Assembly (NCBI GenBank): GCA_902598735.1
Contig: CACKCM010000005.1
Span: forward strand, 1-64,000
From: an uncultured Pelagibacteraceae bacterium
Lineage (GTDB): Bacteria > Pseudomonadota > Alphaproteobacteria > Pelagibacterales > Pelagibacteraceae
Direction: 5' to 3'
Length of the DNA: 64,000 bases
Numbering within the stretch: the first letter of the stretch is position 1; each line of letters starts with the position of its first letter. Of this stretch, positions 1 through 64,000 are shown piece by piece. The notes under the pieces were generated by a model. It saw only the letters and a program-made list of their open reading frames with translations, was not told the DNA's origin and did no database searches. A program made the position numbers and the translations under genes.

Positions 1-626
1 CTAAAATTTGACCATCGCAGTAATTAGATGAGCCTATTCCTATAGTGGGGATTTTTAGTTTTTTAGTTATCAATTCTGAAGCTTTAGGGTCAATACATTC
101 TAATACAATAGAAAATGCACCAGCCTTTTGAATAAGCTCTGCTTCCTTTAAAAGTGCCAAATCTTTTCTTTTGGTGCCGCCTTCCATTTTAAATTTTTTT
201 TTAAATTGTGGTGTAAATCCTATATGACCCATTACAGGTATATTTGATCTAACAAGTCCTTTGATAATTTCATAGTTTTTTTTGTTGCTTTCTAACTTTA
301 CAGCATCACATTTTGTCAATTTTTTAATTAATTTTGCATTTTTTTTTGCCTTTTTTAAATTACTATAAGAACTCTTTGGCATATCAACCACCAATAATGA
401 TTTCTTAACTCCTTTTTTAACACTTAAAGTATGTTGAATAATATTTTTTAAATCGATTTGATGAGTATTCTTGTGTGCGTATAGGACATTAGCCATTGAG
501 TCACCAACCAAAACTATATCACAATATTTATCTAAAATTTTTGCAATACTTTTAGAGTATGCTGTTAAACTTACAATCTTAGATTTATTTTTTTTCTTTA
601 AAATATTATTTATTTTAAAATTCATA
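1..626 (-). CDS. panB: 3-methyl-2-oxobutanoate hydroxymethyltransferase (partial, C-terminus off window)
   Basis: PanB makes ketopantoate from 2-oxoisovalerate and methylene-THF, the first committed step toward pantothenate and CoA. Reading down from the ATG at 626-624 gives about 208 codons with no stop, so the 3' end lies outside the window. Family motifs seen in order: SLTAYS near the start, the metal-binding LVGDSMANV, VVDMPKSSY, KLES, IPVMGHIGFTPQ, and IPTIGIGSSNYCDGQ near the edge. These match PanB throughout. The start lies 9 nt after the guaA stop, so it is probably the last visible gene of the psd-to-panB unit and translated from the same message. Confidence 0.93.
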
Positions 627-635
627 ATTTATGAT

Positions 636-2195
636 TTACTCTAATTCTATAGTGCTAGGAGGTTTTGAACTTATATCATAAACAACTCTGTTGATACCTT
701 TAACATTATTTATAATTTTATTTGATATTTTATCTTGAAATTCTTTACTAAAATAATAGTAATCTGCAGTCATTCCATCTTCTGATACTACTGCTCTTAA
801 TAAACAAGTATATTCATACGTTCTGGTGTCTCCCATAACCCCTACTGTTTTCATAGGCAAAAGAGCGGCGTAAGCTTGCCAAATTTTATCATATAAATTG
901 TTTTTATTTAGCTCATTTATAAATATATAGTCAGCTTCTTGTAGAATTTTTACTTTCTCTTTTGTAATATTTCCAATAATTCTTATACCTAAACCAGGTC
1001 CAGGAAATGGATGTCTATAACAAATACTTTTTGATAAATTAAGGGCATTTCCTAATACTCTTACTTCATCCTTAAAAAATTCTCTCAAAGGCTCTATTAA
1101 CTTTAAATTCATTTTTTTAGGCAGTCCTCCAACATTATGGTGTGATTTAATTTTTGATGTTTTACTTCCAGTGTATGACCTGCTTTCTATTACATCTGGA
1201 TAAAGAGTTCCTTGAGCAAGATACTTTATTTTTTTAAATTTTTTAGACTCTTTCTCAAATATTCTAACAAACAAATTCCCAATAATTTTTCTTTTTTTTT
1301 CTGGATTAAAAACATTTTTTAATCTACTTAGAAACATATTTGAGGCGTCAATTAGTATTACATTAAGTTTATATTTTTTTTTAAAAATTTTATAGGTGTA
1401 CTTAAACTCGTTTTTTCTCATAAGCCCTGTGTCAACCATTATGCAGATTAAATTTTTTTTTATAGCTTTATTTATCAGGAGAGCCACTACGCTACTATCT
1501 ACACCGCCTGATAATGCACAAATGACTTTGTCGTTTTGAACCTTATTCTTAATATCTTGAATTAATCTATTTTTTTGAGAAGCTATATTCCATTTTTTCT
1601 TAATTTTACATATCAGAAATAAAAAATTTTTAAAAATTTGACTCCCGTTAATAGTATGTGTTACTTCAGGATGAAATTGAACGCCATAGATATTTTTTTT
1701 TAAGTTTTCAATAATAGTTAATTTTGAATTTTTAGTGTAAGCTATAATTTGAAAACCTTTTGGTAATTTTACTACAGCATCTTCATGGCTCATCCAAACT
1801 ACCTGGTTAGGATTAAAAAATTTTTTAGTTAATAATGACTCTTTTCTCTTAAAAACTATTTCTCGTCCAAACTCTCTCCTTTTAAAAGATGATTTTATCT
1901 TACCACCAAATAGTTTGGCAATTAGTTGTAGTCCATAACATATTCCTAAAATTGGAATTTTTTTTTCAAAAATTTGTTTTGGAATACTTTGAAATTTTTC
2001 TTTTGTAACAGTAGAAGGTCCACCTGAAAGTATAATACCTTTGATTCTTTCATAATTTTTGATCGTTTTTACATGTCTAGGGGTAATTATTTCTGAGTAG
2101 ACCCCGAGATCCCTAATACGTCTTGCTATTAATTTTGTAACCTGAGACCCAAAATCAATGATTAAAATTGTTTCTCTATTATCTTGAAATAGCAT
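636..2195 (-). CDS. guaA: GMP synthase (glutamine-hydrolysing)
   Basis: GuaA aminates XMP to GMP in the cytoplasm using glutamine and ATP. The 519-residue protein has the normal full length. An N-terminal class I glutamine amidotransferase domain shows the nucleophile C86 in GICYGLQ and the H175/E177 pair in QFHPEV. The ATP-pyrophosphatase domain follows, with SGGVDSS at 229-235, and the C-terminal dimerisation/XMP-binding part carries [12 protein letters not shown] and ends in STIELE. It lies directly downstream of the TPR gene and two genes after guaB, so the two GMP-branch enzymes share a transcript although they are not adjacent. Confidence 0.97.
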
Positions 2196-2618
2196 TTATT
2201 TTTCGGATAAATTTTTAATTTCTACTTCTAACCTTTTACTTTGATCACAAAAATTTACGCATAAGATTTGTAATTTCTGATTTAATTCTTTGCTTTTTTT
2301 ATAATCTGAATTATCTAGTTTTAATTTAGCCAAATTGTAAATAGCTTCTTCATTTTTTGGATTGAGTAAAATAACTGCTCTGAGGTTTTGCTCTTCTAAT
2401 TCCTTTTTTTTAAAATTATTAAATATCTTTGACAAATATAAGTATGACATTTCATTTTTCGGATTAAAAACAATATCTTGCTCAAATTTAAATTTTGCTT
2501 CGTTAAATTTCTTATCATTATACAGACTAAGGCCTTTTTTAAAAAATTCTGTATTAGCTTGTAGTTTAGAAAAAAAGAAAAAAAATATTATTGTTAGTTT
2601 TATTATTTTTGAAATCAT
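2196..2618 (-). CDS. Small secreted TPR-repeat protein
   Basis: A 140-residue protein of unknown function. The N-terminus (MISKIIKLTIIFFFFFSKLQA) is a basic residue followed by a hydrophobic stretch ending in an Ala-x-Ala-like region, which looks like a signal peptide and suggests periplasmic export. The rest contains two or three tetratricopeptide-like helical pairs (for example GLSLYNDKKFNEAKFKFEQ and NPKNEEAIYNLAKLKL). There are two cysteines (CVNFC) near residues 120-124. It overlaps the guaB stop by 4 nt and abuts guaA, so it is translationally coupled inside the guaB-guaA unit. Nothing visible ties it to purine metabolism; a scaffold role is only inference from TPR folds. Confidence 0.75.
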   Translation of the reverse strand: MISKIIKLTIIFFFFFSKLQANTEFFKKGLSLYNDKKFNEAKFKFEQDIVFNPKNEMSYLYLSKIFNNFKKKELEEQNLRAVILLNPKNEEAIYNLAKLKLDNSDYKKSKELNQKLQILCVNFCDQSKRLEVEIKNLSEK

Positions 2619-3694
2619 AGTTTGTAATTAATTGTTTTTTGTGTCATTTCCACACTATGTACCATACTTTCATAAAACCCTGCCTTTGTAATCTTTATAA
2701 ATTTTGCATTTTTAGATATCTGTTTTAAATTTCTAGCGCCAATATAACCCATAGAAGAACGTAACCCTCCTTTTAATTGGTAAATAATTTTAGAAACATT
2801 TCCTTTGTATTCAACCCTTCCCTCTACTCCCTCAGGTACGAATTTTGATTTATCTTTGAAATTTTTTTGAAAATACCTATTAGCTGATCCAGAGGACATC
2901 GCGCCAATGGATCCCATACCTCTATATTGCTTATAAACTTTATTTTTTATCTTAAATTTTTTTCCTGGACTTTCTTCTGTTCCTGCAAATATCGATCCCA
3001 TCATAATTGCATCAGCTCCAGCTGCTAAAGCTTTTGCAATATCTCCAGAAAATTTAATCCCTCCATCAGAAATAATTTTGATCTTTTTATTTTTAAGCGC
3101 TTGTTTAACATTTATTATTGCAGAAATCTGTGGAACTCCTACACCAGCTACCATTCTTGTGGTGCAGATGGATCCTGGTCCAATACCTACTTTAATAATA
3201 TCAGCACCGGAATTATACAATTTTTTTGCTGCCTCAGCAGTAGCGATATTACCTACACATATTGGCACCTTATTACTCATTTTTTTTAGTTTTGAAAGTG
3301 TTTTCAAAACTTTTGCACTGTGGCCATGAGCCGTGTCTATCACTATTAAATCACATCCATTACTGATTAATTTTTTAGCTCTTTCTAAATCTTCTTCGTT
3401 AGTTCCAACTGCCGCCCCCACAACTAAATTTTTTTTCTTTACTTTAATTGTTTCATTCACTTGATTTTTTATTTTTAGATTTCTGTGGATTACACCAATC
3501 CCTCCTAATTTTGCAATTGCTATAGCCATTTTAGATTCTGTAACGGTATCCATAGCGGAGGATAAAAATGGAACTTTTAATGATATGTGTTTTGCTAATT
3601 CTACTGAAATATCAGTTTCGGAGGGTAAAATATTAGAATACTTTGGAAGTAATAATACATCATCGAAGGTTAGAGATTCTTTTATTATTTCCAT
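2615..3694 (-). CDS. guaB: IMP dehydrogenase lacking CBS (Bateman) domains
   Basis: Oxidises IMP to XMP with NAD+, the rate-limiting step of GMP synthesis. Catalytic-barrel motifs are complete: LTFDDVLLLP at 8-17, SSAMDTVTE near 45-53, the NAD-site IDTAHGHS near 119-126, the catalytic C177 in GPGSICTTR, the flap region YRGMGS, and RVEYKG. At 359 residues it is about 130 shorter than the usual ~490. The gap is exact: the linker ending IKVKK (about 84-88) runs straight into NLVVGAAVG, where the two CBS domains normally sit. The enzyme should be active but without the adenine/guanine nucleotide control those domains give. It heads the GMP genes, 26 nt after rlmE. Confidence 0.95.
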   Translation of the reverse strand: MEIIKESLTFDDVLLLPKYSNILPSETDISVELAKHISLKVPFLSSAMDTVTESKMAIAIAKLGGIGVIHRNLKIKNQVNETIKVKKKNLVVGAAVGTNEEDLERAKKLISNGCDLIVIDTAHGHSAKVLKTLSKLKKMSNKVPICVGNIATAEAAKKLYNSGADIIKVGIGPGSICTTRMVAGVGVPQISAIINVKQALKNKKIKIISDGGIKFSGDIAKALAAGADAIMMGSIFAGTEESPGKKFKIKNKVYKQYRGMGSIGAMSSGSANRYFQKNFKDKSKFVPEGVEGRVEYKGNVSKIIYQLKGGLRSSMGYIGARNLKQISKNAKFIKITKAGFYESMVHSVEMTQKTINYKL

Positions 3695-3720
3695 ATATAC
3701 TTATAAACGATTTTTTAAAT

Positions 3721-4347
3721 TTAGAAAGTCTTTAAAATCTTACAATGTAAATAAGTCTCTTTAGACTCGCTTCTGCTAGACTCAGGCTTAAAGAAATTTA
3801 CTTGTTTAAATGTATGTTTTGCTAAATTTTTTACCTCAATAAAATCTTCTCCCATAAATAATTTCGAAACAAAAACTCCTTGTGGTTTTAATATTTTAGA
3901 CGCAAAACCAAGAGATTCTGAACACAATTGATTAGTTCTTATAGAATCAAGCGATTTATTCCCAGTTGTATCTGCGGCCATATCAGAAATAATAACGTCT
4001 ATTTTGCCACTGAAAAAATTTACTATTTTACTCTTAGTATTTTCACCGAATATATCACAATTGTAAAATTCGACATTTTTAATTGGTTTCATATGTTTAA
4101 CATCAATTGATAATATTTTACCGGAGGTTATAATTTTACTTACAACTTGAGACCATCCTCCAGGGCTAGATCCAAGATCCAACAAAAATATATTTTTTTT
4201 TAGAAATTTAAACTTATTATTTAATTCGATCAATTTAAATGAAGCTCTTGATCTATATCCAAGAGTTTTAGATTTTTTAAAAAATTGATCTCTATGTTGT
4301 TTGATTTTCCATGAATTACTTTTTTTCTCTCTTTTAGATTTTTTCAT
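3721..4347 (-). CDS. rlmE: 23S rRNA (uridine 2'-O) methyltransferase
   Basis: RlmE (FtsJ/RrmJ) methylates U2552 in the A-loop of 23S rRNA using SAM. The 208-residue protein has the family fold: basic N-terminus, YRSRASFKL with the catalytic K38, the SAM-binding loop LDLGSSPGGWSQ at 57-67, SDMAADTTG with D122, and a later catalytic Lys in VSKLF. Length is normal. Its ATG overlaps the pssA stop by 1 nt, so it is coupled to phospholipid genes upstream and followed closely by guaB. This pairing probably reflects genome compaction, not shared function. Confidence 0.95.
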   Translation of the reverse strand: MKKSKREKKSNSWKIKQHRDQFFKKSKTLGYRSRASFKLIELNNKFKFLKKNIFLLDLGSSPGGWSQVVSKIITSGKILSIDVKHMKPIKNVEFYNCDIFGENTKSKIVNFFSGKIDVIISDMAADTTGNKSLDSIRTNQLCSESLGFASKILKPQGVFVSKLFMGEDFIEVKNLAKHTFKQVNFFKPESSRSESKETYLHCKILKTF

Positions 4348-5138
4348 TATAAAATATCTTCATGATCTTCATCAGATATTTTAAGAGAGTGATTTTTTTT
4401 ATGCTTATTGAAAATATAAATACTTATAGGTATCGAGCAAAGATAAATTAAACAAAAAATTAGGAGAGTTTCAAAAGTATAAAATAATAATGATATAAAT
4501 GTCATTCCAATAGTTAAGAGTAAAAAAATTGTTGTTTTTGAAGAAATTGATATTTTTTTAAATGAAAATGTTGGAATTTTACTTACCAAAAGAAAAGCAA
4601 TTAAAATCGTCAAAAATGGACTAAAGCCTTTTATGTTTAAATTATAATTCAAATTGCTTAATTCATAAATTAAAGGCATCAATATTAATAATCCACCAGC
4701 AGGTGACGGTATACCTTCAAAAAAATTATTTTTCCACTCTTGATCATTTTCATTTTTAGTTAAATTAAATCTAGCTAACCTCAAAACACAACAAACCGAA
4801 TATATTAATGCAATGGCCCAACCCAATTTTCCGTAATTATTGAGTTCCCAGAAATATAAAATTAAAACCGGTGCAATACCAAAACTTACAAAATCAGTAA
4901 GTGAATCTAATTCTTTTCCGAATTCTGAAGTTCCTTTTATCAATCTTGCTACTCTACCATCAAGAGCATCTAAAATAGCTGCAAGTAAAATGAGCGTGAC
5001 TGCAAGATTAAAATTGCCATCAATTGAAAATTTTATAGAACTGATACCAAGACAAACTCCACCCAAAGTAAGAATATTTGGAAGAAGGTATCTTGTTTTT
5101 TTTGAAGTTACTAATTTAAATTTTTTATTTGGTTCCAT
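4347..5138 (-). CDS. pssA: CDP-diacylglycerol-serine O-phosphatidyltransferase
   Basis: Integral inner-membrane enzyme that makes phosphatidylserine from CDP-diacylglycerol and serine. The CDP-alcohol phosphatidyltransferase signature is complete: D60-G61, A64-R65, G74, D78 and D82 in the stretch DALDGRVAR to LDSLTD. Several hydrophobic segments follow, and the C-terminus is basic, then acidic. The length (263 aa) suits the membrane-type PssA of alphaproteobacteria. It overlaps psd upstream and rlmE downstream by 1 nt each, giving the usual pssA-psd pairing for phosphatidylethanolamine synthesis. Confidence 0.95.
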   Translation of the reverse strand: MEPNKKFKLVTSKKTRYLLPNILTLGGVCLGISSIKFSIDGNFNLAVTLILLAAILDALDGRVARLIKGTSEFGKELDSLTDFVSFGIAPVLILYFWELNNYGKLGWAIALIYSVCCVLRLARFNLTKNENDQEWKNNFFEGIPSPAGGLLILMPLIYELSNLNYNLNIKGFSPFLTILIAFLLVSKIPTFSFKKISISSKTTIFLLLTIGMTFISLLFYTFETLLIFCLIYLCSIPISIYIFNKHKKNHSLKISDEDHEDIL

Positions 5139-5788
5139 TATTCTGATGCAATTAGGCTTTCTCCAGCTACCACATTTTGTCCTAATTTTGCTAAAACTTT
5201 TTTATTTTTAAAATATAAATCAACTCTACTTCCAAATCTAATCATTCCAATCCTATCACCTTGTTTTAGTTCTTGTCCTTGTTCAGCTTCACAAACAATT
5301 CTTCGTGCAATTAAACCAGCAATTTGAACAATAATTATTTCCTCATTATTTTTGTTTGATTTTATCTTATAAAAATTTCTCTCATTTTCTTCGCTTGCTT
5401 TATCTAAAGACGCATTTAAAAACTTTCCAGGTTTGTAATAAATTTCTTCAATCTTACCATTTGTAGGTATTCTATTAACATGACAATTAAAAACATTCAT
5501 AAATATACTTACTCTTGTATATGTGGTATTTTCCAATCTTAGTTCCTCTGGTCCAGATCTCTCAGATACATCAGTAATTAATCCATCAGCTGGACTTACT
5601 AAATAAGACTCATCGTTAATTGGGTAACGCTCAGGATCACGAAAAAAGTAATATACCCAAACTGTTAAAATTATTAAAATAAAACCTATAAATTTTGAAA
5701 AAAGTAATACGACAAATGTTACAATAATAGAAATAGCTAAAAATTTGTAGCCTTCTTTATGTATTTTTGGAAAAATTGTATTAAACAT
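5138..5788 (-). CDS. psd: Phosphatidylserine decarboxylase proenzyme, short form
   Basis: Decarboxylates phosphatidylserine to phosphatidylethanolamine through a pyruvoyl group made by self-cleavage. The 216-residue protein is of the short class found in many alphaproteobacteria. An N-terminal pair of hydrophobic segments (about 15-48) anchors it. Visible motifs: FFRDPER, SPADG at 65-69, FMNVFNCHVNR with the conserved His at about 103, and the cleavage site G186-S187 in RFGSRVDLYF. It is the first gene of the long minus-strand unit that runs on to panB. It is divergent from icd, with 64 bp between the starts. Confidence 0.95.
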   Translation of the reverse strand: MFNTIFPKIHKEGYKFLAISIIVTFVVLLFSKFIGFILIILTVWVYYFFRDPERYPINDESYLVSPADGLITDVSERSGPEELRLENTTYTRVSIFMNVFNCHVNRIPTNGKIEEIYYKPGKFLNASLDKASEENERNFYKIKSNKNNEEIIIVQIAGLIARRIVCEAEQGQELKQGDRIGMIRFGSRVDLYFKNKKVLAKLGQNVVAGESLIASE

Positions 5789-5798
5789 AATTTTAAGT

Positions 5799-5826
5799 TT
5801 GCTAAATTTTTTCTAATATGTATAAA
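5799..5826 (+). promoter_or_regulatory. Probable sigma-70 promoter of icd
   Basis: TTGCTA at 5799-5804 and TATAAA at 5821-5826 are separated by 16 nt, which is close to the housekeeping consensus. The expected start of transcription falls near 5833, about 20 nt before the icd ATG. The call rests on motif match in a short divergent intergenic region and AT-rich DNA can produce such matches by chance. Confidence 0.45.
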
Positions 5827-5852
5827 AATCAAAGTTTATCAATCAATATTTT

Positions 5853-7067
5853 ATGGCGAAAATAAAAGTTAAAAATCCAGTAGTTGAGTTAGATGGCGAC
5901 GAAATGACTAGAATTATATGGTCATTTATCAAAGATAAGCTTATTAAACCATATCTTGAGATAGATCTTAAATACTATGACCTTGGTATGGAAAGTCGAG
6001 ATAAAACTGACGACCAAATTACAGTAGATGCGGCAAATGCAATCAAACAACACGGAGTGGGTGTTAAATGCGCTACCATAACGCCCGACGAGGCTCGAGT
6101 AGAAGAGTTTAAATTAAAAAAAATGTGGAGATCGCCGAATGGTACTATTAGAAATATCTTAGGTGGTACAGTTTTTAGAGAGCCAATTATATGTAAAAAT
6201 GTTCCTAAACTAGTTCCCGGTTGGACGAAACCAATAGTGATAGGAAGACATGCTTTCGGAGATCAGTACCGAGCCACTGATTTTCTAATACCAGGTGAAG
6301 GAAATTTGGAGGTAAAATGGACTTCAAAAGATGGGAAAGATAAGAAAGAGTTTAAAGTTTTTGATTTTCCCGGATCTGGAACTGCTCTTACTATGTATAA
6401 TTTAGATGATTCTATTAAAAATTTTGCAAGAGCATGTATGAACTACGGTCTTGGAAGAAAATGGCCTGTTTATTTATCTACTAAAAACACAATCCTTAAA
6501 GCTTACGATGGTAGATTTAAAGATCTTTTCCAAGAAGTTTTTGAAAAAGAATTTTCTGATAAGTTTAAAAAAGCAAATATTACCTATGAACATAGATTAA
6601 TTGATGACATGGTTGCATGTGCTATGAAATGGAATGGCGGATATGTTTGGGCGTGTAAAAATTATGATGGCGACGTGCAATCAGACACTGTTGCTCAGGG
6701 ATTTGGATCTTTAGGTCTCATGACTAGCGTGTTAATGACGCCAGACGGTAAAACAGTCGAGTCAGAAGCTGCTCATGGAACTGTTACTAGACATTATAGA
6801 ATGCACCAACAAGGTAAAGAAACTTCTACAAACCCAATTGCATCTATATTTGCGTGGACTAGGGGTTTAGCTCACAGAGGAAAACTTGATGAGAACGAGG
6901 AACTAATTAAATTTTCTAATAATGTTGAAGAAGTATGTATTAAAACAGTTGAAAGCGGTTCAATGACAAAAGATTTGGCAATTTTAATAGATAAATCAAA
7001 TAAATATTTAACTACTAATCAATTCCTGGAAGCTATTGATGGAAATTTAAAAAAGAAACTTAACTAA
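5853..7067 (+). CDS. icd: Isocitrate dehydrogenase (NADP+), eukaryotic-like dimeric type
   Basis: TCA-cycle enzyme converting isocitrate to 2-oxoglutarate with NADPH formation. The 404-residue sequence belongs to the homodimeric type II family common in alphaproteobacteria, not the E. coli-type Icd. Evidence includes [15 protein letters not shown] at the N-terminus, [20 protein letters not shown] in the substrate site, the Tyr of [35 protein letters not shown], and the cofactor region [12 protein letters not shown]. Length is normal. It is a single-gene unit, divergent from psd and overlapping the end of alaS by 8 nt in convergent orientation. Confidence 0.97.
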
Positions 7068-9735
7068 TTTTTTTAGATATTTCTTTAAAAGCTTCCTCAA
7101 TTTTATTTTGATCTACACCACCGGCTTGAGCAAAATCTTTTCTACCACCACCGCCTTTGCCACCTAAAACAGTAGATGCAGCTTTTACTAAATCGACAGC
7201 ATCATATTTTGATGTTAAGTCTTGAGAAATTCCTACAGCTAAACCGACCTTATCTTCAAATGTTGAAATACTAATTATTATACCAGATTTAATATCTTTT
7301 TTTCCTTGATCAATTATACTTCTTAGTTCTTTTGGAGGAAAATCTTTTAAAATTTGTTCTCGAATTAATATATTCCCAATTTTTTTATCCTTGATAATAT
7401 TTTTACTTTTATCTTTCTTGATACCCTCAATTTTTACTTTATTAAGCTGTTTATTTAGATTTTTCAAATTTTCAGACAAATCTAAATCTTCATTAAAATC
7501 AGGTTCAATTTTCAATTTTTGCAGTTCATTTTCAATTAATTTTATATCTTTTTTTAGATTAGATTCTTTCAGGGATTTATCTTCTTTTTGTGTTTTTTCG
7601 TATTCTTCTAATTGCTTATCCCTTAATGCCTCAACCCTTCTTACTCCTGATGCAATAGATGATTGGCTTATTACTTTAAACTTACCAACTTCTCTGGTGT
7701 TTTTAACATGAGTTCCCCCACATAATTCTGTTGAGAAGAAGCCATTATTTTCTTTTCCCATAAACACCACTCTTACTTCCTCGCCATATTTTTCACCAAA
7801 TAATGCAAGAGCACCCATGCCAACTGCATCCTTTGGGGTCATTATTCTTGTTTGCACATCAGAAGAACTCTCTACTATTTCATTAACTATATTATTTATT
7901 TTAGTCATTTCCTCTTTTTCAATTGGTTTATTATGACTAAAATCAAATCTTAACCTTTCAGGAGAGACTAATGATCCTTTTTGTGTCACATGCTTTCCTA
8001 AGGTTCTTCTTAATGATTCATGTAATAAATGAGTTGCTGAATGATAAGCTTTTGAATTATTTCTTTTTAAAACATCAATTTCTAAATTAACGCTTTGCCG
8101 AATAGAAACTGAACCCTTTTCAACTTTTCCATAATGGACAAATAAATCTCCCATTTTTTTTTGAGTATCATTAATTTTAATTTTACAATTTGAGTTAAAA
8201 ATATAACCCTGATCGCCTACTTGGCCACCGGACTCTCCGTAAAATGGAGTTTGATTAGTTATGACTTCTATTTCATCTCCAGTACTAGCAGAGTCAACGA
8301 ATTTTCCTTTTTTTGAAATTTTTATTATTACCCCTTCAGCTTTATCAAATTCATAACCTAAAAATTCAGTAGGGCTAAGTTCCTCTCTAACCTTAAACCA
8401 CCTTTCCTCAACAGACTTATCTCCAGATCCTTTCCAATTCGCTCTCGCTAAATTTTTACTTTTTTCCATCTCCCTCTCAAATCCGTCACTATCTACTTTG
8501 ATGTTTTTACTTCTTAAGATGTCAGCGGTCAGATCTAAAGGGAAACCATAGGTGTCATATAATTTAAAGGCTTCTAAACCTGGAAAGGTTTTATTTTGGA
8601 CTTTATTTAAATTTTCATCGAGTATTTTCATACCGCGCACTAAAAGAGAGGAAAATTTCTCTTCCTCGTTTTTAAGAGTTTCAACTATCAACTCTCTGCC
8701 ATTTATTAATTCTGGATAACTGTTCTGCATCTCGTTTAGTAAAACTTCAAAAAGTTTATAAAAAATAGGATTTTTGCTACCTAAAGAATGAGCGTGTCTC
8801 ATCCCTCTTCTCATAATTCTTCTTAAAACATATCCTCGACCTTCATTAGAAGGTAATATTCCTTCAGCAATTAAAAAACTACTTGCTCTTAAGTGATCAG
8901 CGATAACTCTGTGGCTTGCTATTGTTTTGCTATCGATTGAAGTCTTTGTTAAATCAGATGAAGCAGCCATTATTTTTTGAAAGTGATCAATTTTATAGTT
9001 ATCGTGAGTACCTTGTAAAACTGCCGTCATCCTTTCAAGTCCCATACCTGTATCCACTGAAGGTTTTGGCAGTTCAATTCTTTTTTCTTTTGATATTTGT
9101 TCGTACTGCATAAATACAAGATTCCAAATTTCTATAAATCTATTACCGTCTTCATCAGGACTTCCAGGCGGACCACCTTTCAACTTGTCACCATGATCAT
9201 AAAAAATTTCAGAACAAGGACCACAGGGTCCTGTGTCTCCCATTGACCAAAAATTATCAGATGTCGAAATTTTTATTATTTTGCTTTCATTTAATCCAGC
9301 AATTTTTTTCCAAAGATTAAATGCATCATTATCTTCATGAAAAACAGTAACTAATAATTTTTCTTTAGATAAACTAAAGTCTTTGGTTAACAGACTCCAA
9401 GCATGATGAATAGCTTGTTCTTTAAAGTAATCTCCGAAGGAGAAATTTCCCAACATTTCAAAAAAAGTATGATGTCTAGGAGTGTAACCAACATTTTCTA
9501 AATCATTATGTTTTCCTCCTGCCCTCACACATTTTTGAGATGTTGTAGCTGTTTTATAATCTCTTTTTTCTAATCCTGTGAAAACATTTTTAAATTGAAC
9601 CATGCCTGAGTTGGTAAACATCAAGGTAGGATCATTGTTTGGAACTAAATTGCTAGAGTCTACAATCTTATGATTGTTTTTTTTAAAATAATCTAAGAAT
9701 TTTTTCCTGACATCGGTAAGTAAAATTTGCCCCAT
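7060..9735 (-). CDS. alaS: Alanine-tRNA ligase
   Basis: Charges tRNA-Ala and edits mischarged Ser/Gly. The 891-residue protein is full length. The catalytic core starts with [10 protein letters not shown] and shows SGMVQFKN and [25 protein letters not shown]. The editing domain has the zinc-binding HSATHLLH and the CGGTH element. The C-Ala domain ends with [17 protein letters not shown]. In many alphaproteobacteria alaS follows recA; here the ALDH-DUF779 pair sits between them. Confidence 0.97.
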
Positions 9736-9778
9736 ATTTAATTAAATACAGATATTTTAGAACTTGTCTATAAAGAGA

Positions 9779-10135
9779 TTAATTAGTCTTCTTTTTATCG
9801 TTATCTACAACAACGCATATTTCAGATTTTGTAAGAAATCTTTGTCCCGTGCCATTATCTAATGAAAACATGCCTCCAATTCCTTTAACTGCATCAATTG
9901 TTAGATCTGTGTGTTTCCACTTTTCGTATTGATCCTCATTCATATAAAAAGGGGTTCCATCTACCTCTCCCAGTTTTACATCACTGTTGCCTACTTGATA
10001 TTCTTTGGCTGGAAAACACATTGGCGCACTCCCATCACAACATCCGCCTGATTGATGAAATAAAAGATCATCACCATGAACTTCTTTAATTTCATTAAGA
10101 AGTTTTTTTGCAGATAATGTGAATGATACTTTCAT
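9779..10135 (-). CDS. DUF779 family protein, aldehyde dehydrogenase partner
   Basis: A small soluble protein (118 aa from the chosen start) with the DUF779 hallmarks: LLFHQSGGCCDGSAPMCFP, a VDGTPFYM segment, YEKWKHTDLTIDAVKGIGGMFSLD, and a C-terminal RFLTKSE. The upstream ATG at 10153 would add MGRNIQ but lies inside a perfect hairpin. The ATG at 10135 matches the family's usual beginning, so I prefer it. The family is typically encoded next to aldehyde or alcohol dehydrogenases, as here 51 nt after the ALDH stop. Its biochemical role is not established; the Cys cluster suggests metal or thiol chemistry. Confidence 0.85.
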   Translation of the reverse strand: MKVSFTLSAKKLLNEIKEVHGDDLLFHQSGGCCDGSAPMCFPAKEYQVGNSDVKLGEVDGTPFYMNEDQYEKWKHTDLTIDAVKGIGGMFSLDNGTGQRFLTKSEICVVVDNDKKKTN

Positions 10136-10146
10136 TTGTATATTTC

Positions 10147-10171
10147 GGCCCATGATTTAGAATCATGGGCC
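10147..10171 (-). promoter_or_regulatory. Perfect 11-bp stem-loop between ALDH and DUF779 genes
   Basis: The inverted repeat GGCCCATGATT / AATCATGGGCC with a 3-nt loop sits 15 nt downstream of the ALDH stop. It is far richer in GC than its surroundings. On the transcribed strand no T-tract follows, so it is not a classic intrinsic terminator. It more likely stabilises the upstream ALDH message or limits translation of DUF779, whose alternative ATG it covers. The function is inferred. Confidence 0.6.
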
Positions 10172-10186
10172 ATTATATATTATTGG

Positions 10187-11740
10187 TTAAAAGAAGCCTA
10201 ATTTTTTCTCACTGTAAGACACATGTAAGTTCTTTACTTGTCTGTAATGATTTAGCATCATTTTGTGAGTTTCTCTTCCGATACCAGATTGTTTGTATCC
10301 ACCAAATGCAGCGTGAGCTGGGTATGCATGATAACAGTTTGTCCAAACTCTACCTGCTTCAATACCTCTGCCCATTCTGTACGCAATGTTTCCGTCTCTA
10401 GTCCAAACACCTGCTCCTAATCCATAAAGAGTGTCATTAGCTATTTCTAATGCTTCTTTCTCATCTTTAAAAGTTGTAACTGATACAACTGGTCCAAAGA
10501 TCTCCTCTTGGAATATTCGCATATTATTTTTACCCTCGAAAATTGTCGGTTGGATATAGTTTCCTTTTTCTAGACCACTATTAATTTTAGCTTCGCTTCC
10601 ACCACATAGAACTTTGGCACCTTCTTTTTTACCTAAGTCTAAATAAGACTTAATTTTTTCCATTTGTTCTAATGAAGCCTGAGCTCCAATCATTGTTTCC
10701 ATCTTCAAAGGATTGTCTTGTTTTACAGCTTTTGTTCTTGCAATCGCTTTCTCCATGAATTTGTCATAGATAGATTTTTGAATTAAAGCTCTACTTGGAC
10801 AAGTACAAACTTCTCCTTGGTTAAGCGTAAACATAGCAAAACCCTCTAAACATTTGTCAAAGAAGTCGTCATCTTTAGCCATTACATCTTCAAAGAAAAT
10901 ATTTGGCGATTTACCACCTAATTCCAAAGTAATTGGTATTAAGTTTTGAGATGCATACTGCATAATCAAACGTCCAGTAGTAGTTTCACCTGTAAAAGCA
11001 ATCTTCTTAATTCTTTTTGAAGAAGCTAAAGGCTTACCTGCTTCAAGACCATATCCGCTTACAACGTTAACAACACCTGCTGGTAATAGATCTCCAATTA
11101 ACTCCATTAGCAACATTATTGATGCTGGAGTTTGTTCAGCTGGTTTTAATACTACACAGTTTCCTGCTGCCAATGCTGGAGCTAGTTTCCATGTAGCCAT
11201 TAATAATGGGAAGTTCCATGGAATTATTTGACCAACAACACCTAATGGTTCAGGTATGTGGTAAGAATATTCACTGTTGCTTATTTCTGCAACTGAACCT
11301 TCCTCTGCTCTAATTACTCCTGCAAAATATCTCCAATGATCAATTACCAAAGGTAAGTCTGCTGCCATACACTCTCTTATTGGTTTTCCATTATCTAAAC
11401 ATTCTGCTGTCGCTAAAACGTTAAGATTTTTCTCTATTACGTCAGCAATCTTCAAAAGAATATTTGATCTTTCTGTGATTGATGTTTTTCCCCATGCAGG
11501 AAATGCTGCGTGAGCTGCGTCTAAAGCAAAATCAACGTCTTTCTCGTTCGATCGTGGCACCTTACAGATAACTTCATTAGTGATAGGAGTAGTATTATCA
11601 AAATACTTTCCTGATTTAGGTTCTACAAATTTTCCGTTGATGTAGTTTCCATACTTAGCTTTAAATGGAAATTTAACCTTCAAATGAGAGGTATCTAAAG
11701 ATGAAGACACTTTCGAGCTTGATGCTTGTTGTGTACTCAT
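10187..11740 (-). CDS. NAD-dependent aldehyde dehydrogenase (acetaldehyde/ExaC-AldB type)
   Basis: Oxidises a short-chain aldehyde to its acid in the cytoplasm. The 517-residue protein has all ALDH landmarks: N176 in [21 protein letters not shown], the general base E273 in ELGGKSPN, and the nucleophile C312 in [12 protein letters not shown]. It ends with the family motif [11 protein letters not shown]. The [11 protein letters not shown] form is typical of the ExaC/AldB group that acts on acetaldehyde and other small aldehydes. A strong Shine-Dalgarno (AAAGGGGGAA) precedes the ATG. The DUF779 partner follows. The substrate in this organism is inference. Confidence 0.92.
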
Positions 11741-11866
11741 TTTTCCCCCTTTTGTTTTTATTTAATTAAAACCAATTTGAACTAGATTGTACACATGTAT
11801 TTTTGACCCAAATTTTTTAAACACTAAATGTAGGATTAGTCAATTTGGAGTTGATATTTCATGAGA
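11741..11866. other. Intergenic region between recA hairpin and ALDH start
   Basis: About 125 bp holding the ALDH leader. The only clear element is the strong Shine-Dalgarno just upstream of 11740. Two copies of CAATTTG (11773 and 11841) with loosely similar flanks (about 12 of 16 positions) could be a regulator site, but this is weak in such AT-rich DNA. I found no credible ORF. Confidence 0.4.
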
Positions 11867-11895
11867 AACGGGAGATTTAAATTAAACCTCCCGTT
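11867..11895 (-). terminator. Hairpin downstream of recA
   Basis: AACGGGAG and CTCCCGTT flank a mostly self-complementary TTTAA/TTTAAA core, giving an inverted repeat of up to 13 paired bases 18 nt after the recA stop. On the minus strand only TTTCTC follows, so the T-tract is weak. It could be a terminator of low efficiency or a 3'-end stabilising stem. Confidence 0.5.
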
Positions 11896-11913
11896 GAAAT
11901 GATGGCAGAAGAA

Positions 11914-13017
11914 TTATTCTTCTTCTTTTTTATCGCTAATTTTTTCGTTTGCCGAAGGATTGCCTTCTAGCTCTTTACTAATCGCAGAAGCTTCATCTCT
12001 GATGATTTTTTCTATTTCTGCTGCTACATTAGGGTTTTTTTGGAGATAAATTTTCGCGTTTTCTCTACCTTGACCAATTTTTTCTCCTTTATAAGCATAC
12101 CAAGCGCCTGATTTTTCAACCACACCTGCTTTTGTACCAAGATCGATTAGTTCACCTAATTTACTAATTCCTTTTCCATACATTAAATCAAATTCTACAA
12201 CTTTGAATGGAGGTGCAACTTTGTTTTTAATTACCTTTACTCTCGTAGAATTACCTATGATTTGATCTTTTTCTTTAATAGCCCCTATCCTTCTAATATC
12301 CATTCTTACAGATGAATAAAATTTTAGTGCGTTTCCGCCAGATGTAGTTTCTGGATTTCCAAACATAACACCAATTTTCATTCTTATTTGGTTTATAAAT
12401 ATTACCATTGTATTAGATTTAGAAACTGATCCGGTAATCTTTCTTAAGGCTTGGCTCATCAATCTTGATTGTAAGCCAACATGGTGGTCGCCCATTTCAC
12501 CCTCTAACTCAGCTTTTGGAGTTAATGCAGCTACAGAGTCCACTACCAAAACAGATACTGATCCTGATTTAATTAATGTATCAGTTATTTCTAAAGCCTG
12601 TTCACCGGTATCTGGTTGAGAAATTAGTAGTTCTTCTGTTTTAACACCTAATTTTTTTGCATAGACTGGGTCCATAGCATGTTCAGCATCAACAAAGGCG
12701 CATATGCCACCAGCTTTTTGTGCCTCAGCAACTACTTGCAAAGCTAAAGTTGTTTTTCCTGAAGACTCAGGTCCATAAATTTCTATAATTCTTCCTTTAG
12801 GCAGTCCTCCTATTCCTAAAGCCAAATCTAAACTTAAAGATCCCGTTGATATAGCTTCTACATCTAAAGCTTGTTGCTGGCCAAGCCTCATTACTGAACC
12901 TTTTCCAAAATTTTGATCTATTTGACTAATTGCAGCCTCTAAAGACTTGTTTTTTTCCTTTAATTCCTGCTGTTTTTTATTGTCTGTTTTGACGACTTTT
13001 AAATTATTTTTTGTCAT
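11914..13017 (-). CDS. recA: Recombinase RecA
   Basis: ATP-dependent strand-exchange protein for homologous recombination and, in organisms with LexA, co-protease of the SOS response. The 367-residue sequence is canonical: Walker A GPESSGKT at 82-89, the MRLG and STGSLSLD N-terminal core, [19 protein letters not shown], the L2 loop region [21 protein letters not shown], and an acidic, charged C-terminal tail (DKKEEE). The 91-bp upstream spacer holds a promoter and a possible operator. Confidence 0.98.
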
Positions 13018-13052
13018 TTTTTATATCCTTTTTTGTTCGAATCAATAATATA

Positions 13053-13084
13053 AATGTACACATTTTGTTCTTTTTATCAAGAAC
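13053..13084 (-). promoter_or_regulatory. recA promoter with possible SOS-type operator
   Basis: On the minus strand TTGATA (13080-13075) and TACATT (13058-13053) are 16 nt apart and could be the recA promoter. Between and overlapping them, plus-strand GTAC-N7-GTTC at 13056-13070 matches the alphaproteobacterial LexA direct repeat GTTC-N7-GTTC at 7 of 8 positions. An inverted repeat GTTCTT-N6-AAGAAC covers 13067-13084. Whether this organism has LexA cannot be seen here. Confidence 0.35.
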
Positions 13085-13108
13085 TTAAATAACTCATGAA
13101 AATAGAGG

Positions 13109-14398
13109 TTATTTTAAGGATTTTTTAGATAACGTGCCTATTTGTTTAGCAAGCTCAAATTGAGAAACCATAAAATCTCTTTCAGCTTTTGCAAAAGAGA
13201 TTCTGGCGTCTAATAGTAAACTTCTAGATTGAATAACCTCAAAAGTTGATCGTGAATTACCAGAGTCATATTCAAGAGTAATACCCTCATTCGCTATTTC
13301 GGCAGCTTTAAGTTGAGCTCTTGTTGCATCAAGTACACTTTTTGAGGATTGATATTTAGACCAAGAATTTGAGGTTTCTGTTGTAATTTTGTTTTTTGTA
13401 TCCTGTAAAAGCAGTTGGGCGCGCTGTCTGTCCAAAGAAGATTTTTTTATTGATGAGATATTTTTACCACCTTTAATTAGTGGCCAAGTTATAGTTGCTT
13501 TTACTGTCTCGTCATCTTTTTCGTCAACAGTTGAACTAAATTCATTATTTTCTGACTTTGAGACTTGTATCGAGGCAGATGGAGCTAGTCTTGCTCTTTC
13601 TATATTAAGATTTTTAACAGATATTTCGAAATCTAATTTTGAAATTAAAAGATTTATATTGCTTAAATTAGATAATTTTAAAGCTTCGTCTAATGAATCA
13701 GGCAATTCTACAATAATCTTCCTATTAAGATTTTTTATATTAGGCGTTTTTTCTCTTGTTACTCTCTCGAAATTGGTTATTGATGAAAGTAACTCAGTTT
13801 CGGCTTTTATCAAGCTTGCATTAGCTCCTGCTAATGATGATTCAGATTGCGCAAGATCGGTTAGAGTTATTTCACCCTTTTGAAGTCTAGCGTTATCAAA
13901 TTCTACTTGTCTTTCAAACAGATTTACATTTAGTACATTAAATTTTTTATTTTCAGATTTATAGATTAAATCATAGAAAGCAAAAGCGGTGTCTAAAATA
14001 GTTTTTTGTTCCATATCTTTTAGATCAAGTTTGGCCTTCAGAGTTTCTAATTCAGATTTTTTAAAAGTATTGACACCTTTAAATCCTGAAAATATTTTTT
14101 GCTCAAGTAAAATTGTTCTACTTTCAGAATCTGAGTTTGAATCTGATAGCGATGCTCCACTTTGATTGGTTCGGTTTGTAGACGTAGTACTTGTTTGATC
14201 TCCAGAAATTGTGATACTAGGTAAAAATTCACTCCTAGATATATTTCTACTTTGTTTAGCAGATTCTAATTTTTTTCTTTCAGCGTTAAGCTGTAAATTA
14301 TTTGCTATGGACTTGTTGATATAAAATTTTAAATTTTCTTCGGCATTAAGATTAAAGAATAAGAAATATAAAATAATTATATAAAATTTTTTTTTCAT
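13109..14398 (-). CDS. tolC: TolC-like outer-membrane efflux protein
   Basis: Predicted trimeric outer-membrane channel for type I secretion or multidrug efflux. The protein is 429 residues, with a signal peptide (MKKKFYIIILYFLFFNLNAEE) and two long alpha-helical repeats rich in Ala, Ser, Leu and Lys, as in the OEP family. Supporting segments are LYNLIYKSEN-like DLIYKSEN, LARLAPSASIQV-like RARLAPSASI and EYDSGNSRSTFEVIQSRSLLLDAR, which resembles the conserved second-repeat motif. It abuts the kinase gene upstream (start next to its stop). No inner-membrane or adaptor partner is encoded nearby, so the substrate is unknown. Confidence 0.85.
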   Translation of the reverse strand: MKKKFYIIILYFLFFNLNAEENLKFYINKSIANNLQLNAERKKLESAKQSRNISRSEFLPSITISGDQTSTTSTNRTNQSGASLSDSNSDSESRTILLEQKIFSGFKGVNTFKKSELETLKAKLDLKDMEQKTILDTAFAFYDLIYKSENKKFNVLNVNLFERQVEFDNARLQKGEITLTDLAQSESSLAGANASLIKAETELLSSITNFERVTREKTPNIKNLNRKIIVELPDSLDEALKLSNLSNINLLISKLDFEISVKNLNIERARLAPSASIQVSKSENNEFSSTVDEKDDETVKATITWPLIKGGKNISSIKKSSLDRQRAQLLLQDTKNKITTETSNSWSKYQSSKSVLDATRAQLKAAEIANEGITLEYDSGNSRSTFEVIQSRSLLLDARISFAKAERDFMVSQFELAKQIGTLSKKSLK

Positions 14399-15316
14399 TT
14401 AAATTATCTTCATCGATTTTAATTTATGTTTATTGTCAATATTTATTATAAAATTTGCTTTTTTATAAAAATTTTTTAACATATGTTTTGTAAGTCTTTC
14501 ATAAAACATTATAAAACTTTTAATTTGACTTTCATTCATAATTTTTTTTCCTCTTGAAGTTACTTTTAATTTTTTTTCTTGTAAAAGTCTCCATTTATAA
14601 ACATGATTAAAACTCGGTATTTTTAAAAATATAGTTAAGTCAATTAATTTAAAGATTTTTCTATATTTATTTCTCAATTCGTAATTCACATATTCTCTCC
14701 AAATCCTATTTTTATCTTTTTCTTTTTCCAATATATTAATAGGGTGTATTAGATCTTTTTTTTTTTGGGGAGTAGCTCCTACACACCAGCCTTCGAAAAT
14801 AACAATATCTGGTTTTTTTTTTATTTTTTGCCATTTATTTTTAGCATGTCTTTCATCAGAAGATTTGTCAAACCTCGGAATAGAAAAATTATTAAATTTT
14901 AAATTTTTGAATTTTTTCAGAGAATCAAAGAGTAATTTGGTATCATGAGTTCCTGGGACTCCTCTTGTTAAAAATAAAGGACTGATTTTTTTTGACATTT
15001 TTCTTCTTTCTTTCAGTGTTTTGTAAAAATCATCTATTGAAAATACAACAGTGTTTAAATTAAATCCGTCTTTTAAAATTATTTTTAATATATTTGAAAT
15101 TGTAGATTTTCCTGAACCTTGACTACCAGTAAGTCCTATTATTTTTGTTTTTCTATTTTTTAAAAAAATCTTATATATTTTTTTACTAATTGGTAAAAAA
15201 AAATCATCTAATTGACCAAGTTTATCCCTAAAAGGTTCAGATAAAACTTCTTGTGATTTTAAAAAGCGTAAGTACTTTTTTCTAATTTTCTGATAACTTA
15301 ACTTTTTTTGAAACAT
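14399..15316 (-). CDS. P-loop kinase, probable D-glycerate 3-kinase
   Basis: A 305-residue P-loop phosphotransferase related to the plant/yeast GLYK-like kinases. Walker A GSQGSGKS lies at 64-71, followed by VVFSIDDFYKTLKER, a strong match to the kinase family, TRGVPGTHD, the IFEGWCVGATP motif, and WRLLQEKKL near the lid. The family makes 3-phosphoglycerate from D-glycerate, which would let carbon from glycolate or glyoxylate enter central metabolism. Substrate assignment rests on family resemblance. It lies 1 nt before tolC and 4 nt after the GFA-family gene. Confidence 0.78.
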   Translation of the reverse strand: MFQKKLSYQKIRKKYLRFLKSQEVLSEPFRDKLGQLDDFFLPISKKIYKIFLKNRKTKIIGLTGSQGSGKSTISNILKIILKDGFNLNTVVFSIDDFYKTLKERRKMSKKISPLFLTRGVPGTHDTKLLFDSLKKFKNLKFNNFSIPRFDKSSDERHAKNKWQKIKKKPDIVIFEGWCVGATPQKKKDLIHPINILEKEKDKNRIWREYVNYELRNKYRKIFKLIDLTIFLKIPSFNHVYKWRLLQEKKLKVTSRGKKIMNESQIKSFIMFYERLTKHMLKNFYKKANFIINIDNKHKLKSMKII

Positions 15317-15320
15317 TTTC

Positions 15321-15680
15321 CTATTTTTTATCTAATGGGTGATTGTTTCCATCATTGACTAAAACATCCTTCAATTCAAAAGTATTAATATCATCAACAC
15401 AACCTAAATTGAAACCAGTCTTCGCTGGATTAGATCGAGGATGATGATGAGTGTATACTCCACAATTTGAGCAAAAAAAGTGTTTAGCAACTTTTGTGTG
15501 AAATTGGTATAAAGATAGTTTATCTCTTCCTTTAGTTATTTTAAAATCATTATTATTTACCATTGACATAATCGCTCCCCTTCTTTTGCAAATAGAACAA
15601 TTACATCTTAAAACTTTATCTAAATTATTTATGTTTATTTCAGCTTCAACTGAACCGCAATGGCATTTTAATTTTTTCAT
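15321..15680 (-). CDS. GFA/CENP-V family zinc protein
   Basis: A 119-residue protein of the glutathione-dependent formaldehyde-activating enzyme (GFA) fold. Zinc ligands are visible as CHC near residue 5, CNCSIC near 28-33 and CSNCG near 71-75, followed by YTHHHPRS. Despite the name, most members have no proven formaldehyde activity, so the role is open. It begins a three-gene run with the glycerate kinase and tolC. The 125 bp upstream (15681-15805) shows no ORF or recognisable RNA. Confidence 0.88.
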   Translation of the reverse strand: MKKLKCHCGSVEAEININNLDKVLRCNCSICKRRGAIMSMVNNNDFKITKGRDKLSLYQFHTKVAKHFFCSNCGVYTHHHPRSNPAKTGFNLGCVDDINTFELKDVLVNDGNNHPLDKK

Positions 15681-15805
15681 AATTTATATTTTAAGCTACG
15701 AAACACTACATATGTTTTTTTATATCTACAATAGATCAAAATTGCTTACAAATGTTCACCTTTTGATTCCTGTTTGATTCATAAAAGGACTCTAATTGCA
15801 ACTAT

Positions 15806-16696
15806 TTAGTGTGATATGTGATTAATGTCTTTAAGGTTTCTCTGGGAATTGATCAATTCATTAAAATTTTCTCGCTTTGAAACAATTAAAATTAATATAT
15901 TAAAAATGATTAACGTAAATATGAAAAAGTAAAAAGGAAATTCAAAATATTCATTCAATACAAGCAAGATAGCAGCAATTATTAAGGATCTAAATAATAC
16001 TTGAATTTTAAAAACAGCAATAATTGAAAAAGAATGTATGATTAAATTTACCAAAGACATTTTTGAGGGCCCAAAATATCGAGACCCTCTAATTGAGTCG
16101 ATTTCTTTCAATTCTTTAATATTTTTTTTTAATGTTCCTGAATAACTGCTCCAAAGAGATGCTTCATTTGATATTTTTTTAGCATCTTTGTGTGTCAAAC
16201 AACTATAGTTACCAAAATGAATTTTTTTACCAGTAAAAATTCTAGTAATTAATTTGTGAGTGAAGTACATAAATTTAAAAAAGGGTCCCTCAGACCTTTT
16301 TACTCTTTTAGCTACAACAGACATTTCTGGGATTAAAATTATTTGATTTATTAGATTTCTAATTTCCTCAGGTCTGTCCTCGCCATCACCATCCATTAAA
16401 ATTAAGTAATCAAAAATTTCATTTTCAATAGCATATCTTATGCCATAAGCGTTACATCTTGCATGACCTCTATTTTTTGTCATATTTAAAATTTTGATAG
16501 TTTTTAAACATTTAGGTTTTGTGATTTTCTTTTGAGCAATAGTTGATGAATCGTTAACAATAAGACATTCAAAAGACATATCTTTTATATTTTTAATATT
16601 TTCATTTATTTCATGAAGTAATTTTTTTAAAGACTCCCAGTCATTAAATATAGGTATAAGTATAATTATTTTAATCATCTTTTTCCAATCATACAA
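15806..16696 (-). CDS. Family 2 glycosyltransferase, membrane-anchored
   Basis: A 296-residue GT2 enzyme. The N-terminal GT-A domain starts IIILIPIFNDWESLKKLL and has the metal/nucleotide motif LMDGDGEDRPEEI near residue 100. Two hydrophobic helices near the C-terminus (about 215-270) resemble polyprenyl-phosphate glycosyltransferases such as GtrB/DPM-like proteins. It overlaps the stop of the downstream-transcribed partner, a GT39-like enzyme, by 22 nt. The likely job is loading a sugar on undecaprenyl phosphate for that partner to transfer to an envelope glycan; this is inferred from the pairing. Confidence 0.85.
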   Translation of the reverse strand: MYDWKKMIKIIILIPIFNDWESLKKLLHEINENIKNIKDMSFECLIVNDSSTIAQKKITKPKCLKTIKILNMTKNRGHARCNAYGIRYAIENEIFDYLILMDGDGEDRPEEIRNLINQIILIPEMSVVAKRVKRSEGPFFKFMYFTHKLITRIFTGKKIHFGNYSCLTHKDAKKISNEASLWSSYSGTLKKNIKELKEIDSIRGSRYFGPSKMSLVNLIIHSFSIIAVFKIQVLFRSLIIAAILLVLNEYFEFPFYFFIFTLIIFNILILIVSKRENFNELINSQRNLKDINHISH

Positions 16697-18048
16697 TAAC
16701 CTACTGGTTTAATTGTTCCAAACACTCCAGGGCAAACTTTTTTTAATATTTTTGGGTTACCAGTATAAATTACACCCTCATGATCTTGAATATTTAGCGC
16801 CCTATTTTTAAGATTATTGATCCATACAGGTCTAGATCTTAAATGATAAGATAAATTACCTGCGGACCATTCATCCCCTACAACTATTCTTATTTCATTT
16901 GAAAAATTATCGTCCCATTTATCTTGAACCAATCGTGAAATTTCTTTACCAGGATAATCAGTTCGTTTTGTATCATCATAAAAAGATACTGCAAAATATG
17001 TAGATAGTGGTAATAGAAAAAAAAATAAAAAAGCACCAAAAAATCTATTGATTTTTTTTAGGTCGATATTTTTTCTAAAAACTTCTATTAGAAAAATTCC
17101 AATAAATAGATAAAACGGAGTCATCCACATTGTTCTTATATAAACACCGGTTAAAATCGAAGTAATTACTACAAGTAAAAAAGGAAGAGCGCTTACTGAA
17201 AACAAAAATAAAAATTTTTTATCATTAAAATTTATTTTTAACTTAAATTTTTTTAAAAGAATTAACAACATTATAAAAACAGGAACTAAAATTAAAAATT
17301 GTTTTAAGATAAAATTTAATGGGTTTAACAAATGACTTACTAGTCCAAGATCATTGGAACTTGCTCTTTCTAAGCCATAAAAAATTGTCTTAAAATTATT
17401 ATTTGTTAACCAAAAAAAATGAGGGACTAAAATTATAAATGAAACAAAAATAGATAAGATGTAATTTTTTAACTTGGATTTATTTTCTTTTATATTAATA
17501 AAAAAAAATAAAAATAATGAAAAAAGAATATAAATAAATAAATATTTTGATAAAAAACCCAAGGCTGAAAAAAAACCAAATAAAATCCAATCACTAGTTT
17601 TATTTTTATTTATTCCTTTCCAGAAAAAATAAACAGTTAAAGCCCAAAAAGGTAACTGACTTACATTTACATTAAATTCTGGAGTAGTAAAGTTATAAAA
17701 AAAAACTCCCTCCAAAATTAGTAAAGAAATTAAAGCAAAAATTTTTTCTTTAAATATTTCATTAGATAATCGCCAAACATAGAAAAAAGCAGTTATAACA
17801 AATATTTGGCTTAATAAATAAAAAGCCCAATCATTAGATCCAAAAAAAGTATAAATTACCTCGACTGCAAAAGCACTAAAAGGTGGATGTTTGTCGTATC
17901 CCCAATTTAGATTACTGCTCCAAGCTAATGCCTCGATAGTATCTAATGGAAGATTTACATTGGAAACTGAGGGAATTAACGTCCATAAAAATAAATGGGA
18001 TAATAAAAATAATATAAATACTTTTAAAATGTTTTTTTTTATAATCAT
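16675..18048 (-). CDS. Family 39 (ArnT/PMT-like) membrane glycosyltransferase
   Basis: A 457-residue integral membrane protein with roughly ten hydrophobic helices. The early loop has the acidic and KHPPFSAF segment (LNWGYDKHPPFSAFAVE) characteristic of the GT39/GT83 PMT-2 superfamily, where an Asp/Glu in the first periplasmic loop is catalytic. A soluble C-terminal stretch with VGDEWSAGNLSYHLRSRP follows. These enzymes move sugars from lipid carriers to lipid A, proteins or glycans in the periplasm. It shares 22 nt with the GT2 gene. It is divergent from dksA. Confidence 0.85.
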   Translation of the reverse strand: MIIKKNILKVFILFLLSHLFLWTLIPSVSNVNLPLDTIEALAWSSNLNWGYDKHPPFSAFAVEVIYTFFGSNDWAFYLLSQIFVITAFFYVWRLSNEIFKEKIFALISLLILEGVFFYNFTTPEFNVNVSQLPFWALTVYFFWKGINKNKTSDWILFGFFSALGFLSKYLFIYILFSLFLFFFINIKENKSKLKNYILSIFVSFIILVPHFFWLTNNNFKTIFYGLERASSNDLGLVSHLLNPLNFILKQFLILVPVFIMLLILLKKFKLKINFNDKKFLFLFSVSALPFLLVVITSILTGVYIRTMWMTPFYLFIGIFLIEVFRKNIDLKKINRFFGAFLFFFLLPLSTYFAVSFYDDTKRTDYPGKEISRLVQDKWDDNFSNEIRIVVGDEWSAGNLSYHLRSRPVWINNLKNRALNIQDHEGVIYTGNPKILKKVCPGVFGTIKPVGYCMIGKR

Positions 18049-18078
18049 TGTTTTAAAAATATTACAATTTATAAGCTA

Positions 18079-18106
18079 TTGACACATCTAAAATCAAACA
18101 TATACT
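18079..18106 (+). promoter_or_regulatory. dksA promoter, near-consensus sigma-70
   Basis: TTGACA at 18079-18084 and TATACT at 18101-18106 with a 16-nt spacer form one of the best promoters in the window. Transcription would begin near 18113, leaving a leader of only about 9 nt before the ATG at 18122. Confidence 0.65.
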
Positions 18107-18121
18107 CCCCGAAATCGAAAA

Positions 18122-18547
18122 ATGTCAAAAAAAACGACTATTAAAAAAAAATATACACCTAACTCGAAAGAAAAATATATGTGTGCGAAACATAAAAAAT
18201 TTTTTGCAGAAGAGCTTTTAAATTGGAAAAAAGATATTATCAAAGCTAATAGTCTTGGAAATCTTCTTAATTCAGCAGATGACAATGTTTCATCAGCAGA
18301 TATAGTCGATCAAGCATCTTCTTATACGGACAAGTCTGTAGAGATGAAAGCTTTAAACAGGAGTAGAAAATTAATCTCAAAAATCAACTCTGCATTACAA
18401 AGAATTAAAGATGGCACTTATGGTTTTTGTGAGGAAACAGGTGAACCCATAGGACTAAAAAGACTTATGGCTAGACCAGTAGCAACTCTATCAATAGAGG
18501 CTCAAGAAAGACATGAGAGAGATGAAAAGATTTTTATTGACGACTAA
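18122..18547 (+). CDS. dksA: DksA-type RNA polymerase-binding regulator
   Basis: DksA binds the RNA polymerase secondary channel and works with ppGpp in the stringent response. The 141-residue protein has the coiled-coil core and the globular tail GTYGFCEETGEPIGLKRLMARPVATL. Of the four zinc-finger cysteines of E. coli DksA only one remains (the sequence is CEET, then SIEA), a cysteine-poor form I recognise from other alphaproteobacteria. The fold is probably held without zinc. It overlaps the GST gene by 4 nt in convergent orientation. Confidence 0.93.
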   Translation: MSKKTTIKKKYTPNSKEKYMCAKHKKFFAEELLNWKKDIIKANSLGNLLNSADDNVSSADIVDQASSYTDKSVEMKALNRSRKLISKINSALQRIKDGTYGFCEETGEPIGLKRLMARPVATLSIEAQERHERDEKIFIDD

Positions 18548-19170
18548 GCTTTAGGAATTTCCTCACCTTTTTTAAGTAAATCATATCCTTTTTTAACTGC
18601 ATCTCTTTTAGAAATTTCTTCGTACCATCTAGTTAGATTTAAAAACTTTTTTAAACCAATATCATGCCATTCATGCCTAGCGATCCATGGAAAAGTAGCG
18701 ATATCTGCAATAGTGTAATTTTTACCAGCAAGATATTGTGAAACTGCCAATCTTTCATCAAGTTCCTTATAAATTTTCTCTGAAATTTTGAAATAACGAC
18801 TTTCTCCAAATTTACTTTTCCCAGGGTTATAATGATGAAATTGATGATGTTGTCCAAGCATTGGTCCAACGTAAGCCATCTGACCCATTAACCATTGATT
18901 AATCGCTGTGCGCTCATTTTTGTCGTAAAATTTTCCACTTTTTTCACTTAGATAAATTAATATTGCGCCTGACTCGAAAAGACTTTGGTTATTATCATGA
19001 TCAATTATTACTGGAATTTTTCTGAAAGGACTTAATTTAATAAAATCTGGTTTAAATTGCTCATCTTTATTAATATTAACTTTTGTAACCTTATATTTAA
19101 GATTAGTCTCCTCAAGCATAATAGAGATTTTCTTACCGTTTGGAGTATTTGCGGTAAGTAATTCGATCAT
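18544..19170 (-). CDS. Glutathione S-transferase
   Basis: A 208-residue cytosolic GST. The N-terminal thioredoxin fold starts IELLTANTPNGKKISIMLEE and carries the glutathione-binding FRKIPVI and LFESGAILIYLSEKSG (the ES motif). The all-helical C-terminal domain contains YTIADIATFPWIARH, the conserved N-capping box region. It most resembles the YfcG/YghU-like Nu class because of the TPNG segment near the active site. It overlaps the reductase stop by 4 nt and so ends the ferredoxin-reductase unit, suggesting a thiol-redox role linked to that module (inference). Confidence 0.9.
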   Translation of the reverse strand: MIELLTANTPNGKKISIMLEETNLKYKVTKVNINKDEQFKPDFIKLSPFRKIPVIIDHDNNQSLFESGAILIYLSEKSGKFYDKNERTAINQWLMGQMAYVGPMLGQHHQFHHYNPGKSKFGESRYFKISEKIYKELDERLAVSQYLAGKNYTIADIATFPWIARHEWHDIGLKKFLNLTRWYEEISKRDAVKKGYDLLKKGEEIPKA

Positions 19171-20180
19171 TTTTTTCCAAGTCTATCTTTTATTGTTTTA
19201 GAAGAGGTGGTGAATTCAAACCTATATTTCTCATTAGGTCTTGCTCTTTTAAAACATTCTACTGATGCAAGTGCGACCTCATGAAATCCAGAAAGAATTA
19301 ATTTAAGTTTTCCAGGATAAGAACAGATATCACCTGCTGCAAATATACCTTTTTTGTTTGTTTCAAAATTTTCTGGGTTTACCTCAATTGTTTTTTTATT
19401 CATATTTAACCCCCATTCTGCAATCGGACCTAATTTCATTATCAAACCAAAAAATCCAAGCATTACATCTGTTGGAATTTTTTCTGTTTTCCCATCATCA
19501 AATTTAATAGTTATAGATTTTAAATCTCTTTCATTATCTAGGGACACAATTTGACATGGGGTTTTTATGGAAACCTTTCCCTCTTTTTCTAACTTTTTTA
19601 TTTCTGAAAGAGTATGTTGAGCACCTCTAAACTCTTCTCTTCTATGAACCAATGTTATTTTTGAGAATTTTGAAAGTTCTAAGGCCCAGTCTAAAGCTGA
19701 ATCTCCTCCCCCAAAAATTGAAATTTTTTTATTTTTAAATTGTTCTTTGTTCCTTACGGAATAAAATACTGACTTTCCCTCAAGTTTTTCAGCTTCTTTT
19801 AAAGAAATTTTTCTAGGTTCAAAAGAGCCTACTCCACCTGCAATCATAACATTAGGTGCAATAAATTCTTTTTTATTATTTGTTTTTACCACCCAATTTG
19901 TTTTTTCTTCACGAAGTTCTTCGACTCTTTCGCTTAAAAGTATCTCTGTCTTAAATGGTTTTATTTGTTCAAGCAGTCTTGTAGTTAATTCTTCACCGGT
20001 ACATTCTGGAACAGCGGGGATGTCATAAATAGGTTTATCTGGATAAAGCTCAATACATTGTCCGCCTACTTTATCAAGATTATCTATAACTACAGCATTT
20101 AAACCTTTAATGCCTAATTGATGCACTGCAAATAAGCCTACAGGTCCAGCGCCGATTATTATAACATCAGTTTTTTTCAT
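19167..20180 (-). CDS. Ferredoxin-NADP reductase, thioredoxin-reductase-like
   Basis: FAD flavoprotein moving electrons between NADPH and ferredoxin. From the chosen ATG at 20180 it has 337 residues: FAD-binding VIIIGAGPVGLFAVHQLG at the N-terminus, a second nucleotide fold ISIFGGGDSALDWALEL, and the C-terminal FAD motif IFAAGDIC. No CxxC redox pair is present, which separates it from thioredoxin reductases and matches the YumC/FNR2 type. A longer frame begins at 20246 but would run within ferredoxin; the ATG at 20180 overlaps the ferredoxin stop by one base and starts right before the FAD motif. Ferredoxin is its probable partner. Confidence 0.92.
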   Translation of the reverse strand: MKKTDVIIIGAGPVGLFAVHQLGIKGLNAVVIDNLDKVGGQCIELYPDKPIYDIPAVPECTGEELTTRLLEQIKPFKTEILLSERVEELREEKTNWVVKTNNKKEFIAPNVMIAGGVGSFEPRKISLKEAEKLEGKSVFYSVRNKEQFKNKKISIFGGGDSALDWALELSKFSKITLVHRREEFRGAQHTLSEIKKLEKEGKVSIKTPCQIVSLDNERDLKSITIKFDDGKTEKIPTDVMLGFFGLIMKLGPIAEWGLNMNKKTIEVNPENFETNKKGIFAAGDICSYPGKLKLILSGFHEVALASVECFKRARPNEKYRFEFTTSSKTIKDRLGKK

Positions 20181-20500
20181 TATGTTTGTTTCTCTGGAGT
20201 TGTTACTTCTAAACCATCTAATTCGTCGCTCACCATTATTTGACAACTTAATCTGCTATTTTTTTTTGGTTCGAATGCCATATCAATCATATCAACTTCT
20301 GCATCTTCTGCTTTTGGAATCTTGTCAAACCATTTATCATCTACATAAACGTGGCAAGTTGCACAGGCCATTGAACCTCCACAATCGGCGTCAATACCGG
20401 GTATTTCATTTTGTATAGCACCCTCCATAACTGACAATCCATTTTCAACTTCGATTGTTTTTGAAATACCTTGTGTGTCTTTATATGTAATTTTAGGCAT
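20180..20500 (-). CDS. 2Fe-2S ferredoxin, adrenodoxin type
   Basis: A 106-residue soluble electron carrier. Four cluster cysteines are in place: C40, C46, C49 (DADCGGSMACATCHVYVDD) and C86 (SRLSCQI). The acidic stretch AEDAEVDMIDMAF matches the partner-recognition helix of vertebrate-type ferredoxins. Such proteins serve Fe-S assembly, P450s or reductases; here the reductase that follows is the clear partner. The upstream neighbour is a 44-codon membrane ORF, 3 nt away. Confidence 0.93.
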   Translation of the reverse strand: MPKITYKDTQGISKTIEVENGLSVMEGAIQNEIPGIDADCGGSMACATCHVYVDDKWFDKIPKAEDAEVDMIDMAFEPKKNSRLSCQIMVSDELDGLEVTTPEKQT

Positions 20501-20503
20501 CGA

Positions 20504-20638
20504 CTAATAATAAGCCAAATAAATTGAAATTATAACGACCCAAAAAAAAGCGTAGTAGAGTATGTAGCCCTTAACAGTGAAAGGCATTTTCTTTATCTTA
20601 CGTTTTCCTTTTCCTTTGTAAGGTTTTGAAATTTCCAT
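20504..20638 (-). CDS. Small single-span membrane protein (44 aa)
   Basis: A short ORF between the proteorhodopsin terminator and ferredoxin. It starts MEISKPYKGKGKRKIKKM, a strongly basic segment, and continues into one aromatic-rich hydrophobic helix (about residues 24-44, GYILYYAFFWVVIISIYLAYY without other charges). The positive-inside rule puts the N-terminus in the cytoplasm. The stop is 3 nt before the ferredoxin ATG, so the two are likely co-translated. I do not recognise the family. It might tether ferredoxin or a photo-redox partner to the membrane, but that is only suggested by position. Confidence 0.7.
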   Translation of the reverse strand: MEISKPYKGKGKRKIKKMPFTVKGYILYYAFFWVVIISIYLAYY

Positions 20639-20652
20639 AATTTAATTTTATC

Positions 20653-20692
20653 AAAAAAAAAGGGCAAGTATGTGAGACATACCCGCCCTTTT
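20653..20692 (-). terminator. Intrinsic terminator of proteorhodopsin
   Basis: The minus strand reads AAAAGGGCGGGTATGT, a CTC loop, then ACATACTTGCCCTTTT. That is a 16-pair stem with two G-U pairs followed by a run of T. It begins 15 nt after the proteorhodopsin stop and lies just before the small ORF at 20638. It should separate a highly expressed proteorhodopsin message from a lower read-through level on ferredoxin and FNR. Confidence 0.9.
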
Positions 20693-20707
20693 CAATTTAA
20701 TTATCTA

Positions 20708-21478
20708 TTATCTAGATGATAATCTTGTGTTTTGCATTGCTGCTGCCCAGATAACTAGACCGAAAGCGATCTTATTAACAAAGTCAGCTAAATTGTAAAT
20801 TACGTTTAAAGCATTTGCATCGACACCACCAGTTAGGTAACCGAAAATATATCCTAATGGATAAATCGCCCAACCAATTGTTACGATTATTCTCATAGCG
20901 CTGAATGCTGTAGACATAGCCTTGTTACCAGCTTTTGCCGCCATTGTTCCAGCTTCACCTGAGAATATTTCAAACAAGATGTAAATCCATCCAGCCATTC
21001 CAATTACGAAACCTACAAATGGTTGAATATAACCAGCTTCACCTAAGTATCCACCGATTAACATTACTAATGAACCAATTAATAGCTTCCAGAATATAGA
21101 AGTTGGCACCTTTCTAACAGCTGCCAAAATTAGATAGAATTCTATCATTTGAAGTGGCACAGTGATTAACCAGTCGATATATCTGTATACCGTTGGTGAG
21201 TCACCTGTAGTCACCCAAACTTCTCTCATATACATGTAGTGAACGAATGCAACACCAGTTACAAGTCCAGCTACTGTTAAAGATGTTCTCCATGATGCAG
21301 CAACAGTTCCTCTTTCAGCAAAGAAAAACACAGTTGTTGCGATCATTCCCATTGATACAAGCCAGAATGAAATTCCTACGAAATCATTTGTCTGTAACAA
21401 TGCAGTCGCTGCGTTAGCTGAGCTAGTAATACCTAAAAAGGCAACTGCTGCTAAAGCAAATAGACCTAATTTTCTCAT
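20708..21478 (-). CDS. Proteorhodopsin, light-driven proton pump (blue-tuned)
   Basis: A 256-residue retinal protein with a cleavable signal peptide (about 1-23) and seven helices. Key residues: H80 next to the proton acceptor D102 (RYIDW), donor carboxylate E113 (MIEFYLI), and retinal Schiff-base K236 (DFVNKIAFG). Position Q110 (VPLQMIEF) corresponds to Q105 of the reference proteorhodopsin, which gives blue absorption; green forms have Leu or Met. The retinal cofactor's synthesis genes are not in this window. A strong Shine-Dalgarno (GGGAGG) lies about 6 nt before the ATG, and a terminator follows. Confidence 0.97.
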   Translation of the reverse strand: MRKLGLFALAAVAFLGITSSANAATALLQTNDFVGISFWLVSMGMIATTVFFFAERGTVAASWRTSLTVAGLVTGVAFVHYMYMREVWVTTGDSPTVYRYIDWLITVPLQMIEFYLILAAVRKVPTSIFWKLLIGSLVMLIGGYLGEAGYIQPFVGFVIGMAGWIYILFEIFSGEAGTMAAKAGNKAMSTAFSAMRIIVTIGWAIYPLGYIFGYLTGGVDANALNVIYNLADFVNKIAFGLVIWAAAMQNTRLSSR

Positions 21479-21706
21479 GAAAACCTCCCTCGTTTGTTTA
21501 GTTTTCGTTTAGTTTATATATAAACTACTCGGACAAATGGAAAACTTACCCACTACCGAATAACTTGACGGGAACCATAGTAAAAAAAAAAGTTACAGTG
21601 AAGTGTTTTTTTCATCAAAAAAGCCCATTTTTTAAGGTTTTTTTATTTTTTTTTGGGGATATTTGTGAAATACTCTCTAAAATTAAGCAAATTTGAGGGG
21701 GAGAAG
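21479..21706. promoter_or_regulatory. Divergent control region, proteorhodopsin / prpE
   Basis: About 230 bp between the two starts. Near proteorhodopsin lies the strong GGGAGG ribosome site and a perfect 18-bp palindrome at 21510-21527 (TAGTTTATATATAAACTA), which overlaps a likely TATATA -10 element. On the prpE side there is TTGACG near 21563 and long T runs. No ORF or known RNA element is evident. Confidence 0.6.
21510..21527. repeat. 18-bp perfect palindrome upstream of proteorhodopsin
   Basis: TAGTTTATATATAAACTA reads the same on both strands. It lies 32 nt before the proteorhodopsin ATG, where the -10 box is expected. It could be a dimeric regulator site overlapping the promoter. A chance palindrome is possible in AT-rich DNA, but 18 bp without mismatch is uncommon. 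Confidence 0.5.
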
Positions 21707-23605
21707 TTGAGTCGCAAATATAGAGAAATTTACGATAAATCTATTAAAAATAGAGAAAGTTTTTGGAAAGAAGTTTCAGAAAATATCTTTTGGTACAAAA
21801 AACCTTCAAAAATATTGAATTCTGACAACCCTCCTTTTTATAAATGGTTTGAAGATGGGGTTACAAACACTTGTTATAATGCTTTAGACCTTCATATCGA
21901 TAATGGTAAAGGTGAGAAACTTGCTATCATCTACGACAGCCCAATAACAGGTACAAAAAAAAATATATCTTACAATGAATTAAGAGAGAAAGTATCTTTA
22001 TTTGCTGGTGCTTTAAAAAACCAAGGAATAAATAAAGGTGATAGGGTTATAATTTATATGCCAATGATACCTGAGGCTGTTGTAGCAATGTTAGCATGTG
22101 GGAGAATAGGTGCGGTTCACTCTGTAGTATTCGGTGGCTTTGCTGCGAATGAATTAGCAAGTAGAATTGACGACTCTAAAGCAAAAATTTTAGTAACCGC
22201 ATCTTGTGGTTATGAACCTGGAAGAACAGTTCATTATAAACCTCTAGTTAATAAAGCTTTAGAATTAGCAAACCATAAACCTGAAAAGTGTATTATCTTT
22301 CAAAGAGAGAAAGATAAAGCGGACCTAAATCCAAAAATTGATATTACCTGGGAAGACGCTCACAAAGGCGCAAAGCCAGCAGAGTGTGAAAAAATGAACT
22401 CTAACGATTATGCTTACATACTTTACACTTCAGGAACTACTGGACTTCCGAAGGGTATAGTAAGAGATATAGGCGGTCACATAGTTGCATTAAAGTGGAC
22501 AATGAAAAATATTTACAATATTGAACCAAACGACGTCTGGTGGTCAGCTAGTGATATTGGCTGGATTGTAGGTCATTCCTATATCGTTTATGCGCCTTTA
22601 TTTTATGGATGCACTACAGTTTTGTTTGAGGGAAAACCAGTCGGTACACCTGATGCAGGAGTTTTTTGGAGAATTATTTCTGAACATAAAGTCAAATCTC
22701 TTTTTACTGCACCAACTGCTATTAGAGCTATTAAAAAAGAGGATCCAAACGGTGAATTTTTTAAAAAATATGATTTAAGTAAATTTGACAAACTTTTTCT
22801 TGCGGGGGAAAGAGCTGATCCGGATACTATAAAGTGGTTTGAAAAATTATCTAACTCTCCTGTTATTGATCATTGGTGGCAAACTGAAACTAGTTGGGCA
22901 ATTACGTCGGATTGCACTGGAATAGAATCGTTTCCTGTAAAATATGGTTCAGCTTTTAAACCAGTACCAGGTTATGATTTAAAAGTTTTAAATTCTGAGG
23001 GGGAGGAAGTTGGAGCAGGAAAAATGGGAGATATTGTAGTTAAACTTCCATTACCACCTGGAACTTTTCCGACTTTATGGGGTGCTGATAAAAGATACAA
23101 GGAAAATTATATGACTACTTACCCAGGATATTATCAAACTTATGATGCTGGTCATATTGATGAGGATGGCTATGTTTGGATAATGTCTAGAACAGATGAT
23201 ATAATCAATGTTGCAGGACATAGGCTTTCTACTGGAGCAATAGAGGAAGTGTTAGCAGAACACCCAAACGTCGCTGAATGTGCAGTAATTGGAATTGCTG
23301 ATAAACTTAAAGGGCAATTACCCATAGGATTACTAGCCCTCAAAGCAGGAGTTACAAAAGAAAAAAAAGAAATTATTGATGAATGTGTAAAAATGGTGAG
23401 AGAAAAAGTTGGGCCTGTTGCAGCATTTAAAATAGCTATTGTAGTAAAAAGGTTGCCAAAAACTCGATCTGGTAAAGTATTAAGAGGAACTGTAAGAAAA
23501 ATTGCTGATAACGAACCCTATAAAATGCCTGCAACGATAGATGATCCAGCTATTTTAGATGAAATTAAAGCAGATCTAATTGAAAATAGAATATTAAAAC
23601 TCTAG
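21707..23605 (+). CDS. prpE: Propionate-CoA ligase
   Basis: Activates propionate (or acetate) to the acyl-CoA with ATP. From the chosen TTG at 21707 it is 632 residues. The AMP-forming signatures are clear: ILYTSGTTGLPKG, GHSYIVYAPL, HWWQTETSW, and the C-terminal LPKTRSGKVLRG with the catalytic/acetylatable Lys. The HWWQTETxW form and the KYREIYDKSIKNRESFW beginning match PrpE better than Acs. The TTG has GAGGGGGAG just before it and aligns with the usual PrpE start; a TTG at 21653 and a GTG at 21665 are alternatives that would add 18 or 14 residues. It ends in overlap with pyrC (12 nt, convergent). Confidence 0.88.
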   Translation: MSRKYREIYDKSIKNRESFWKEVSENIFWYKKPSKILNSDNPPFYKWFEDGVTNTCYNALDLHIDNGKGEKLAIIYDSPITGTKKNISYNELREKVSLFAGALKNQGINKGDRVIIYMPMIPEAVVAMLACGRIGAVHSVVFGGFAANELASRIDDSKAKILVTASCGYEPGRTVHYKPLVNKALELANHKPEKCIIFQREKDKADLNPKIDITWEDAHKGAKPAECEKMNSNDYAYILYTSGTTGLPKGIVRDIGGHIVALKWTMKNIYNIEPNDVWWSASDIGWIVGHSYIVYAPLFYGCTTVLFEGKPVGTPDAGVFWRIISEHKVKSLFTAPTAIRAIKKEDPNGEFFKKYDLSKFDKLFLAGERADPDTIKWFEKLSNSPVIDHWWQTETSWAITSDCTGIESFPVKYGSAFKPVPGYDLKVLNSEGEEVGAGKMGDIVVKLPLPPGTFPTLWGADKRYKENYMTTYPGYYQTYDAGHIDEDGYVWIMSRTDDIINVAGHRLSTGAIEEVLAEHPNVAECAVIGIADKLKGQLPIGLLALKAGVTKEKKEIIDECVKMVREKVGPVAAFKIAIVVKRLPKTRSGKVLRGTVRKIADNEPYKMPATIDDPAILDEIKADLIENRILKL

Positions 23606-24907
23606 AGGTTTTCCTTTAGACTCAATAAGGATTTTCCCGTTAGACATTACTAAAATTCCATTGACAATTGTTCCCACAGGAAACCCCTTAACTTTATAAT
23701 TATGAAAAGGTGTCCAACCACATTTACTAGCGATCATTTCATTTTTAATAATGACCTCTTTATCCATATCAACGATTGTTAGGTCTGCATCAAAACCTTC
23801 TTTAATAAAGCCTTTATTTTTAATGCCAAAAATTCTACATGGATTTTCACACATTAAATTTATTAGTTGGGTTAGAGTAAGTTTTCCACTATTTACGTGA
23901 TCGATCATAACTGGAAATATTGTTTGAACGCCAGGCATACCAGAGGGAGTTTCTGGGTATACTTTATCCTTATTTATCTTTAAATGTGGGGCATGGTCTG
24001 ATCCAAGAACATCAACAATATTATTTTTTATTGCTACCCATAACCGATCGTAATGTTCTTTTGATCTTAACGGTGGATTCATTTGAGCATATGTTCCTAA
24101 TTTATCGTAACATTCAGGTGCATATAAAGTTAAATGTTGAGGAGTAGTTTCAAAAGTTACATTTTTTTTATGCATCGCCAAAAAATCTACCTCTTCTTTC
24201 GTAGTTACATGCAACACATGAATTTTCTTATTATATCTCTCTGCAATTTTAACTACTCTTCGTGTCGAAGACATAGCGCATTCTACATTTCTCCATTCTG
24301 GATGTGAGTGAACATCGCCTTTCTTTATAAATTTTTTTCTTAATTTAATTATATCTTCATCTTCAGAATGAATTGAAACTATTCTATCGCTACTGGAAAT
24401 TACTTTTTCAATATCAGATTCTTTATCAACTAATAAATTTCCAGTAGAAGAGCCCGCAAAAAGTTTTACGCCACAACATCCCTCAACATTTTTTAATTTA
24501 GCTAGTTGATCAGTATTATTAGGGGTAGCTCCAAAATAAAAAGCATAATTGCTATGCATCCTATTTTTAGCTGCTTGTAATTTTTTTTCAAACTCAATCA
24601 AATTTGCTGTAGGTGGATTTGTATTAGGCATTTCAAATAAAGACGTAACTCCACCAAGCACTGCTGCTTTACTGCCGCTTTCTAGGTCTTCTGCATCAGT
24701 TGAACCTGGTTCTCTAAAATGTACTTGTGTATCAATAATACCTGGTAAAACCACTTTATCTGTAGCATCGTAAACTTTAGAACTATTAAGTTCTATATTA
24801 CCTATTTTTTTTATTTTATTTCCAGATAAAGCTATATCTGTCTTTGTTAATTTTCCATTAATATAACAAGAGCCGTTTTTAATGATAAGACTATAATTGT
24901 CAGACAT
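23594..24907 (-). CDS. pyrC: Dihydroorotase (allantoinase-like branch)
   Basis: Cyclises N-carbamoyl-aspartate to dihydroorotate in pyrimidine synthesis. The 437-residue amidohydrolase has most metal-site features: K148 (GVKLF, carbamylated in the family), H180 (SIHSED), H233 (VLHVTT) and D304 (GSDHAPH). In the first motif the usual HxH reads Q61-V-H63 (IDTQVHFREPG), so the first zinc-binding His is a Gln. I recall this QVHFREPG form from other alphaproteobacterial dihydroorotases, so I favour an active enzyme. Allantoinase or hydantoinase remain alternatives. It is divergent from ygfZ, with 36 bp between starts. Confidence 0.85.
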   Translation of the reverse strand: MSDNYSLIIKNGSCYINGKLTKTDIALSGNKIKKIGNIELNSSKVYDATDKVVLPGIIDTQVHFREPGSTDAEDLESGSKAAVLGGVTSLFEMPNTNPPTANLIEFEKKLQAAKNRMHSNYAFYFGATPNNTDQLAKLKNVEGCCGVKLFAGSSTGNLLVDKESDIEKVISSSDRIVSIHSEDEDIIKLRKKFIKKGDVHSHPEWRNVECAMSSTRRVVKIAERYNKKIHVLHVTTKEEVDFLAMHKKNVTFETTPQHLTLYAPECYDKLGTYAQMNPPLRSKEHYDRLWVAIKNNIVDVLGSDHAPHLKINKDKVYPETPSGMPGVQTIFPVMIDHVNSGKLTLTQLINLMCENPCRIFGIKNKGFIKEGFDADLTIVDMDKEVIIKNEMIASKCGWTPFHNYKVKGFPVGTIVNGILVMSNGKILIESKGKPLEF

Positions 24908-24943
24908 ATTTTAAATTTATATTATAATGTATAAGTAACAATT

Positions 24944-25816
24944 ATGAAAAAAGATCAAGTAGTTATTTTAGAGAAAAGAGGTGCTGTCTTAATAAGTGGT
25001 AATGATGCTGATTATTTTCTCCAAAATATAGTTACAAATGATATCAAAAAAGTATCAAACGAAAATTCTATATTTGCAGCTTTATTAACGCCTCAAGGAA
25101 AATATTTAAATGATTTTTTTATAGTAAAAAATGATAAAGGGTATTTGTTGGATTGTAACGAAAATTCTACTGAAGAACTCATAAAAAATTTATCTAAGTA
25201 CAAATTAAGATCTAATGTTAAAATTGAGGATCTTTCCTCAGAATTTGTAATTGGAGTTATAAACAATGAAAAATTTGTAGATTTGCAAAAAGAAATTAAG
25301 TCAGATTTTAATACTATTTATTATAGAGACACTCCTATTTTCTCTGATCCGAGAAATAAAAAATTAGGAGCAAGAATATTTTCAAATTTAGAGAAACTTT
25401 ATTTAACAATAAAAAAATTAAACCTCAAAATTATAGATAGTTCAGAATACTATTCTCTTGCTCATGAATTGGGTGTACCTGAAAAAGGTCAGGTAAATTT
25501 AAAAGATCAATTATTTGGTTTAGAAGCAAATTTTGAAAAACTTCAAGCAATTGATTTTAAAAAAGGATGTTTTATAGGACAAGAAAATACTGCAAGAATG
25601 AAATTAAAAAATAAGTTAAGAAGAAGATTGCTGCCTATATCATCAAATGAAAAATTGAAAATAGGTGATGAGGTTGTTTATAATGATATTAAAATAGGAA
25701 AAATACTTATAGATCAACCTTATCCTTTCGGATTAATTAAGATAGTCGAACCTGATCTTGAAGAGTTTAAAAACAAGAAATTGCTTGCGAATAATAAAGA
25801 ATGTAAAATTTTATAA
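24944..25816 (+). CDS. ygfZ: YgfZ/GcvT-family folate-binding protein
   Basis: A folate-dependent protein that helps assemble or repair Fe-S enzymes such as MiaB. It is 290 residues, related to GcvT aminomethyltransferase. The family signature is KGCFIGQE (near residue 207), with the conserved Cys that YgfZ uses. The N-terminal domain contains GNDADYFLQNIVTNDI and LTPQGKYLNDFFI. No glycine-cleavage genes flank it. It is transcribed away from pyrC and its 3' end overlaps a minus-strand 39-codon ORF by 6 nt. Confidence 0.92.
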   Translation: MKKDQVVILEKRGAVLISGNDADYFLQNIVTNDIKKVSNENSIFAALLTPQGKYLNDFFIVKNDKGYLLDCNENSTEELIKNLSKYKLRSNVKIEDLSSEFVIGVINNEKFVDLQKEIKSDFNTIYYRDTPIFSDPRNKKLGARIFSNLEKLYLTIKKLNLKIIDSSEYYSLAHELGVPEKGQVNLKDQLFGLEANFEKLQAIDFKKGCFIGQENTARMKLKNKLRRRLLPISSNEKLKIGDEVVYNDIKIGKILIDQPYPFGLIKIVEPDLEEFKNKKLLANNKECKIL

Positions 25817-25930
25817 AACGTTTAGTAGTCTAGATAATGAAGCTAGAATTCCATATCCGCTCAATTCAATAAAAGCTATAACTAAAATTATAAGAACAAT
25901 TCTTTTATGTTTTCTCAAATATTCGATCAT
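25811..25930 (-). CDS. Possible 39-aa single-span membrane protein after tRNA-Leu
   Basis: A short ORF 12 nt downstream of the tRNA-Leu CCA end, on the same strand. It begins MIEYLRKHKR, then a hydrophobic run (IVLIILVIAFI), a short GYG turn and a second hydrophobic stretch. A weak ribosome site (GGGTGA) lies before the ATG. It would be co-transcribed with the tRNA. The basic amino-terminus followed by a membrane helix is protein-like, but this length could occur by chance. No function can be assigned. Confidence 0.4.
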   Translation of the reverse strand: MIEYLRKHKRIVLIILVIAFIELSGYGILASLSRLLNVL

Positions 25931-25942
25931 AATTCACCCATT

Positions 25943-26026
25943 TGGTGCGGTCGGAGAGACTCGAACTCTCACGGGAAACCCACACGCCCCTCAAGCGTGC
26001 CTGTCTACCAATTTCAGCACGACCGC
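25943..26026 (-). tRNA. tRNA-Leu (anticodon GAG)
   Basis: Read on the minus strand, GCGGTCG (26026-26020) pairs with CGACCGC near the 3' end, followed by A and an encoded CCA. The D-arm AATTGGTAGAC, anticodon stem CACGC/GCGTG with loop TTGAGGG (anticodon GAG), a long variable arm and the T-arm GAGTTCGAGTCTC are all present. This is a class II tRNA reading CUC/CUU leucine codons. Confidence 0.95.
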
Positions 26027-26038
26027 TTTAATAATGCG

Positions 26039-26067
26039 ACAATAAATGAATGACAATATTAGTTCAA
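26039..26067 (-). promoter_or_regulatory. Possible promoter of tRNA-Leu
   Basis: On the minus strand TTGAAC (26067-26062) and TATTGT (26044-26039) are 17 nt apart. Transcription would start a few nucleotides before the mature tRNA end at 26026. The -10 match is only 4 of 6. Nothing else is visible in this 61-bp divergent space with nadA. Confidence 0.35.
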
Positions 26068-26087
26068 GTTGATAGATTAGAATAAGT

Positions 26088-27077
26088 ATGTCTGCACAAG
26101 AACAGTTTAATAGAAGCTCTTCTGAGATTTATAAAAAGATCTCAAAACACGTTCCTGAAATAGAGTGGAAAGTGCATGCGCCTCTAATAGAGAAAATTAA
26201 TAAATTAAAAAAAGAAAAGAACGCTGTAATTCTTGCGCATAATTATCAAACTCCGGAAATATACCATGGAGTTTCTGACATTGCAGCTGACTCATTAGCT
26301 CTTGCAGTTGAAGCTGCAAAGACTTCTGCTGATATAATAGTTCTTTGTGGAGTTCATTTTATGGCTGAGACAGCAAAATTAATGAGTCCAGATAAAAAGG
26401 TTCTGATTCCTGACATAGATGCAGGATGTTCACTTGCTGCTTCATTAACTGGCGAAGATGTAAGATTATTAAAAAAACAATATCCAGGTGTTCCAGTAGT
26501 ATCTTACGTAAATACTTCAGCTGATGTGAAGGCTGTAACTGATGTATGTTGTACTTCTGCTAACGCAGTTAAAGTAGTAGAGTCATTAAAAACTGATAAA
26601 GTAATATTCTTACCTGACCAACATTTAGCAAATTATGTCGCTAAGCAAACTAAAGTAAAAATAATTTCTTGGAAAGGTTCTTGTATCGTGCACGAACAGT
26701 TTTCACCAAAAGAAATTCAAGACATTAGAGAAGCAAATCCTGGAATTAAAGTTATCGGTCATCCCGAATGCCCTAGTGATGTTTTAGATGCGTGTGATTT
26801 TGCTGGATCTACTGGTGGCATGATTGATTATGTAAAAAAAAATCAACCAAAAAAAGTAATGTTGGTGACTGAGTGTTCAATGAGCGACAATGTACAAGCA
26901 GATAATCCTAATGTTGAATTTATTAAGCCCTGCAATCTTTGTCCTTATATGAAAAAAATTACACTAAAAAAAATTCTTGATTGTTTAGAAAATGAAAAGA
27001 ATGAAATTTTCATCGAGGAAAAAATGGCTAAAGCAGCTAGAAAATCTGTACAAAGAATGACCGAAATTGGTCGTTAG
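26088..27077 (+). CDS. nadA: Quinolinate synthase
   Basis: Condenses iminoaspartate and dihydroxyacetone phosphate to quinolinate, the NAD ring precursor, using a 4Fe-4S cluster. The 329-residue sequence has the expected repeats: AVILAHNYQTPEIYHGVSDIAADS, CGVHFMAETAKLM, IPDIDAGCSLA, CCTSANAVKVV, and HPECPSD, with a C-terminal PCNLCPYMKK cysteine. Cysteines in the first, middle and last segments fit the three cluster ligands. nadC follows immediately. No nadB lies in the window. Confidence 0.95.
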   Translation: MSAQEQFNRSSSEIYKKISKHVPEIEWKVHAPLIEKINKLKKEKNAVILAHNYQTPEIYHGVSDIAADSLALAVEAAKTSADIIVLCGVHFMAETAKLMSPDKKVLIPDIDAGCSLAASLTGEDVRLLKKQYPGVPVVSYVNTSADVKAVTDVCCTSANAVKVVESLKTDKVIFLPDQHLANYVAKQTKVKIISWKGSCIVHEQFSPKEIQDIREANPGIKVIGHPECPSDVLDACDFAGSTGGMIDYVKKNQPKKVMLVTECSMSDNVQADNPNVEFIKPCNLCPYMKKITLKKILDCLENEKNEIFIEEKMAKAARKSVQRMTEIGR

Positions 27078-27081
27078 ATCG

Positions 27082-27911
27082 GTGCAAAAATTAAATAAAT
27101 CTTATATTAAATCTGTAGTTAAAAAAGCTCTAAGGGAAGACTTGAGGCCTAGAGGCGACATAACTACTAAACTTGTAATTTCAAAAAATAAAATAATTAA
27201 AGCTGAAATCATTGCTAAACAAGATGGAGTAATTGCTGGATTAGATTTCTGCAAAGCAGCATTTAAGTTAATTGGAAGAGAAACAGTCTTTATCAAAAAA
27301 ACCTCTGATGGAAAAAAAATTAAAAAAATAAGGTAGTAGCTGAAATAAAAGCTAAGACAAAAACAATCTTAATAGCTGAAAGAACCGCTTTAAATTTTCT
27401 AAATCATGCCTCAGGTGTTGCAACAATAACTAATCAATTCGTAAAAAAAATTAGTAAAAGAACTAAGATATGTTGTACCAGAAAAACAACACCAAATTTA
27501 AGAGCACTTGAAAAATATGCAGTCAAAAAAGGCGGGGGTTATAATCATAGATATAATTTAAGTGATGAAATTCTTATTAAAGATAATCATATTAGTGCAT
27601 CTTATAGTCTTAGAGGCTTGATTGAGAAAGCTATAAAAACAAAAAAAAATGTTACTGTTGAAATAGAAAACATCAACCAACTCAAAGAGGTTATGGGTTT
27701 AAAATTTAAAAGAATACTTTTTGATAATATGAACTCTTCACAATTAAAAAAATGCTTAAAACTTTGTAAAAATAAATATCAAACAGAGTACTCTGGTAAT
27801 GCTTCTTTAAAAAATATCAAACAAATATCAAAAACAGGAATAAATAGAATTTCAGTAGGTGCTATTACTCATAGCGCTAAATCTTTTGATACAACTTTAT
27901 TGCTTAGATAA
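27082..27911 (+). pseudogene. nadC: Nicotinate-nucleotide pyrophosphorylase with a frame break
   Basis: NadC converts quinolinate and PRPP to nicotinate mononucleotide. The gene is split in two frames. The first runs from about 27082 (KSYIKSVVKKALREDLRPRGDITTKL) to a TAG at 27334. The second, two frames on, carries VVAEIKAKTKTILIAERTALNFLNHASGVAT, CTRKTTPNLRALEKYAVKKGGGYNHR and ILIKDNHI to 27911. Adding one A to the A7 run at 27322-27328 would give DGKKIKKNKVVAEI, a continuous NadC. All other motifs look intact, so a sequencing/assembly slip, a recent null allele or slippage-based expression are all possible. A TTG at 27067 is an alternative start. Confidence 0.85.
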
Positions 27912-30560
27912 CTCTGCTTGAGCAGCAGCTAATCTTGCCACTGGAACTCTGAATGGAGAGCAGGAAACATAGTTTAGTCCTGTTCTAGAGCAAAATTCAA
28001 TACTTTTCGGATCTCCGCCATGCTCACCGCAAATACCTAATTTAATATTTTTATTTGTTTTTCTGCCTCTTGATGAAGCAATTTCTACAAGCTCGCCTAC
28101 TCCGTTTTGATCAATACTTACAAATGGATCTACATCAAAAATTTTATTATCAATATAATCGTTTAAAAATTTTCCTGAGTCATCTCGACTTATTCCAAAA
28201 GTTGTTTGAGTTAAATCATTAGTTCCAAAGCTAAAAAAGTCAGCATGTTTGGAAATAGATTTTGCTTGTAGAGCGGCACGTGGTAATTCAATCATAGTAC
28301 CTACCATATACTCAAGTTTTAATTTATTTTCTTTTTCTATTTCTTTAGCAATTTTATTCACTAAAGCTCTTAAAATTTTTAGTTCAGACTCAGTTGAAAC
28401 CAACGGTATCATTATTTCTACGAAAGATGCTTTCACTTTTTGTTTTTTTAATTCAATTATTGCTTCAAATATTGCTCTACATTGCATCTCATAAATCTCT
28501 GGAAAAGAAATACCTAATCTACATCCTCTATGCCCAAGCATAGGATTTTCTTCATGAAGTTCTGCTATTCTATCTTTAACCTCTTTAGCTGATAAATTTA
28601 GAGATCTAGCTACATCTTCTATATCTTTTTCAGATTTTGGTAAAAACTCATGAAGTGGTGGATCTAATAATCTTACAGTAACTGGTAAGCCTGACATAAT
28701 TTTAAATATTTTTTTAAAATCCTCTTTTTGATGTGGTAGAAGTTTATCTAGTGCGCTATTTCTATCCTCCATTGATTTAGACAAAATCATTTGTCTAACA
28801 GATAGAATTCTTTCTTCATCAAAAAACATATGTTCAGTTCTGCACAAACCAATTCCTTCAGCGCCAAACTCTCTTGCTGTTTTGCTATCTGCTTCCGTTT
28901 CAGCGTTTGTTCTTACTTTTAATTTCCTGAATTCATCAGCCCATTTCATTATTGTAGAGAAGTATCCAGAAATTTCTGGTTTAACAGTAGGAACTAACCC
29001 TTTCATTATTTTTCCACTACCACCATCAATAGTAATAATATCTCCTTCTTTAATTATTACCTCCCCAGCTTTGAATTGTTTTAATTCATAATCGATTGTA
29101 ATTTCACTAGAGCCTGAAACACAAGGTCTTCCCATTCCTCTAGCCACAACAGCAGCATGACTTGTCATTCCTCCTCTAGCAGTAAGTATCCCTTTTGCAG
29201 CATGCATTCCATGGATATCTTCTGGTGAAGTTTCTAATCTAACTAAAATAGTATTTTGCAACATCCCATTTAATTTTTCTGCATCGTCGGCTGTAAAAAC
29301 AACTTTACCACTTGCGGCTCCTGGTGATGCAGGTAAACCTCTAGCAATTACTTCTTTCTTTACTTTATCATCTAAAGTTGGATGTAATAAAGTGTCTAAT
29401 GTATTTGGGTCTATTCTTTTAATTGCTTCTTTTTTTGAAATTAATTTTTCTTTGACCATGTCTACTGCAATTTTAATTGCAGCTTTCGCTGTTCTTTTTC
29501 CTGATCTTGTTTGAAGCATCCAAAGTTTATTATTTTCAACTGTAAACTCTATATCTTGCATATCTTTATAATGGTTCTCTAACTTAAGAAATACCTTTGC
29601 TAACTCTTTATAAGCTTTTGGCATAGCCTCTTCCATTGAAGGTTTATTTGAACCAGAGTCTTGTTTTGCTTTTTTTGTAATATATTGAGGTGTTCTCGTA
29701 CCCGCTACAACATCTTCGCCTTGTGCGTTAATTAAAAATTCACCAAAGAATGAGTTTTCACCTGTTGATGGATTTCTAGTAAATGCAACACCTGTTGAAC
29801 AATTATTCCCCATATTTCCAAAAACCATCGCTTGAACATTTACAGCTGTTCCCCAATGATCTGGTATTTGGTTTAATTTTCTATAAGTCTTTGCTCTTTG
29901 ACTATCCCAAGACAAAAATACTGCATTTATTGCTCCAAGTAATTGTTCTGTGACATCTTGAGGAAAATTAATTTTTTTTTCCTTTTTTACTAGTTCTTTA
30001 AAATTTAGAATTAAACCATCCCAATCACTCTCGTCTAAATCTGTATCTAGCAGTACTCCTTTAGTTAACTTATAATTATCAATCAATTCCTCAAATAAAT
30101 GCCCTTCTACACCCAAAACTACATTGCTATACATTTGTATAAATCTTCTATAACTATCTTTAGCAAACCTTCCATTTAAAGTTTTTTTTTTAAGTGACTC
30201 TACTGTTTTGTCATTAAGGCCAAGATTAAGGATAGTGTCCATCATACCAGGCATAGAAATTCTTGCTCCAGATCTTATTGATACTAAAAGAGGATTTTTA
30301 AGATCACCAAATTTCTTTTTTGTTTTCTTTTCAATATCTCTAAGTTTTTTTTCAATACTTTGGATTACTTTTTTAGGTAATTTTTTCTCATTTTTGTAAA
30401 AAAGATCACATACATCTGTAGTAATAGTAAATCCAGGAGGAACAGGTAAACCTAATCTACCCATTTCACCAAGATTTGCCCCCTTTCCACCTAAGAGATT
30501 TTTTTTATTCTTTAATTTTTTTGCAGATTTATCATCAAAACTAAAAACTAATTTTGCCAT
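27897..30560 (-). CDS. ppdK: Pyruvate, phosphate dikinase
   Basis: Interconverts pyruvate, ATP and Pi with PEP, AMP and PPi. The 887-residue protein has the nucleotide-binding N-terminus (GGKGANLGEMGRLGLPVPPGFTI), the swivelling phospho-His domain GGMTSHAAVVARGMGRPCVSG, and the PEP-binding TIM barrel (EGIGLCRTEHMFFDEERI, FGTNDLTQTTFG, CGEHGG). Length is typical. It offers a reversible glycolytic/gluconeogenic step and is consistent with pyruvate as an important carbon source. It overlaps nadC by 15 nt in convergent orientation and abuts glyS upstream. Confidence 0.97.
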   Translation of the reverse strand: MAKLVFSFDDKSAKKLKNKKNLLGGKGANLGEMGRLGLPVPPGFTITTDVCDLFYKNEKKLPKKVIQSIEKKLRDIEKKTKKKFGDLKNPLLVSIRSGARISMPGMMDTILNLGLNDKTVESLKKKTLNGRFAKDSYRRFIQMYSNVVLGVEGHLFEELIDNYKLTKGVLLDTDLDESDWDGLILNFKELVKKEKKINFPQDVTEQLLGAINAVFLSWDSQRAKTYRKLNQIPDHWGTAVNVQAMVFGNMGNNCSTGVAFTRNPSTGENSFFGEFLINAQGEDVVAGTRTPQYITKKAKQDSGSNKPSMEEAMPKAYKELAKVFLKLENHYKDMQDIEFTVENNKLWMLQTRSGKRTAKAAIKIAVDMVKEKLISKKEAIKRIDPNTLDTLLHPTLDDKVKKEVIARGLPASPGAASGKVVFTADDAEKLNGMLQNTILVRLETSPEDIHGMHAAKGILTARGGMTSHAAVVARGMGRPCVSGSSEITIDYELKQFKAGEVIIKEGDIITIDGGSGKIMKGLVPTVKPEISGYFSTIMKWADEFRKLKVRTNAETEADSKTAREFGAEGIGLCRTEHMFFDEERILSVRQMILSKSMEDRNSALDKLLPHQKEDFKKIFKIMSGLPVTVRLLDPPLHEFLPKSEKDIEDVARSLNLSAKEVKDRIAELHEENPMLGHRGCRLGISFPEIYEMQCRAIFEAIIELKKQKVKASFVEIMIPLVSTESELKILRALVNKIAKEIEKENKLKLEYMVGTMIELPRAALQAKSISKHADFFSFGTNDLTQTTFGISRDDSGKFLNDYIDNKIFDVDPFVSIDQNGVGELVEIASSRGRKTNKNIKLGICGEHGGDPKSIEFCSRTGLNYVSCSPFRVPVARLAAAQAELSKQ

Positions 30561-32614
30561 TACAGACCCTCTAATTTAGAAAAATCAATAAAATTGTCAA
30601 AAGTGTTACAAAACATTTTAAGCAACTCTAATCGATTATTTTTAATATCCTGATTTTCGTCATTTACAACTACATTGTCAAAAAAATTATCTGTAGTTTC
30701 TTTGGTGTCAGAAAGCTTTATTAACAAGCTCTCGTAGTCTTTTTTCTCATCTTTTACTGTAAAAGCCTTTCGAATTTCATTTATTTTATTATGAAGTGCT
30801 TTTTCTTCATCTTTTCTAAATAATACAGCATCGGGCCTTCCTGTGACTTTCTTTTCGGTTTTATCTAGAATATTTGAAGCTCTTTTATACGAATTAATTG
30901 CATTCAAACCAATGCCTTTATTTTTATATTTATTCATTAAAATTGTTTTTGAATAAAGAGCTAAGAAATTATCTCCTGTGTGAGAGCTTATAGATGCTTC
31001 AATAATATCAGTTTTAATATTTTTGAGCTTAAAAATATTTCGCATTCTTTCTGTTATAAATTCTAGTACCTGCTGTTCTGTTTTTTCATTTCTCATTTCA
31101 ACGCCTTGATCTTGATAAAGCCTAATAGCATAGCTAATCAAATCTCTTAACTTAAATGATAATTTATTTTCAATGATTATTCTAAGCAATCCTATTGCAG
31201 CTCTTCTTAAAGCAAATGGATCTTTTGAACTTGTAGGTTTTTCATCGATTACAAAAAAGCCAACTAAAGTATCTATTTTATCTACAATTGAAATAGAATA
31301 GCTAAATGGTTTTTTTGGCAAAGCTGATGTTAGACCTGTAGGTAAATAATGGTCACTTACAGAATTAGCAACGTCTTCCTCGAACCCTTGTGCCAACGCA
31401 AAATATTTCCCCATAACACCTTGAAGCTCTGGATACTCTCCGACTAAGTCAGAACATAAATCAGATTTGGATATTGAGGCTGCAATTTGAACTTTTTCTT
31501 TATTAATATTTAAATCGTCTGACAGTAAACCAGCCAACTCCCTTAGTCTTTGTGTTTTGTCGTAAACGGTTCCTAGTTTTTCATAAAAGGTGATTGATTT
31601 AAGATAAGCAATTTGTTTTATTAAATTTTTAGATCTATCCTTATTCCAAAAAAATTTGGCATCTGCCAATCTAGCCTCTACAACTCTTTTATTTCCTTGG
31701 GTTATGAATTTTTTTTCATCTTTTTTATTAGCCACAACAAAAAAATTATTTGTTAGTCGATCTCTACTATCAAAAATTGGAAAGTATCTTTGATGTTTTT
31801 CTAAGGTAGAAATAATAATTTCTTTAGGTATTTCTAGATAATCTTTGCTAAAACTTATGTGGAGTAAATTTGGATCTTCAACAATGTTAACAACTTCTTC
31901 TAAAAGTCTAAGATTTAAATTCTCTTTATATTGTTTAAGTTTACATAATGAGGTGATTTTTTTAAGAATAATTTCTTCTCGTTCTTTATGATTAACAACA
32001 ATTTTGTGGCTTTTTAAAAAATTAAAATATTCTCTAGAATCTTTTATTTTTTTTGTTTTGGTAACTAAATCTTGCTCAATAATAATTTCATCTGTTGTTT
32101 CAAGATGATTAAATTTAAATGGTAGTTTTTTGTTATTAAACCTTGCAAATATTGATCTTAAAGGTCTCCCCCACATCAAATTATACTCTGACCATTTCAT
32201 TGATTTTTTCCAACTAATTAAACCTATTGTCTTTGGAATAATTTTTTTTAATAAATCTTCAACTAAAATTGATTTAGACTGTGTTTTAATGAAATAAAAT
32301 TTCCCCTTTTCAGTGTTTTTTTCAATTAAATCTCTTTCTGATATATTTTTTGCTTTAATGAAACCTTGAATCACTTGTTTTGGAGAACTTACTTTGGGTC
32401 CTTTAATTTCTTTTTGACCTGTTTTAATTTGTTCAGCAAGATTATTTATAATTAATGTTAATCTAGTTGGTGAAGAATAAACTGACAATTCTTTGAATTT
32501 TATATTATTTTCTTTAAATGAGCTCTCAATAAATTGTTTTACTTGAGATCTTGCCTCTATTTGTAATTGAGGTGGAATTTCCTCACTGTAAAGTTCCAAT
32601 AGAAGTTCTGCCAT
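30560..32614 (-). CDS. glyS: Glycine-tRNA ligase beta subunit
   Basis: Beta chain of the heterotetrameric glycyl-tRNA synthetase, which recognises tRNA-Gly. At 684 residues it is of the usual size. Features: the starting AELLLELYSEEIPPQLQ motif, MKWSEYNLMWGRPLRSI, a central HD-like segment, LEKHQRYFPIF, DPFALRRAAIGLLRII, and a C-terminal anticodon-binding part. It is three nucleotides from glyQ upstream and overlaps ppdK by 1 nt, so the glyQ-glyS-ppdK genes are coupled. Confidence 0.95.
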   Translation of the reverse strand: MAELLLELYSEEIPPQLQIEARSQVKQFIESSFKENNIKFKELSVYSSPTRLTLIINNLAEQIKTGQKEIKGPKVSSPKQVIQGFIKAKNISERDLIEKNTEKGKFYFIKTQSKSILVEDLLKKIIPKTIGLISWKKSMKWSEYNLMWGRPLRSIFARFNNKKLPFKFNHLETTDEIIIEQDLVTKTKKIKDSREYFNFLKSHKIVVNHKEREEIILKKITSLCKLKQYKENLNLRLLEEVVNIVEDPNLLHISFSKDYLEIPKEIIISTLEKHQRYFPIFDSRDRLTNNFFVVANKKDEKKFITQGNKRVVEARLADAKFFWNKDRSKNLIKQIAYLKSITFYEKLGTVYDKTQRLRELAGLLSDDLNINKEKVQIAASISKSDLCSDLVGEYPELQGVMGKYFALAQGFEEDVANSVSDHYLPTGLTSALPKKPFSYSISIVDKIDTLVGFFVIDEKPTSSKDPFALRRAAIGLLRIIIENKLSFKLRDLISYAIRLYQDQGVEMRNEKTEQQVLEFITERMRNIFKLKNIKTDIIEASISSHTGDNFLALYSKTILMNKYKNKGIGLNAINSYKRASNILDKTEKKVTGRPDAVLFRKDEEKALHNKINEIRKAFTVKDEKKDYESLLIKLSDTKETTDNFFDNVVVNDENQDIKNNRLELLKMFCNTFDNFIDFSKLEGL

Positions 32615-32617
32615 AAT

Positions 32618-33499
32618 CTAACTTTGTGTACTTAACCATAGTGCTCCACAACCTTTTGCAAGCTCTCTAATTCTAGTAATGTAACCAGTTCTCTCTGCAA
32701 CTCCTATGACACCGCGTGCATCTAGTAAATTAAAAATATGACTTGCTTTTAAACATTGATCATATGCAGGTAATGACAGTTTTTTTTCTAGTAAAGATTT
32801 GCATTCATTTTCTGTATTTTCAAAATTTTGAAGCAATTTATCTGTATTTGCAAATTCAAAGTTATAAGCGGAAAATTCTTTTTCTGCTTGAAAAAAAACT
32901 TCTTTATATTTTATGCCCTCATTATTCCAATCAAGATCAAAAACATTGTTTTTTCCTTGCACAAACATACAAAGTCTCTCTAATCCATAAGTTATTTCTA
33001 CAGGCACAGGCTTACATTCTATACCAGTCATTTGTTGAAAATAAGTAAATTGAGTTATTTCCATTCCATCACACCATACCTCCCAACCTAAACCTGCTGC
33101 TCCTAAAGTTGGACTTTCCCAATCATCTTCAACAAAACGTATGTCGTGATTTTTTACATCTATACCAATTGCTGCCAAGCTTTTTAAATAAAGTTGCTTA
33201 ATATTTTTTGGAGAAGGTTTTATTATGACTTGATATTGATAATAATGTTGTAATCGATTTGGATTCTCACCATACCTTCCATCTGTTGGTCGTCTTGAGG
33301 GTTGAACGTATGCGGCTTTCCAGGATTTAGGTCCTAACGATCTTAAAGTAGTCGCGGGGTGAAATGTTCCGGCGCCGACCTCTAGGTCATAGGGTTGTAA
33401 AATTACACATCCGTTTTTTCCCCAGAACTTTTGCAAATTCATTATAATGTCTTGAAAGGAGGTATTTAATTTTTTTTCAGCTTTTTTTTTTGCAGGCAT
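32618..33499 (-). CDS. glyQ: Glycine-tRNA ligase alpha subunit
   Basis: Catalytic alpha chain of the bacterial glycyl-tRNA synthetase. The 293-residue sequence begins with a short Lys-rich extension, then [43 protein letters not shown]. The class II motifs follow: [43 protein letters not shown] and [14 protein letters not shown]. Length is standard. It abuts the S49 peptidase gene upstream with no gap (33499/33500). Confidence 0.97.
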
Positions 33500-34312
33500 T
33501 TATAAACCAAATCTTTGCCACATCGATTTTTCTTCTATTATATTTGTAAGTTTCTCAACTGGGTCTGTAATTGATGAAGATAGTTTTCTAGCAATAAATC
33601 CCTTTGGTTTTTGAAAATTTTTAATGATAACTTTTTCTCCGAATTTTTCTTTTAAAACCTGATCGGCATTACCAATACCATCGATTAAACCAAGCTTAAG
33701 GGATGTTTTGCCAGTCCAAAACTCTCCAGTGAAAATATTATTTTTTTCAGGGTCTTTAAGTTTTGATCCTCTGCTTTTTTCCACAATTTTTATAAAATCT
33801 TCGTGTAATTCTAATTGTATAGCCTTGAGTCTTTTTATGTCATCTTCTTTCTCTTCTTTAAATGGATCAAGAGTGCTCTTATTTTTTCCAGCTGTATAAA
33901 CTCTTCTTTCTACTCCAATTTTTTGAATTAAGTCTTTGAAACCGAATGAGGCTGATATTACTCCTATAGAGCCAATGATCGAACTTGAGTTAGCGTATAT
34001 TTCGTCTCCTGCACAAGCGATAAAATAACCCCCAGATGCTGCTACGTCTTCTGCAAAGACAATTACCTTTACTTTGTTTTTTTCAGCTAATTGTCTTATG
34101 TAACTGTAAATAAGATGTGATTGAACTGGTGAACCACCTGGAGAATTAATTGATATAGCCACATGTGAGATTTTTTTGACTGAAAAAGCCTTTTTTAAAA
34201 TATCCCTTTGATTGGCCAATTCCATGCCTTGTTTAAATTTACCTACTGAACCAATTATTCCAGTAAGTCTAACATGTGGAACTACTTTTTTTTTTTTAAA
34301 AAATGAAAACAT
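33500..34312 (-). CDS. sppA: Signal peptide peptidase-like S49 serine protease
   Basis: A 270-residue membrane-associated protease of the SppA/SohB family that degrades cleaved signal peptides. Motifs: SINSPGGSPVQSHLIY, VAASGGYFIACAGDEIYANSSSIIGSIGVI holding the catalytic Ser, and the catalytic Lys in RRVYTAGKNKSTLDPF. It is the short (single-domain) form. The N-terminus (MFSFFKKKKVVPHVRLTGIIG) is basic rather than a clear transmembrane helix, so export or membrane contact is uncertain. It opens the transcription unit leading to glyQ-glyS-ppdK. The upstream 146-bp spacer is shared with the polyprenyl synthase gene. Confidence 0.88.
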   Translation of the reverse strand: MFSFFKKKKVVPHVRLTGIIGSVGKFKQGMELANQRDILKKAFSVKKISHVAISINSPGGSPVQSHLIYSYIRQLAEKNKVKVIVFAEDVAASGGYFIACAGDEIYANSSSIIGSIGVISASFGFKDLIQKIGVERRVYTAGKNKSTLDPFKEEKEDDIKRLKAIQLELHEDFIKIVEKSRGSKLKDPEKNNIFTGEFWTGKTSLKLGLIDGIGNADQVLKEKFGEKVIIKNFQKPKGFIARKLSSSITDPVEKLTNIIEEKSMWQRFGL

Positions 34313-34458
34313 ATTTTTACGATGATTAATTATTCTTATAACAGTAAAAAATTAAATTTTAATTAATAATTGCGCTACTTATAGTTGAATTATAGGTGCG
34401 TCACCACGATACCATTTATAAATTTATTATTGTTTAAAAACAAATATAAATAAGAATA
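34313..34458. other. Divergent spacer between S49 peptidase and polyprenyl synthase genes
   Basis: A 146-bp AT-rich region. On the minus strand a perfect TATAAT box sits at about 34387-34392, preceded by a GC-rich inverted repeat GGTG-CGT-CACC at 34395-34405. The repeat is close enough to the -10 element to act as an operator for the peptidase operon. No -35 is convincing, and no ORF or RNA gene is seen. Confidence 0.4.
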
Positions 34459-35472
34459 ATGGGATCAGTTATACCGCTAAAAAAATCAGCAAATTCTGCC
34501 TACTTAGAACTAAAAAACCTTCTAAGCAGTAAACTTCAAAGTGTAGAAGCTCTGATTCAGCAAAAATTAAAAAGTGACGTAAACCTAATTGAGAAAATGA
34601 GCAATCACCATTTAAGCTCAGGAGGTAAAAGACTGAGGGCTTTGTTGACTTTAGAGTCTGCCAAGCTTACTGGTTTTAAAGGAGAAAAAAGAGATATTAA
34701 TCTAGCAGCATGTGTAGAACTAATACACTCAGCAACTCTTTTACACGATGATGTTATAGATGAAAGTGAATTAAGAAGAGGTGTAAAAACAACTAATTCT
34801 ATTTGGGGTAATCAATCATCAATTTTAGTTGGTGATTATTTACTGAGTAGGTGTTTTGAAATGATGGTTGAGGATGGTGATTTAGAAATATTAAAATTAC
34901 TTTCGTCTACATCAGCAAAGATCGCTCAAGGTGAAGTATTGCAACTTCAACATAAAGGAGAAGCTGATCTACTAGAAGAAACATACATTGATATTATTAA
35001 TTTAAAAACGGCATCTCTTTTTTCTGCTGCTACTAAAACAGGTGCTTGTTTATCTGATAGCAATGAAAAAGAAAAAAAAGCTTTGGAGTCGTATGGAAGA
35101 AATTTAGGTTTAGCATTCCAAATTGCTGATGATGCTCTTGACTATTATGCAAAAGAAAAATTATTTGGTAAAGAAGTCGGTAAAGATTTTTTTGAGGGAA
35201 AAGTAACACTCCCTTTAATTATAATTTTTCAAAAAGGAAATTATGAAGAAAAAAATTTTTTATATAATATTATGAAAAAAAAAAATAGAACTGAGGAAGA
35301 CTTTAGCGAAACACTTGCATTAATTTATAAGTATAAAGCTGTTGAAGCAACTTTTAAAAAAGCAGAATATTTTGTAAATGTTTCTTTCGATGCCTTAGCT
35401 ATTTTTCCAGACACAGAAGATAAAAAAATTCTACAAAATTTGACTAGCTTTAGTCTCAATAGATCTTTTTAA
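34459..35472 (+). CDS. ispB: Long-chain polyprenyl diphosphate synthase
   Basis: Extends farnesyl diphosphate to the side chain of ubiquinone (octa- to decaprenyl). The 337-residue trans-prenyltransferase has both Asp-rich motifs: the first in LLHDDVIDESELRRG and the second in FQIADDALDYYAKEK. GGKRLRALL is the conserved PP-binding region near the N-terminus. Position and sequence distinguish it from the short-chain ispA at 39134. Chain length cannot be read from the sequence. It is convergent with pdxH (4-nt overlap). Confidence 0.92.
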   Translation: MGSVIPLKKSANSAYLELKNLLSSKLQSVEALIQQKLKSDVNLIEKMSNHHLSSGGKRLRALLTLESAKLTGFKGEKRDINLAACVELIHSATLLHDDVIDESELRRGVKTTNSIWGNQSSILVGDYLLSRCFEMMVEDGDLEILKLLSSTSAKIAQGEVLQLQHKGEADLLEETYIDIINLKTASLFSAATKTGACLSDSNEKEKKALESYGRNLGLAFQIADDALDYYAKEKLFGKEVGKDFFEGKVTLPLIIIFQKGNYEEKNFLYNIMKKKNRTEEDFSETLALIYKYKAVEATFKKAEYFVNVSFDALAIFPDTEDKKILQNLTSFSLNRSF

Positions 35473-36101
35473 GGGTAAAGAAGTTCTTTTACCCATTTTC
35501 CATTATCTTTTCTATAATTAAGTCTTTCATGAATTCTACCCTCACCATCTAGCCAAAACTCGATTGAGTTTGGTAATAATCTCCAACCAGACCAATGAGG
35601 AGGTCGCGGAACATTTTTTTCATCAGAATATTTTTTTTCATATTCTTTAATATTTTTCAAAAATGTTTCTCGTTTATCTAATATTTTTGATTGTGATGAA
35701 GCCCATGCGCCAATTTTATTTTTATATGGTCGTGAATTAAAATAATCATCAGCTTCTTTTTTTGAAACCTCTTCAATTAAACCTATTGCTCTAACCTGAC
35801 GTCTTAGGCTTTTCCAATGAAAACACATAGAAGCTTTTTGGTTTTCTTTAATTTCATTACCTTTTTGACTATTAAAATTTGTATAAAACACAAATCCCCT
35901 GTCGCTTAAACCTTTTAGGAGAACCATTCTAACATTAGGTTGGTTGTCTTTATTAGAAGTCGCAACGGCTACAGCATTTGGGTCATTAATTTCACTCTCT
36001 TCGGCTTTAGAAAACCAATTTTTGAACAATTCTATAGGATTGTCCAGATCTTCAAAGCAAATATCGATGCCAAGTGAATTTTTGCCATTTTTTTGATTCA
36101 T
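35469..36101 (-). CDS. pdxH: Pyridoxamine/pyridoxine 5'-phosphate oxidase
   Basis: FMN enzyme giving pyridoxal 5'-phosphate, the B6 cofactor. The 210-residue protein has the FMN-binding segments NVRMVLLKGLSDRGFVFYTNF, ASMCFHWKSLRRQVRAIG, the SRPYKNKIGAWAS loop and the C-terminal signature PPHWSGWRLLPNSIEFWLDGEGRIHERL. It ends with LYP, as is typical. It lies head-to-head with aroC, with 34 bp between the starts. Confidence 0.96.
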   Translation of the reverse strand: MNQKNGKNSLGIDICFEDLDNPIELFKNWFSKAEESEINDPNAVAVATSNKDNQPNVRMVLLKGLSDRGFVFYTNFNSQKGNEIKENQKASMCFHWKSLRRQVRAIGLIEEVSKKEADDYFNSRPYKNKIGAWASSQSKILDKRETFLKNIKEYEKKYSDEKNVPRPPHWSGWRLLPNSIEFWLDGEGRIHERLNYRKDNGKWVKELLYP

Positions 36102-36135
36102 AATTTCTCTAAAATAATTTATACATTAATTATCT

Positions 36136-37218
36136 ATGTCTTTTAATACTTTTGGAAAAATTTTTAGGTTTACCACATGGGGAGAGTCCCATGGACCTTC
36201 TATAGGCTGTGTTATAGATGGTTGTCCACCTAATATACCATTATCAGAGAGAGATATTCAAAAAGACATGGATAAAAGGAGACCTGGCCAGTCAAAATTT
36301 ACCACTCAGAGAAAAGAGTCAGATAAAGCCATAATTTTGTCTGGAGTATTTGAGGGTAAAACAACAGGAACACCTATTTCCATAATTATTCACAACGAGG
36401 ACAAAAGATCTAGAGATTATGAAACAATTAAAAATAAATTTAGACCTGGTCATGCAGATTTTACATATTTCAAAAAATACGGAATTAGAGACTATAGAGG
36501 AGGTGGAAGGCAATCTGCAAGAGAAACAGCTTGTAGAGTAGCTGCAGGGGCTGTAGCAAAAATTGTTCTAAAAAAAATAATTGGAAAAAAATTTAACGTT
36601 ATCGGAGCAGTTACCCAATTAGGTTTAATGTCTTGCGACAAATCAAATTGGAATAATGATGAAATTAGAAAAAATCCTTTTTTCTGTCCTGACAAAAAAT
36701 CTGTAAAACTTTGGGAAAAATATCTTTTGGCTGTAAGAAAATCAGGCTCATCTTGCGGGGCAATAATAGAGTTAAGAGCCTCTGGTGTTCCAGTTGGATT
36801 AGGAGCGCCTATTTATTCTAAATTGGACACTGATATAGCTGCAGCGTTAATGAGTATTAACGCTGTCAAAGGAGTAAATATAGGAGCAGGTATGAACTCT
36901 GCTTTTTTAAGTGGTGAAGAAAATTCAGATGAAATGAGTAGAACGTCTGGAAAAGTTAAATTCAAATCTAACCAGGCTGGAGGAATTTTAGGAGGAATTT
37001 CATCAGGTCAAAATATTGTGGCTTCGTTTGCGGTAAAACCAACTTCATCAATTTTAACAAGTCGAAATACAATAGATAAAAAAGGTAAAAATACAAAAAT
37101 TTCAGTAAAGGGAAGACATGATCCTTGTGTTGGTATCAGGGCCGTTCCAATTGGAGAGGCAATGATTAATTGTGTGCTTTTAGATCATTTATTAATGCAC
37201 AGAGCTCAGTGCGGTTAA
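36136..37218 (+). CDS. aroC: Chorismate synthase
   Basis: Final step of the shikimate pathway, using reduced FMN as a cofactor. At 360 residues it is of normal length. Signatures: [73 protein letters not shown] and the C-terminal [19 protein letters not shown]. It lies divergent from pdxH, and its stop overlaps dxs by 4 nt in convergent orientation. Confidence 0.97.
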
Positions 37219-39134
37219 TTAGATATTTTATTTTTATTTTTAGCTAAAATTATATTTGAGTTTAAAGTATCCTCAACTTTTTTAATAATTGATAAATTAT
37301 CTAAACCAGCTAATTCATACATTCTTTCGGGTGTATCTTGATCAATAAAAATATCCGGAAGAATCATTGATCTAAATTTTAAGCCTGTATCAAAGACTCC
37401 CCTATCAGATAACAGTTGCATAACATGGGATCCAAATCCTCCTATTGAACCCTCTTCTATAGTAATTAGTGCTTCATGATTAGTTGCGATTTCCATAATC
37501 AATTTTTCATCCAAAGGCTTAGCAAATCTTGCATCTATTATAGTGCACTCTATACCTTTTAAAGATAATTTTTCTGATGCTTTTTTACATTCCTCAAGTC
37601 TTGCACCGAAATTTAACAATGCTACCTTTCTTCCCTCCTTAACAATCCTGGCTTTTCCTATTTCTAAGATTTCTTTTATATTAGGTAATGTGACTCCAAT
37701 ACCGTTACCTCTTGGATATCTAAAAGCAGACGGCCTATCATTTATTTCGACTGATGTATTAATCATTTTCACAAGCTCTGCTTCGTCACTAGCAGCCATA
37801 ACTACAAAATTGGGTAAAGTAGACAAATAAGTTATGTCAAAAGACCCTGCATGTGTAGGACCATCAGCTCCTACCAAGCCTGCTCTATCAATTGCAAATC
37901 TTACCGGCAAAGATTGAATAGCAACATCATGGACTACTTGATCATAAGCTCTTTGTAAAAAAGTAGAATAAATAGCTGCATAAGGTTTAAAGCCTTCTGT
38001 TGCTAGTCCAGCAGCAAATGTTACAGCGTGCTGCTCGGCTATTCCAACATCGAATGTTCTATCAGGAAACCTTTTTTCAAATAAATTAAGACCTGTGCCT
38101 GAAGGCATTGCACCTGTAATTCCCACTATTTTTGTATCCTGCTCAGCATGTTTAATTAAAGTCTCTGCAAAAACTTTAGTATAAGATGGAGTGTTTGATT
38201 TAGACTTTGTCTGTTCTCCTGTCGATATATTAAATTTTGAAACTCCGTGATATTTGTCACCAGAATCCTCTGCAGGTTTATAGCCTTTACCTTTTTGAGT
38301 CCTAACATGTATCATGACAGGTCCTTGATGATTTGAATTTTTAACATTTTCAAATATTTGAACTAAGTTTTCAACATCATGTCCATCAATAGGTCCTACA
38401 TAGTAAAATCCTAATTCTGAGAATAAGGTTCCACCAGTTACCATGTTTCTCAACATGTCCTCTGCTTTACCTGCTTTTTGACTAAATCTTTTAGAAAATG
38501 ACGAAATAATCATTTTAATGGTTTCTCTAAAACTAAAATAGAGTTTTCCAGATAAAAGATTTGCTAAATACTTACTCATTGCACCTACTGGTCTAGCAAT
38601 AGACATATCATTATCATTTAGTACAACAATTAAATTAGATTTTAGCGCACCAGCATTATTCATTGCTTCGTATGCCATTCCAGCGCTCATAGCTCCATCA
38701 CCAATAACAGCAATAACATTATTTTTATTGTTAGATAATTTTTTAGCTACTGACATACCAAGAGTAGAAGAAATCGAAGTTGAACTGTGAGCTGCACCAA
38801 ATGGATCATATTCACTTTCAGACCTCTTAGTAAATCCTGATAGTCCACCACCTTTTCTCAAAGTTTTTATTCGATCCCTGCGCCCAGTTATTATTTTATG
38901 TGGATAGCATTGATGACTTACATCCCATACTAATTTATCTTTTGGAGTATCAAATACATAATGTAATGCTACGGTCAATTCTACTACACCTAAGCCTGCA
39001 CCTAAATGCCCTCCTGTTTCAGAAACTACATCAACTAGTTCATCTCTTAGTTCATCCGAAACTTGTTTTAAATTTTCTTTTTTTAACTTTCTTAGATCAG
39101 ATGGAAAATTAATTTGCTTTATTAGTTTCGTCAT
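37215..39134 (-). CDS. dxs: 1-deoxy-D-xylulose-5-phosphate synthase
   Basis: Thiamine-diphosphate enzyme for the first step of the MEP isoprenoid pathway. The 639-residue protein starts with the family's [22 protein letters not shown], has the ThDP site [20 protein letters not shown], and the second-domain motifs [16 protein letters not shown] and [18 protein letters not shown]. It overlaps ispA by 1 nt upstream, so xseB-ispA-dxs form one isoprenoid unit. The MEP product feeds quinone, lipid-carrier and, with other genes, retinal synthesis. Confidence 0.97.
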
Positions 39135-40009
39135 TAAAATTTTCTTTCTTTTATGAATTCAATAGTTTCAATTAAATTATCTGCATTTTTTCCATGTTTT
39201 TTAAGTTTATTCAATATTTTTTTCTTCAGTTTATCTGCGTAGTGTAAAGCATTTTCATATCCTAATAGATTTATTAAAGTTGATTTACCTTTTTTTTTAT
39301 CTTTTTTTATTGATTTGCCAACCAATTTTTTTGATCCTTTTAAATCCAAAAAATCATCCGCTAATTGAAATAATAAACCAATATCCTCTCCCATCTTGCC
39401 AAATTTAATTTTTTCATTATTATTTTTATTTCCTACTATTGCTGCAGATTGAATACAAAAACTAAATAATTTTCCTGTTTTTTTTCTTTGCATCTCAATT
39501 ATTTGATTTAATTTCTTTTTTTTATTTTCAAATTTTAAGTCTAATTCTTGACCACCTGCTATTCCTGTATGTCCTGCACAACTGGATAATAAACTAATTA
39601 TTTCATTTTTTTGATTTTTTGATAAAGAATTTTTTTTACAAGAAATGATTTCGAATGCTAATGTTAGTAATGAATTTCCTGCTAACACTGCAGTAGCCTC
39701 TCCATACTTTTTGTGCGTAGAAAGTTTACCCCGCCTCATTGTGTCATCATCCATGCATGGAAGATCATCATGAATGAGAGAATAAGAGTGAATACATTCA
39801 ACTGCTGCACATATATCTATTAATTTTTTTTCTCTCAAATTAAATAATTTACCCGTGTCTAAAATTATTGTAGATCTTATTTTTTTTCCACCAGAAATTA
39901 CTCCGTATTTCATAGGTGAAACTAACAATGAAGTTTTTTGTCTTTTTAAATAATTTAACAAAAATTTATCAATTTTTTTAGCATTTCTATTTAATCTATT
40001 TTTAATCAT
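39134..40009 (-). CDS. ispA: Farnesyl diphosphate synthase (short-chain prenyl synthase)
   Basis: Condenses DMAPP and IPP into geranyl and farnesyl diphosphate. The 291-residue sequence has the first Asp motif [17 protein letters not shown], with the extra residues typical of bacterial IspA, and the second in [25 protein letters not shown] corresponds to the pyrophosphate-binding lysine region. It sits between xseB and dxs as in many proteobacteria. The C-terminal half is unusually lysine-rich, in line with the AT bias. Confidence 0.95.
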
Positions 40010-40019
40010 TATTGATTTT

Positions 40020-40223
40020 TCAAGAATTTGAGATTTGTTTTGATTTTGCTTTAAAAAGGTTTTCTACGTGTTTATTCAAGCTCATTAATCTTTTGTATGT
40101 ATCCTCAACACTATTTAGGTCTAAGTTTTCTCTTTCTAGTTTTGTAATTATTTCATTAATTTCATCCCTTGCTTCTTTTAATGATTTACTTTTGATTTCA
40201 GCTGGAATATTTTCACTTTTCAT
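40020..40223 (-). CDS. xseB: Exodeoxyribonuclease VII small subunit
   Basis: A 67-residue helical protein that binds the XseA catalytic chain. It matches the family core SLKEARDEINEIITKLERENLDLNSVEDTYKRLMSLNKHVENLF. Only 10 nt separate it from ispA, in the conserved xseB-ispA-dxs order. A plus-strand ORF over the same bases has no family features and is a shadow. Confidence 0.93.
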   Translation of the reverse strand: MKSENIPAEIKSKSLKEARDEINEIITKLERENLDLNSVEDTYKRLMSLNKHVENLFKAKSKQISNS

Positions 40224-40244
40224 TAGTTTAATAATATTTACATT

Positions 40245-41192
40245 ATGAAAAATATCTATTCAAATATTTACTCTTTTAATAAAAAAGGTCTGAATAAAAC
40301 CATAAAAAATCTCAATAATGAAAATATAGTTGGCCTACCTACGGAAACTGTATATGGTTTGGCGGGAAATGCTTACTCAATAAGAGCTATCAATAAAATT
40401 TTTAAGTTAAAAAAAAGACCTAAGAAAAATCCCTTAATTATTCATTATAATAGTATTAAAGATATAAGGAACGATGTTTTATTAAATAATAATTTTTTTA
40501 AATTATATAAAAAATTTTGTCCAGGTCCTTTAACTTTCATTTTAAAAAAGAATAAAAAATCGAAAATTACTTCATCTGCTTTGGCTAATTTGAATACAGT
40601 TGCAATTAGATTCCCAAGTAATAGAATTATTAAAACTATTCTCAAATTTATAGAATTTCCACTTGCAATGCCAAGCGCTAACTTATCCTCAGGATTGAGT
40701 CCAGTTTGTGCTTTAGACGTGTTTGAGGAATTTAAAAAAAAATTAAAAATTATAATTAATGGAGGAAAATCAAAAATTGGTATTGAGTCTACAGTAATTG
40801 ATTTAACTAGCAAACCAAAAATTTTAAGGCCAGGTATAATTGGCGCAAATGAAATTAATAAGATTCTCAAAATTAATCTCGTAAAAAAAAGATCAAAAAT
40901 TAAATCTCCCGGTATGTTAAAAAAGCATTATTCTCCTGGAATACCTGTCATTATCGGAAAAATGAAAAAAGGTCCAAGTCATGCATTCATAGTATTTGGG
41001 AAAAAATATAAGAATTCCAATAATTATTTTAATTTAAGTAAAAAAGCTGACTTGAAAGAAGCTGCATCTAATCTATATAAAATTATGAGAAAGATAAAAA
41101 AAGATGGATATAAAAAGATTTTTGTAGGAAAAATACCTAATATCGGTCCAGGTATAGCAATTAACGATCGATTAAAAAGAGCTTCAAAATAA
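40245..41192 (+). CDS. tsaC: L-threonylcarbamoyladenylate synthase
   Basis: Makes the activated intermediate for the t6A37 modification of ANN-decoding tRNAs. The 315-residue Sua5-type protein has the YrdC domain: VGLPTETVYGLAGNAYS, IFKLKKRPKKNPLIIHY, CPGPLTFIL and PSANLSSGLSPV. A C-terminal extension with SPGMLKKHYSPGIPV is the Sua5 (long form) domain, truncated or short here. Its last base overlaps the ABC ATPase start, so the two are translationally coupled. Confidence 0.93.
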   Translation: MKNIYSNIYSFNKKGLNKTIKNLNNENIVGLPTETVYGLAGNAYSIRAINKIFKLKKRPKKNPLIIHYNSIKDIRNDVLLNNNFFKLYKKFCPGPLTFILKKNKKSKITSSALANLNTVAIRFPSNRIIKTILKFIEFPLAMPSANLSSGLSPVCALDVFEEFKKKLKIIINGGKSKIGIESTVIDLTSKPKILRPGIIGANEINKILKINLVKKRSKIKSPGMLKKHYSPGIPVIIGKMKKGPSHAFIVFGKKYKNSNNYFNLSKKADLKEAASNLYKIMRKIKKDGYKKIFVGKIPNIGPGIAINDRLKRASK

Positions 41193-41923
41193 TGTTTATA
41201 AAAATAAAAAATCTTACTAAAAAATATAATACCCACCTAGCGGTTAATAAAATAAACTTTGAAATAGAAAAAAATAAAACTGTTGGCTTGCTTGGTCCTA
41301 ATGGATGCGGAAAAACAACAACTATAGGAATGATACTTGGTCTTGTAACTCCTACTGAAGGAGAAATTAAAATCGATAATAAAAGTTTAAATACATATCT
41401 TAGAGATGAAATTTTAAAAAGATTCAATTTTGCATCACCTTACGTTGAGTTACCAAAAAAATTAACGGTTAAGCAAAATTTAGAAATTTACGGAAGATTG
41501 TACGGTGTCTTAGATTTAGACAAAAGAATAAACGAAATCTCAAATGATTTAGAAATAAAAAATTTTTTTGAAAGGAAAACTGGAGAATTGTCTTCAGGTC
41601 AAAAAAATAGAGTTTCATTAGCTAAATCTTTAATTAATAAACCAGAGATCTTACTTTTAGATGAACCAACAGCAAGCTTAGACCCAGATATTGGAGATTT
41701 TATTAGAAGCTACATACAAGATTATAAATTAAAAAATAAAGTAACAATTTTATTAGCTTCTCATAACATGGGTGAAGTGGAAAGGTTGTGCGATACAGTT
41801 ATAATGATGAAAAAAGGAAAAATAGTAGATGCTGGAACTTGTAATGATCTTATAGAAAAACATGGACGAAATAATTTGGAGGAAACATTTTTAAAGCTAG
41901 CAAGGAGCAAGGATGAATTTTAA
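41192..41923 (+). CDS. ABC transporter ATP-binding protein (ABC-2 exporter)
   Basis: Nucleotide-binding subunit of a two-gene exporter. The 243-residue protein has Walker A GPNGCGKTT, a Q-loop region near ASPYVELPKKLTV, the signature LSSGQKNRV, Walker B LLLDEPTASLDP and the switch His in LASHNMGEV. It overlaps the permease by 11 nt. Together with the downstream sugar-modifying genes it could export a surface glycan, but ABC-2 pairs also move drugs, lipids or antibiotics, so the substrate is open. Confidence 0.9.
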   Translation: MFIKIKNLTKKYNTHLAVNKINFEIEKNKTVGLLGPNGCGKTTTIGMILGLVTPTEGEIKIDNKSLNTYLRDEILKRFNFASPYVELPKKLTVKQNLEIYGRLYGVLDLDKRINEISNDLEIKNFFERKTGELSSGQKNRVSLAKSLINKPEILLLDEPTASLDPDIGDFIRSYIQDYKLKNKVTILLASHNMGEVERLCDTVIMMKKGKIVDAGTCNDLIEKHGRNNLEETFLKLARSKDEF

Positions 41924-42704
41924 TAAAATATTTGCTTTAGGTTTAAGACATCTTTATCTAATTAAAAATTCTTTTCCAAGAGTATTAGATTTAATTTATT
42001 GGCCAACTGTTCAAATTTTCTTATGGGGCTTTATATCAAAGTTTTTTACTCTCAATTCAGCATATTATAATAATACCGTAGGTATTATTTTAACAGCAGC
42101 AATACTATATGATTTTTTATTTAGAGCTAGCATAAGTTTTAATATGATGTTTTTAGAGGAAATTTGGAGTAGAAATTTTACTAATTTATTTATTGCTCCT
42201 ATAAAAATTAGTGAAATTATTGCCGCTCTTACTTTAACAGCTATACTAAGAACTTTGATAGGTTTAATTCCTGCAGTTTTAATTGCAATACCTTTATTTG
42301 GAGTATCAGTTATTGAACTTGGTGTACCTTTAATATTTTTATTAATTGGACTTTATTTATTTGGGGTAACTTTAGGATTATTCGTAACATCTGGATTACT
42401 TAGATACGGACCATCTTTTGAAAATATTGCTTGGGCAAGTTTATTTTTTTTAGCTCCCTTAGGATGTATATATTACCCAATTGAAATTCTACCAAATTTT
42501 TTACAACTTGTGGCTAAAGCTCTTCCTTTAGTGCATATTTTTGAAGAAATGAGAAATATTCTTATGACTGAAACTGTAAACTATTTTAATATATTTAAAT
42601 CAATATTCATATCTGCCATTTATTTTATCCTTGGTGTCATAGTTTTTTATATTTCATATTTTGGAGCAAAGAAACGTGGTACTCTTATAAATATGGGTGA
42701 ATAG
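41913..42704 (+). CDS. ABC-2 type transporter permease
   Basis: Membrane subunit for the ATPase at 41192. The 263-residue protein has about six hydrophobic helices and the ABC-2 family features: LYWPTVQIFLWGFISKFF near residue 30-50, FLEEIWSRNFTNLFIAPIKISE near 85-105 (the conserved cytoplasmic coupling region) and LPFLQLVAKALPLVHIFEEMR-like LVAKALPLVHIFEEMRN late in the protein. The overlapping arrangement with the ATPase and 2 nt before the oxygenase-like gene suggests one transcript. Confidence 0.9.
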   Translation: MNFNKIFALGLRHLYLIKNSFPRVLDLIYWPTVQIFLWGFISKFFTLNSAYYNNTVGIILTAAILYDFLFRASISFNMMFLEEIWSRNFTNLFIAPIKISEIIAALTLTAILRTLIGLIPAVLIAIPLFGVSVIELGVPLIFLLIGLYLFGVTLGLFVTSGLLRYGPSFENIAWASLFFLAPLGCIYYPIEILPNFLQLVAKALPLVHIFEEMRNILMTETVNYFNIFKSIFISAIYFILGVIVFYISYFGAKKRGTLINMGE

Positions 42705-42706
42705 AG

Positions 42707-43405
42707 ATGCATGTAAATTTGGAAAAAATTAAAAAACTTGAATCCAAGCCTTTTATTATAAAAAATTTTATTAATTCAAAAGAGATAAATATTTTTAAAA
42801 AATTATATGAAGAGCTTCCAATTGAAATAAATAATCGAAGACAAAAAATTATAAAAAAAAAATGGACCTCAAATTTTAATAAAGAATTTCAAGATCAATA
42901 TATTAAAAAATTAAGATCAATAATTGGTAGCTTTGAGATGGATAATCCAAGGTCTAAAGACAAATTTGAAAGCCTTGGGTTATTTCAAGAAAGTTTTAAA
43001 CCTGTACCGCTACACGTCGATACTGGATTTAACTTTGAAAAAATTTTATATAAGCAAACTCTCTTACCCCTGTCTGAAAAAAGTGAGACCGTTATTTTTA
43101 AAAATAGATTTTATGGCTGCTCTACAACTTTTTCTATAGATCCAAAAGAATTGAAATCAAAGGGCTATAATAAAAGATCTTCAGAACATATTGATTTATT
43201 TGATGGAAAAAGATTTGATAAAAAGGTCCATGAAACATTTTTAAGCCACGAAAATATTGATAATCTAAAAGGATTAGAAATAGAGATGATCTTTGAATGG
43301 AAATTAGGTGATTTGTTAATTTTTGACAGAACAGCTTTGCATTGCTCTTCAAAAAATTTAAATGGAAAAAAATTAGGTTTTACAACTTCAACTATTAAAT
43401 TATGA
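42707..43405 (+). CDS. Putative Fe(II)/2-oxoglutarate-dependent oxygenase
   Basis: A 232-residue protein I assign to the 2OG-Fe(II) oxygenase fold by motif. The iron triad looks complete: H103-x-D105 in VPLHVDTGF and H212 in DRTALHCSS. A basic residue about ten positions later (KK at 221-222) may bind the 2-oxoglutarate carboxylate. The preceding GDLLIFD strand is typical of phytanoyl-like members. The substrate is not known. It lies between an ABC-2 exporter and a GT17 enzyme, with its stop overlapping the GT17 start, so surface-glycan modification is one possibility. Confidence 0.65.
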   Translation: MHVNLEKIKKLESKPFIIKNFINSKEINIFKKLYEELPIEINNRRQKIIKKKWTSNFNKEFQDQYIKKLRSIIGSFEMDNPRSKDKFESLGLFQESFKPVPLHVDTGFNFEKILYKQTLLPLSEKSETVIFKNRFYGCSTTFSIDPKELKSKGYNKRSSEHIDLFDGKRFDKKVHETFLSHENIDNLKGLEIEMIFEWKLGDLLIFDRTALHCSSKNLNGKKLGFTTSTIKL

Positions 43406-44223
43406 AATTAATTGATTGTTTTATGTATTTTGATGAGGATGTAGTTTTAGATATGAGACTTAATATTTTAAATAAAATTGTAGATAAATTTGTTATCGTA
43501 GAATCAAAAAAAGATCATGCAGGAAATTCAAAAAAATTAAATTTTGAGTTTAATAAATTCAATAAATTCAAAGATAAAATAAAATATTTAGTTGTAGAAG
43601 ATTTACCTTTTAAAAAAAAATTATTTTCTTACTCTTGGAGAAACAAAGACTCATGGCTAAGAGAAAACTTTCAAAGAAATTACTTATTCGAAGGATTCAA
43701 AGAAGACGATGATAATGATTTAGTTATGATCTCTGATATCGATGAAATTCCTAATCCAGAAAAAGTCGATAAATTTGATAAAAATAAGAAATATGCTTGC
43801 TTCATTCAAAAAAATTTTCAGACTAAAATTAATTTAATAAATTCTTCCCAACCTAACTGGGAAGGAACAAGAATATGTGTTAAAAAATATTTAAAATCAC
43901 CTCAATGGTTAAAAAATATAAAATTGAAAAGGAAAAGTTTTTGGAAAATTTATAAACCAAATATTCCACAAATAATTAAGGACGGTGGGTGGCATTTTAG
44001 TTTTTTAAAAGAACCTGTAGATATATCTAAAAAAATTAAATCTTACGCACATCAAGAATATAATATAAAAAAATTTAATGATATTAATTCGATTGAAAAC
44101 AAAATTAAAAATAAACAAGATATTTTAGGAAGGGATTTTTATTATAAAAAAATTGAAATAGATGACTCCTATCCTGAGTTTATTAGAGAAAATAAGAAAT
44201 TGCTAAAAAAATGGATTGATTAA
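43402..44223 (+). CDS. Glycosyltransferase family 17 protein
   Basis: A 273-residue protein like GT17 (N-acetylglucosaminyltransferase III-related) enzymes. The family starts with DCFMYFDEDVVLDMRLNIL, has FVIVESKKDHAGNSKKLNF and the DxD-like ISDIDEIPNPEKV, and later GGWHFSFLKEP. GT17 domains are seen in bacteria, viruses and vertebrates. It would add a hexosamine to an unknown acceptor in the cytoplasm. Its start overlaps the oxygenase stop by 4 nt, and tRNA-Arg follows on the opposite strand. Confidence 0.85.
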   Translation: MKLIDCFMYFDEDVVLDMRLNILNKIVDKFVIVESKKDHAGNSKKLNFEFNKFNKFKDKIKYLVVEDLPFKKKLFSYSWRNKDSWLRENFQRNYLFEGFKEDDDNDLVMISDIDEIPNPEKVDKFDKNKKYACFIQKNFQTKINLINSSQPNWEGTRICVKKYLKSPQWLKNIKLKRKSFWKIYKPNIPQIIKDGGWHFSFLKEPVDISKKIKSYAHQEYNIKKFNDINSIENKIKNKQDILGRDFYYKKIEIDDSYPEFIRENKKLLKKWID

Positions 44224-44239
44224 ATTTATTAAAAGGATT

Positions 44240-44317
44240 TGGTGCGCCGGATAGGAGTCGAACCCATAACCTCCGGAGCCGAAATCCGGCGCTCTATCCA
44301 GTTGAAGCTACCGGCGC
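44240..44317 (-). tRNA. tRNA-Arg (anticodon UCG)
   Basis: On the minus strand GCGCCGG (44317-44311) pairs with CCGGCGC near the 3' end, followed by A and an encoded CCA. The anticodon stem CCGGA/TCCGG encloses loop TTTCGGC, giving anticodon UCG for CGA codons. The T-arm is ATGGGTTCGACTCCTAT. It ends 16 nt from the GT17 stop, at the border of the accessory block. Confidence 0.95.
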
Positions 44318-44342
44318 ATGAATTTATATTTATAATTAATTA

Positions 44343-45317
44343 ATGATTAAAACAATCAAATTTTTAATTGAAAAAGAAAATCACGGAGAGAGAATTGATG
44401 TTTATTTACCAAAAAGATTAAATAAATTAACACGCTCGTATATAAAAAAACTTATTAAATCTAATAATTTAAAGATAAATAATAAAATTATTACTCTTCC
44501 ATCTACTGAAATTAGGTACAAAGACTCAGTTGAAATTAAAATAGTTAATAAAGAAATTAGTAAAATTATACCTAAATATATAAAGCTAGATATAATTTAC
44601 GAAGATAATGATATTTTAGTTATCAATAAACCAAAAGGGTTGGTTGTTCATCCTGGAGCTGGTAATCACGAAGATACTTTAGCCAATGCTCTTTATTTTA
44701 AATATAAAGATAATTTATCTGACATAAATGGACAATTAAGACCAGGTATAGTTCATAGAATAGATAAAGAAACAAGTGGATTATTAGTAGTTGCAAAAAA
44801 TAACTTTTCTCATTCCAGTTTGAGTAAACAATTTAGTGAACACTCTATTAAAAGAAAATATAAATGTTTAATTTGGGGGGTTATAAGACCTTTAAACGGT
44901 CAAATTCACACTTTAATTAAAAGAAATAAAAAAAATCGACAATTAATGTCAGTTAGTGAAATAGATGGAAAAAAAGCTATTACAAATTATAAAACGTTAA
45001 AAGTTTTTAATATTAAGAATATACCTAAAATTAGTTTGTTAGAGTGTGAACTTGAAACTGGCAGAACACATCAAATTCGAGTTCACGTTAATTATAAAAA
45101 AACATCGATAATTGGTGATAAAAAATATGGAAAGAAAAATTTAAAGTTTAAAAAAATTAATGAAGAGTTTTTAAAACAATTAAATAATATAAATGGCCAA
45201 ATACTACATGCAGAAACTTTAGAATTTACACATCCTTCAAGCAAAAAAAGGTTAAATTTCAAATCAAATTTACCCTATGATTTTAAAAATATGTTGAATT
45301 TATTGAATAAACTGTAA
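44343..45317 (+). CDS. rluD: 23S rRNA pseudouridine synthase, RluD family
   Basis: Makes pseudouridines in helix 69 of 23S rRNA. The 324-residue protein has an N-terminal S4-like RNA-binding domain (GERIDVYLPKRLNKLTRSYIKKLIKS), then the synthase core with VINKPKGLVVHPGAGN and the catalytic Asp in HRIDKETSGLLVVAKN, and TGRTHQIRVH near the C-terminus. It precedes rpoH, an arrangement common in alphaproteobacteria. The RluD rather than RluC assignment rests on the neighbour. Confidence 0.9.
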   Translation: MIKTIKFLIEKENHGERIDVYLPKRLNKLTRSYIKKLIKSNNLKINNKIITLPSTEIRYKDSVEIKIVNKEISKIIPKYIKLDIIYEDNDILVINKPKGLVVHPGAGNHEDTLANALYFKYKDNLSDINGQLRPGIVHRIDKETSGLLVVAKNNFSHSSLSKQFSEHSIKRKYKCLIWGVIRPLNGQIHTLIKRNKKNRQLMSVSEIDGKKAITNYKTLKVFNIKNIPKISLLECELETGRTHQIRVHVNYKKTSIIGDKKYGKKNLKFKKINEEFLKQLNNINGQILHAETLEFTHPSSKKRLNFKSNLPYDFKNMLNLLNKL

Positions 45318-45354
45318 TGTTGAAAATTAAAATTTAATATATAAATCATAGATT

Positions 45355-46251
45355 ATGGAGAAAAAAAATCATTTAAATAATTTACCAGCTCCTTCTGTTG
45401 GAGGGCTCTCAGTTTATTTATCTCAAATTAAAAAATTTCCGATGTTAGACGCGGAAGAAGAGTATATGCTTGCAAAAAACTGGAGAGATAATGGTAATAT
45501 ACAATCAGCGCACAAACTTGTAACGAGCCATCTTAGATTAGTAGCAAAAATTGCAATGGGTTACCGTGGTTATGGTTTACCGGTCAATGAACTTATATCC
45601 GAAGGAAACATAGGGTTAATGCAAGCTGTAAAAAAGTTTGATCCTGATAAAGGTTTTAGATTAGCAACTTATGCAATGTGGTGGATTAAAGCTGCAATTC
45701 AAGAATATGTTTTAAGATCTTGGAGCTTAGTCAAAATGGGAACAACAACAGCGCAAAAAAAGTTATTTTTTAATTTAAAAAAAATTAAAAATCAAATCGC
45801 TCCTGATCAGGAGGGAGATTTAAAAGATGAACATGTTAAAGAAATTTCAAAAAGATTAGATGTTGACTCTAACGAAGTTATCAACATGAATAGGAGAATG
45901 ATGGGCCAAGAAAAATCATTAAATGATCCAATTAAAAGTGGAGAGACTGATGAATGGCAGGATTGGTTGGTTGATGATACTTTAGATCAAGAATTAATTA
46001 TATCTCAAAAACAAGAATATGAGGATAAAAAAAGTCTTTTAAAAGACTCGTTGAAAATATTAAATGATAGAGAAAAAGAAATAATTATTGCAAGAAGACT
46101 ATCTGAAAATCCTTCAACTTTAGAAGAGCTTAGTAAAAAATATCAAATTAGTAGAGAAAGAATAAGACAGATAGAAACAAAAGCATTTGAAAAATTACAG
46201 AAATCAATGATAAATGCTAGAAATTCTAAAAATTTATTACCAGCGAATTAA
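45355..46251 (+). CDS. rpoH: RNA polymerase sigma-32 factor
   Basis: Heat-shock sigma factor directing RNA polymerase to chaperone and protease promoters. The 298-residue protein has region 1.2/2 ([25 protein letters not shown]), the region 2.3-2.4 core [39 protein letters not shown], the diagnostic RpoH box [13 protein letters not shown], and a region 4 helix-turn-helix ([20 protein letters not shown]). It overlaps purA by 4 nt in convergent orientation. The known regulator FtsH lies in the same window. Confidence 0.96.
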
Positions 46252-47540
46252 GATTTAAAAGGATCTTCAATTAAAATTGTATCGTCTCTTTCGGGACTTG
46301 TTGATATGCTGGATACTTTAGCGCCAATAAAGTCTTCTAAAGCATATATATACTTTTTGGCGTTTTCGGGAAGATCGTTCATATTTCTTATTCCCTGAGT
46401 TTTAGTTTTCCAGCCAGGGAAAGTTTTAAAAATCGGTTTAATTTTAAACTGATCTTCAGAGGCAGCTGGTAAATAATCAATTTGTTTTCCATCTAACTCA
46501 TAAGCGATACACATTTTAATTTCATCTAGTTCATCAAGAACGTCTAACTTGGTCAAGGCTATTCCGTGTATTCCCGAGATTTTGATTGTTTGTCGAACCA
46601 AAACTCCATCAAACCAACCGCATCTTCTTTTTCTTGCAGTAACAGTGCCAAACTCTTTTCCTCTTTTTCCTAAAAGTTCACCAGTTTTATTTTTTAGTTC
46701 AGTGGGAAATGGTCCACTTCCTACTCTAGTTGTATATGCCTTTGTGATTCCTAGAATATATCCAATTTTATCTGGAGAGGTTCCAGACCCTGTTGCTGCC
46801 ATTGCGGGGACAGTATTTGAAGACGTAACAAAGGGATATGTTCCATGGTCAACATCTAATAGCATACCTTGTGCACCTTCGAACAATATTTTTTTTCTAT
46901 CCTTTTTAAACTCATCAAGTTTAAGCCAAACTGGTTTGGCATACTTAAGAATCTTTGGTGCTATTTTTAATAATCTTTTTTTTATATCTTCTTTCTTATA
47001 AATTTTCTTTTTTAAACCTTTTCTAATAGCATTGTGATGTAATAAAACATTTTCTAATCTAGAGTCTAAATTATTTTCTGATCTAAGATCCATTACTCTA
47101 ATAGACCTTCTACCAACTTTATCCTCATAACATGGTCCTATGCCTCGACGAGTGGTTCCAATTTTTTCTTTCCCTGCGGCGTCTTCTCGAATTTCATCCA
47201 TTTCTTGATGAAAAGGAAGAATTAAGGAAGAAGACTCAGCGATCATAAAGTTTTCTGGATTTACATCAATTCCCTGTTTTTTTATGTCTTTAATTTCATC
47301 TAATAAGGCCCAAGGATCAATTACAACTCCATTTCCTAAAATAGAAATCTTACCATCTCTAACTATTCCTGAAGGTAATAGTCTTAGTTTGAAAACTTTT
47401 TTGTCAATAACTAAGGTATGTCCAGCATTATGTCCGCCTTGAAATCTCACAACCACATCAGCTTCACTTGATAACCAGTCAACTATTTTACCTTTACCCT
47501 CATCTCCCCACTGTGAACCAACTACTACAACATTTTTCAT
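46248..47540 (-). CDS. purA: Adenylosuccinate synthetase
   Basis: GTP-driven first step from IMP to AMP. The 430-residue sequence starts with [21 protein letters not shown], the IMP/GTP site, and has [47 protein letters not shown] and the KxxD GTP-specificity region [10 protein letters not shown]. It completes the IMP branch point whose GMP side is guaB/guaA at the left of the window. It follows thiD (2 nt between them on the map). Confidence 0.97.
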
Positions 47541-47542
47541 GA

Positions 47543-48352
47543 TTAAAATCTTTTTTTTATATCAAATGAGTTTAAATGATTTATCGGACCGTTTCCTTTT
47601 CCTAAATTTAATTTTGATTTAATAGCTTCATTAACATATTTAATTCCAAGCTCACAGGATTTTATCAAATCTTTTCCACACGATAAATAAGTTGTAATTG
47701 CTGTTGATAGAGTGCATCCAGTACCGTGGGTATTTTTTGAGTAATATTTTTTACTTTTAAATATTTTAAGAGTATTTTTGTTTAATAAAATATCGTAAAT
47801 CTTATTAGAATTTAAGTGTCCTCCTTTTATAAGAACATTTTTTGCTCCTTGGTCTAAAAGTTGTTGGGCAGCTAAAACCATGTCATTGGTAGAATTAATT
47901 TTTGTTTTTGTTAAAACCTCTGCTTCAGGAATATTTGGAGTGATTAAATAAGAATTATTTATAAATTTATTCTTTAAAATTTTTATTGCTGAATCGTTTA
48001 TCAATTTAGTACCATTTTTTGATATCATGACAGGATCTAATACTATTAATTTAGTCTTAATTCTTTTTAGTGACTTGATTACCTCTTCAATTACTTGTGC
48101 AGAGTGAATCATTCCAATCTTTATTCCATCAGGAGGTATATCAGAACAAGTATAATTTATTTGTTTTGATATTTCTTTTGCACCAATTGAAACAATAGAT
48201 TTTACTCCTGTTGTATTCTGAGAAGTTACAGCAGTTATTGCTGTCATTGCGTAAGAACCCAATGCTGTAACTGTCTTAATATCAGCTTGAATTCCTGCTC
48301 CTCCTGAAGAATCTGATCCAGCAATAATTAATATATTAGACTTTGGAAACAT
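47543..48352 (-). CDS. thiD: Hydroxymethylpyrimidine/phosphomethylpyrimidine kinase
   Basis: Phosphorylates HMP and HMP-P for thiamine diphosphate synthesis. The 269-residue ribokinase-like protein has [25 protein letters not shown] at the N-terminus, [31 protein letters not shown] and the ATP/anion-hole motif [14 protein letters not shown]11 bacteria are known to lack de novo HMP synthesis and depend on external pyrimidine precursors, so this kinase would be needed in salvage. It lies 1 nt from glmM. Confidence 0.95.
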
Positions 48353-48353
48353 T

Positions 48354-49685
48354 TTACCTTAAAGATTTTTTAACGATATTAATACACTTATCACTTAAGT
48401 TTAAATTAAAGGACTCGCACATTATTCTTATTTTAGGTTCAGTGCCAGATGCTCTTACTAATAATCTTCCTTTATTTCTAATAAGTAAATTAGCTTTTTT
48501 TATAGCATTTTTACATTTAGTCGAATTAATAATTTTTTTATCATTTACTCTTAGGTTTATTAATTTTTGGGGTACTGAATGATAAACATTAAAAATTTCA
48601 CTTGCTTTATATCCTTTACTTAATAAAAATAGAATCTCTAAAGCAACAAGTAATCCGTCACCTGTAGTTGCGAACTTACCAAGTATAATATGGCCAGATT
48701 GTTCACCACCAAGATTAAAATTTTTCTTTTTCATCATCTCTTTCACATATCTATCTCCAACCTTTGATCTAAAAAATTTTATTTTTTTATTTAAAAAAAA
48801 CTTTTGTAATCCATAATTTGACATCAAAGTGCCAATAACCCCTCCCTTAAGTATTTTTTTTTCTTTCCATCTTTTAGCAATCATTGCGATGATTTGATCT
48901 CCATCAATAATGCTTGATTTTTCATCACACATAATAACTCTATCTGCATCTCCATCTAAGGCTATACCAATATGTGCATTAAATTTTTTCACATTTTTTT
49001 GAATTATTTCAGGATGTGTTGAGCCGCATTTTTTATTTATGTTCAATCCATTGGGATTAATACCAATTGCGAAAACTTTAGCTCCCAAGTCCCGCAATAT
49101 TTTAGGTGCCGATTTATAGCCAGCTCCATTAGCACAATCCACTACAATTCGCATGTTTTTCAAATTAAATTTGTTAGGAAAATTTTTTCTTATTATTTTC
49201 AGGTATCTTTCATTTCCATCCTCTAATCTTTTTACTCTACCTAGTTCTTCTGATTTTGATAAATGGTTAAACGTTTTTGAATCAATAATTTTCTCAATTT
49301 TTTTTTCTATTTTATCTGATAACTTCAAACCATCTGGTCCAAATAATTTTAGTCCATTGTCGAAATAAGGATTATGTGAAGCAGTAATCATAATGCCCAT
49401 GTTTGCTCTCATTTGTTTTGTAAGCATAGCCAAACCATTTGTAGGCAATGGGCCCAGTGTATAAATATGCATTCCGGCAGAAGCAAGACCCGAAACTAGT
49501 GCTGGTTCTAAAGTATAACCAGAAAGTCTTGTATCTTTAGCGATTATCGCAATTTGTTTTTTTCTTTTGAGATTTTTAAAATAAGTTCCAGCCGCTAGCC
49601 CAAATTTAAAAAATTTTTCACCGTTAATATTTCCGATATTAACAGTCCCTCGTATTCCGTCAGTACCAAAATATTTTTTTTTCAT
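48354..49685 (-). CDS. glmM: Phosphoglucosamine mutase
   Basis: Converts glucosamine-6-phosphate to glucosamine-1-phosphate for UDP-GlcNAc, peptidoglycan and lipid A. At 443 residues it is full length. Signatures: KYFGTDGIRGTVN, the phospho-Ser S103 in ITASHNPYFDNG, the metal loop DGDADRV, GGEQSGHI and the C-terminal phosphate-binding VRASGTEPKIR. It overlaps folP by 4 nt. The ftsH-folP-glmM order is widely conserved. Confidence 0.97.
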   Translation of the reverse strand: MKKKYFGTDGIRGTVNIGNINGEKFFKFGLAAGTYFKNLKRKKQIAIIAKDTRLSGYTLEPALVSGLASAGMHIYTLGPLPTNGLAMLTKQMRANMGIMITASHNPYFDNGLKLFGPDGLKLSDKIEKKIEKIIDSKTFNHLSKSEELGRVKRLEDGNERYLKIIRKNFPNKFNLKNMRIVVDCANGAGYKSAPKILRDLGAKVFAIGINPNGLNINKKCGSTHPEIIQKNVKKFNAHIGIALDGDADRVIMCDEKSSIIDGDQIIAMIAKRWKEKKILKGGVIGTLMSNYGLQKFFLNKKIKFFRSKVGDRYVKEMMKKKNFNLGGEQSGHIILGKFATTGDGLLVALEILFLLSKGYKASEIFNVYHSVPQKLINLRVNDKKIINSTKCKNAIKKANLLIRNKGRLLVRASGTEPKIRIMCESFNLNLSDKCINIVKKSLR

Positions 49686-50737
49686 TGATTTAATAGTTTT
49701 TCAAATACTAAAATTCCTTGTTTAATTTCACTCACATTATGAACTCTAAATATTTTAACCCCTTGAGATAACGAAAAAATTATAGATGATAAAGTTCCTC
49801 CAAGTCTTTCTTTAGTATCAAAATTTTTAGATATTTGATTTATAAATTTTTTTCTAGATGTGCCAACTAATAAAGGAAATCCTAAAGAATGAAATATAGA
49901 AATTTTACTTAAAATCATCAAATTATGTTTCAGATTTTTTCCAAATCCTATACCTGGGTCTATTATAATTTTTTTCTTGAATTTATCTCTTTTAAACTTC
50001 TTTAACTGACTTTCAAAAAAATCATAAATATCTATTATAACATTGTTATATTTAGGATTAATTTGCATAGTTTGTGGAGTACCTTGCATGTGATGAATAA
50101 TTTTCCATAAATCTTGATTTTTAACTAAATCAAAAGAATTCTTATCGTATTTAAAACATGAAACATCATTCACTATATCCACTTTGTGTTTAATTGAGTT
50201 TCTCATTACTAGCGATTTTCTAGTATCAATAGAAAATTTAGATTTTGGAAATTTTTTTTTAAATTTGGTTACTACTACTTTTAACCTTTCCCATTCTATT
50301 TTTGGGTTAATAATTCTAGACCCTGGTCTGGTCGACTCCCCACCTATATCAATAATGTCAGCTCCTTGATCTATCATTTGTTTGATTCTTTTAAACGCTT
50401 TTTTATTTTTATTATATATACCTCCATCAGAAAAACTATCAGGTGTCATATTTAAAATACCCATTATAATTGGCTTATGATTGAACAATTTTTTTTTTGT
50501 CGTAATATTTTTAAGATCTTTTAAGACTTTGTATTTTATATTTTTTGATAATAATTCCAATTTTTTTAAACTAATTATTTTTGAGCTAATTTTTTTTTGA
50601 TTTTTTGAAAATATTTCGACTTGATTAAAGGAAATATTATTATTTCCATTCAGTGGTAAAGTTTGTTTTTTTTTGACTAATTCTCTGGATTGACTACCAT
50701 AATAAAAATTACACGCCCTAGTGTAATATTTTACCAT
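49682..50737 (-). CDS. folP: Dihydropteroate synthase with N-terminal extension
   Basis: Condenses p-aminobenzoate with the pterin pyrophosphate in folate synthesis. The catalytic TIM barrel spans about 90-351: IMGILNMTPDSFSDGG, IDIGGESTRPGS, SIDTRKS and IDPGIGFGK are all visible. The first about 85 residues (YYTRACNFYYG to LKNITTKKKL) form an extension that the E. coli enzyme lacks; I have seen similar ones in alphaproteobacterial FolP. Its role is unknown. The gene lies 6 nt from ftsH. Confidence 0.92.
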   Translation of the reverse strand: MVKYYTRACNFYYGSQSRELVKKKQTLPLNGNNNISFNQVEIFSKNQKKISSKIISLKKLELLSKNIKYKVLKDLKNITTKKKLFNHKPIIMGILNMTPDSFSDGGIYNKNKKAFKRIKQMIDQGADIIDIGGESTRPGSRIINPKIEWERLKVVVTKFKKKFPKSKFSIDTRKSLVMRNSIKHKVDIVNDVSCFKYDKNSFDLVKNQDLWKIIHHMQGTPQTMQINPKYNNVIIDIYDFFESQLKKFKRDKFKKKIIIDPGIGFGKNLKHNLMILSKISIFHSLGFPLLVGTSRKKFINQISKNFDTKERLGGTLSSIIFSLSQGVKIFRVHNVSEIKQGILVFEKLLNQ

Positions 50738-50743
50738 AATAAT

Positions 50744-52636
50744 TTAGATTGCTGGCTTTGGCTTTAAACCCAAAGATCCAAGAGCTGAAGATTTACCATC
50801 ATCACTTTCTTCGTCTTTAAATGATCTTGTCGGTTTTACATTTTTTAGAATTAAGTCTCTTATCTCATCTCCAGATAATGTTTCGTAAATCAAAAGAGCT
50901 TTAGCTATTTTATGTAAATCATCAATTTTTTCAGTTAAGATTTTTCTAGCTCTCTCGTACCCTTTATCTACGATCTTTTTTACCTCTGCATCAATTTTTT
51001 TTGCTGTATCTTCAGACATATTTTGCTGTTTAGTGACAGATCTACCCAGAAAAACCTCTTCTTCATTTTCACCGTAAGCTATAGTGCCAAGTTCAGTGCT
51101 CATTCCATATTTTGTTACCATGTTTTTTGCCATTTTAGTTACCATATCAATATCTGAAGAAGCTCCTGAAGTTACTTTATCATGACCAAAAATGATTTCC
51201 TCTGCAATCCTTCCTCCCATAGCTACAGCAATATCTGAGTGCATTTTTTCCCTTGTTACAGACAATTGATCTCTTTCTGGCAGTCTCATAACCATTCCTA
51301 AAGCTCTTCCTCTTGGGATAATAGTTGCTTTATGTATAGGATCTGATGCTTGCTCATTAAGTGCTACAATTGCATGTCCGCCCTCGTGGTAGGCAGTTAA
51401 TTTTTTCTCATCTTCTGACATAACCATTGATCTTCTTTCTGCACCCATCATAACTTTATCTTTTGCTTCTTCAACATCAGACATTGTAACTACTCTCTTA
51501 TTTTTTCTTGCAGCTAAGAGGGCAGATTCATTTATCAAGTTTGCTAAATCCGCTCCAGAAAAGCCTGGAGTTCCTCTTGCTATTGTTCTCAATTTTACAT
51601 CAGGCCCAATATTAATTTTTTTAACATGAACTTTTAAAATAGCTTCTCTTCCAATAATATCTGGATTGCCTACAACTACCTGCCTATCAAACCTTCCAGG
51701 TCTTAATAAAGCCGGATCAAGAACGTCCGGTCTATTAGTGGCTGCAATTAAAATAATTCCTTCATTTGTATCGAAGCCATCCATCTCAACTAAAAGCTGA
51801 TTTAATGTTTGCTCTCTCTCATCGTTACCTCCTCCGAGACCTGCTCCTCTGCTTCTTCCAACTGCATCAATCTCGTCGATAAAAATTATACAAGGTGAGT
51901 GTTTTTTTCCTTGCTCAAACATATCTCTCACCCTAGATGCACCCACTCCAACAAACATTTCTACGAAATCTGAACCAGAGATAGAAAAAAAAGGAACGTT
52001 CGCCTCACCGGCTATTGCTTTAGCTAATAGAGTTTTTCCTGTTCCTGGGGGACCAATAAGAAGTGCTCCTTTTGGAATTTTACCTCCTAGTCGGCTAAAC
52101 TTTTTTGGGTCCTTTAAAAACTCAACAATTTCTTCAACTTCCTCTTTTGCTTCCTCAACACCTGCTACATCGTTAAAAGTTACTTTGCCTTGAGCTTCAT
52201 TTAATAATTTTGCTTTAGATCTTCCAAAGCCCATTGCTCCACCTTTTCCTCCTTGCATTTGCCTCATAAAAAAAATCCAAACTCCAATTAATAAAAGCAT
52301 TGGAAACCAAGATAATAGGATACCTAGTAAAGAAGGCATTTTATCTTCTTTCGGAGAAGCAACAATGCTTACCCCTTTTGAAGATAACTTATCTACTAGC
52401 TCCGGGTAGTTTGGCGAATAGGTTGAAAAAGTTTTCCCATCAGCTAAAACTCCGCTGATATTATTCCCTTGAATTTTTACTTCTACTACTCTTCCAGCAT
52501 CAACCTCATTCAAAAAATTTGAAAAAGGTAGAGTATTACTGTCGGATTTTATTTTATTAGGGTCTTGAAACATGTTGAAAAGTCCTACAGATAGTAAGAC
52601 TATGATGACCCACATAATTAAATTTTTTATATTCAT
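50744..52636 (-). CDS. ftsH: ATP-dependent membrane zinc protease
   Basis: Hexameric AAA+ protease that degrades membrane and regulatory proteins, typically including RpoH and LpxC. The 630-residue protein has two N-terminal membrane helices (about 5-22 and 104-123), Walker A GPPGTGKT, Walker [16 protein letters not shown] segment [19 protein letters not shown], and the metalloprotease HEGGH. The C-terminal tail is short and charged. It has its own promoter-like sequence upstream. Confidence 0.97.
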
Positions 52637-52669
52637 AACATTTAAATAATCATTAATTTAAACTAAACA

Positions 52670-52699
52670 AGTATATTTTATTCCTAATTAAGTTGTAAA
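52670..52699 (-). promoter_or_regulatory. Possible ftsH promoter
   Basis: On the minus strand TTTACA (52699-52694) and TATACT (52675-52670) with an 18-nt spacer resemble a housekeeping promoter, about 33 nt before the ftsH ATG. A perfect TATAAT lies further upstream near 52712 without a clear -35. Confidence 0.45.
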
Positions 52700-52732
52700 T
52701 AAGACAAATTATAACCAAATAGCTCAAAATTA

Positions 52733-53752
52733 TTACTTTTTCTCTTTTTTGATGCAAATTGTGCCTTTATTGATTGAAAATAAACACCCTCCTAAAGTGG
52801 CACTGTCAATTTGCAGTGTCTCAATATTCTTAATTAAATTGAATACCTTCTTAGATCTGGGATGATAATAATTATTTGTCATTCTTTTAATTGACTCATT
52901 AATGATCATTAATTTTATTTCTGGGTTGTATTTAATAAAATCATTTAAATCTATAAAAATTTTATTTTTAACTTTGATGATAGTTGCCTTATATATTTTA
53001 CTAAAATATTCATCTAATGTTCTTTTACTGGAGGCTAGGTTATTAATTGATTTAAAGATATTATCGTAACTTATTCCACTCTGTATCAAAGGTTTTTTAA
53101 GATGTCGAATTCTTGTTCTTAGATATTTTTTATCTTTATTGGAAGGATCCGAGAAGTACTTACCAAATACAATTTTTGATAGTTTTTTTAATTTAACTTT
53201 TTTTGTATCTAATAATGGTCTAAATAATTTTACTTTTTGATTAAGATTAATTAAAGGTTTCATTGCTGATAATCCTGTTAAACCACTTCCTCTGGATAAT
53301 CGTATAAAAAAAGTCTCGACCTGATCTTCAAAATTATGTGCAGTGATAATTGTTTTTACTTTTTTTTTGATGCAAAATTTTGTTAGTAATTCATATCTTA
53401 TTTTTCTTGCTTCTCCTTGGATATTTTTATTAATAATTTTTTTATTTGTTAAAATTTTTAGGGAAATTTTATACTTTTTTAGCAAATCTTTCACTTGATA
53501 AGCCTCTTTATCTGAGTTTTTTCTAATATTATGATTTACTAAAACATAAAAAAATTTACCTTTATTATTTTTGCAATATGCTTTTGTCAATGCTGCCAGA
53601 GCAAGACTATCTGGACCACCAGAAATTGCAATGATCGAAGATTTTACTTTAAATTTTTTTAATTTATTTTTAAAATTAAGATAAAGATGAGATAAATCTT
53701 TAATATTTTTAAATTCGTTTTTAAGAATTACACTTGAATTTTTTTTGCTCAT
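52733..53752 (-). CDS. tilS: tRNA(Ile)-lysidine synthetase
   Basis: Modifies the wobble cytosine of tRNA-Ile(CAU) to lysidine. The 339-residue protein has the N-type ATP-pyrophosphatase loop AISGGPDSLALAAL, VNHNIRKNSDKEA, TAHNFEDQVETFFIRLSRGSGLTGLSAM and a later LRTRIRHL segment. The C-terminal domain is shorter than in E. coli TilS, a common alphaproteobacterial state. Its start overlaps cpoB by 32 nt; no later ATG, GTG or TTG precedes the ATP motif, so the overlap looks real. Confidence 0.92.
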   Translation of the reverse strand: MSKKNSSVILKNEFKNIKDLSHLYLNFKNKLKKFKVKSSIIAISGGPDSLALAALTKAYCKNNKGKFFYVLVNHNIRKNSDKEAYQVKDLLKKYKISLKILTNKKIINKNIQGEARKIRYELLTKFCIKKKVKTIITAHNFEDQVETFFIRLSRGSGLTGLSAMKPLINLNQKVKLFRPLLDTKKVKLKKLSKIVFGKYFSDPSNKDKKYLRTRIRHLKKPLIQSGISYDNIFKSINNLASSKRTLDEYFSKIYKATIIKVKNKIFIDLNDFIKYNPEIKLMIINESIKRMTNNYYHPRSKKVFNLIKNIETLQIDSATLGGCLFSINKGTICIKKEKK

Positions 53753-54680
53753 ACTGAGCTTTTTGTAACACAGACTTGCTTGCTTTTGGGTATTCTTTTT
53801 TGAGTCCTGAAATCATTTTACAACCTTGGTCCTTTTCTCCAAGTTGCACCATTGTTATTCCAAGCTTCAAAAGATTATCAGGTGCTTTTTTGCTTTTTGG
53901 GTAATTTTGATAACCATCTAAATAAGCGGTTGCTGCATCTGAATATAATTGCCTAATACGAAAAGTTTCTCCATACCAATATTGAGCATTACCAGCTAAA
54001 TCATGATCTTTATTTTTTTCTATAAACTCTTTTAATGCAAATTCTGCAGTTTCATAATCTCCAATTTTCATAAAACTTACTGCAAATTCATATTGCTCGA
54101 TCGGTGGTTTGTTTGGTAACAAAGACTCTTTTTGTTCTGGCTCCTCAGTGATAACAGTTTTTGCACTTTCAACAGAATTGATAGATTGTTGTTTTGGTAA
54201 ATTGGAAGTCTGATAACCTGGGCCTGCACCAAAATCTTGTGGCTTGCTAGTTCCAGGTAAAGATACTTGATTGCTTTTTTTATTATCTATCGTTCCACTT
54301 TCAAGATCAGAAAATCTAAGCTGTGTATCTGATTGAATTTTAGTTACTCTTGAAGATAATTTATCTAGCTTAAAATTCACTTCTTCAAATTTATTTGTTA
54401 ATTGTCTAAATTGATCCTCTATATCATTTAGTTTCAGAAGATGTTTGGTTAAAATATCTTCGTTAAGCCCATCGGATTTTATTGAACCTGTATTAGAATT
54501 TAGTGAGATATCTGACTTTTGATACACAGCTTTTTCTAGTGTCTTTAAGTCTTTGGTAATAACTTGAATTTGGTCAGAAATAGCTTTTAAGTAAATTTCT
54601 TCTTCCTCTGCATTTAGAAGAGAGAGAAAAAACAAAGGAATAATAAATAAATTTATTAATGAAAATTTTATTACATTCAT
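53721..54680 (-). CDS. cpoB: Tol-Pal system coordinator, TPR periplasmic protein
   Basis: CpoB (YbgF) links Tol-Pal action to peptidoglycan synthesis during division. From the ATG at 54680 it has 319 residues: signal peptide MNVIKFSLINLFIIPLFFLSLLNAEE, a coiled-coil stretch about 30-105, a polar linker and C-terminal TPRs with the family motif YEFAVSFMKIGDYETAEFALKEFI. An ATG at 54710 would extend it ten residues into the upstream pal terminator, so I prefer 54680. It is the last gene of the Tol-Pal group. Confidence 0.92.
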   Translation of the reverse strand: MNVIKFSLINLFIIPLFFLSLLNAEEEEIYLKAISDQIQVITKDLKTLEKAVYQKSDISLNSNTGSIKSDGLNEDILTKHLLKLNDIEDQFRQLTNKFEEVNFKLDKLSSRVTKIQSDTQLRFSDLESGTIDNKKSNQVSLPGTSKPQDFGAGPGYQTSNLPKQQSINSVESAKTVITEEPEQKESLLPNKPPIEQYEFAVSFMKIGDYETAEFALKEFIEKNKDHDLAGNAQYWYGETFRIRQLYSDAATAYLDGYQNYPKSKKAPDNLLKLGITMVQLGEKDQGCKMISGLKKEYPKASKSVLQKAQYEQKKFKCNS

Positions 54681-54710
54681 TAATATTCTTTTATTTTGAT
54701 AAAATGGCAA

Positions 54711-54749
54711 AAAAAAGACCCCTCAACAAATAATAAATTGAAGGGTCTT
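54711..54749 (-). terminator. Intrinsic terminator after pal
   Basis: On the minus strand AAGACCCTTCAA pairs with TTGAGGGGTCTT across an 11-nt AT loop (stem of 12 with one G-U), followed by T6. It lies 19 nt after the pal stop and 31 nt before the cpoB ATG, so it should terminate the tol-pal message and lower cpoB-tilS expression. Confidence 0.88.
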
Positions 54750-54767
54750 AAATTTAAGTAATATTTA

Positions 54768-55244
54768 TTAATTTACTTTTACTGTTACAGATCTTCTGTT
54801 TTGAGACCAGGCTAAAGGTGATGATTTTGGATTAACAGGTTTTTCTTTACCGTAACTTATTACAGATATTCTTTTACCTGAAATGCCATAAGTCATTAAA
54901 TAATCTCTAGCTGCATTAGCTCTTCTTTCGCCTAAAGCTAAGTTATACTCTCTTGTACCCCTCTCATCAGCATGACCTTCAATAGTTACATTTAAATTTT
55001 TATTCTTTCTTAAAAATGTAGCTTGTTTTCTTAAAGTTGCACGTGATGCAGTTGTTAATGAAGATTTGTTAGTAGCGAAAAATACTCTATCTGGCACTCC
55101 GGCAGCTAAAAATTTAACTGTCTCTTTACCAGTATAAACATCACCATCAATATCACCGGCTTTTTTTGCTGTAGAACATGCGCTTAAAAATAAAGTTGTG
55201 AAGATTACTAGTAGTATATTTTTTAAATTCGTGTTTAATGTCAT
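54768..55244 (-). CDS. pal: Peptidoglycan-associated lipoprotein
   Basis: Outer-membrane lipoprotein binding peptidoglycan and TolB. The 158-residue precursor has a lipobox LFLSAC with the lipidated C23. The OmpA-like domain follows: DRVFFATNKSSLTTASRATLRKQA and NVTIEGHADERGTREYNLALGERRANAARDYL. A strong Shine-Dalgarno (AGGGGAAAA) precedes the ATG. The 75-bp upstream gap from tolB lacks a convincing promoter. A terminator follows, consistent with pal being the most abundant product of the cluster. Confidence 0.97.
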   Translation of the reverse strand: MTLNTNLKNILLVIFTTLFLSACSTAKKAGDIDGDVYTGKETVKFLAAGVPDRVFFATNKSSLTTASRATLRKQATFLRKNKNLNVTIEGHADERGTREYNLALGERRANAARDYLMTYGISGKRISVISYGKEKPVNPKSSPLAWSQNRRSVTVKVN

Positions 55245-55319
55245 TTTTTCCCCTAGGTTTAAATTGGTTAAATCAAATTATTTGAAGTTATTCAAGTATA
55301 TTTTACATAAAATTCAACC

Positions 55320-56657
55320 TCACTTAGATAATAATGAAGACCAAGATGGGTCAGAAGCGTCAGTTTTAGTGGAAAGTTTTCTCTCGTTATAACCTGTTAT
55401 ATCAATAGACCATAATTTAGCTGAAAACCCCTCACCTCTATCCCCTGCTTTTGTCTCTCTATAAAAAACTAGCACTCTGCCATTTGGTGACCATGAAGGA
55501 GCTTCTTGATAATAATTTTCTGTTAATAGTCTTTCTCCAGACCCATCGGTCCTCATCACTCCAATGTAAAATCTTCCTTTATGCATTTTTGTAAACGCTA
55601 TTAAATCTCCTCTTGGTGACCATACAGGAGTTCCATAAATCCCTTTTCCGAATGTAACTCTTTTCACATTGCTACCATCACTCCTCATTACATATATTTG
55701 TTGTAATCCGCTTCTATCAGAATTAAATGCAATAAATTTTCCATCTGGTGAAAATGATGGAGATGTATCTATCGATGAATGCTCTGTAATTCGCTCAACA
55801 ACTCTGGTCTCTAAATCCATTGTGTAAATATCTGAGTTTCCATCTTTTGCAAAACTCATTATAATTTTTTTTCCATCAGGTGAAAATCGAGGAGCAAATG
55901 TCATACCTGGGAAGTTTCCTACAACTTCCTGAGTTCCTGTCTCTATATCTAACAAATAAACTCTTGGCATGTTTCTAAAATAAGACATATAAGTTACCAT
56001 CTGATTTGTAGGATTAAATCTTGGAGTTAAAACTAATTCATTTCCTAAAGTAAGATATTTTGTATTAAAACCATCTTGATCCATAATAGCTAATTTTTTT
56101 ATTCTTTGATTTTTCGGTCCAGTTTCAGAAACATATATAATTCTTGTGTCGAAATATCCTTCTTCTCCAGTCAATCTCTCATAAATTTTATCAGAAATTA
56201 TATGAGCAACTCTTCTCCAATTTGAAGGGGTAGTGGTGAATGCCAAAGCTGTCATTTCTTTTGCTGCAGCTAAGTCCCAAAGTCTAAATTCTACTTTTAG
56301 TTTACCGTCTTTAATTAGTAGCTTTCCAGTCACTAATGCTTGAGCTTTGATTAATCTCCAGTCTTCAAATCTTGGTTTTAAATGCGCAATATCAGGTTTT
56401 TGCACGAATGCGTCTCTTTTAAGTGGATTAAACAATCCGGTATTTTTGAAGTTTTGTTCAATAATTTTGGATATATCCTCACCTAGATTTTTGATTTTGA
56501 TATCGTTATGTTCTTCAGATTTTATATCGACGTGAAGGGGTGATACAGCAATTGGTAGAGGATCAAGATTTCCTCGAGTAATATCAATTTCAATTAATGC
56601 ATGTGACTTACTCAAAATCAAAATATTTATAAATAAAATGTATATAAGCTTTTTCAC
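55320..56657 (-). CDS. tolB: Tol-Pal system periplasmic beta-propeller
   Basis: Periplasmic protein that contacts Pal, TolA and OmpA. The 445-residue precursor starts with the signal peptide [20 protein letters not shown]. The N-terminal D1 domain (about 25-160) leads to a six-bladed beta-propeller with repeated WD40-like PD40 strands ([46 protein letters not shown]). It is 2 nt from tolA. Confidence 0.97.
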
Positions 56658-56659
56658 AA

Positions 56660-57469
56660 TTATCCTTTCAACATTTCAACGGGATTAAAGTTTAATTGAA
56701 GATCTTTCCATTTATCATAACCAGTAGGTGGTACTTTTAAAGGTTGACATAATCTTACTGCTCTTAGAGCGCTCTCAGCTAAAACCTTATAAAATTTCTG
56801 ACCAGGTCTGTTCATTCGCTCATGATCCAAAATTTCTGATTTCATAATTGTACCATCTTTTTTTAATTTTAATTTTATCCTTACTAAAAGATTTTCGTCA
56901 TATGGCAAACCTAAAGGGACACTCCAGCAGCCAAATATTTGGGCTCTTAAAGCATCCTCCTCAGATAACGAAAGTCCAGTAGCAAATGAATTTTTTTTGC
57001 TACTTTGTGTTATCTTGTTAGTTTCTTTCCGTTTAACAGACTCTACTTCTTTTGCTTTATCGATTAATGCTGCTATTTGATTAGTATCAATTATTTCCTT
57101 TTTTTCAAATTCTGATGATTGCCTTATTTCAGGTTTTACCTCTTCTGGGTTTTGTTTTTTCTTTATTAATTTTTTCTCCTCTTCTTTTTCATTAGGAAGA
57201 GGTATTCTATCTGGTTTTTCTTTTGCTTTTGCGGCTGGTGGCGCTTGTTCTGAAACTACTCTTTCCTCCTCTTTTTTCTTTTTTTCCTCTATAATTTTTC
57301 TTGCTTTTGGTGCAAATGGAATATTTGTCTTATCGGAAATTTGTATAAGTTCTACTGAAACTATTGGCGGTAGATCAATTGGTTCTCTAAGCATAAATGG
57401 TAAGCTCAAAACAGTTAATAATATCATAATGGAGTGAAATGTTATTGAATAAACTAAACTTCTTATCAT
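56660..57469 (-). CDS. tolA: Tol-Pal system protein TolA
   Basis: Spans the periplasm from TolQR in the inner membrane to TolB/Pal. The 269-residue protein has an N-terminal anchor ([25 protein letters not shown]), a Lys/Glu-rich central part about 60-160 and a C-terminal TonB-like domain with [11 protein letters not shown] and [15 protein letters not shown]. The middle region is much shorter than the long helical one in E. coli TolA. It follows tolR by 8 nt. Confidence 0.9.
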
Positions 57470-57477
57470 ATTTCATC

Positions 57478-57891
57478 CTAATTTTTGTAAGGCTCAGAAA
57501 TCAAAGCAACTTTAGAGAATCCGGCTCCAGATAAAGTTCCCATGATTTCAAGTACTCTCCCATAATTGATATTCTTATCGCCTCTTACATAAATTCTTGT
57601 ATCGGTTCTATTCTTTGCGATAGCTAGTAATTTTGGTATCATTTTCTGATAAGTTACTTGGTGCTCCTGAATAAATATTTCTCCCTTAGAGTTAATACTA
57701 ATTGTCAGAGGCTCTTGATCGTCTGGAAGTGAGTCAGCTGCAGACTCCGGCAAGTCAACTTGAACTCCGACAGTCAACAATGGGGCTGTTACCATAAAAA
57801 TGATTAGCAAAACTAACATTACATCAACGAAGGGAGTGACATTTATTTCACTCATTGGTTCGTTTTTTGAGCGATTAAATTTGAAAGACAT
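57478..57891 (-). CDS. tolR: Tol-Pal system protein TolR
   Basis: ExbD-family subunit working with TolQ as the proton-driven motor. The 137-residue protein has the conserved MSEINVTPFVDVMLVLLIIFMVTAPLL helix holding the protonatable Asp in the membrane, followed by a periplasmic domain with QVDLPE and IYVRGDKNINYG. It is three nucleotides from tolQ and eight from tolA. Confidence 0.96.
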   Translation of the reverse strand: MSFKFNRSKNEPMSEINVTPFVDVMLVLLIIFMVTAPLLTVGVQVDLPESAADSLPDDQEPLTISINSKGEIFIQEHQVTYQKMIPKLLAIAKNRTDTRIYVRGDKNINYGRVLEIMGTLSGAGFSKVALISEPYKN

Positions 57892-57894
57892 TAT

Positions 57895-58575
57895 TTAAAT
57901 TATTGATAGAAATCTTTTTGAAAAATTTTCAATTTTTGAAAAATATCTTCTAGAGTCACTATTAAATTTATTATAGGCAACTACTGCTGGTATTGCTGCT
58001 AACAAGCCTAAAGCTGTAGCAAAAAGAGCTTCTGCTATTCCTGGAGCGACTATAGCTAAACTGGTATTTCTAGAAATAGCAATTGATTGAAAAGAATTCA
58101 TTATTCCCCAAACTGTTCCAAACAATCCGATAAAAGGTGCGGTAGAGCCAATTGTAGCAAGGTATGTAAAATTTTTCTCAACTTTTTTGAGTTCATTGTC
58201 AGTGGCTATTTCTAATATTCTTTCAACTCTTGCAGACTGTGAAGCAGAGGATTGTCTTTTTGTTTTAATAAGTTCTGTCATAGCCGCTTTAAATATAATT
58301 GTAGCTGGATCAGTAGAATTCACTGGAAGATTGTTGTTAAAACTTTCAGCTGATTTCGCTTTCCAAAATTTTTTTTCAAAATCTTCTGTCGTTTTATTTA
58401 TTTTTCTAAAAAGTTTGAATTTATCAAAAATTAGTGCCCATGAAAATATCGAGCTTGCAATTAATAAAATAATTACGAATTTTACAACAAAGTCAGCTCG
58501 TATAAAAAGACTCCACAAAGAAAAGTCTGAGGCCCCGCCCAATCCAACGACTTGTGCAGCTATATCTTGTTCCAT
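57895..58575 (-). CDS. tolQ: Tol-Pal system protein TolQ
   Basis: ExbB/MotA-family channel subunit with three membrane helices. The 226-residue protein contains the N-terminal helix FVVKFVIILLIASSIFSWALIF, then a cytoplasmic loop and the paired helices with LATIGSTAPFIGLFGTVWGIMNSF and GIAEALFATALGLLAAIPAVVAYN, which are family hallmarks. It heads the Tol genes. Only 57 bp separate it from the RuvC-like gene; a ybgC-type thioesterase, often first in tol operons, is not here. Confidence 0.96.
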   Translation of the reverse strand: MEQDIAAQVVGLGGASDFSLWSLFIRADFVVKFVIILLIASSIFSWALIFDKFKLFRKINKTTEDFEKKFWKAKSAESFNNNLPVNSTDPATIIFKAAMTELIKTKRQSSASQSARVERILEIATDNELKKVEKNFTYLATIGSTAPFIGLFGTVWGIMNSFQSIAISRNTSLAIVAPGIAEALFATALGLLAAIPAVVAYNKFNSDSRRYFSKIENFSKRFLSII

Positions 58576-58632
58576 TAAGGATAAGTACTTTCAGAATGTG
58601 TCATGAATTTGGCGTATTTAATATAATAATAA

Positions 58633-59124
58633 TTAATTTTGATCTTTTAATCTTGTCTCATAGTAAAATCTAGCTATTAAAATAGCATCAGATTTATTTA
58701 CATCTTTTTTTTTTGATAAATGACTTGATATAGAAGGATACATTTCAATGGCCTTTGTCCTGCTTGAGTCCTTGCTAGAATTTATTAACTCAAAGTATTT
58801 TTTCCATCTAGAGGGCCTTACAAAAAAAATTGGTAAATCTAATGCAGCACAAACACCCTTTATAGCTCCAAAGGTTTGACCAAAATTAAACATGCTCGTA
58901 ACTCCTTGGCCAGGCATCGCATTTACTTGCTCTACTACGACAACTACTTCTTCGTTATTTTTTATATTTTCTTTAATTATACTAACTAATTGAGCGCTAT
59001 TTAATTGCCTTTTGTTTTTTTTTCCTTCGGCCATCACCGGCATATCAATTAAAGTAATTACCTGTTTGTTTTCTAAAATCGCTATTGCACCACTTAGTCC
59101 TGGATCTATACCAATTATTTTCAT
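58633..59124 (-). CDS. RuvC-like Holliday junction resolvase, phage type
   Basis: A 163-residue RNase-H-fold nuclease in the locus where ruvC normally sits (between yebC and the Tol genes). Catalytic acids fit: D7 (GIDPGLSG), E65 (VVVEQV), D141 and D146 (KKKDVNKSDAILIARF). But the sequence differs from bacterial RuvC: the middle reads NAMPGQGVTSMFNFGQTFGAIKGV and PSRWKKYF, a form I recognise from phage RuvC-like proteins. It would cut four-way DNA junctions. ruvA and ruvB are not adjacent. A chromosomal copy of a phage-type resolvase replacing RuvC is the inference; function as the cell's main resolvase is unproven. Confidence 0.85.
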   Translation of the reverse strand: MKIIGIDPGLSGAIAILENKQVITLIDMPVMAEGKKNKRQLNSAQLVSIIKENIKNNEEVVVVVEQVNAMPGQGVTSMFNFGQTFGAIKGVCAALDLPIFFVRPSRWKKYFELINSSKDSSRTKAIEMYPSISSHLSKKKDVNKSDAILIARFYYETRLKDQN

Positions 59125-59128
59125 ACTT

Positions 59129-59851
59129 TTAATATTCTAAGTTTATATTAGTAAATACATTTTGGACATCATCAAGCTCTTCGAGAGCACTCAAAACTTC
59201 TATCATTTTTTTAGATTGTTCCTCGCCAATGGCTTGGAGGTTATTTGGTCGCCACTCTATAGCGGAATAAGAAAGGTTATGAATTTTTTTCTCAAGTTCG
59301 GTTTTAATTTTATAAAAATCTTCTTTTTTTGTAATTATTTCATGAAATTCATTATATATATAACAGTCTTTTGCTCCAGCATTTATTGCAAGTTCGAAAA
59401 CTTCCTCTTCTGAAATTTCGTTTTTTTTAATGTGAATAATACCGCAATGATTAAACATGTGAGATGTTGAACCAGTTTCTCCCAATCGACCGCCGTTTTT
59501 CTGTAACACAGTTCTTATGCTTGAAGCAGATCTGTTTTTATTGTCTGTTAAAGTCTCAATTATTAAGGCTGTATTAAAAGGACCAAAGCCCTCATATCTT
59601 AAACTCTCAAAATTTTTATCTCCTGAAATTTCGGACTTACTGATTGCCCTCGAAATATTATCTTTGGGCATATTAGCTTGTTTAGCAGCTTGAATAGCTG
59701 TTCGTAGTCTTGGATTCATATTAGGATCTTTATCTCCAAGTTTAGCGGCCACAGTGATTTCTCTTGATAGTTTTGAAAATATTTTAGATCTTTCTTTGTC
59801 AGCCCTCCCTTTTTTATGTTTAATACCTGCCCAGTGAGAATGTCCTGCCAT
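59129..59851 (-). CDS. yebC: YebC/PmpR family protein
   Basis: Widely conserved protein, described as a DNA-binding regulator and, for some members, a translation factor that relieves ribosome stalling. The 240-residue sequence starts MAGHSHWAGIKHKKGRADKERSKIFSKL, has MPKDNISRAI and YEGFGP, then GGRLGETGSTSHMF and the C-terminal EWRPNN. It commonly precedes ruvC; here it precedes the RuvC-like gene, 4 nt away. Confidence 0.96.
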   Translation of the reverse strand: MAGHSHWAGIKHKKGRADKERSKIFSKLSREITVAAKLGDKDPNMNPRLRTAIQAAKQANMPKDNISRAISKSEISGDKNFESLRYEGFGPFNTALIIETLTDNKNRSASSIRTVLQKNGGRLGETGSTSHMFNHCGIIHIKKNEISEEEVFELAINAGAKDCYIYNEFHEIITKKEDFYKIKTELEKKIHNLSYSAIEWRPNNLQAIGEEQSKKMIEVLSALEELDDVQNVFTNINLEY

Positions 59852-59853
59852 AT

Positions 59854-60660
59854 CTATTTTGTTAATACACCCCCTGAAATAATTCTTAAAACTTTTTTTG
59901 CCAACCCAGTATTTTCATCTGCTTCAACTATTACTCCAGATAATGTTCCGTCACCTTCAGATGGAAAATGCTTAATGGCCTCTTTATCTTTAAAAAATTT
60001 TTTTAATGAGTTGTCTTTATTCATACCAATAACCGAGTTATAATCACCGCACATCCCAATGTCTGTTTGATAAGCTGTTCCTTTGTCTAAAATTCTAGTA
60101 TCAGCTGTTGGAACATGAGTATGAGTACCCACAACACAAGTTGAAGCTCCATCAAAAAAATGTCCAATAGCCATTTTTTCACTAGTAATCTCACCATGAA
60201 AATCAACAATTAAAAAATCTGCATTTTTTTTTAGAATAATTTTTTTACATAGATCTTTTGCAGTTAAAAAAACATCTTCCGATTTTCTCATAAAAACATT
60301 TCCCATTAAGTTTATAACACCAATTTTATACTTCTTGCTTTTTGATAAAAAAATTCCAAAACCTTTGCCTGGAGTTCCTTCTGCCAAATTTGCCGGTCTT
60401 AACAGTCTATGCTCTTTTTCAATGAAAGTATTTGTTTCCTCTTTATCCCAAATATGGTTTCCAGAAGTAATAACATCAACTCCTAAAGAAAAAAAATTAT
60501 CAGCGATTTCTCTAGTAATTCCTTTGCCATCATCAGCAGCATTTTCTCCATTAATAACTGAAAATTCAATTTTATGTTCCTGTATAATTTTTGAAAGATT
60601 TTTTTGAATAGCTATTCTTCCAGATTTACCCATCACATCACCTAAAACTAAAATTTTCAT
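59854..60660 (-). CDS. YmdB-type metallophosphoesterase
   Basis: A 268-residue dinuclear metal phosphodiesterase of the TIGR00282 family. Metal motifs: LGDVMGKSGR, VINGENAADDGKGI, TSGNHIWDKEE, IVDFHGEITSEK and VVGTHTHVPTADTRIL with TDIGMCGDYNSVIG. A Bacillus member, YmdB, hydrolyses cyclic nucleotides and affects RNA decay; the role here is not known. It overlaps the cyclo-ligase gene by 1 nt and lies 2 nt from yebC. Confidence 0.9.
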   Translation of the reverse strand: MKILVLGDVMGKSGRIAIQKNLSKIIQEHKIEFSVINGENAADDGKGITREIADNFFSLGVDVITSGNHIWDKEETNTFIEKEHRLLRPANLAEGTPGKGFGIFLSKSKKYKIGVINLMGNVFMRKSEDVFLTAKDLCKKIILKKNADFLIVDFHGEITSEKMAIGHFFDGASTCVVGTHTHVPTADTRILDKGTAYQTDIGMCGDYNSVIGMNKDNSLKKFFKDKEAIKHFPSEGDGTLSGVIVEADENTGLAKKVLRIISGGVLTK

Positions 60661-61211
60661 TAAATTATTCCTTTTTCTGTAATTATATGCTCTAATTTAA
60701 AATCACCATATTGAACTGGCAGGTTATTATATTTTTGAAAAGAAAATGCAACACCGATTGTAAGAATTCTCTTATTATATTTGTTAAAATTATTTAAAAA
60801 TTTATCATAAAATCCACCTCCATAGCCAAGTCTATTTTTTTTTTTATCGTAAGCTAATAAAGGAACAAAAATGACCGAAGGAAATTTTTTTATTGATTTA
60901 ATTGGTTCAGGAATACCATATTTGTTAATTTTCAAAATATCATTTTTTTTCCAATGATAAAAATTCATTGAATTTTTCTTTTCAATAACTGGGAGAAGAA
61001 AATTATATTTTTTAAAATATTCAATCTTTAAAATCTTTAATATGTCCACTTCGTAAGAAGTGGGATAATAAATGGCAATATTGATATTCCTCTTTTTAAT
61101 TTTTTTTCTAAATAAATTTATAAGTGGAGTGAAGTAATTAGTGTTTACATCGAAATAATTTTTTTTTCTTTTAGTTAAATATTTCTTCCTGATTAAACCT
61201 TTGTTTACCAT
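60660..61211 (-). CDS. 5-formyltetrahydrofolate cyclo-ligase
   Basis: Returns 5-formyl-THF to 5,10-methenyl-THF with ATP. The 183-residue protein has the N-terminal basic LIRKKYLTKRK, IAIYYPTSYEVD and the C-terminal signature VPLLAYDKKKNRLGYGGGFYDKFL, which is strongly diagnostic. It directly follows zapA (no spacing). In many proteobacteria a 6S RNA gene lies between these two; there is no room for one here. Confidence 0.93.
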   Translation of the reverse strand: MVNKGLIRKKYLTKRKKNYFDVNTNYFTPLINLFRKKIKKRNINIAIYYPTSYEVDILKILKIEYFKKYNFLLPVIEKKNSMNFYHWKKNDILKINKYGIPEPIKSIKKFPSVIFVPLLAYDKKKNRLGYGGGFYDKFLNNFNKYNKRILTIGVAFSFQKYNNLPVQYGDFKLEHIITEKGII

Positions 61212-61658
61212 CTATTGAATCTTAGATAGAGCCTCAGAATTATTTATTATTTTTTCTAGAGATTGGGTGGTCTTATCTAACATTGATTCATAGAGATTAT
61301 TATTCTCTTCAATAGTCTTTTTGAATTTTTCTAGTTCGCCTGTTAGTTTTTCTATCTCTAAGTCCTTATCTTTTTTATATTCTATTGCTAGAGACCTTAT
61401 CTCTTTAAATTTCTGAGATATCTCATCAATTTTTGTTTTTTGGAGATTTATTTTTTGTTTTAAGTCAAAATATTCATCAATAAGTTGGATTGTGGTGATT
61501 AATAAAAGTTTATTTTCACCAATATTTCCAAGTTTGTCTTTTAAATCAGAATATTTTTTATCTAAAAATTTCGTTAGTTTTTTTAGGGATTCTTCTTGCC
61601 CGTCATCACACGATAAAAGATAATCTTTGTTATTAAATTTTATATTTACATTTGCCAT
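61212..61658 (-). CDS. zapA: Cell division protein ZapA
   Basis: ZapA bundles FtsZ filaments at the Z-ring. The 148-residue protein has the N-terminal domain VNIKFNNKDYLLSCDDGQEESLKKLTKFLDKK, followed by a helix ILLLITTIQLIDEYFDLKQKI-like and an extended coiled coil from about 75 to 140. The C-terminal half is longer than in E. coli (109 aa). It overlaps the coiled-coil gene upstream by 13 nt. Confidence 0.9.
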   Translation of the reverse strand: MANVNIKFNNKDYLLSCDDGQEESLKKLTKFLDKKYSDLKDKLGNIGENKLLLITTIQLIDEYFDLKQKINLQKTKIDEISQKFKEIRSLAIEYKKDKDLEIEKLTGELEKFKKTIEENNNLYESMLDKTTQSLEKIINNSEALSKIQ

Positions 61659-61969
61659 TTTTCAATTTCAGATACTAAATTTTCAGTTTCTTGACTTATA
61701 TCTTCGATTTCTTGATTTAGATTATCCTCTAATTCTGATCTTTTTTTTGCTTCTAATTGTAAGTTTTTAATCTTATCTCTTAAATATTTATGTTCTCTCA
61801 TTAGTTCTTGATTCTTTTTTTCAATTTCTGATTTTTGTCTTAAAATTTCATTTTTTTCCGATTTGATCTTTTCTACTTCATAAGTTGGTTGTGAATAAGT
61901 TAAACTTAAAGAGTTAAGTCTGTTCAATAATTGATTTAGATTTTTTTCTTTCTTTTCAATTATACTCAT
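61646..61969 (-). CDS. Coiled-coil protein preceding zapA (DUF4164-like)
   Basis: A 107-residue protein that is nearly all heptad-like coiled coil, rich in Lys, Glu, Leu and Asn, with no catalytic motif. A small coiled-coil protein of this kind is commonly encoded before zapA in alphaproteobacteria (DUF4164). Overlap with zapA of 13 nt suggests co-translation and a shared division role, possibly as a ZapA or ZapB-like partner. That role is inferred from position only. Confidence 0.75.
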   Translation of the reverse strand: MSIIEKKEKNLNQLLNRLNSLSLTYSQPTYEVEKIKSEKNEILRQKSEIEKKNQELMREHKYLRDKIKNLQLEAKKRSELEDNLNQEIEDISQETENLVSEIEKWQM

Positions 61970-61988
61970 AAAATACTATATCATATTA

Positions 61989-62017
61989 TTGATATACTTA
62001 GTTTAAGTCTATATAGG
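61989..62017 (+). promoter_or_regulatory. Probable tkt promoter
   Basis: TTGATA at 61989-61994 and TATAGG at 62012-62017 are 17 nt apart. Transcription would start near 62024, about 3 nt before the GTG at 62027, implying a leaderless or nearly leaderless message. The -10 match is 4 of 6. Confidence 0.4.
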
Positions 62018-62026
62018 TAATTAAAA

Positions 62027-64000
62027 GTGAGCGTAAAATTTAATCAATTATCAAATGCAGTTAGATTTTTATCAATCGATGCTGTACAAAAAGCAAATTC
62101 AGGCCACCCTGGCATGCCAATGGGCATGGCAGACGTAGCAACAGTTTTGTTTAAATACCACCTGAGGTTTAATCCAAAAAATCCAAACTGGATTAACAGA
62201 GATAGATTTATTTTGTCTGCAGGGCACGGCTCAATGTTACTTTACTCTTTACTATACTTAACTGGATACAAAAGCGTTTCTATTGATGACATAAAAAATT
62301 TTAGACAACTTAAATCTATCTGTGCCGGTCACCCAGAATACAAAAAAGGAACCGGAATAGAAACAACTACAGGCCCCTTAGGTCAGGGCTTAGGTAATGC
62401 AGTAGGGATGGCAATAGCTGAAGAAATCTATAGAAAAAAATTTGGCCCAACAGTAATTAATAATAAAACATACGTAATTGCTAGCGATGGAGATCTTATG
62501 GAAGGTATCAGTCACGAAGCGATGAGCTTAGCAGGACACCTAAAATTAAAAAATTTAATAGTTTTTTTTGATAATAACAAAATATCGATAGATGGCTCTA
62601 CTTCCCTAAGTGTCTCTGACAATTACAAAAAGAGATTTGAGTCATACGGTTGGAATTTTTTCGATATTAACGGGCATAACGAAAAACAAATATCAAAATC
62701 AATTTTAAAAGCATCTAAGTCTAACAAGCCTACTATTATATCTTGCAAAACAATAATCGGCTTTGGGTCTCCTAATAAGTCCGGAAAAGCTTCTTCTCAC
62801 GGTTCTCCATTAGGTGATGAAGAAATTACATTAGTCAGAAAAAAGCTAAAGTGGAAAAGTAAGCCGTTTGAAATTCCAAAAGAAATTATGGATAAATGGA
62901 GAGAAATTGGAGAAAAGGGAGAACATTTAGAAAAAAAATGGAATGAATTAATAGATAAAAAAAATTCGAGGATTAAAGACGAACTGAGGAAAAATTATAA
63001 TAATTCCGATTTTGTAGATTTAGAAAATTTGATTGTAAAAGAAAAAACAAAATATTTTGAAACTAAACCGATTTTAGCCACTCGACAATGCTCGATGGCT
63101 GCAATTGAAAGTATTTCTTCAATGCTTCCTAAACTGATTGGTGGTTCAGCAGATTTGAGTGGTTCGAATAACACCAAAACCAAAAATTCAAAAATTATTA
63201 ATTCTAAAAATTTTAACGGTAATTATATACATTATGGTGTTAGAGAGCATGGCATGTCCGCTATAATGAATGGTTTAGCGCTTTATGGAGGTATTATACC
63301 TTATGGTGGAACATTTTTAATATTCTCAGATTATTGTAAACCCTCTATAAGACTCTCTGCTTTAATGGGTCTTAAGGTAATTTACGTTTTTTCACACGAC
63401 TCGATTGGTCTTGGTGAAGATGGTCCTACTCACCAACCTATAGAACAACTTACTGGATTGAGAGCAATTCCGAATTTAAATGTCTTCAGGCCAGCAGATA
63501 TTAATGAAACATTTGAATGTTGGGAAATAGCTTTAAAAAGTGAAAATACCCCAAGTGCGATTGCTTTATCGAGACAAAAAGTTCCTTACATTAATCCAAG
63601 CAATTCTAAAGAGAATAAATGTGAAAAAGGAGCCTATGTAGTTAATTTAACTTCGCATGAGAGCAATGTAACATTGGTTGCTTCAGGCACTGAGGTAGAA
63701 CTTGCTTTAAAAGTTCAAGACAAACTTAAAGAAAACAATATACACTCAAAAGTAGTTTCAATGCCATGTATGGAGCTTTTTGATAAACAAAATGAAGATT
63801 ACCAGAAAGATATTTTAGAAGAAAATTCATTGATTATCACATTAGAAGCTGGAAGTGTAATGTCTTGGCAAAAATATATTAAAAACAAAGGATTTAATTT
63901 AGGAATAGATAAATTTGGTCAGAGTGCTCCTTTTAAAGAAGTCTACAAACATTTTGGGTTATCAGAAGAGGATATTACAAATTTTATTCAAAAAAAACTG
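62027..64000 (+). CDS. tkt: Transketolase (partial, 3' end off window)
   Basis: Thiamine-diphosphate enzyme of the non-oxidative pentose phosphate pathway. From the GTG at 62027 there are 658 codons with no stop, so only a few residues are probably missing. Motifs: NAVRFLSIDAVQKANSGHPGMPMGMADVA, the ThDP loop ASDGDLMEGISHEAMSLAGHL, and the pyrimidine-domain YVFSHDSIGLGEDGPTHQPIEQL (read IYVFSHDSIG). The start codon fits the family's usual N-terminus. Divergent from the coiled-coil/zapA group with 57 bp between. Confidence 0.95.
   Translation, partial: MSVKFNQLSNAVRFLSIDAVQKANSGHPGMPMGMADVATVLFKYHLRFNPKNPNWINRDRFILSAGHGSMLLYSLLYLTGYKSVSIDDIKNFRQLKSICAGHPEYKKGTGIETTTGPLGQGLGNAVGMAIAEEIYRKKFGPTVINNKTYVIASDGDLMEGISHEAMSLAGHLKLKNLIVFFDNNKISIDGSTSLSVSDNYKKRFESYGWNFFDINGHNEKQISKSILKASKSNKPTIISCKTIIGFGSPNKSGKASSHGSPLGDEEITLVRKKLKWKSKPFEIPKEIMDKWREIGEKGEHLEKKWNELIDKKNSRIKDELRKNYNNSDFVDLENLIVKEKTKYFETKPILATRQCSMAAIESISSMLPKLIGGSADLSGSNNTKTKNSKIINSKNFNGNYIHYGVREHGMSAIMNGLALYGGIIPYGGTFLIFSDYCKPSIRLSALMGLKVIYVFSHDSIGLGEDGPTHQPIEQLTGLRAIPNLNVFRPADINETFECWEIALKSENTPSAIALSRQKVPYINPSNSKENKCEKGAYVVNLTSHESNVTLVASGTEVELALKVQDKLKENNIHSKVVSMPCMELFDKQNEDYQKDILEENSLIITLEAGSVMSWQKYIKNKGFNLGIDKFGQSAPFKEVYKHFGLSEEDITNFIQKKL

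Follow-up and report, generated by a model that had tools for sequence, protein, structure and literature searches.

A phage- and chloroplast-type resolvase gene in the ruvC slot of Pelagibacteraceae, a family without recognisable RuvABC

Pelagibacteraceae (SAR11) carry, at the chromosomal position of ruvC, a gene of the MOC1/PHROG_1770 resolvase family, and RuvA, RuvB and canonical RuvC are absent from the genomes sampled across their order. The likely reading is that the RuvC block was exchanged in the ancestor of the family for a single MOC1-type resolvase that works without RuvAB; junction cleavage is inferred here, without biochemistry. RuvABC is the textbook machine that finishes DNA recombination and is present in most bacteria. 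SAR11 bacteria are among the most abundant on Earth and show high and promiscuous recombination; they are without RuvABC and carry a phage/chloroplast-type enzyme in its stead. A 2025 study has listed missing RecBCD, RecF and MutSL to explain the promiscuous recombination of SAR11, with the Ruv system unmentioned (PMC12374537). No description of RuvABC loss or of a MOC1-type resolvase in SAR11 was found in the open-access literature searched, subscription papers being outside its scope. What is new is the inferred role of a known enzyme family as the fixed, chromosomal substitute for RuvC, without RuvAB, across a very large group of bacteria. Chloroplasts, where MOC1 is the enzyme in use, offer a parallel.

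The slot gene, its family and its active site

The window is the whole stretch of DNA analysed, 64,000 nucleotides in length, from a genome of 889 kb in 20 contigs that is 84% complete. The ORF in the slot (Table 1) starts with ATG. The stop codon of yebC lies 4 bp ahead of this start, and the interval of 57 bp between the end of the resolvase gene and tolQ contains neither ruvA nor ruvB. Pairwise comparisons with seven relatives gave dN/dS of 0.04–0.10, on par with yebC and tolQ; dS was saturated, and therefore these values tell only that selection is purifying. The ORF is a genuine gene, maintained by purifying selection. Named relatives of the protein at 75–91% identity are all from Pelagibacteraceae/Pelagibacterales. 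In the family genomes examined no phage genes surround the resolvase gene, the flanks being ymdB-yebC and tolQ-R-A-B. The window also contains, as judged by sequence, a RecA gene at 11914–13017 and a 256-aa ORF at 20708–21478 that resembles proteorhodopsin.

Table 1. Features of the resolvase locus in the window, and slot proteins in other families (positions there are within the named loci)
Feature	Position	Strand	Basis
MOC1/PHROG_1770-type RuvC-like gene for a putative Holliday junction resolvase, 163 aa, chromosomal ruvC slot	58633..59124	(-)	ORF, PHROG_1770, PDB MOC1, fold
yebC, upstream slot boundary	59129..59851	(-)	Pfam PF01709 (173 bits) and PF20772
tolQ, downstream slot boundary	57895..58575	(-)	Pfam PF01618 (MotA_ExbB, 131 bits)
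ymdB-like phosphodiesterase gene, conserved flank	59854..60660	(-)	Pfam PF13277; order matches L334
tolR, conserved flank	57478..57891	(-)	ORF carrying NVTPFVDVMLVLLIIFM motif; order matches L334
Catalytic D7 codon	59104..59106	(-)	invariant in 17-member alignment; aligns with MOC1 D115 and RuvC D7
Catalytic E65 and base-recognition-type loop EQVNAMPGQGVTSMFNFG, residues 65-82	58879..58932	(-)	aligns with MOC1 BR loop (PMC7078210)
D141 codon	58702..58704	(-)	invariant in 17-member alignment; aligns with D of NtMOC1 KKDHGRAE
D146 codon	58687..58689	(-)	invariant; aligns with E. coli RuvC D141 and with the last acid of MOC1 (E257 as numbered in the paper)
f2 slot protein	L186:1017-1397, L187:2077-2460, L184:1027-1398
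Refilled slots of four other families (f32, f25, f51, f119)	L210:1131-1499, L212:2014-2328, L211:948-1451, L233:960-1475

The protein belongs to the MOC1/PHROG_1770 family and is not a canonical bacterial RuvC. Pfam RuvC (PF02075) scored 20.0 bits, below the cut-off of 22.2 bits, and the NCBIfam RuvC equivalog scored 17.6 bits against a cut-off of 163. PHROG_1770, a family of phage Holliday junction resolvases, matched residues 1–156, nearly the full length, at E 4.9e-37. A tblastn search matched 89 phage records, every one below 60% identity, and a scan of IMG/VR found 588 relatives among 600 candidate stretches, of which the best 80 were 38–50% identical. The nearest phage proteins are 44–50% identical to the SAR11 protein, MOC1 23–34% and RuvC at most 24%. 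Among solved structures, the first nine matches of a single-sequence search were all plant chloroplast MOC1 (best 6kvn, 1e-17) and the first bacterial RuvC appeared only at E 0.12; a family-profile search gave 6.8e-21 for MOC1 versus 0.023 for bacterial RuvC. Foldseek with an AlphaFold2 model of the SAR11 protein (pLDDT 87.6) matched ZmMOC1 at TM 0.86 (E 7e-13) and bacterial RuvC at TM of about 0.5–0.7, and the fold predicted by the model is RNase H-like and closest to MOC1. Cleavage of Holliday junctions as a dimer is inferred. It is possible that current automatic annotation names the gene crossover junction endonuclease.

The active site is intact. Residues D7, E65, D141 and D146 are invariant in 17 proteins spanning the family (identity down to 56%) and are kept in about 150 family copies. 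In the 17-protein alignment, A69–G74, most of what comes next (AMPGQGVTSMFNFGQ, to Q83) and W107-K108-K109 are also invariant. The key residues reported for MOC1 are D115, D117, E174, K229, H253 and E257 (PMC11183143), and the equivalents of D115, E174, E257 and K229 are present as D7, E65, D146 and W107-K108-K109. The second Asp of plant MOC1, D117, is missing; G9 stands there in the SAR11 protein and glycine in the aligned phage members, and RuvC is likewise without it. D117 is a trait of plant MOC1 and not of the wider family, and its absence therefore does not bar membership of the latter. The aligned active sites also showed traits of the MOC1 type that RuvC does not have, including a longer loop after the Glu (AMPGQG), a WK motif and a KKD-x4-[D/E] spacing where the acids of RuvC are closely spaced. 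In NtMOC1, D183 is the residue that reads the base, a cytosine (PMC7078210). Counted by hand on the active-site alignment, Q73 of the SAR11 protein stands at the D183 position, and because of this replacement the sequence preference for cleavage would be expected to differ from that of MOC1, which remains an inference.

The protein thereby shares with MOC1, the chloroplast Holliday junction resolvase (PDB 6kvn, 6jrf, 8kfr), the RNase H fold, the D...E...D/E active site, the WK motif and the long post-Glu loop, but differs in its low identity, in residues 9 and 73 and in its bacterial housekeeping locus. It forms one family over the full length with the PHROG_1770 phage resolvases, e.g., those of Salmonella phage epsilon15, whose AMPGQG loop is identical, and Planktothrix phage PaV-LD. 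Unlike these phage enzymes, the SAR11 gene is fixed in the chromosome of the whole family at the ruvC position and without prophage genes. Bacterial RuvC (PF02075, E. coli 1hjr) has the fold superfamily, the locus and the presumed job in common with the SAR11 protein, but the latter is distant in identity, has another loop and another C-terminal acid spacing, and lacks a ruvA/ruvB partner. RecU in Bacillota and RusA in lambdoid prophages are known to do the job of RuvC in bacteria. RecU works with RuvAB and RusA is an added prophage gene, whereas SAR11 has lost RuvAB and the exchange took place at the ruvC locus itself. The initial annotation, made from sequence alone, had claimed that the four acids named above are kept, that the middle of the protein is phage-like (motifs AMPGQGVTSMFNFG and PSRWKKYF) and that RuvAB genes are missing between the gene and tolQ. 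All three claims held, with every acid correctly numbered and both motifs present in a PHROG_1770 match.

RuvABC in the order, ancestral gene order and phylogeny

The sample of the order consisted of 147 genomes, including 105 near-complete ones and several assembled as one contig, and the Ruv profile searches had positive controls in 8–10 named genomes. RuvB (TIGR00635) was found in 0/147 genomes of the order, as were RuvA (TIGR00084) and canonical RuvC (PF02075) over their cut-offs; the same RuvC search was positive in 130/142 genomes of the class. RuvABC is absent from the order over this sample. Matches to PF05496 in every genome were rejected as RuvB; they are short AAA+ matches of ~21–30 bits in frames of 419 aa, 556–584 aa and ~800 aa, the lengths of other families, and TIGR00635 decided against RuvB. 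Weak RuvA matches were also rejected, covering only a 30-residue stretch of RecR-like helix-hairpin-helix in frames mostly of 202–211 aa. Weak PHROG_1770 matches (E 1e-4) were RuvX in both cases examined. RuvX/YqgF (PF03652, 126–129 bits) is a separate gene in the two SAR11 genomes tested (G006 and G168; loci L425 and L426).

PHROG_1770 was detected in 88/105 near-complete genomes of the order, one of these (G036) by a weak partial match of the RuvX kind. Five of the Pelagibacteraceae genomes without a match have no yebC and one (G155) has yebC truncated, and therefore in these genomes the locus was simply not assembled; the remaining negatives of the order belong to the sister family f2. In all assembled Pelagibacteraceae loci the MOC1-type gene lies between YebC and (YbgC-)TolQ. 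The gene is fixed throughout the family and not a one-off. In one genome (G013), the slot gene occurs twice, in slightly different form, on contigs C18 and C13 (L007; L127 and L133), probably from a mixed assembly.

Genome G186 (locus L334) has the order zapA-FTHF cyclo-ligase-ymdB-yebC-ruvC-ruvA-ruvB-ybgC-tolQ-tolR-tolA-tolB, and six further loci (L332, L333, L335–L338) showed matching parts of it; the ruvA and tolA steps of this order were assigned from position and sequence. In SAR11 the flank order is that of L334, with a single gene where ruvC-ruvA-ruvB stands, and ybgC is still 3' of the resolvase gene in genera g5, g7 and g8. Because the flanks around ruvC-ruvA-ruvB in L334 are identical, the slot is confirmed as exactly that of ruvC. 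The simplest reading, and a likely one, is in-place replacement accompanied by the deletion of ruvA and ruvB.

A tree of 67 rows was built from SAR11, phage, plant MOC1, alphaproteobacterial RuvC and E. coli RuvC sequences and the slot protein of genome G295 (family f119). The two MOC1 rows were taken from the structure-search alignment; the Pfam results are independent of these rows and of the E. coli row. Canonical RuvC formed one side of a 100/100 branch with the SAR11 protein not inside it, and in the free tree SAR11 was a single clade (99/91) that branched among the phage and MOC1 rows. The AU test rejected nesting of SAR11 inside a subset of alphaproteobacterial RuvC, that of reduced genomes (p 6e-6, 162 log units). 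A topology that puts SAR11 with all canonical RuvC on one side of the phage/MOC1 rows was not rejected (p 0.325), and the tree therefore fixes neither where the phage/MOC1 group is rooted nor which way the transfer went. Transfer from phage to SAR11 is probable, as an inference of which the tree alone is no proof.

These results bear on the remaining claims of the initial annotation. Its expectation of ruvC between yebC and tolQ, with ruvA and ruvB after it in many relatives, held in the L334 order. Its proposal that a phage-type enzyme replaced RuvC in place, for which it cited the yebC context, is supported by the family assignment, the AU test and the L334 slot. It had left two alternatives for RuvAB, of which presence elsewhere is unsupported and loss is supported. 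The phylogeny it suggested, with RuvC and phage families, put the protein outside canonical alphaproteobacterial RuvC, and the search it proposed for ruvA, ruvB and a second RuvC, run over the order, found no standard ruvCAB elsewhere and none of the three over cut-off.

Proposed mechanism and rival explanations

In the proposed mechanism, the Pelagibacteraceae ancestor would have lost the block ruvC-ruvA-ruvB that lay between yebC and ybgC/tolQ, and a single-gene MOC1-type resolvase of RNase H fold, from a family otherwise mainly in tailed phages, would have taken the vacated place. By analogy with MOC1, the resolvase is most likely a homodimer that would bind the Holliday junction in open form. 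The conserved loop E65-Q-V-x-A-M-P-G-Q-G would be inserted into the crossover, and D7, E65, D141 and D146 would make two symmetric metal-dependent nicks, as in MOC1, with no RuvAB motor. RecG may take over branch migration, or this step may proceed unaided, an inference for which there are no RecG data; for Wolbachia, it has been proposed that RecG compensates for a failing RuvA (PMC4224334).

It could be objected that the gene is a vertically inherited alphaproteobacterial RuvC that diverged fast and looks phage-like through its reduced, AT-rich genome. The chromosomal position is indeed that of ruvC, a residual Pfam match remains just under the cut-off and the RNase H fold is common to both. 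Against this stand the MOC1-specific loop, spacing and WK motif, the much higher identity to phage proteins than to RuvC, the AU rejection of nesting with reduced-genome RuvC and the strong RuvC scores of other very small alphaproteobacterial genomes, and this explanation is very unlikely. Reverse transfer, or the absence of any phage donor, is also unlikely; here phages would have taken their copies from an old bacterial gene, native to the SAR11 stem or to a bacterium outside the sample. The unrejected topology with SAR11 beside canonical RuvC is in its favour. However, in the class sample no genomes but those of SAR11 and a single further one match the MOC1-type family strongly, the family is abundant and diverse in phages, and the free tree puts SAR11 among phage rows.

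RuvAB might also be present but unrecognisable, or hidden in gaps, and work with the new resolvase. The incompleteness of the window's genome and the existence of AAA+ proteins leave room for this, but none of the 147 genomes, near-complete and single-contig ones included, gave RuvAB, the AAA+ frame lengths fit other families and the weak RuvA matches are RecR-like; it is very unlikely. Finally, the protein may be a phage-type RNase H-fold nuclease with a different job (e.g., flap, R-loop or incoming-DNA cleavage), junctions being resolved otherwise, such as by RuvX/YqgF or by RecG with replication restart. Its function is inferred from homology only, and a separate RuvX gene exists where tested. 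RuvX is the weaker resolvase candidate, being found alongside RuvC in bacteria. That unrelated resolvase-like families have refilled the ruvC slot in lineages without RuvB is a further point against a different job, and this explanation is unlikely. Replacement of the RuvC block by the MOC1-type resolvase remains the preferred reading.

The same slot in other lineages

In the sister family f2, where profile searches found neither PHROG_1770 nor RuvABC, the yebC-tolQ slot holds a PD-(D/E)XK resolvase-like protein of 123–127 aa in 24/24 genomes with the locus read. It scores above the cut-off of Pfam PDDEXK_15 and matches PHROG_244 at ~1e-20, and relatives 43–55% identical are found in viral contigs, with another in Roseobacter phage CRP-810. 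The PD-(D/E)XK call rests on the Pfam match and a GSD...EAK motif only, the AlphaFold model (pLDDT 52.7) being too poor to use. The slot was also inspected in ten class genomes outside the order without PF02075. In four of these, from families f32, f25, f51 and f119, the slot is occupied by a resolvase-like nuclease, and RuvB is likewise lacking. The f32 and f25 proteins match PHROG_2002 (1.6e-8 and 7.8e-7) and are the weakest cases because these scores are low; the f51 protein matches PDDEXK_15 (2.3e-21) and PHROG_244; and the f119 protein matches PHROG_1770 (8.7e-22) and is followed by ybgC-tolQ. The PDDEXK_15/PHROG_244 and PHROG_2002 phage nucleases, which occupy the equivalent slot in f2, f25, f32 and f51, are of the unrelated PD-(D/E)XK type and 105–168 aa long. 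Three of the ten (G197, G210 and G266) were rejected as RuvC losses, being false absences with RuvB present and a gap at the locus, and two more (G289 and G304) are incomplete genomes. In G311 (L344), which is 99% complete, RuvC and RuvB were undetected, no recognisable resolvase follows yebC and there is no tolQ.

The best evidence that the slot genes do the job of RuvC is that position, loss of RuvB and resolvase-like families coincide. This concordance suggests that RuvC was replaced repeatedly and independently at the yebC-tolQ slot. A bolder reading, to which the balance of evidence leans slightly, is that yebC-tolQ is a replaceable resolvase slot in which, after RuvAB loss in streamlined alphaproteobacteria, RuvC was swapped several times independently for phage resolvases that act alone and have unrelated folds. 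Its set would be MOC1-type in Pelagibacteraceae and f119, PHROG_244-type PD-(D/E)XK in f2 and f51, and PHROG_2002-type in f25 and f32. An AU test of SAR11 and G295 as one clade gave p 0.089, by which a separate acquisition in f119 is favoured and not shown. The refilling yields a testable rule, namely that loss of the RuvAB motor makes the resolvase replaceable by a phage enzyme that is self-sufficient. If the slot reading is true, motor-independent phage-type enzymes would finish much of the ocean's bacterial recombination, and these lineages would be natural test cases of how far recombination depends on motor-coupled resolution. Among other very small alphaproteobacterial genomes, RuvC is kept with scores above 100 bits. 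Two very small genomes of the class (G280 and G195) showed the reverse loss, with no RuvB seen and RuvC kept.
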